20,968 bases of DNA from Cochliopodium minus. Lineage: Eukaryota > Discosea > Himatismenida > Cochliopodiidae. Under the pieces are notes generated by a model that had not been told where the DNA came from, searched no databases, and worked only from the letters and a program-made list of their open reading frames with translations. The stretch is from the NCBI GenBank assembly GCA_024220525.1, contig JAMYWO010000046.1:155414-176381 (forward strand). The letters are read 5' to 3'. The translations under genes and the position numbers were made by a program. Shown in pieces: positions 1 through 20,968 of this stretch (position 1 is the stretch's first letter; each line of letters starts with the position of its first letter).

Positions 1-52
1 TGCAGCAGTATTCCTTATATTTAATAACGTATTCTGTTCTATCTGTTACAGA

Positions 53-115
53 CTGTTGCTCCCTGTTAACTAGCTGTATTTTGAGTGAAAACAGGCTGTT
101 TCCTATACGTTAGGG
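53..115 (+). repeat. 63-bp repeat, left copy (inverted partner at 20893-20955)
   Basis: This stretch is the reverse complement of 20893-20955 over 63 bp with one difference (g at 73). It contains three CTGTT words at 53, 63 and 96 and a short palindrome, AAACAG-G-CTGTTT, at 89-101. It lies about 120 bp beyond the stop codon of CCT1. It is far more GC-rich than the surrounding DNA. It may be a dispersed genomic repeat on which the assembly stopped, or part of a small non-autonomous element. An 8-bp inverted pair (7-14 and 114-121) brackets the left copy only. Confidence 0.9.
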
Positions 116-235
116 AATACTCAAATTTGATGATAAAAGAAATTTAGTTCAAGTAAAATTTTGGTTTATTTTTTGAAAGAAATAAATTTTATTTAAAATA
201 AATTAAGAAATTTAAATTCGTTTTGAAGTTGATTC

Positions 236-3102
236 TTAGTGACCATGTCCATCATCACCAGAGTGTTTAGGATCAACTTGAACATTCAACAAAATAAGAT
301 CATCAATCTTCAAAAGAGAGATAGTAGCTTCAGTGGCAAATTGCAAAGACTTGATTTTACTCATAGCTGGTTCGATTACACCTGCCTTCAAGTTATCTCT
401 GATGGTTCCGTTAACCAAATCCAATCCATCGTTTTTCAAATGTTGTTTATCTTCTCTCTTTTGAGAGAGATTATGATGAGCTCTTAATTTTGAGACAAGA
501 TCAACAGAATCTATCAAATAAAAGATTTTTAATCTCTCTGAAAAAATAAAAGATTTTTAAATCAAATTACCTTTAGCAGCATTGAGGGAAAGAATTTTGG
601 GGATGATCAACAAAGCAGAAGCGAATTGTGCAACTGCGAGTTGTTCTCTGCTACCCAATGTTTCTGCGAAATTTTCGAGATAAATGTTAAGTGCAGTTTC
701 AACTGATCCTCCTTTATTTTATTTAAATAATAAAAGTTTATAATAAAATAAAAAATATAAAAATAAAGAATGAAACCTCCAGGAACAACCAATTTTGATT
801 CTAAAGTACGTTTTACAATGCAAATGGCATCGTGCATGGAACGTTCCATTTCGTCCAACATCAAGGAGTTAGGACCACGGAAAACAATACTTGCTGTCTT
901 TGATGTGGAACATCCACTGATGAAAATCAATTCGTCATCTAAAAATTACAAACAAATAAAATATAAGATTAATGAAAATTACAAATGAATGAAAGATTAA
1001 ATAAATCAATGAAAATGTAAAAAATAAAATAAAAGATTAAATAAATTAATGAAAAAAAAAATGTAAAATAAAATTATAAAAATAAATAATTTGAAAAGAA
1101 AAATACCAGCAATTTTCTTTTGTTCTACGACTTGAGCACTACCCAAGTTAGAGCTGTCAAATTTGTCGAGACCTTCTTCATTTTCAGTGTCAGTAAAATT
1201 GGTGACAACGGTAGCACCTGTTGCCTTTGCGATTTTTCTGAGATCAGACTTGTCTACTCTTCTCACTCCCATTATTCCTGCTTCTGCAAAATATTTCAAA
1301 GCCAACTCATCAATTCCTTACAAAAAAATAATAAAAATAATTAAAAAATTAATATTATAACTAATATCCTAACAATATTACTATTATCCTAACAATATTA
1401 CTATTATCCTAACAATATCATAACTATTATTTTAAATAATATTATAATTAATATCATAACTAATATTTTAGATATTATTATAACTAAGATGATAAAATAT
1501 TAATTATAAAAAAGAGAGGAGGAGGGAAGGTAAAATACCTTTGGAAACGAGGACAACATTAGCACCACTTTTGATGATGAGTTCACAAGTTTCCTTCAAC
1601 AAGGTGGTTTCTCTTTCCCTAATCAACTCTAACTCACTTGTGTCCTCAATCACCACTTTAATTCCGTGACTCATTTTCACCTTTAACATAAGTTGAAATA
1701 AATAAAATTAAAACACAATAAATAAAATTAAAACACAATAAATAATAAAAAATAAAATAATAACAAAATAAAATAATAATAAAATAAAATAATAATAAAA
1801 TAAAATAATAATAAAATAGAATGAAGTCAATGGAGAATATTTTATAAATAAATTTTGAAAAATAAACAAAAGGAGTTAAGTTTAAATAAAATTAAGAAAA
1901 AAAAAATTAAAGAAAAAAGATTACTTTTTGTAAGTTGACATCCAAACAAGCAATTTTAGCATTCTTGATTATTTTAGGCATACTTTGGTCAGATACGGTG
2001 CTGTTCAAAGCATAACCTTCTACAAAGATACTTTCTTTGATGCTTTTACCTTGTTGTTTCAAAACATTGATGTTATCTATTGGATAGAAATCTTGTCCTA
2101 AAAAAATATAAAATAAATTGGTTTGAAAACACATTCAAATGCTTTAATTCTATTTATTTAAAAGATTTTTTTCATTATTAAACTTTTTGAAAAGATTATA
2201 AATTATTTTTGTTTAAAATGAAGAAATTACCCTTATCATTGGTTACTTTGATTCTTGTGACTGCAGCGACACACATTTCTGCGAAAAATTGAGATTCACT
2301 TCCTATGATTTTGGAGGACATGGAGGTTTTTGCTACATTCAACAAGACATCCTTACCCAAGCTGCTTGTGAGTGTTCCATATCTCTCTGTGATGTAGTTA
2401 CATGCTTCTTTGCAGGCAATTCTGAAGCCAGAAATGATAGAGGTAGGATGGATCTTTTGTTTTACTAATTCATTTGCTTTCTAAAAGGGAATGAAATATT
2501 AATTTGTTATTTGGGATGCCATATTGATATTTGATAATATTTATACTAATAAAGCCTATATAATTTTATTCCTTTAATTTATAAATAATAAAGGTAATAA
2601 AACTGATTTTTCAATTAAAGGGGAATATAATTTATGACTATTATATTTAGTACGAGATAAATTATTAATTTTTCTTGTTTTTTTATAAATTAATCATCAA
2701 AAAATTTACCTTTAATAATTCAGCCGCAAGTAAAACAACAGTAGTTGTCCCATCTCCAACTTCTCTATCTTGAAGAGTTGCGAGATCTACCAAAATCTTT
2801 GCTGCAGGATGTTCTACGTCTAATTGTTTCAAAATGGTGGCACCATCATTGGTGATCATTATTTCTCCTTCCCCATCAACAATCATTTTATCCAAACCAA
2901 CAGGACCAAAAGAGGTTTTAACAATATTTGCAATAGCCAATGTTGCAGTAACTATAAAATAAATCATAAATTTTTAGGGAAATTTTATTTGTCAAAAATT
3001 AAAGGATTTTATACCAGTTTGGTTTCTTGCTTCTTCTCCACTAAATCTATCCCCATCAATACCAAGATTGGTATTACGCAAAGAAAATTGATCTCCTTCC
3101 AT
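236..3102 (-). CDS. CCT1: T-complex protein 1 subunit alpha (chaperonin CCT1), 9 exons
   Basis: Group II chaperonin subunit of the cytosolic CCT/TRiC ring, which uses ATP to fold actin, tubulin and WD-repeat proteins. Exons (5' to 3', minus strand): 3102-3015, 2951-2710, 2480-2231, 2097-1925, 1680-1539, 1316-1107, 938-777, 711-571, 510-236. The phases join without a break to give 560 residues, close to the human alpha subunit (556). Family marks are the N-terminus [14 protein letters not shown] (45-52), NDGATIL (64-70), the nucleotide motif GDGTT (95-99), the alpha-type stretch [17 protein letters not shown], and VVPGGG (419-424). The C-terminus is short and ends GDDGHGH. The alpha assignment rests on these segments and the MEG start rather than on a search. 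Introns are 60-244 bp, and two of them contain 20-bp tandem repeats. No missing catalytic segment was seen. Confidence 0.95.
1361..1420. repeat. 20-bp tandem repeat, 3 copies, in a CCT1 intron
   Basis: Three head-to-tail copies of a unit close to ctattatcctaacaatatta start at 1361, 1381 and 1401, with single-base differences in the first and last copies. They lie inside the intron 1317-1538. This looks like slippage or local duplication in AT-rich intron DNA. Confidence 0.85.
1701..1740. repeat. 20-bp exact tandem duplication in a CCT1 intron
   Basis: The unit aataaaattaaaacacaata occurs twice without change at 1701-1720 and 1721-1740. It lies inside the intron 1681-1924, followed by AATAAAAT-rich low-complexity DNA to about 1820. 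Confidence 0.85.
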
Positions 3103-3326
3103 TTATATTTTAATTATTCTCTAGTTTTTTTTTTGTTTTTTATTTTAAAGTATAAAACATTGAGAATATAACATTTATTTGGATGACAATAACCAAGAAT
3201 TTCATTGAAAGAGATTTACAAGAAAAAAAGATCAAGTTTTGTTTTTCAACTTTTTATTAAATTTGTTTTAAAAAAGGAAATTATAATAGTTAAATAAGGA
3301 ATAAAATAAGGAAAATGAAAAAGGTA

Positions 3327-5083
3327 TTAATTATTCTCCATGTGCTCTTGAAGAACATTGACAGCTTCTTCAATCTTTTTGACGAGTTCTTGTTGATCTT
3401 CAATAAGATTGATGAGTTCGTGTTCATCAAGGGATTCGAGAAGCATACCAGTGATTTTTCCAGCATCATTGAAGTTGATTTGAGGATTTTGTTTGAAGAA
3501 ATTTTCAATATTTTGATAAAGTACATCACCGATGATTCTCTTCTTTTGTTCAGGATCTTGGGTGTTATTGATGATTGAGAAAATGTTGTTAATGTTGGAT
3601 TGTTCAACATTAGGATTGTTTCTTGTTTGATTCATTTGATGAGGATTCTTTTTTCTGTAATTGTTGTTGTTTAATTGATTGTTGTTAGGACCTCTGTTGT
3701 TGTTAGGATAACGTTTGTTCATGTAAGGCATGTTTCCTCTGTTGTTGTTGTTGTTGAATTGGTTATTGTTATTGTTATTATTATTATTAAAAGGGAGTCC
3801 ACCAGTCATGTTATTCTTTCCGATTCTGTGAGAGTATTGGGCTTGGAGTTGAGCAGTTCTGATTTCTTTTCTTTGAGCCAAAGCAACATACAAAGGCTTG
3901 TTGAAAAGCATTCTTCCATTCAATTCAGTAGCAGCCTTTTGTGCATCTTCAGGGGAAGCAAAGCAAACAAAACCGAAACCCTTACTTACATTGTTGTCGT
4001 CACGCATTACCCTAGAGGAAGTGATATCACCATAAGAAGAAAACAATTCGAGGAGTTTTTTATCATCAATTTGATCGTCCAAGTTCTTAATGTAAAGATT
4101 AGAATCTTGAAATTTCAATTTTCTCTCTTCAAATTGCTTTCTCAATTGGCTTAATCTCTCACTCTTCTTTTGGGCCTTTGCGACGTAGACCTTGGTACCA
4201 AGAAATTCTTTTTCGTGTAATTCTTCGACCGCTTTGATGGCAGCTTCAGGAGTCTTGTAGTTGATGAAACCAAATCCCTTGCTTATTTTGTTATCATCAA
4301 ACATAATGACTAAAGAAGTGATCTCTCCATATTGTGAAAACTTTTCTTTCAATTCATTCTCTGAAATTTTTGGATTCAAATTCTTTACAAAAATGTTTGT
4401 GTACTTTGGAGCATTTGTGGTTTCGACGGAACGTTGCTTTTTATTTTTGAAATGGGTTACACTGATTTTTTTACCTTCCAATTCAATCCCGTTTGTTCCA
4501 TCAATTGCCTTTTGTGCTGCCTCCATGTTCTCAAAATGGACATATCCGAACCCTTTGCTTACGCCGTTGGTATCAGTCTCAACTTTGCAAGATAAGATGG
4601 TACCGAATTGGGAGAAATTATCGTAAAGATCTTGACTTTGAATTGATGGATGCAAATCTTTAATGAAAATATTTCCCACTCCACTCTTTCTAATGTATGG
4701 ATCACGTTGAGACCACATGATACGACATGGTTTAACCCCTTTTAAAATTATTAAATAATTTTTTATCTCAAAGAAAAAATATTTTATAATTTATTTGCTG
4801 CTATTCAATATCTCTTATAAAAATGAAAATTACCAATGATAGGTGTGTAATTCAAGGTATCAATTGCTCTTTCTGCATCTTCAACTCTATGATAATTGAC
4901 GTAAGCATATCCAAGAGATCTTCTTGTACTAGAATCTCTGCAAACACGAATGGATGCAACTGGACCAACTTTTCTGAAAACATCGAAAAGTACTGATTCT
5001 GTAACATTTTGTTCAAGATCTCCAACATAGAGGGATCCAGTTTGGAAACTAGTCTGGTTTGGGGTTTGGTTCTCAGGGTTCAT
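3327..5083 (-). CDS. PABPC: Cytoplasmic polyadenylate-binding protein, 2 exons
   Basis: Binds mRNA poly(A) tails and links them to translation initiation and deadenylation factors. Exon 1 is 5083-4834 and exon 2 is 4738-3327; the 95-bp intron splits a glycine codon inside RRM1 (...[18 protein letters not shown]). The product is 553 residues. Four RRMs are visible at about 18-93, 105-180, 197-272 and 296-371, each with an RNP1-like block ([36 protein letters not shown]). A linker rich in Asn (about 398-470) takes the place of the usual Pro/Gln-rich region. A C-terminal MLLE peptide-binding domain (about 475-550) keeps the diagnostic KITGMLLE at 511-518, so the usual PAM2-partner docking is likely conserved. 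Start: the ATG at 5083 is followed by MNPENQTPN and then SLYVGDL, as in the family. It is divergent from WDR82, 134 bp away. Confidence 0.96.
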
Positions 5084-5217
5084 TTCTTTAATATATATTT
5101 TGAGAAAATTTTGGGAAAATAGAATTTTTTTTACCTTTATATATTTTTTTTTTTTTTTTATTTTTATTTTTTTTTATTTTTTTTATTAATTTTTCCAACA
5201 AATGAAAATTATAAAAA
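5084..5217. promoter_or_regulatory. Bidirectional spacer between PABP and WDR82 starts
   Basis: Only 134 bp separate the two start codons, which face away from each other, so both 5' UTRs and promoters should lie here. The centre (about 5140-5190) is a long tract of T runs broken by single A residues, the sort of poly(dA:dT) that tends to exclude nucleosomes. No specific factor site could be named. The role is inferred from position and composition only. Confidence 0.4.
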
Positions 5218-6347
5218 ATGCAAGAGAAGGAAATATCTTCTGACAATCTGAAACAATTTTCCATTGCGAAAGTGTTCAAAAACGTAGGATATTTATATTT
5301 TGGTTAATATTGAATAAAATGATAAATTTATAATAAAATTATTGGAAAGAAAGGACAAATAAATTCGATTGATTTTTATCATGATGGTAAATTAGCCGTG
5401 ACATCATGTGATGATAATACTGTCAAAGTATATGATACTTTGAAAGGAGTTGAAAAACATGTTGTAAACAGTAAAAAATATGGAGTAGATTTGGTCAAAT
5501 TCACACATCATGAAAATAATGTGATTTGTGCTTCAAAAAATAATTGGGATGAAACAATTAGATATTGGAGTTTATATGATAATAGTTATATAAGATATTT
5601 TAAAGGCCATAGAAAGGGTGTGGTATCATTAGCAATGTCACCATCAAATGATAATTTTTTATCGGCTTCTTTAGATCAAACAGGTAAAAAGAAAAATTGA
5701 TGATTTTTCTTATTTCTCAAAAATTCAATTCCAAATTCTTCCTTTTTTGCTTTTTAGTAAGAGTTTGGGATTTAAGATCAAATTCAACACAAGGATTAAT
5801 CAGACCTATTTTGGGAGATTCACCAAGAGTGGCATTTGATAATCAAACAGAATTGATTTTTTCAGTGACAACAGATAATAAAATTAAATTATTTGATTTT
5901 AGAAAATATGATTCTGGTCCTTTTGGAAATTTCATGATCACTCATCCCAATAACACCCCTTTTAAATGGGCATCTATGGAATTCAGTAAAGATGGAAAAT
6001 ATATTATTTGTGCTACAGATACACCTTATATCTTTGTATTGGATAGTTTTGAAGGTAAAATAGTGAATGTATATAGCGATAGAGAAAATGCTGGTTCTCA
6101 TATGATTTCCGCTTCTTGTTCTCCTGATTCTAAATATGTTTTTTCTGGATCAGAGAATGGAAAAATCTATATTTGGCCTATTGATCCACATACTTATTCT
6201 CCGAAACCCATTTCTATTATGAAAGAGCATACCAATCTTGTAAAAAATGTTGTATTTAACCCTGCTTATTTCATGATGATGAGTGGTTGTTCTTCTTTGG
6301 CTTTATGGATTCCCAAAGAGGTCCATTCCAATGAAAAAAACTATTAA
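5218..6347 (+). CDS. WDR82: WDR82/Swd2-type WD-repeat protein, 3 exons
   Basis: WDR82/Swd2 is a beta-propeller subunit shared by SET1/COMPASS H3K4 methyltransferase and by RNA polymerase II termination/phosphatase complexes. Exons: 5218-5283, 5350-5683, 5758-6347, giving 329 residues (human 313). The short first exon, MQEKEISSDN then SIAKVFKN, matches the family N-terminus and could easily be missed. Diagnostic segments follow in order: SCDDNTVKVYD, SKKYGVDLVKFTH, DETIRYWSLYDNSYIRYFKGH, MSPSNDNFLSASLDQT/VRVWDLR, GPFGNF, SGSENGKIYIW, and the C-terminal SGCSSLALWIP. Intron 1 (66 bp) is phase 0; intron 2 (74 bp) splits a valine codon. Assignment to WDR82 rather than a generic WD protein rests on KKYGVDL and the DNSYIRYFKGH block. 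Confidence 0.93.
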
Positions 6348-6502
6348 TTCAAGTAACAGGTTAATATCATGGCAGACAATTTGTTACCCTATTGTTTATT
6401 CAAACAAATAGACCTTTATTTATTCATTTGCAAAAAAAAAAAAAAAATTAAAAAAAAAAAAAAATCACCTTATTAGCCTTTCTCTTTTTTCTTATTTTCA
6501 TC

Positions 6503-9179
6503 ATGTCCCAAGTAGAAACAATTGTTTTCACAAAAGAGGAATTTGAAAAATATCAAAAGGAATTGTTGGATTTGAGAAATACCAAATATAATTTAGAGGG
6601 AAATTTAAGGAAACAAGAGCTGGGTAAATATAATGTCATTTAAATATATTTTTAACAAAAATTTATTTAAAATTTATTCACATTATCTTTGATATAAACC
6701 TTTAATTCAACAGAAATCAATCAATGGAAAACTAAATATCAAAACGCATTTCAACAAAATGAACAAGCACAGAGTATATTTTAAACAATTTTTGGTTAAA
6801 AATTAAAGTTCAAAATCCTTTTCTTTTTTTTTCAAAGAAATTATCAATCAGAGCAAAGATAAAAAGGAATTTTTGATCCTCACCAAGCAGGTACAAACAT
6901 TATCCACCAATTTATCTCTTGCAAAAGAAGAAAATGAGCAACAACAACAAGTATTAAAAAACCATCTTAAAGAAATGTTCGCCAACACTGAAGATTTGGA
7001 GAATAAAATAAAAGAACACTTGAGAGTGATTCAGGTTCAAGAAAAAGAATTGAATAATCTCAAAGTTGAAATTAAAAATGGAAAAAACAAATCAGAAGAT
7101 ATTGGCAATATTAATTCGATAGATGAGAATAATGTTGATAATAATACAACAAATAATCAGGATATCCCCACCAATGTAGAAGATAATAAAAATGATAATA
7201 ATAATTTTATTGAAACCAATAATAATGAGAACAATGAGAATTCCACCAATTCTATTGGTGATAATAGTGATTATGGAGATGATAGTGACCGTAATAAAAA
7301 TAACAATAACAGTAAAAGCACAAAAAATGGAGAAGAGATTCAACACTACAAAAAGAAGATAGAACAACTCAAAGAAGAGATTTCCTCCATCAAACAAGAG
7401 AAGCAAAATCTCCTCTCTGACCTCACCAAAAAGGATTTCGAGATCGAAACTCTAAAATTGGAGACTTCAAGTAAAGGTAAATCTTCAATCTTTATTTTCC
7501 CCAAATCATTTTAATAATTAATAATTTTAATTAATTAAAATTAATTAATAATTTAATTAATTAAAATTAATTAAATCTAAAATTTATGGAAATCTAAATA
7601 ACTGAAAAATAAATATGTGTATTATTTCGTTTTAACTCTTTCATTTTAATTCTTTTATTCCTTTACTATATAACCTGGTATTAATTTTTTATTTTAGTTT
7701 TGTTTATTTTTTAAACCAAAATTTGTTTTATACTTATTAAAATTTTTTTAATAAAAAAGGAGGAGAACAAGGAGGAAATTCAAATTCGATGAGTATGGTA
7801 CAAAAGCAAAACTATTTAAAAGAAATAGAAAGACTTTCAAAACAATTACAAGATTTTCAAGAACTGACTCAAATGAAAAGTACTCAGGTGAAGAAAATGA
7901 GGGAAACAAATGAATCTTTGTCTCTCGATATCTCTCAACGTGACAAGAAAATAGAAGTTTTAAATGTTGCCAATGAAAATACCAAACAAGCCAATCAAAA
8001 ACTCATTTTAGAAAAAAAAGATTTTCAAGAAAAACTCAATCAGGCCAATTTGTCTACTGAGGTTTTTTAAACTTCCCTTTTTTTTCATTTCTTTTTACTT
8101 CTTATTACTATAAAGTAATAAAAAAAAAGTTTATTTTAAATTAAACAAAAAAGATTTATTGTCAATTTTGATAATCATCAATTATTTTTTGGTCATATTT
8201 CAATTTATTCAAAAAATAAATATAAAATCAATTTATTATAAAAAGTAACTATAATTAATTTATAAAATAATTTAATTAAATTATCAAAATAAAAAAATAA
8301 TTTATAAAAATAATTAAATTGAATAATATAAAAATAATTAAATTGAATAATATAAAAATAATTAAATTAATTGTAAAAAAAAATTAAAAGTAATTTATAA
8401 ATAAATAATTAAAATAAATTATTCAAAAAAAAAAAAAAAGAAAGCGAAAGGAGAGTTAAATTTGATGCATAACAAGTTTAATCAACAAATGAATGTTTAT
8501 TCAGAATTAAAAAATGATTACAAAATAATTGAAGAGAAAAACAAAAATCTCAATGAAACACTTGATCGTGTCAAAGAAAAACAAAAAATTCTCACCTCTG
8601 ACAATGAAAAATTAACAAAGGGTAACTTTTCTTTTTTTAATAAAAATTATAATATTTACAAAATCACTTTTTTTTTTTTCACTTAATATTTTATTTAATC
8701 TTAATAAAATATTTAAATTTTCAATTGTTTGATTTCTATATAAACAAAAATTCGGTAGTTTTTAATGATTAAATTTTTTTGTTTGATTTTTTTTCAATTT
8801 ATTACAAACAATTTTTTTTTTTTTTGTTTCGTTTTAATTTTTACAAATAATTTTAATTTTAATTTTTTAATTTTGTATTTTGATTTGACTATTTGATAAT
8901 CAAATTTTATTTTTCTTATAATTTTGATTATCATGACATGAATACTAATTTATTTATAAAAATAATAAAAATATAGAAAATGAGGAATACGGGAACAGAG
9001 AAAAAGAGTATAAGGAAAAGATATTTGTGTTGGAAAAACAATTGGAAAACGCATCTACTGATTTAAAGCAACAAATGCAAGAAATCATTCAACAAAAAGA
9101 TGATGTTCTCCTCGAAAATTCTTCCCTTAAACAAACCATCCTCGATCTCAATTCTTCCATTGATTCCCTCAACCTTTCT
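6503..9179 (+). CDS. Long coiled-coil protein, 5' part only (3' end lost at a sequence join)
   Basis: Not identified beyond being a coiled-coil protein. Exons: 6503-6623, 6714-6773, 6838-7476, 7760-8061, 8441-8621, 8977-9179; phases join to give 502 codons with no stop. The start is the ATG in tcATGtccc (MSQVETIVF). Nearly all the sequence is charged heptad-like helix rich in Glu, Lys, Gln, Asn and Leu, interrupted at roughly residues 148-222 by an acidic Asn-rich low-complexity stretch. Golgins, kinetochore or centrosomal tethers look like this; no GRIP, motor or other domain is visible in this part. The last exon ends at a GTACCC donor (9180), after which only T-rich DNA runs to the ambiguous base at 9413. 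The real 3' exons are therefore absent. Exons 1, 2 and 6 are supported only by splice signals, phase and continued coiled-coil character. Confidence 0.75.
7530..7572. repeat. AATTAATT palindromic tract in intron
   Basis: Stacked AATTAATT words form perfect self-complementary stretches such as taattttaattaattaaaa in the intron 7477-7759. It would be expected to fold as a hairpin, and is probably simple AT-rich drift. Confidence 0.6.
7686..7762 (+). repeat. 77-bp segment duplicated exactly at 9336-9412
   Basis: This segment is the last 74 bp of the intron 7477-7759 plus the first three bases of the following exon. Exactly the same 77 bases occur at 9336-9412, offset by 1650 bp, and stop at the ambiguous base 9413. 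Here it has a clear job, carrying the acceptor for the exon at 7760, so this is the original copy. Confidence 0.95.
8311..8370. repeat. 24-bp tandem repeat, about 2.5 copies, in intron
   Basis: A 24-bp AT-only unit (with one G) starts at 8311, 8335 and 8359, the last copy being partial. It lies in the intron 8062-8440 of the coiled-coil gene. Confidence 0.75.
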
Positions 9180-9526
9180 GTACCCTTTTTTTTTTAAAAT
9201 ATTTTTTAATTTTTTGTTATTTTTTTCTTGTTTTTTTTTTTTAATATTTTTTTATTTTAAATTTTTTTTTGTTATTTTTATTTTTTTTATCATTTTTTTC
9301 TTTTTATTTTTTTTATTATTTTTTTCTTAAAGTTATTTTTATTTTAGTTTTGTTTATTTTTTAAACCAAAATTTGTTTTATACTTATTAAAATTTTTTTA
9401 ATAAAAAAGGAGNAATAAAAAAATAAAAAAATAAAAAAATAATAAAATAATAAAATAATAAAATAATAAAATAATAAAATAATAAAATAAATAAAAAATA
9501 AAATAAAACAAATTTTTTTTTATTAC
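9180..9526. other. Low-complexity region with single-N join; probable assembly artefact
   Basis: No coding sequence is visible here. From 9180 the plus-strand gene enters an intron of nearly pure T runs (to about 9335). Then comes a 77-bp exact copy of 7686-7762, ending at base 9413, which is N. Beyond it lie A-rich AATAAAAT-type repeats (to about 9510) and the start of an intron of the minus-strand transporter (donor at 9526-9525). Two genes on opposite strands are both cut here. The copied acceptor would enter its exon in phase 1, but the last real exon (ending 9179) is phase 0, so the copy does not serve as a proper splice site for this gene. This suggests that gap filling or contig joining put the pieces together wrongly. 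Confidence 0.8.
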
Positions 9527-10990
9527 GTATAATAGTGGTTGTGATGATCAAAACTTGTAAAGAGTTCAAAAGAAACAAAGACAAACGAGATTTAACTTCA
9601 AGGCCCATGTAAGACTCCATGGTGTTCTCGTATTTTTTCACCTCGTGTTCCTCTGCAGTGAAATACTTGACGGTTTCGTAGTTGAGAAGACTGTCCACTG
9701 CTATGTCTTGCGTTTTGTTGTCTGCGTCGTTCATTTGTCTTCTAAACTTTTTTCTCCACTCTGTGATCAAAAGTGTCACTGTGACGTATGTCACGATTGC
9801 AAAAAATGTCAAGAAACTTTGAAAATGAGAAAGAAATATGTTGAAAAAAAATTATGAAAAAATTATAAACGATAAAAAAAATGAAAAGATTCAAAAAAAA
9901 ATGTAAAAAAAAAAATTAAAAAAATTGATAAAAATAAAAATGAAAATAATTTAAGATGTTAAAAAAAATTCATAAAATGAAGAAAAAATATAAAAAAATT
10001 TACGAAAGCCAAAATCCGTAGTTTACAGCAAGTACTGTGCACACCATAATCAATTCTAGAATCGTAGGGAAAATGTTAAATAGTAACAGACTAAGAAGAG
10101 AAGACACCGCACTTGTACCTCTGTCTATCGTCCTCAATATGGCTCCTGTTTTCCTAGAATATTTTTTTTTTTTTCATTTTTCACATATTCGCTTTGATTT
10201 AAAAATCAAATTTGATCTTTTCTTACCTGTTTAGATGGTATTGGAGAGAAAGTTGGTGAAGATGCGAAAATCTTCAAAGAATTATATTTGAATTAAAGTT
10301 AATCAAATATTAAAAATACAAAATTTGATAAACGAAAAATTTGTTTCAAATTTTTTTTTACGTTTGGACAGCTATCTTTCTTGTTGCGAATTGAGATACA
10401 TTCAAAAATAAAGAACTATTTAGATCAGAGGATATTCCCGATAATATCCTTAAAAGTCCGATCAACAAAATTTGTTTTAAGGGGAAATTTATAGGCAATG
10501 CATCAATTGCAGATTTAAATACTAAGAAAAATAATTAAAATAATTTCTCGGAGAAAATAAATTGAAAAATGTTTGAACTTACGTTGGGGATTGAGGAAAT
10601 TGATATATCTCGTCCCAATTAAGATTCCAAAACAAATCACAAGTCTTAATCTCAAAGAAAATTGATTTTTTGGCCAAAAATAGGGACCTGTTTTCGTTTC
10701 AAAAAAATTTAATTAAATTTATAGAAAAAAAAAAGCATTTTAATTTTATTTACCCAATAATTTTAATGTTTCTGTCAATAGAATTGAATTATTTGATTAA
10801 TAAAAAGAAATGATTGTATATACTCCAAGCTGTCTTTAAATCGAACTAAATTGAATGTTTGTTGGTTAATTGTAATCATTTAAATTTCTTTAAAAATCAT
10901 CACATTCTTTGGTTTATCTGGATCTTCGACATCTGGAATTAATTCTCTTTTTTTCCTGCATTTATCTTTGCATTTTTGAAAAAGCTTCAT
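9527..10990 (-). CDS. ABCB6/ABCB7-type ABC half transporter, N-terminal part only
   Basis: Half transporter of the HMT1/ATM1 class (heavy-metal/porphyrin or mitochondrial Fe-S precursor export). Exons, minus strand: 10990-10904, 10845-10824, 10771-10754, 10687-10583, 10521-10362, 10271-10227, 10153-10004, 9816-9527, giving 292 codons in continuous phase. Family blocks are PYFWPKNQFSLRLR, FSHLHQLSLQYHLNRKTG, LRTIDRGTSAVSSLLS, ITEWRKKFRRQMNDADN, AVDSLLNYETVKYF and MGLEVKS. These give the first five or so membrane helices of the type I exporter domain. ITEWRKKFRR and GLE.KS lean toward ABCB6/HMT1; NDADNK and LNYETVKYF are seen in ABCB7/ATM1, so the subclass is open. The leader is short and basic (MKLFQKCKDKCRKKR), with no extra N-terminal membrane domain of the ABCB6 type. 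The rest of the membrane domain and the whole ATPase domain are missing, because the gene runs into the doubtful join at 9413. Two exons are only 18 and 22 nt. Confidence 0.85.
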
Positions 10991-11695
10991 TTTTTTTTTT
11001 ATTTTTTTCAAACAAATAGGATCAAAAATGATAAAAATCAACTAGAAAATAGAAAAAATCAAAAAAGACAGAAGAGAATTTAAATTAAAATTCAAACATG
11101 CAATTCAATTTTCTTTTGTTTTCTCCAAGTCCAAATTGATTTATAAAACAGATGTTCTTTCTCATGAAGAAGCCTACATTCTAACATAAGCGTACCAACA
11201 ATATCAACTTAGTTATGCAGTTAAAAATGCCATCCATGCTTTTGGAAGACTCAAATCTGTGATAGAATTCCACAAAACACTTATTAATTTAATTTAATAA
11301 TGATACAAAATTTGGTTTTTGACAACAAATTTTATCAAAAAGTTGACATTTTAGAATCATAAAGTAAATCAAGTTTCAAAGAGAATGAAAAGAAATATTA
11401 TCATCACACAAAAAGCATTTTGGGTGTTGATAATCTGGATTGACCGCAATTGAACGAAAGATTTATAAGGACATGAGTTCAATTACTTTAATATCTTTAT
11501 ATGGTGATTAAAGATTTTGATTATATCCTTTAATTAGAATGATTCCATTCAAGAGATGATATTATCTTTCTTTCAAAGATAAACAAGTAATTTTTACCTT
11601 TTACAAATTTTTTTTAATTTTGTAAATATTTGCTGTTTGAATAAATTAAAATATAAAAAAAAAAATAGGCATAGGTATATTCAAAAAAAAACAAA
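10991..11695. other. Intergenic spacer between divergent ABC transporter and proteasome genes
   Basis: 705 bp separate two start codons facing away from each other, so both promoters should be here. Most of it is featureless AT-rich DNA. The exception is 11190-11297, a less AT-rich stretch with a 35-codon open frame (AYQQYQLSYAVKNAIHAFGR... ending INLI, stop TAA). The same frame continues upstream across a TAA (SHEEAYILT) to about 11151. It has no ATG in frame at its beginning and resembles nothing I recognise; it may be a gene remnant or chance. No tRNA-like boxes or other RNA gene were seen. Confidence 0.5.
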
Positions 11696-12646
11696 ATGTT
11701 TCAAACAAGGTATTTAGTATAAGATTTTATTCAAAGACAAATTTTTAATTTTACATAAAATTTCTTTTTAGGAGCGAATATGATAGAGGTGTAAATACAT
11801 TCAGCCCTGAAGGGCGTTTATTTCAAGTTGAATATGCAATAGAAGCAATCAAAGTAAATAATTTAAAAAAATGAATACACCATATAATTTACAATCCATT
11901 GTTAATAATATCTAATTATAATGAATAATTATTGTAAAGAAAAATTAAATATCATGAAATAACAAAATCATTTATATAATTAGTTGGGATCAACTGCAGT
12001 TGGAATTAAAACAAAAGAAGGTATTATATTGGCAGCAGAAAAAAGAGTACAATCAAAATTGATGGTGCCATCCAGTATCGAAAAAATTATGGAGATAGAT
12101 TCACATATTGGAGCAGCAATGAGTGGATTGATAGGAGATGCAAGAACATTGATTGAGCATGCAAGAGTAGAAGGACAACATCATAGATTCACATACGACG
12201 AACCAATAACTGGATACTCTGTCAGTCAATCCATTTGCGATCTATGTCTCAAATTTGGAGAAGATAAAAAAAGAGAAAGACAAATGAGTAGACCTTTTGG
12301 TGTTGCATTACTTGTTGGTGCAGTTGATGAAAATGGACCTGTATTATATCATACCGATCCTTCTGGTACATTTTTGGAATTTGATGTAAAGGCTATTGGT
12401 GCTGGTAGTGAAGGTGCTCAATCCTTTCTTCTTGAGGAATACAATAAATCTCTCACCTTGAAGGAAGCTGAGATTCTTGCTCTCAAAACTTTGAAAGAGG
12501 TTATGGAGGAAAAAATTAATTCTACTAATGTTGAAATTTGCTCTATTATCCCAACTGAAAACAAAAAGGAGGGAAAATTTAGACTTTATTCTTATCAGGA
12601 AATTGAAAAATTGTTGGAACAAATTCCTTCCAAGAATAACAACTAA
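11696..12646 (+). CDS. PSMA5: 20S proteasome subunit alpha type-5, 3 exons
   Basis: Structural alpha-ring subunit of the 20S proteasome core; alpha subunits gate the pore and have no peptidase site. Exons: 11696-11709 (14 nt, MFQTR with the last codon split), 11772-11853, 11984-12646; the total is 252 residues (human alpha-5 is 241). The alpha-5 N-terminus [19 protein letters not shown] then [12 protein letters not shown] is nearly canonical and carries the proteasome alpha signature. Further alpha-5 blocks are [69 protein letters not shown] and [18 protein letters not shown]. The C-terminal tail IPSKNNN is a little longer than usual. The tiny first exon ends in the arginine of TRSEYDR and would be missed by a plain open-frame scan. 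Confidence 0.96.
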
Positions 12647-12763
12647 ATATTATTAAAATATCTTTTCCATATCAAACTGTTCATTATTTATATTTAAAAG
12701 GGAACATATGAAATGCATTATCTTCATACCTCTCATTTATAAAAAAAATTAAAATTGGTAGAA

Positions 12764-13891
12764 ATGAATATGGAAGGAGAAGTAAGTCCATTGGTAATTG
12801 ATAATGGATCAGGAATGATTAAAGCAGGATTTGCAGGAGATGATGCTCCAAGAGCAGTATTTCCTTCAATTGTGGGAAGACCAAGAACCATAAGGGGAAA
12901 TATAGGACTAAAAGATAGATATGTGGGAGATGAAGGTTGCTATAAGAGGGGGATTTTGACATTGAAATATCCAATTGAAAAGGGAATGATTATAGATTGG
13001 TATGATATGGAAAAGATTTGGCATCATATCTTTTATAATGAATCGGGGGTCGCACCAGAAGAACATCCTGTACTTTTGAGTGAAATTTCATTAAATTTAA
13101 AAAAGAATAGAGAACAAACAACACAGATAATGTTTGAAAACTTTAATACTCCTTCAATTTATCTTTCAAATCAATCAGTTCTTTCTCTGTATGCATCTGG
13201 TCGTAAAAGTGGTGTTGTTGTAGGTGTTGGAGAAGGAGTATCAGAAATAGCACCTGTTTATGAGGGTTTGACACTTTCGAATGTTGTTTTTGAAATGGAT
13301 GTTTCAGGAAGAGATCTCACAAGTTATTTGATGAAAATTTTGACAGAAAGAGGATATCAATTCACAACAAGTGCAGAAAAGGAAATAGTGAGAGATATCA
13401 AAGAAAAACTTTGTTATGTTTCTTTTGATTTTCAAAAAGAAATGTTTCTTTCTGAAAGTTCTTCTTCCTTTGAAAAAAAATATGAACTTCCTGATGGAGA
13501 AATAATAAGAATTGGAAACGAAAGGTTTAGATGTGCTGAATCTCTTTTCCAACCTTCATTCTTGGGAATGGAAATCGATGGGATTCATACTTCTTTGTAC
13601 AACTCTATTTTGAATTGTGAGATTTCAGTGAGAAAAGATTTGTTTGGAAATATTGTTCTTTCAGGAGGTTCAACTATGTTTCCTGGTATTGGTGAAAGAA
13701 TTCAAAAAGAGATCATTTCTCTTTCTCCTTCAACAACAAAAGTCAAAGTAATAAGCCCTCCTGAAAGAAAGTATTCTGTATGGATTGGAGGTTCTATTTT
13801 TGCTTCTCTTTCTTCTTTTCGACAAACTTGGATTTCCAAAAAGGACTATGATGAATATGGTCCCTTTATTGTGAATGTGAAGTGTTTTTGA
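12764..13891 (+). CDS. Divergent actin, intronless, with altered nucleotide-site residues
   Basis: Actin-fold protein of 375 residues from the ATG at 12764, colinear with conventional actin: [107 protein letters not shown] and the terminal KCF. The phosphate loop 1 Asp (actin D11) and Gln137 ([15 protein letters not shown]) remain. Phosphate loop 2, normally MDSGDGVTH, reads VGVGEGVSE here: by alignment D154 is Gly, D157 is Glu and H161 is Glu. The methylated His73 is Lys (PIEKG), and the DNase-binding loop is two residues shorter and different ([13 protein letters not shown]). It is too close to actin to be a standard Arp, yet unlikely to hydrolyse ATP normally. The frame is intact over its whole length, and its stop is the only TGA in the window, so it looks like a functional paralogue rather than a pseudogene. 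Confidence 0.92.
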
Positions 13892-14011
13892 ATTAAAAAA
13901 AATGGTTGTAAATAAAGATTCTTTTGATTCATTTTTTTTTTTGAATGAAAATAAAAGAAATAAAAGGATTTATAAAAAAAAAAAAAAAAAAAAATTGAAT
14001 CATAAGAAATA
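13892..14011. other. Short spacer with AATAAA and poly(A) tract after actin
   Basis: The 120-bp spacer after the actin stop holds an AATAAA at 13911-13916, a plausible polyadenylation signal, and an uninterrupted A run at about 13975-13994. In DNA this AT-rich the hexamer carries little weight on its own. Confidence 0.25.
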
Positions 14012-15241
14012 ATGAAAAATTTACCCTTCTTTTTGATTTGCCATATATCCTCATTTCTTCCTATTAAATCTGTATTAGAATTTGGTTTAACAAGCAAACA
14101 ATATTCAAAGATCCTCTCTAGTGAATTTTTGTGGATGGGTATCGCAAGGAGGGAATTTGGAGAAATGGAGAAATTAGGAATTAATGGAACATGGAAGCAA
14201 AGAGTGAAAAATGGTTTTTTCGAATGGGATGTTGAAAATTTCTCAAATAAAAATTTGGAGGTAAATTCATTAATATTTGAATTCATTTTTAAAAAATTTT
14301 TATTGGGGACATAGTTCTCACATGATAATAAAAGGGTCAATTATAAAAAAGGAGGACATGGTAAAATTTTTTATTTTTGAGAAATATAGAAGTGAAAATA
14401 AACATTATAATTTGATCTTTATAAAATAGATGCTATATTATTGTTCTAAATTAAATCATCCTTTGATTTTTCGATCAAAGCTTTTTATTTAAAAATTATT
14501 TTAAAAGGGTTATCATCGACTGTCTCGAAAAAAGTTTTTTATAATATTGGAATTTACACACTCAAAATGTAAAAAAAAAAATTAATCTTGTCATCAAATT
14601 TTTTAAAACTTTTCTTTAGAGAGTGCTTTACCCAAATAAGGGGTTGCAATTCTTTTGGTGACAAAAATTCTTTTTTTCTTATATTTTTTTTCCATTTTAA
14701 CTTTGTTTTTAAGCATTGGTGGACAGCCAGTACGTTCAAAACGACGATTACACATGTAGTGATCATGGATTAGGATTTACAAATTCTTATGTGGCTGCTT
14801 CTTCTGTTCTCAGCACTTACAGGTATCTTTTAACTATCAATAAAATATAAAAAAAAAAAAAATTTATAATAAAAAATATGTTGAAATTTAAATTAAAATA
14901 ATAAATGTTATCAAAATTTTCCAACAGAGGAAGACTCAAAGAGTTCGTCGCAGTTAAATCCATATTAATTTTGGAAATTGATATTAAAAACAGAGGTAAC
15001 AAATTTATTTCTTTTTTTTTTAAATTTTTAATAATTAATTTTAATTTTTTTTTTTACAGTATGGACCACTTACTTTGAAAATGATCCTCATTCTGAAAAT
15101 AAGAACATAATGTCTCTCAAAAAAATAGATTTTGAAAATGGTCTGCGATTTGCCATTACCTTCAACCACGAAAATGATTATTGTCATGTTTTAAGCATGA
15201 ATTTTCGTGAGAACGCTCCCAAAGATATTAACAAATGTTAA
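14012..15241 (+). CDS. F-box protein with possible SPRY-like C-terminal domain, 7 exons
   Basis: The N-terminal 50 residues form an F-box (NLPFFLICHISSFLPIKS then VLEFGLTSKQYSKILSSEFLWMGIARREFG), so it probably docks on SKP1 in an SCF ubiquitin ligase. Exons: 14012-14260, 14315-14360, 14508-14568, 14620-14657, 14714-14822, 14928-14995, 15060-15241. Phases (0,1,2,1,2,1) all agree and give 250 residues ending NKC. The C-terminal part reads as beta-rich sequence (YNIGIYTLKIECFTQIRGC, HGLGFTNSYVAASS, KSILILEIDIKNRVWTTYFEND, GLRFAITFNHENDYCHVL). That order, including the LEIDIKNRVWTTYFEND strand pair, recalls SPRY/B30.2 or concanavalin-like folds, a weak inference. The substrate is unknown. Intron 4 uses a GTGACA donor. 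Exons 2-4 are short and rest on phase continuity alone. Confidence 0.72.
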
Positions 15242-15371
15242 TTTTAATAAATTATCTAAACTCCACTACTGGTTACTGATTTTGTTGATTTCTTTGCGAA
15301 ACATCCAAATTGAGATCAGAAAATAAAATTAAAAAAAATTGATCTTCAATTATTTAAAATTTTTTAAAAAG

Positions 15372-17314
15372 ATGAAAGAATTTGTTGATCTTAAAGATTA
15401 TTGCCTTATTGATGGTTCTTATAAGGAAGGTGGGGGTCAAATCATCAGAATTAGTAACCAAACATTTTCTCACATTTTTCTCCATAACAAAAAACTCTAT
15501 TTCAATATAATAGGTATTGCATTGAGTGCATTATTGAATAAACCAACCAAAATAGGTATTTTTATCTTGCATTCTTTTTTTGCCAAATAACAATATTTAA
15601 AGTTAATATTAGAGCAAATAGAAAAAATGGAGGATTGGCATTGCAGGTTTAAATTTATTAAAGATTATATAAAACTAGACTAACCAAAAAAACAAGCATT
15701 TGACAGGTATTTTAGCAAAAAGAATTTATTTGAAGAATTATAATTAATATGTTGTTGAAAATGATTGATATAGGTGTCAAATTGATTGCCTTTCTTTTCC
15801 AAGCAAAGATGGAAGGAGATAAATTGAAGAGTACAGAATTGATGTTCACTCCATCAGAAAATTTTACCACTGTATCCTCTTATGTGTCAGATATCAAATC
15901 AGCAGGCAAAATGATTGAAACAATTAATTTAATTTAATAAATTTAATTTCATTCAAATTTAATTTTTTATTAGGGAGTGTTGCTTTATTGAGTAAGAAAG
16001 AAAGAAAGAAAGAAAAAAGTTTATTTTTTCATTTTTTCTCACAAACAAATAGTTCAAATAGCATTACCTTGTTTGCTATTCGCTCCAAGATTTATGGAAA
16101 TCACATTTAGGGGAGGAACAGACGCCATAAAAGTTAGTATTTTTTCATTATTTTATATTTAATTTTATTTTTTTTATTTTATTTTTTTTATTTTTTTTAT
16201 TTTATTTTAAAATTTTGCTTTGATTAGGCTCCTCCAATTTCTTTCACGCAACACGTTTTTTTACCTATTGCAAAAATGATGAAAATTGCTCCTGAATTTA
16301 AAATAATGAGAAGAGGGTTTTATCCAAGAGTAAAAAAATAACAAAAAAATAATAAAAAATATTTAAAAAAAATAATAATAAAAAAAATCAAAATAATTAA
16401 AATAATTAAAATAATTAAAATAATTAAAATAATTAAAATAATTAAAATAAATTCTGTTCAAAAATGAAGGGAGGAGGAGAAGTAAAGTTGAACATAAAAC
16501 CAATACAAACTATATCTCCCATCACCCTCACAAAGAGAGGGGACATAGAAAAAATTACCATTCACATTTTTTCCAATCCCAAACCCCTTCTTAATTTCAA
16601 CCAAACTGGTACGTTTTTTTTTAAAAAAAAATTGAATTAATTTTAATTATTTTTTTAAATAAAAGTGAAAAACGAGCTTGAAAAATGCTTTATTTCGAAA
16701 ATTGAAAACAAAGATAAAGTAGAAATTGAATATATTGAAGAACTTCTCAGTAAAGGTTACTCTGATAACGAAAAAGGTATAAAAATAAATCAAATAAAAA
16801 ATAAAAATAAAACAAATAAAACAAAATCAAAATTAATAAGTTAAATAAAAAATAAAAAAAATGAAATTAAAATAAATCAAAATTAAAAATTTATTAAAAA
16901 AAGGAGGGGGAGTTTTAATAGTTGTCAAAACAACGACGAATTGTTATTTGGGATCCTCCACTCTTTTTGAACAGAAAGTGCTTACAGATCCCAAGTTGAT
17001 CGCCAAAGATTGTGCTCAGAGAATGTTGGACTACCTCCATTCTGGTTGTTGTGTGGATGAATTTATTCAAGACCAGCTCATAATCTTCATGGCTCTTGCA
17101 AATGGAAAGAGGTTTTTTTTTTTACATTTTTTTTTTTTTTTACATTTTTTTTTTTTTTAGTGAAATATTGACAGGGAAATTGGAACTACATACTGAGACC
17201 GCCATCCGTTTTTGTGAGTGCATGACTGGCGCCAAATTTGTTATCAAAGAGATCAGCAAAGATCTCTTTTCTGTATCTTGTGATGGGATAGGTTTTAAAA
17301 ATCAGTTCTTATAA
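15372..17314 (+). CDS. RTCA: RNA 3'-terminal phosphate cyclase, 12 exons
   Basis: Converts RNA 3'-phosphates to 2',3'-cyclic phosphates using ATP through an adenylylated-histidine intermediate. Exons: 15372-15453, 15514-15555, 15603-15646, 15697-15706, 15774-15905, 15974-15991, 16053-16132, 16228-16329, 16470-16608, 16666-16776, 16904-17111, 17161-17314. These total 373 residues (human RTCA 366). Segments follow the family in order: DGSYKEGGGQIIRIS, IALSALL, QHLTG, ELMFTP, DIKSAGSVALL, FRGGTDA, RRGFYPRGGGEVKL, VDEFIQDQLIIFMALANG, LELHTETAIRF and a terminal GIGFKNQFL. The His in LELHTET aligns, from memory, with the nucleophilic His of RtcA, which favours an active cyclase over the inactive paralogue RCL1. 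Exon 4 is just 10 nt (HLTG with a split Gly) and exon 6 is 18 nt. The intron 15906-15973 is GC-AG. The 9-bp repeats at 16391-16451 are intronic. Confidence 0.93.
16391..16451. repeat. 9-bp microsatellite in an RTCA intron
   Basis: About seven copies of a 9-bp unit (aaataatta) run head to tail within the intron 16330-16469, close to its acceptor at 16468-16469. Confidence 0.85.
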
Positions 17315-17430
17315 GTTGCAGTTATTAAAATAAAATTTTTCGGTTTGAAAATTCATTTATCATTTTGATATATTAAAATTATAAATTGCTTTTTTTAAAT
17401 AAGAATGATTATAATAAAAATAAAAAAAAA

Positions 17431-20400
17431 ATGCAATTAAATATTCAAAATCTTGAAGATATAATCAACAATTTCTTTAATCCTAAAATCCCTCAAGATA
17501 GAGAAAATGCAGAGAAGGAAATGAACAAGATCAAGAATTCAAAGGAAGCTATTGATATCTCTCAACAATTAATTATGTCTAAAAATAACAATACAAGATG
17601 GTTTGGTGGGGAGGTGATTTTAACCTACACTAAAAATATGATCAAAGAAAATATAATAAAAGATTTAGCCTCAATCAAAAGCAAAATTGGTAATATATCT
17701 TCTTTTGTGATGAATTATATGATGAAAGCATATCCATATCTAAGTTCATTTGCTTCATCCAAATTTATAGAGGTATTGGTGTTATGCTTTTCTGTTGATT
17801 TGAATAATAACACAAAAGAACAAAGTGATAAATTTTTTACGAGTTTCATTCAATTTTCAATGGATAATGAGAAAGAAAAATTTGCATTTGCTTTGTTGAA
17901 AGCGATGATAGAAGAATATAGTGGAGAAAATGAATTGAAAATGTTCACAAGCATTTATAAAAAATCAATTAGGACATCTTTCACCCAATCCATGCCTCTT
18001 ATCTTCAATTATCTGGTAAAAAGCGCCACCACAAAGAGTGATGAAATTTTAAAGATAACATTGGAATGTATCCTGATTATTTTCAAGGCTTTTAACTTTG
18101 AAAATGTGATAAAAGACAACATGTTAGCAGAAACCCTCTTCAATAAACTAATTGGTCTTTTGATGGGAGAGAAAGAAAAGATATGTGAAGCCTCCTTTGA
18201 CATTTTCATAGAAATCGTGACCAAAAAGACAATACCCACGCATCACCACCCCATCCTCTTCTCCATTTTCCAAAAACTCATCTCTATACTTTCTTCATAC
18301 ACAAGCAACACCAACGTGGAATCTCCTTTCAAAAGTAACTTTGATGGTCATAAAGATCCTTTCTCCCCATTTCAACAAGCCTCCTCTCCTTTTCAGTCTC
18401 CATCTCCTTTCCAACAAGCCTCCTCTCCTTTTCCTCCCTCTATTATCAATCCCAACGTAAATTCTCCTTTCGACAACACCAACCCCTTCAACAGCCCCTC
18501 TTCTCCATTTGACCCACCTCGTTCCCCTTTTGATAAACCCAACATGTTCAACATCCCCTCCATCAATCGTTCCTTTTTCAAAAAGTTGAACATCTTTTTT
18601 TCTCTTTTCATTGAAAATTATCTCCTCCAAATCATTCTTAACAACCCCAATTCTCATTTTGAGACTATTTTCAGCACTCTCTTCAGTTACACGAGTCTCC
18701 AAAAGGGATCTTCTTTTTATTGTGACACATTGCAAATTTGGTCTTCCTTTATCAGATTTTTGCTCGAAAACTCCAACACCGACTTGCAAGGTCTCAATTC
18801 TAAACAAAAAGTGGAGAAAATCACTCAAATCAAAAAAGAAAACACAAGTACATTTGTCAATCTTTTTAATCTTTTGTATTCCAACCTTTTCTTCAGTGAA
18901 AACCCCAAACAACTCCAAAACTTCATCAACGAGTCTGACGATTCATTCGAAGACATTTCCGGTTTTGACGATTCCCTCCAAAGCGAAAACGAAAATGAGA
19001 ACAACACGGAAGATTATGGAAGGCCCCTTTTCTATTCCAACTTTATCAAAGTTTCCATTTACTTGCTCACCAACATTTCACTCTTGTACCCCGAGTCCAT
19101 TTCTGTTTTTTACCAAAATTTTATTCCAAAGTTTGTTTCTTTAGAAAAATCTGAAATTTTAAACAATTATTTGAGTAATCCCAACAACCCAAACTCTTTC
19201 AATCTCGTACAAAAAAACGAGCATTTAGCAATGATTGTCAACGATCTCACCACTCAAACAGAATTGTTTTCTGGTTTGGTTACCACCATCACTGAAAAAG
19301 TGTTTGATAAGAGCTATGTTACCACCTTCAAAACCATTTCTGAAATGATCAACTTTTCTGTTAACTTTTATTCCAAAAACAAGCTTTTTTCCATTTCCCC
19401 TTTGTTTCAATTTTTGGGAGCTTCTTTTTTGGGTACGATCAGATCGCTCACTAATTGGTTTTACAAATCCTTTTTTTCCACCATGCCAAAGAACCAAGTG
19501 AACAATTCTACCATGGAGGAGTCTCTCAAGTTTTCCATTTGGGCTTGTTCCCTTTATTTTGTTCACTATGATAAACAAAACTTTGATGTCCCTCAAATCA
19601 TTCTCAAAAGTGCTTCAAAAGCACTCCAGTACATTTCCAACACTTTAAAAACACCAGCCATGTGCATGTCTTTCAATCAGCTCATCGGAAACTCACCCAA
19701 AATATTTCCGCTCTTTTCAAGTGTTTCTCTGAAATCCCTCTTCTTTTCCTCACTGCACTCTTTTGCCTTGTTACCCAACTTGGAAGAGAATTCGCCTCAA
19801 GACAATAAACCCAACCCCAAAAAACTAAAGGTCCTTTACGACACTTTCCTCATTTCCATTGAACAAAACATTAATAATCCTAACGTCGTGGGTGATGATC
19901 TCGAAATCATAAGAAAAGGGGTAGATCAAGTGAGGGAGCACAACTTATCTTCTAAAAGCATCATTTTTGAACTTACACGCCAACCTTTTTTGACAGTTTT
20001 AAAGCAATTTCCCATTTTCTTGTCAAATTGTTATTCACAAAACAACCTCATATCTAATGGTCCCATCTTAAAATGTTGTGAACAATTTCTCAATTTTTTT
20101 GTTTCTTCTTTTTACTCTCTTTCCTCTCTTTATGGACACACCAATATCACCAAGTGCATTGAAACTTTGTTGTCTCCTCTCCAGCCTCTCATCCCTTTTC
20201 TTTCAGTAAATCATCCTCCTCTCATCAAACTCTTTTTATCTTTGCTCAATCTCTTTGACTTTATTGCAGATCATGTTTCTTCTCATTTCTACTCTCTTTT
20301 TCTCCCCATTTTTGTTCTTTTAAATAAACTCTTCCCTTTAATTTCTCAACCTCATTTGTTGGATCTAAAACGTTCCTACTTTGTTATTTTTTACAAGTTT

Positions 20401-20868
20401 CTTCTCAATCACTTGAGGACTTTAGAGAAAATCTCTCTTAAAGAAGAATTCTTATCCTTGTCCATTCTTAAAATATACTCTCAATCAATCTTACAAAGTG
20501 AAGATGAACTAGAAATAATGAGAGAGAATATCAATCGTTTCTTGCTTCTCGACCAAAAAATCATGCTTTTTTCAAAACCTTATTTCAAGGAAAATATTTA
20601 TTTTTCTTTTGTTAGTGGTATTTTCGACTTACTTGCGGCCAAAAGAACCAATCTTGCGAAAGACGAGTATATCGAACTTTTGTACAATATTGCAAAAATA
20701 GATTTCGAGATATTTTTCAAAAAATTTTTGATTTCTTATCTCCAATCAAAATCTTTTGACAACAATTACAAAACTTATCTTTTCAATCAATTTAAAAGTG
20801 ATACAGATTCTCCTAGTTTCAAGATTAATTGCTCAAATTTTGTTGATGATTTATCATTATTAAATTAA
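17431..20868 (+). CDS. XPO6: Exportin-6 (importin-beta family), intronless
   Basis: Nuclear export receptor, 1145 residues from the first in-frame ATG at 17431 (MQLNIQNLEDIINNFFNP); human XPO6 is about 1125. In animals exportin-6 carries actin-profilin out of the nucleus with RanGTP. The N-terminal helices fit an importin-beta N-terminal domain (LEDIINNFFNP...ENAEKEMNKIK...WFGGEVI). The middle has YTSLQKGSSFYCDTLQIWSSF, matching the family's YFSCLDIWTLF block. The C-terminus, YNIAKIDFEIFFKKFL...FKSDTDSPSFKINCSNFVDDLSLL, lines up with human IYNMASVDFDGFFAAFL...FKMDRDLPSFTQNVHRLVNDL, which decides XPO6 over other exportins. Residues about 296-378 form a Pro/Ser/Phe-rich loop with eight SPF motifs plus NPF and DPF. 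An acidic loop (about 505-530) also occurs in human XPO6. The 3.4-kb frame has no intron. Confidence 0.88.
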   Translation: MQLNIQNLEDIINNFFNPKIPQDRENAEKEMNKIKNSKEAIDISQQLIMSKNNNTRWFGGEVILTYTKNMIKENIIKDLASIKSKIGNISSFVMNYMMKAYPYLSSFASSKFIEVLVLCFSVDLNNNTKEQSDKFFTSFIQFSMDNEKEKFAFALLKAMIEEYSGENELKMFTSIYKKSIRTSFTQSMPLIFNYLVKSATTKSDEILKITLECILIIFKAFNFENVIKDNMLAETLFNKLIGLLMGEKEKICEASFDIFIEIVTKKTIPTHHHPILFSIFQKLISILSSYTSNTNVESPFKSNFDGHKDPFSPFQQASSPFQSPSPFQQASSPFPPSIINPNVNSPFDNTNPFNSPSSPFDPPRSPFDKPNMFNIPSINRSFFKKLNIFFSLFIENYLLQIILNNPNSHFETIFSTLFSYTSLQKGSSFYCDTLQIWSSFIRFLLENSNTDLQGLNSKQKVEKITQIKKENTSTFVNLFNLLYSNLFFSENPKQLQNFINESDDSFEDISGFDDSLQSENENENNTEDYGRPLFYSNFIKVSIYLLTNISLLYPESISVFYQNFIPKFVSLEKSEILNNYLSNPNNPNSFNLVQKNEHLAMIVNDLTTQTELFSGLVTTITEKVFDKSYVTTFKTISEMINFSVNFYSKNKLFSISPLFQFLGASFLGTIRSLTNWFYKSFFSTMPKNQVNNSTMEESLKFSIWACSLYFVHYDKQNFDVPQIILKSASKALQYISNTLKTPAMCMSFNQLIGNSPKIFPLFSSVSLKSLFFSSLHSFALLPNLEENSPQDNKPNPKKLKVLYDTFLISIEQNINNPNVVGDDLEIIRKGVDQVREHNLSSKSIIFELTRQPFLTVLKQFPIFLSNCYSQNNLISNGPILKCCEQFLNFFVSSFYSLSSLYGHTNITKCIETLLSPLQPLIPFLSVNHPPLIKLFLSLLNLFDFIADHVSSHFYSLFLPIFVLLNKLFPLISQPHLLDLKRSYFVIFYKFLLNHLRTLEKISLKEEFLSLSILKIYSQSILQSEDELEIMRENINRFLLLDQKIMLFSKPYFKENIYFSFVSGIFDLLAAKRTNLAKDEYIELLYNIAKIDFEIFFKKFLISYLQSKSFDNNYKTYLFNQFKSDTDSPSFKINCSNFVDDLSLLN
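18373..18433 (+). repeat. Coding tandem repeat (39-bp period) in the SPF loop
   Basis: The 22-bp word beginning caacaagcctcctctccttt occurs at 18373 and again at 18412. That 39-bp, 13-codon period encodes QQASSPFQ and QQASSPFP. The period keeps the frame, so the SPF-rich loop of exportin-6 has grown at least partly by tandem duplication. Confidence 0.8.
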
Positions 20869-20892
20869 TTTATATAAAATTTATTATTATAA

Positions 20893-20955
20893 CCCTAACG
20901 TATAGGAAACAGCCTGTTTTCACTCAAAATACAGATAGTTAACAGGGAGCAACAG
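20893..20955 (-). repeat. 63-bp repeat, right copy, inverted relative to 53-115
   Basis: Reverse complement of 53-115 with one mismatch. It starts 24 bp after the exportin-6 stop codon, so it lies in the 3' UTR or terminator region of that gene. Outside it only 13 bp remain, and these do not match the left flank. The unit holds AACAG words and CCCTAACG at its inner edge. Confidence 0.9.
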
Positions 20956-20968
20956 GGTGCCATTATAA

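Follow-up and report, generated by a model that had tools for sequence, protein, structure and literature searches.

An intact, selectively maintained actin paralogue of Cochliopodium minus with substitutions at the sites of ATP hydrolysis and phosphate release

The window analysed here is the whole stretch C46:155414-176381 (20,968 nucleotides) of the Cochliopodium minus genome, which was available as 44.65 Mb in 598 contigs; positions without a contig prefix are those of the window. A divergent, intron-free actin gene lies on the forward strand at 12764..13891, where an open frame runs from an ATG at 12764 to a stop codon at 13889-13891 and encodes 375 amino acids. An alternative in-frame ATG at 12770 would start the protein as MEGEVSPL; the first ATG was favoured because a partial second copy of the gene has GTG at the codon of the second. 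A candidate polyadenylation signal, recognised by its motif (AATAAA, 13911..13916, forward strand), lies 20 bases 3′ of the stop. The window also holds a poly(A)-binding-like protein with RRM and MLLE domains (3327-4718, reverse strand), a proteasome subunit (11984-12646) and an F-box start (14012-14314), and no functional tie of these neighbours to actin was seen. An ARAGORN scan of the window returned no tRNA. The 1160-aa frame at 17386-20868, which had no Pfam or PDB match, presumably resembles a helical-repeat nuclear transport receptor, judged by eye.

The predicted protein matched the Pfam Actin family (PF00022) over residues 6-375 with 425.7 bits, against a curated cut-off of 27, and its score across the whole fold places it in the actin superfamily. 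The 60 listed of its 170 PDB matches were actins or actin chimeras (top score 588 bits). The canonical actin at C53 (L001) served as the conventional reference from the same genome; its best PDB match was 4efh, labelled Actin-1, which we take to be Acanthamoeba actin. The window protein was identical to L001 at 259/375 positions (69%), a divergence of 31%, and the initial annotation of the gene as an intact actin paralogue of 375 residues was borne out. Single-sequence structure prediction gave a mean pLDDT of 30.3 and no usable model.

Alignment to L001 upheld the substitutions first listed for the ATPase site and showed the alteration to be wider (all of the following features are on the forward strand). 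Phosphate loop 1 (DNGSGMIK, canonical residues 11-18, 12800..12823) retains D11 and carries one conservative change, V17I. Q137 (13172..13174) is likewise kept, between the substitutions I136N and A138S. Phosphate loop 2 (residues 153-161, 13220..13246) reads VGVGEGVSE where L001 has LDSGDGVSH, giving D154G, S155V, D157E and H161E; the annotation had set this loop against MDSGDGVTH, and its changes at 154, 157 and 161 hold, but Ser 160 is common to the window protein and L001 and is no change relative to the organism's own conventional actin. Lys replaces H73 of the sensor loop and back door (12980..12982), as it does in C125:112835, C16 and C20. Beyond the earlier list, Glu replaces R177 at the back-door gate (13292..13294), and the proline-rich loop (residues 107-112, 13082..13099) reads EISLNL instead of EAPLNP (A108I, P109S and P112L, with N111 kept). 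The D-loop region (canonical 38-53, 12881..12922) is, as claimed, two residues shorter than that of L001 and devoid of methionine, and 8 of its 14 aligned positions are changed in addition to the two deletions.

The main actin is free of the window-gene substitutions, being canonical at those sites (H73, Q137 and R177 in L001; K73, Q137 and E177 in the window protein). Among Q137, D154, H161 and H73, which were taken together as the mark of a conventional actin, only Q137 is retained; the C-terminal KCF is retained as well. When compared with the actin signature patterns quoted in PMC1852557, the window protein matched signature 2 and did not match signatures 1 and 3. With the garbled spacer of signature 3 taken as two residues, L001 did not match it either; with Pro permitted at one place, L001 matched and the window protein still did not.

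A six-frame profile search of the contigs yielded 83 Pfam actin-family matches, counted exon by exon, and the loci were merged into 28 stretches and aligned with a purpose-written spliced aligner; the 28 leave out other matches, such as those on C212, C450, C116, C157 and C195. Loop 2 was readable in 24 actin-like stretches, a count that includes C16, C20 and C182, which are disabled or fragmentary, and D154 or H161 was missing in 17/24. These 17 include the window gene, C16, C20 and C9, of which the C9 model probably fuses two tandem paralogues and is an unreliable row. Both residues were kept in 7/24, namely C53, C99, the C182 fragment, C87, C125:79712, C153 and C48, the last two of which we take, by eye, to resemble Arp2 and Arp3. 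Degenerate catalytic loops thus occur widely among the actin-like stretches, which makes the window gene less surprising than it first appeared: it is intact, but the picture of a single odd paralogue gives way to one member of a large family. The viral contigs scanned yielded no relative. Two further actin 5′ parts, L065 (C139) and L066 (C60), are close in sequence to conventional actin and are broken at an N stretch and a single N, respectively, so that conventional actins may be under-counted.

In a tree of 22 of the family rows and 4efh, with no named Arp sequence included, 5 of the 20 inner branches were well supported. The window gene grouped with C125:112835, C16 and C20 (support 88/89; 100/99 for the inner three) and lay apart from the rows judged by eye to be Arp2-like and Arp3-like. 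L001 paired with 4efh; the two branches were very short (0.013 and 0.016), though the support was weak (87/45). Elsewhere in the tree, the intron-rich actin relatives at C87 (L024/L026) and C125:79712 (L056), with a loop 2 of DIGDGVAH, grouped at 100/100, and C324 (L016/L029), C170 (L019) and C239 (L021) formed a separate, very divergent actin clade (99/97) that retains D154 and has Asn or Asp at 161. All four members of the window-gene clade have K73 and carry Glu or Asp at 177 (E, E, D, D), with S172 and N173 also in common; among 24 rows, an acidic 177 occurred in none outside the clade and K73 outside it only in C63. The pairing of K73 with acidic 177 is no proof of coupling, since the four genes represent one shared history and not independent repeats. 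The nearest relatives found were paralogues of the same genome, which agrees with the suggestion of a lineage-specific form as far as a search covering one species can.

The relatives C20 and C16 look disabled, which raises the possibility that the window gene, too, is a duplicate in decay, without a functional active site and on course to become a pseudogene. A codon model was fitted on seven genes and the omega of each branch compared with 1. The window branch had an omega of 0.12 (2dlnL 52 versus 1), and its omega was 0.07-0.10 (2dlnL 37-57) across four reduced variants, of which one used a different topology. Omega was 0.20 for C125:112835 (2dlnL 16), 0.13 for C376 (2dlnL 66) and 0.019 for conventional actin. 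Neutrality was not rejected for C20, which has stops and a broken frame (0.55, 2dlnL 2.6), or for C16, in which the frame breaks close to the 5′ end (0.83, 2dlnL 0.03). The window-branch dS of about 1 makes its omega approximate, but it differs plainly from that of the broken copies. Thus the window protein is under purifying selection, some six times less strict than that on the main actin; as a gene-wide average, omega gives no sign that the active-site changes are adaptive. The proposal that selection has kept this actin was sustained, and a relaxed dN/dS near 1 is excluded. The share of C-ending codons was 0.12 in the window gene against 0.40 in conventional actin, a weak codon bias that hints at low or modest expression and would also suit a decaying copy. 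Nevertheless, with neutrality rejected in all five analyses and a frame open throughout, decay is very improbable.

The distribution of changes over the nucleotide site was examined with two residue sets, 27 for hydrolysis and release and 20 for holding nucleotide, which were picked after the changes were seen and are in part provisional. In these post-hoc sets, the window protein was changed at 15/27 and 2/20 positions, respectively, and at 89/312 of the others. The release set was changed more than the holding set (P 0.002) and more than the rest (P 0.008), given the post-hoc choice; conservation of the holding set did not significantly exceed that of the rest (P 0.12). The same comparison in nine other paralogues found the release set changed beyond the rest in C62 (24/27, P 0.0004), less than the rest in C99 (P 0.04) and C87 (P 0.03), and no different from it in the remaining six; in C87 and C62 it was the holding set that had changed less than the rest (P 0.02 and 0.04, respectively). 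D154 and H161 being absent and nucleotide-holding residues present, the window protein has the sequence profile of an ATPase-dead actin.

Hydrolysis of ATP serves as the clock of an actin filament. In PMC9646518, D154 and H161 are the proposed activators of the attacking water, D154 as proposed proton acceptor, and no ATPase activity could be measured for Q137A/D154A/H161A actin. The human triple mutant binds nucleotide and profilin and polymerises with no appreciable hydrolysis (PMC6867828), and the phosphate back door comprises R177, N111, H73 and G74 (PMC10643162). The residues lost from the window protein are ones that published work ties to hydrolysis and phosphate release, as the initial annotation had it. 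Because two of the three residues of the ATPase mutant are missing and the gate is altered, we favour, with a probability of roughly 0.45, a lineage-specific, selected actin paralogue that would hold nucleotide but be impaired in both hydrolysis and phosphate release, and that may be a minor filament-associated actin. The actin fold appears to be kept, and nucleotide would still be held through the near-intact loop 1, the adenosine side and K336. Loss of the water-activating pair would, by analogy with the published mutants, leave ATP hydrolysis very slow or nil, and the exchange of back-door charges (K73/E177 for H73/R177) would by the same analogy make phosphate release abnormal.

The glutamates at 157 and 161 could partly stand in for the lost groups. 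In a fuller form of this argument, Glu 161 or Glu 157 together with K73/E177 replace the lost residues in a working ATPase of changed mechanism, with altered hydrolysis and release. D157E is conservative, H161E is polar and Q137 is retained, and PMC3510490 describes a low basal ATPase in Arp8, in which Ser replaces H161 and Glu replaces Q137. We consider such an enzyme quite unlikely, as the proposed proton acceptor D154 is Gly and actin without Q137, D154 and H161 lacks measurable ATPase (PMC9646518). For the nucleotide-holding, cycle-defective actin that we prefer, the most likely role, at the level of a guess, would be that of a minor actin, locked to its nucleotide, which joins conventional filaments, caps them or modifies them. 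A bolder version, unlikely as it stands, would combine the rebuilt gate of the clade (K73, E/D177) with the dismantled hydrolysis centre of the window gene in an ATP-locked actin that copolymerises, never ages to ADP, and marks or stabilises filaments.

The surfaces of filament contact were scored with provisional residue sets. In these sets the window protein was changed at 0/9 hinge positions, 0/5 of residues 332-336, 1/9 of residues 191-199, 2/13 of the H-plug, 4/13 of the C-terminus (363-375), 5/19 of the target groove, 11/29 SD3/SD4 longitudinal contacts and 5/9 of the W-loop. The changes in the D-loop, W-loop and SD3/SD4 contacts could block copolymerisation. The largely preserved H-plug and residues 191-199, by contrast, speak for a filament-associated actin, as does the presence of formin, myosin and cofilin families, which matched 48, 76 and 13 stretches of the genome, respectively. 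Elsewhere in the genome, an rRNA pattern had no match, and the hydrogenase family matched twice at a single place on C1, with a 506-aa frame, which gives no reason to suppose an anaerobe.

The altered D-loop, W-loop and longitudinal contacts, and the wide drift of the family away from actin, would also fit an orphan actin-related protein in which nucleotide is structural and which acts as a fixed subunit or scaffold of a nuclear or cortical complex, never entering filaments. There is precedent in PMC3510490, where Arp8 holds ATP tightly with low ATPase and the ATP of Arp4 seems purely structural. This explanation is possible, if somewhat doubtful: the divergence of the window protein from conventional actin is only 31% and it has no insertions, whereas all Dictyostelium Arps but Arp1 contain additional segments (PMC2441452), and the hinge, residues 332-336, most of the H-plug and the C-terminal KCF are preserved.

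Several known systems resemble the window protein in part. Like the engineered ATPase-dead actin, it has lost D154 and H161 with nucleotide-holding residues mostly retained; at the level of sequence, it differs in being natural, in keeping Q137, in standing 31% off its own conventional actin, and in adding H73K, R177E and altered proline-rich and D-loops. Arp4 and Arp8 bind ATP and turn over little or none of it, as is proposed here, and Arp8 also has H73 and H161 replaced; Arp8, however, has insertions and keeps D154 and D157, and the insertion-free window protein is far closer to actin (PMC3510490). By the description in PMC1852557, Paramecium tetraurelia has 30 actin-related genes with several subfamilies short of many nucleotide-site residues, a large divergent family in one protist; that study scores 17 nucleotide-binding residues, whereas here holding mostly stays and hydrolysis and release change. 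The Dictyostelium actinome, including Act31-Act33, is likewise described as 41 actins and Arps with seven potential actin pseudogenes (PMC2441452). Divergent protist actin families are thus already known, and the window gene is a variant of that kind. A shallow literature search found no description of a natural K73/E177 actin. A natural actin that keeps nucleotide without D154 and H161 and with its gate charge swapped would test what the filament clock is for, and would offer ready variants for testing the back-door model; as a non-filament scaffold, it would be one more protist actin turned Arp-like.

The partial second copy (L064, C46:177518-177640, reverse strand) comprises 123 bases that are 96% identical to the start of the window gene. 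It lies inverted beyond the window, 1.1 kb from its end and about 8.2 kb past the window gene, and enters a run of 1136 N that begins at the first base after the window. The readable coding part, 98 bases long, is the same as the window gene over codons 8-32 and departs from it at two codons, each of which encodes a different residue. The sequence suggests that the gene was recently duplicated in inverted orientation; only the start of the copy is readable. No actin 3′ tail on the window side of the gap scored above shuffled sequence (24, against 26-31 for the best ten of 200 shuffles). Actin 5′ pieces apparently fused to long frames (C46:177517, 442 aa; C139:64825, 1201 aa) were rejected as fusions, being actin 5′ ends that enter N stretches. 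The last bases of the window before the gap (20890-20968) contain a repeated AACAGGG motif and are less AT-rich than their surroundings.
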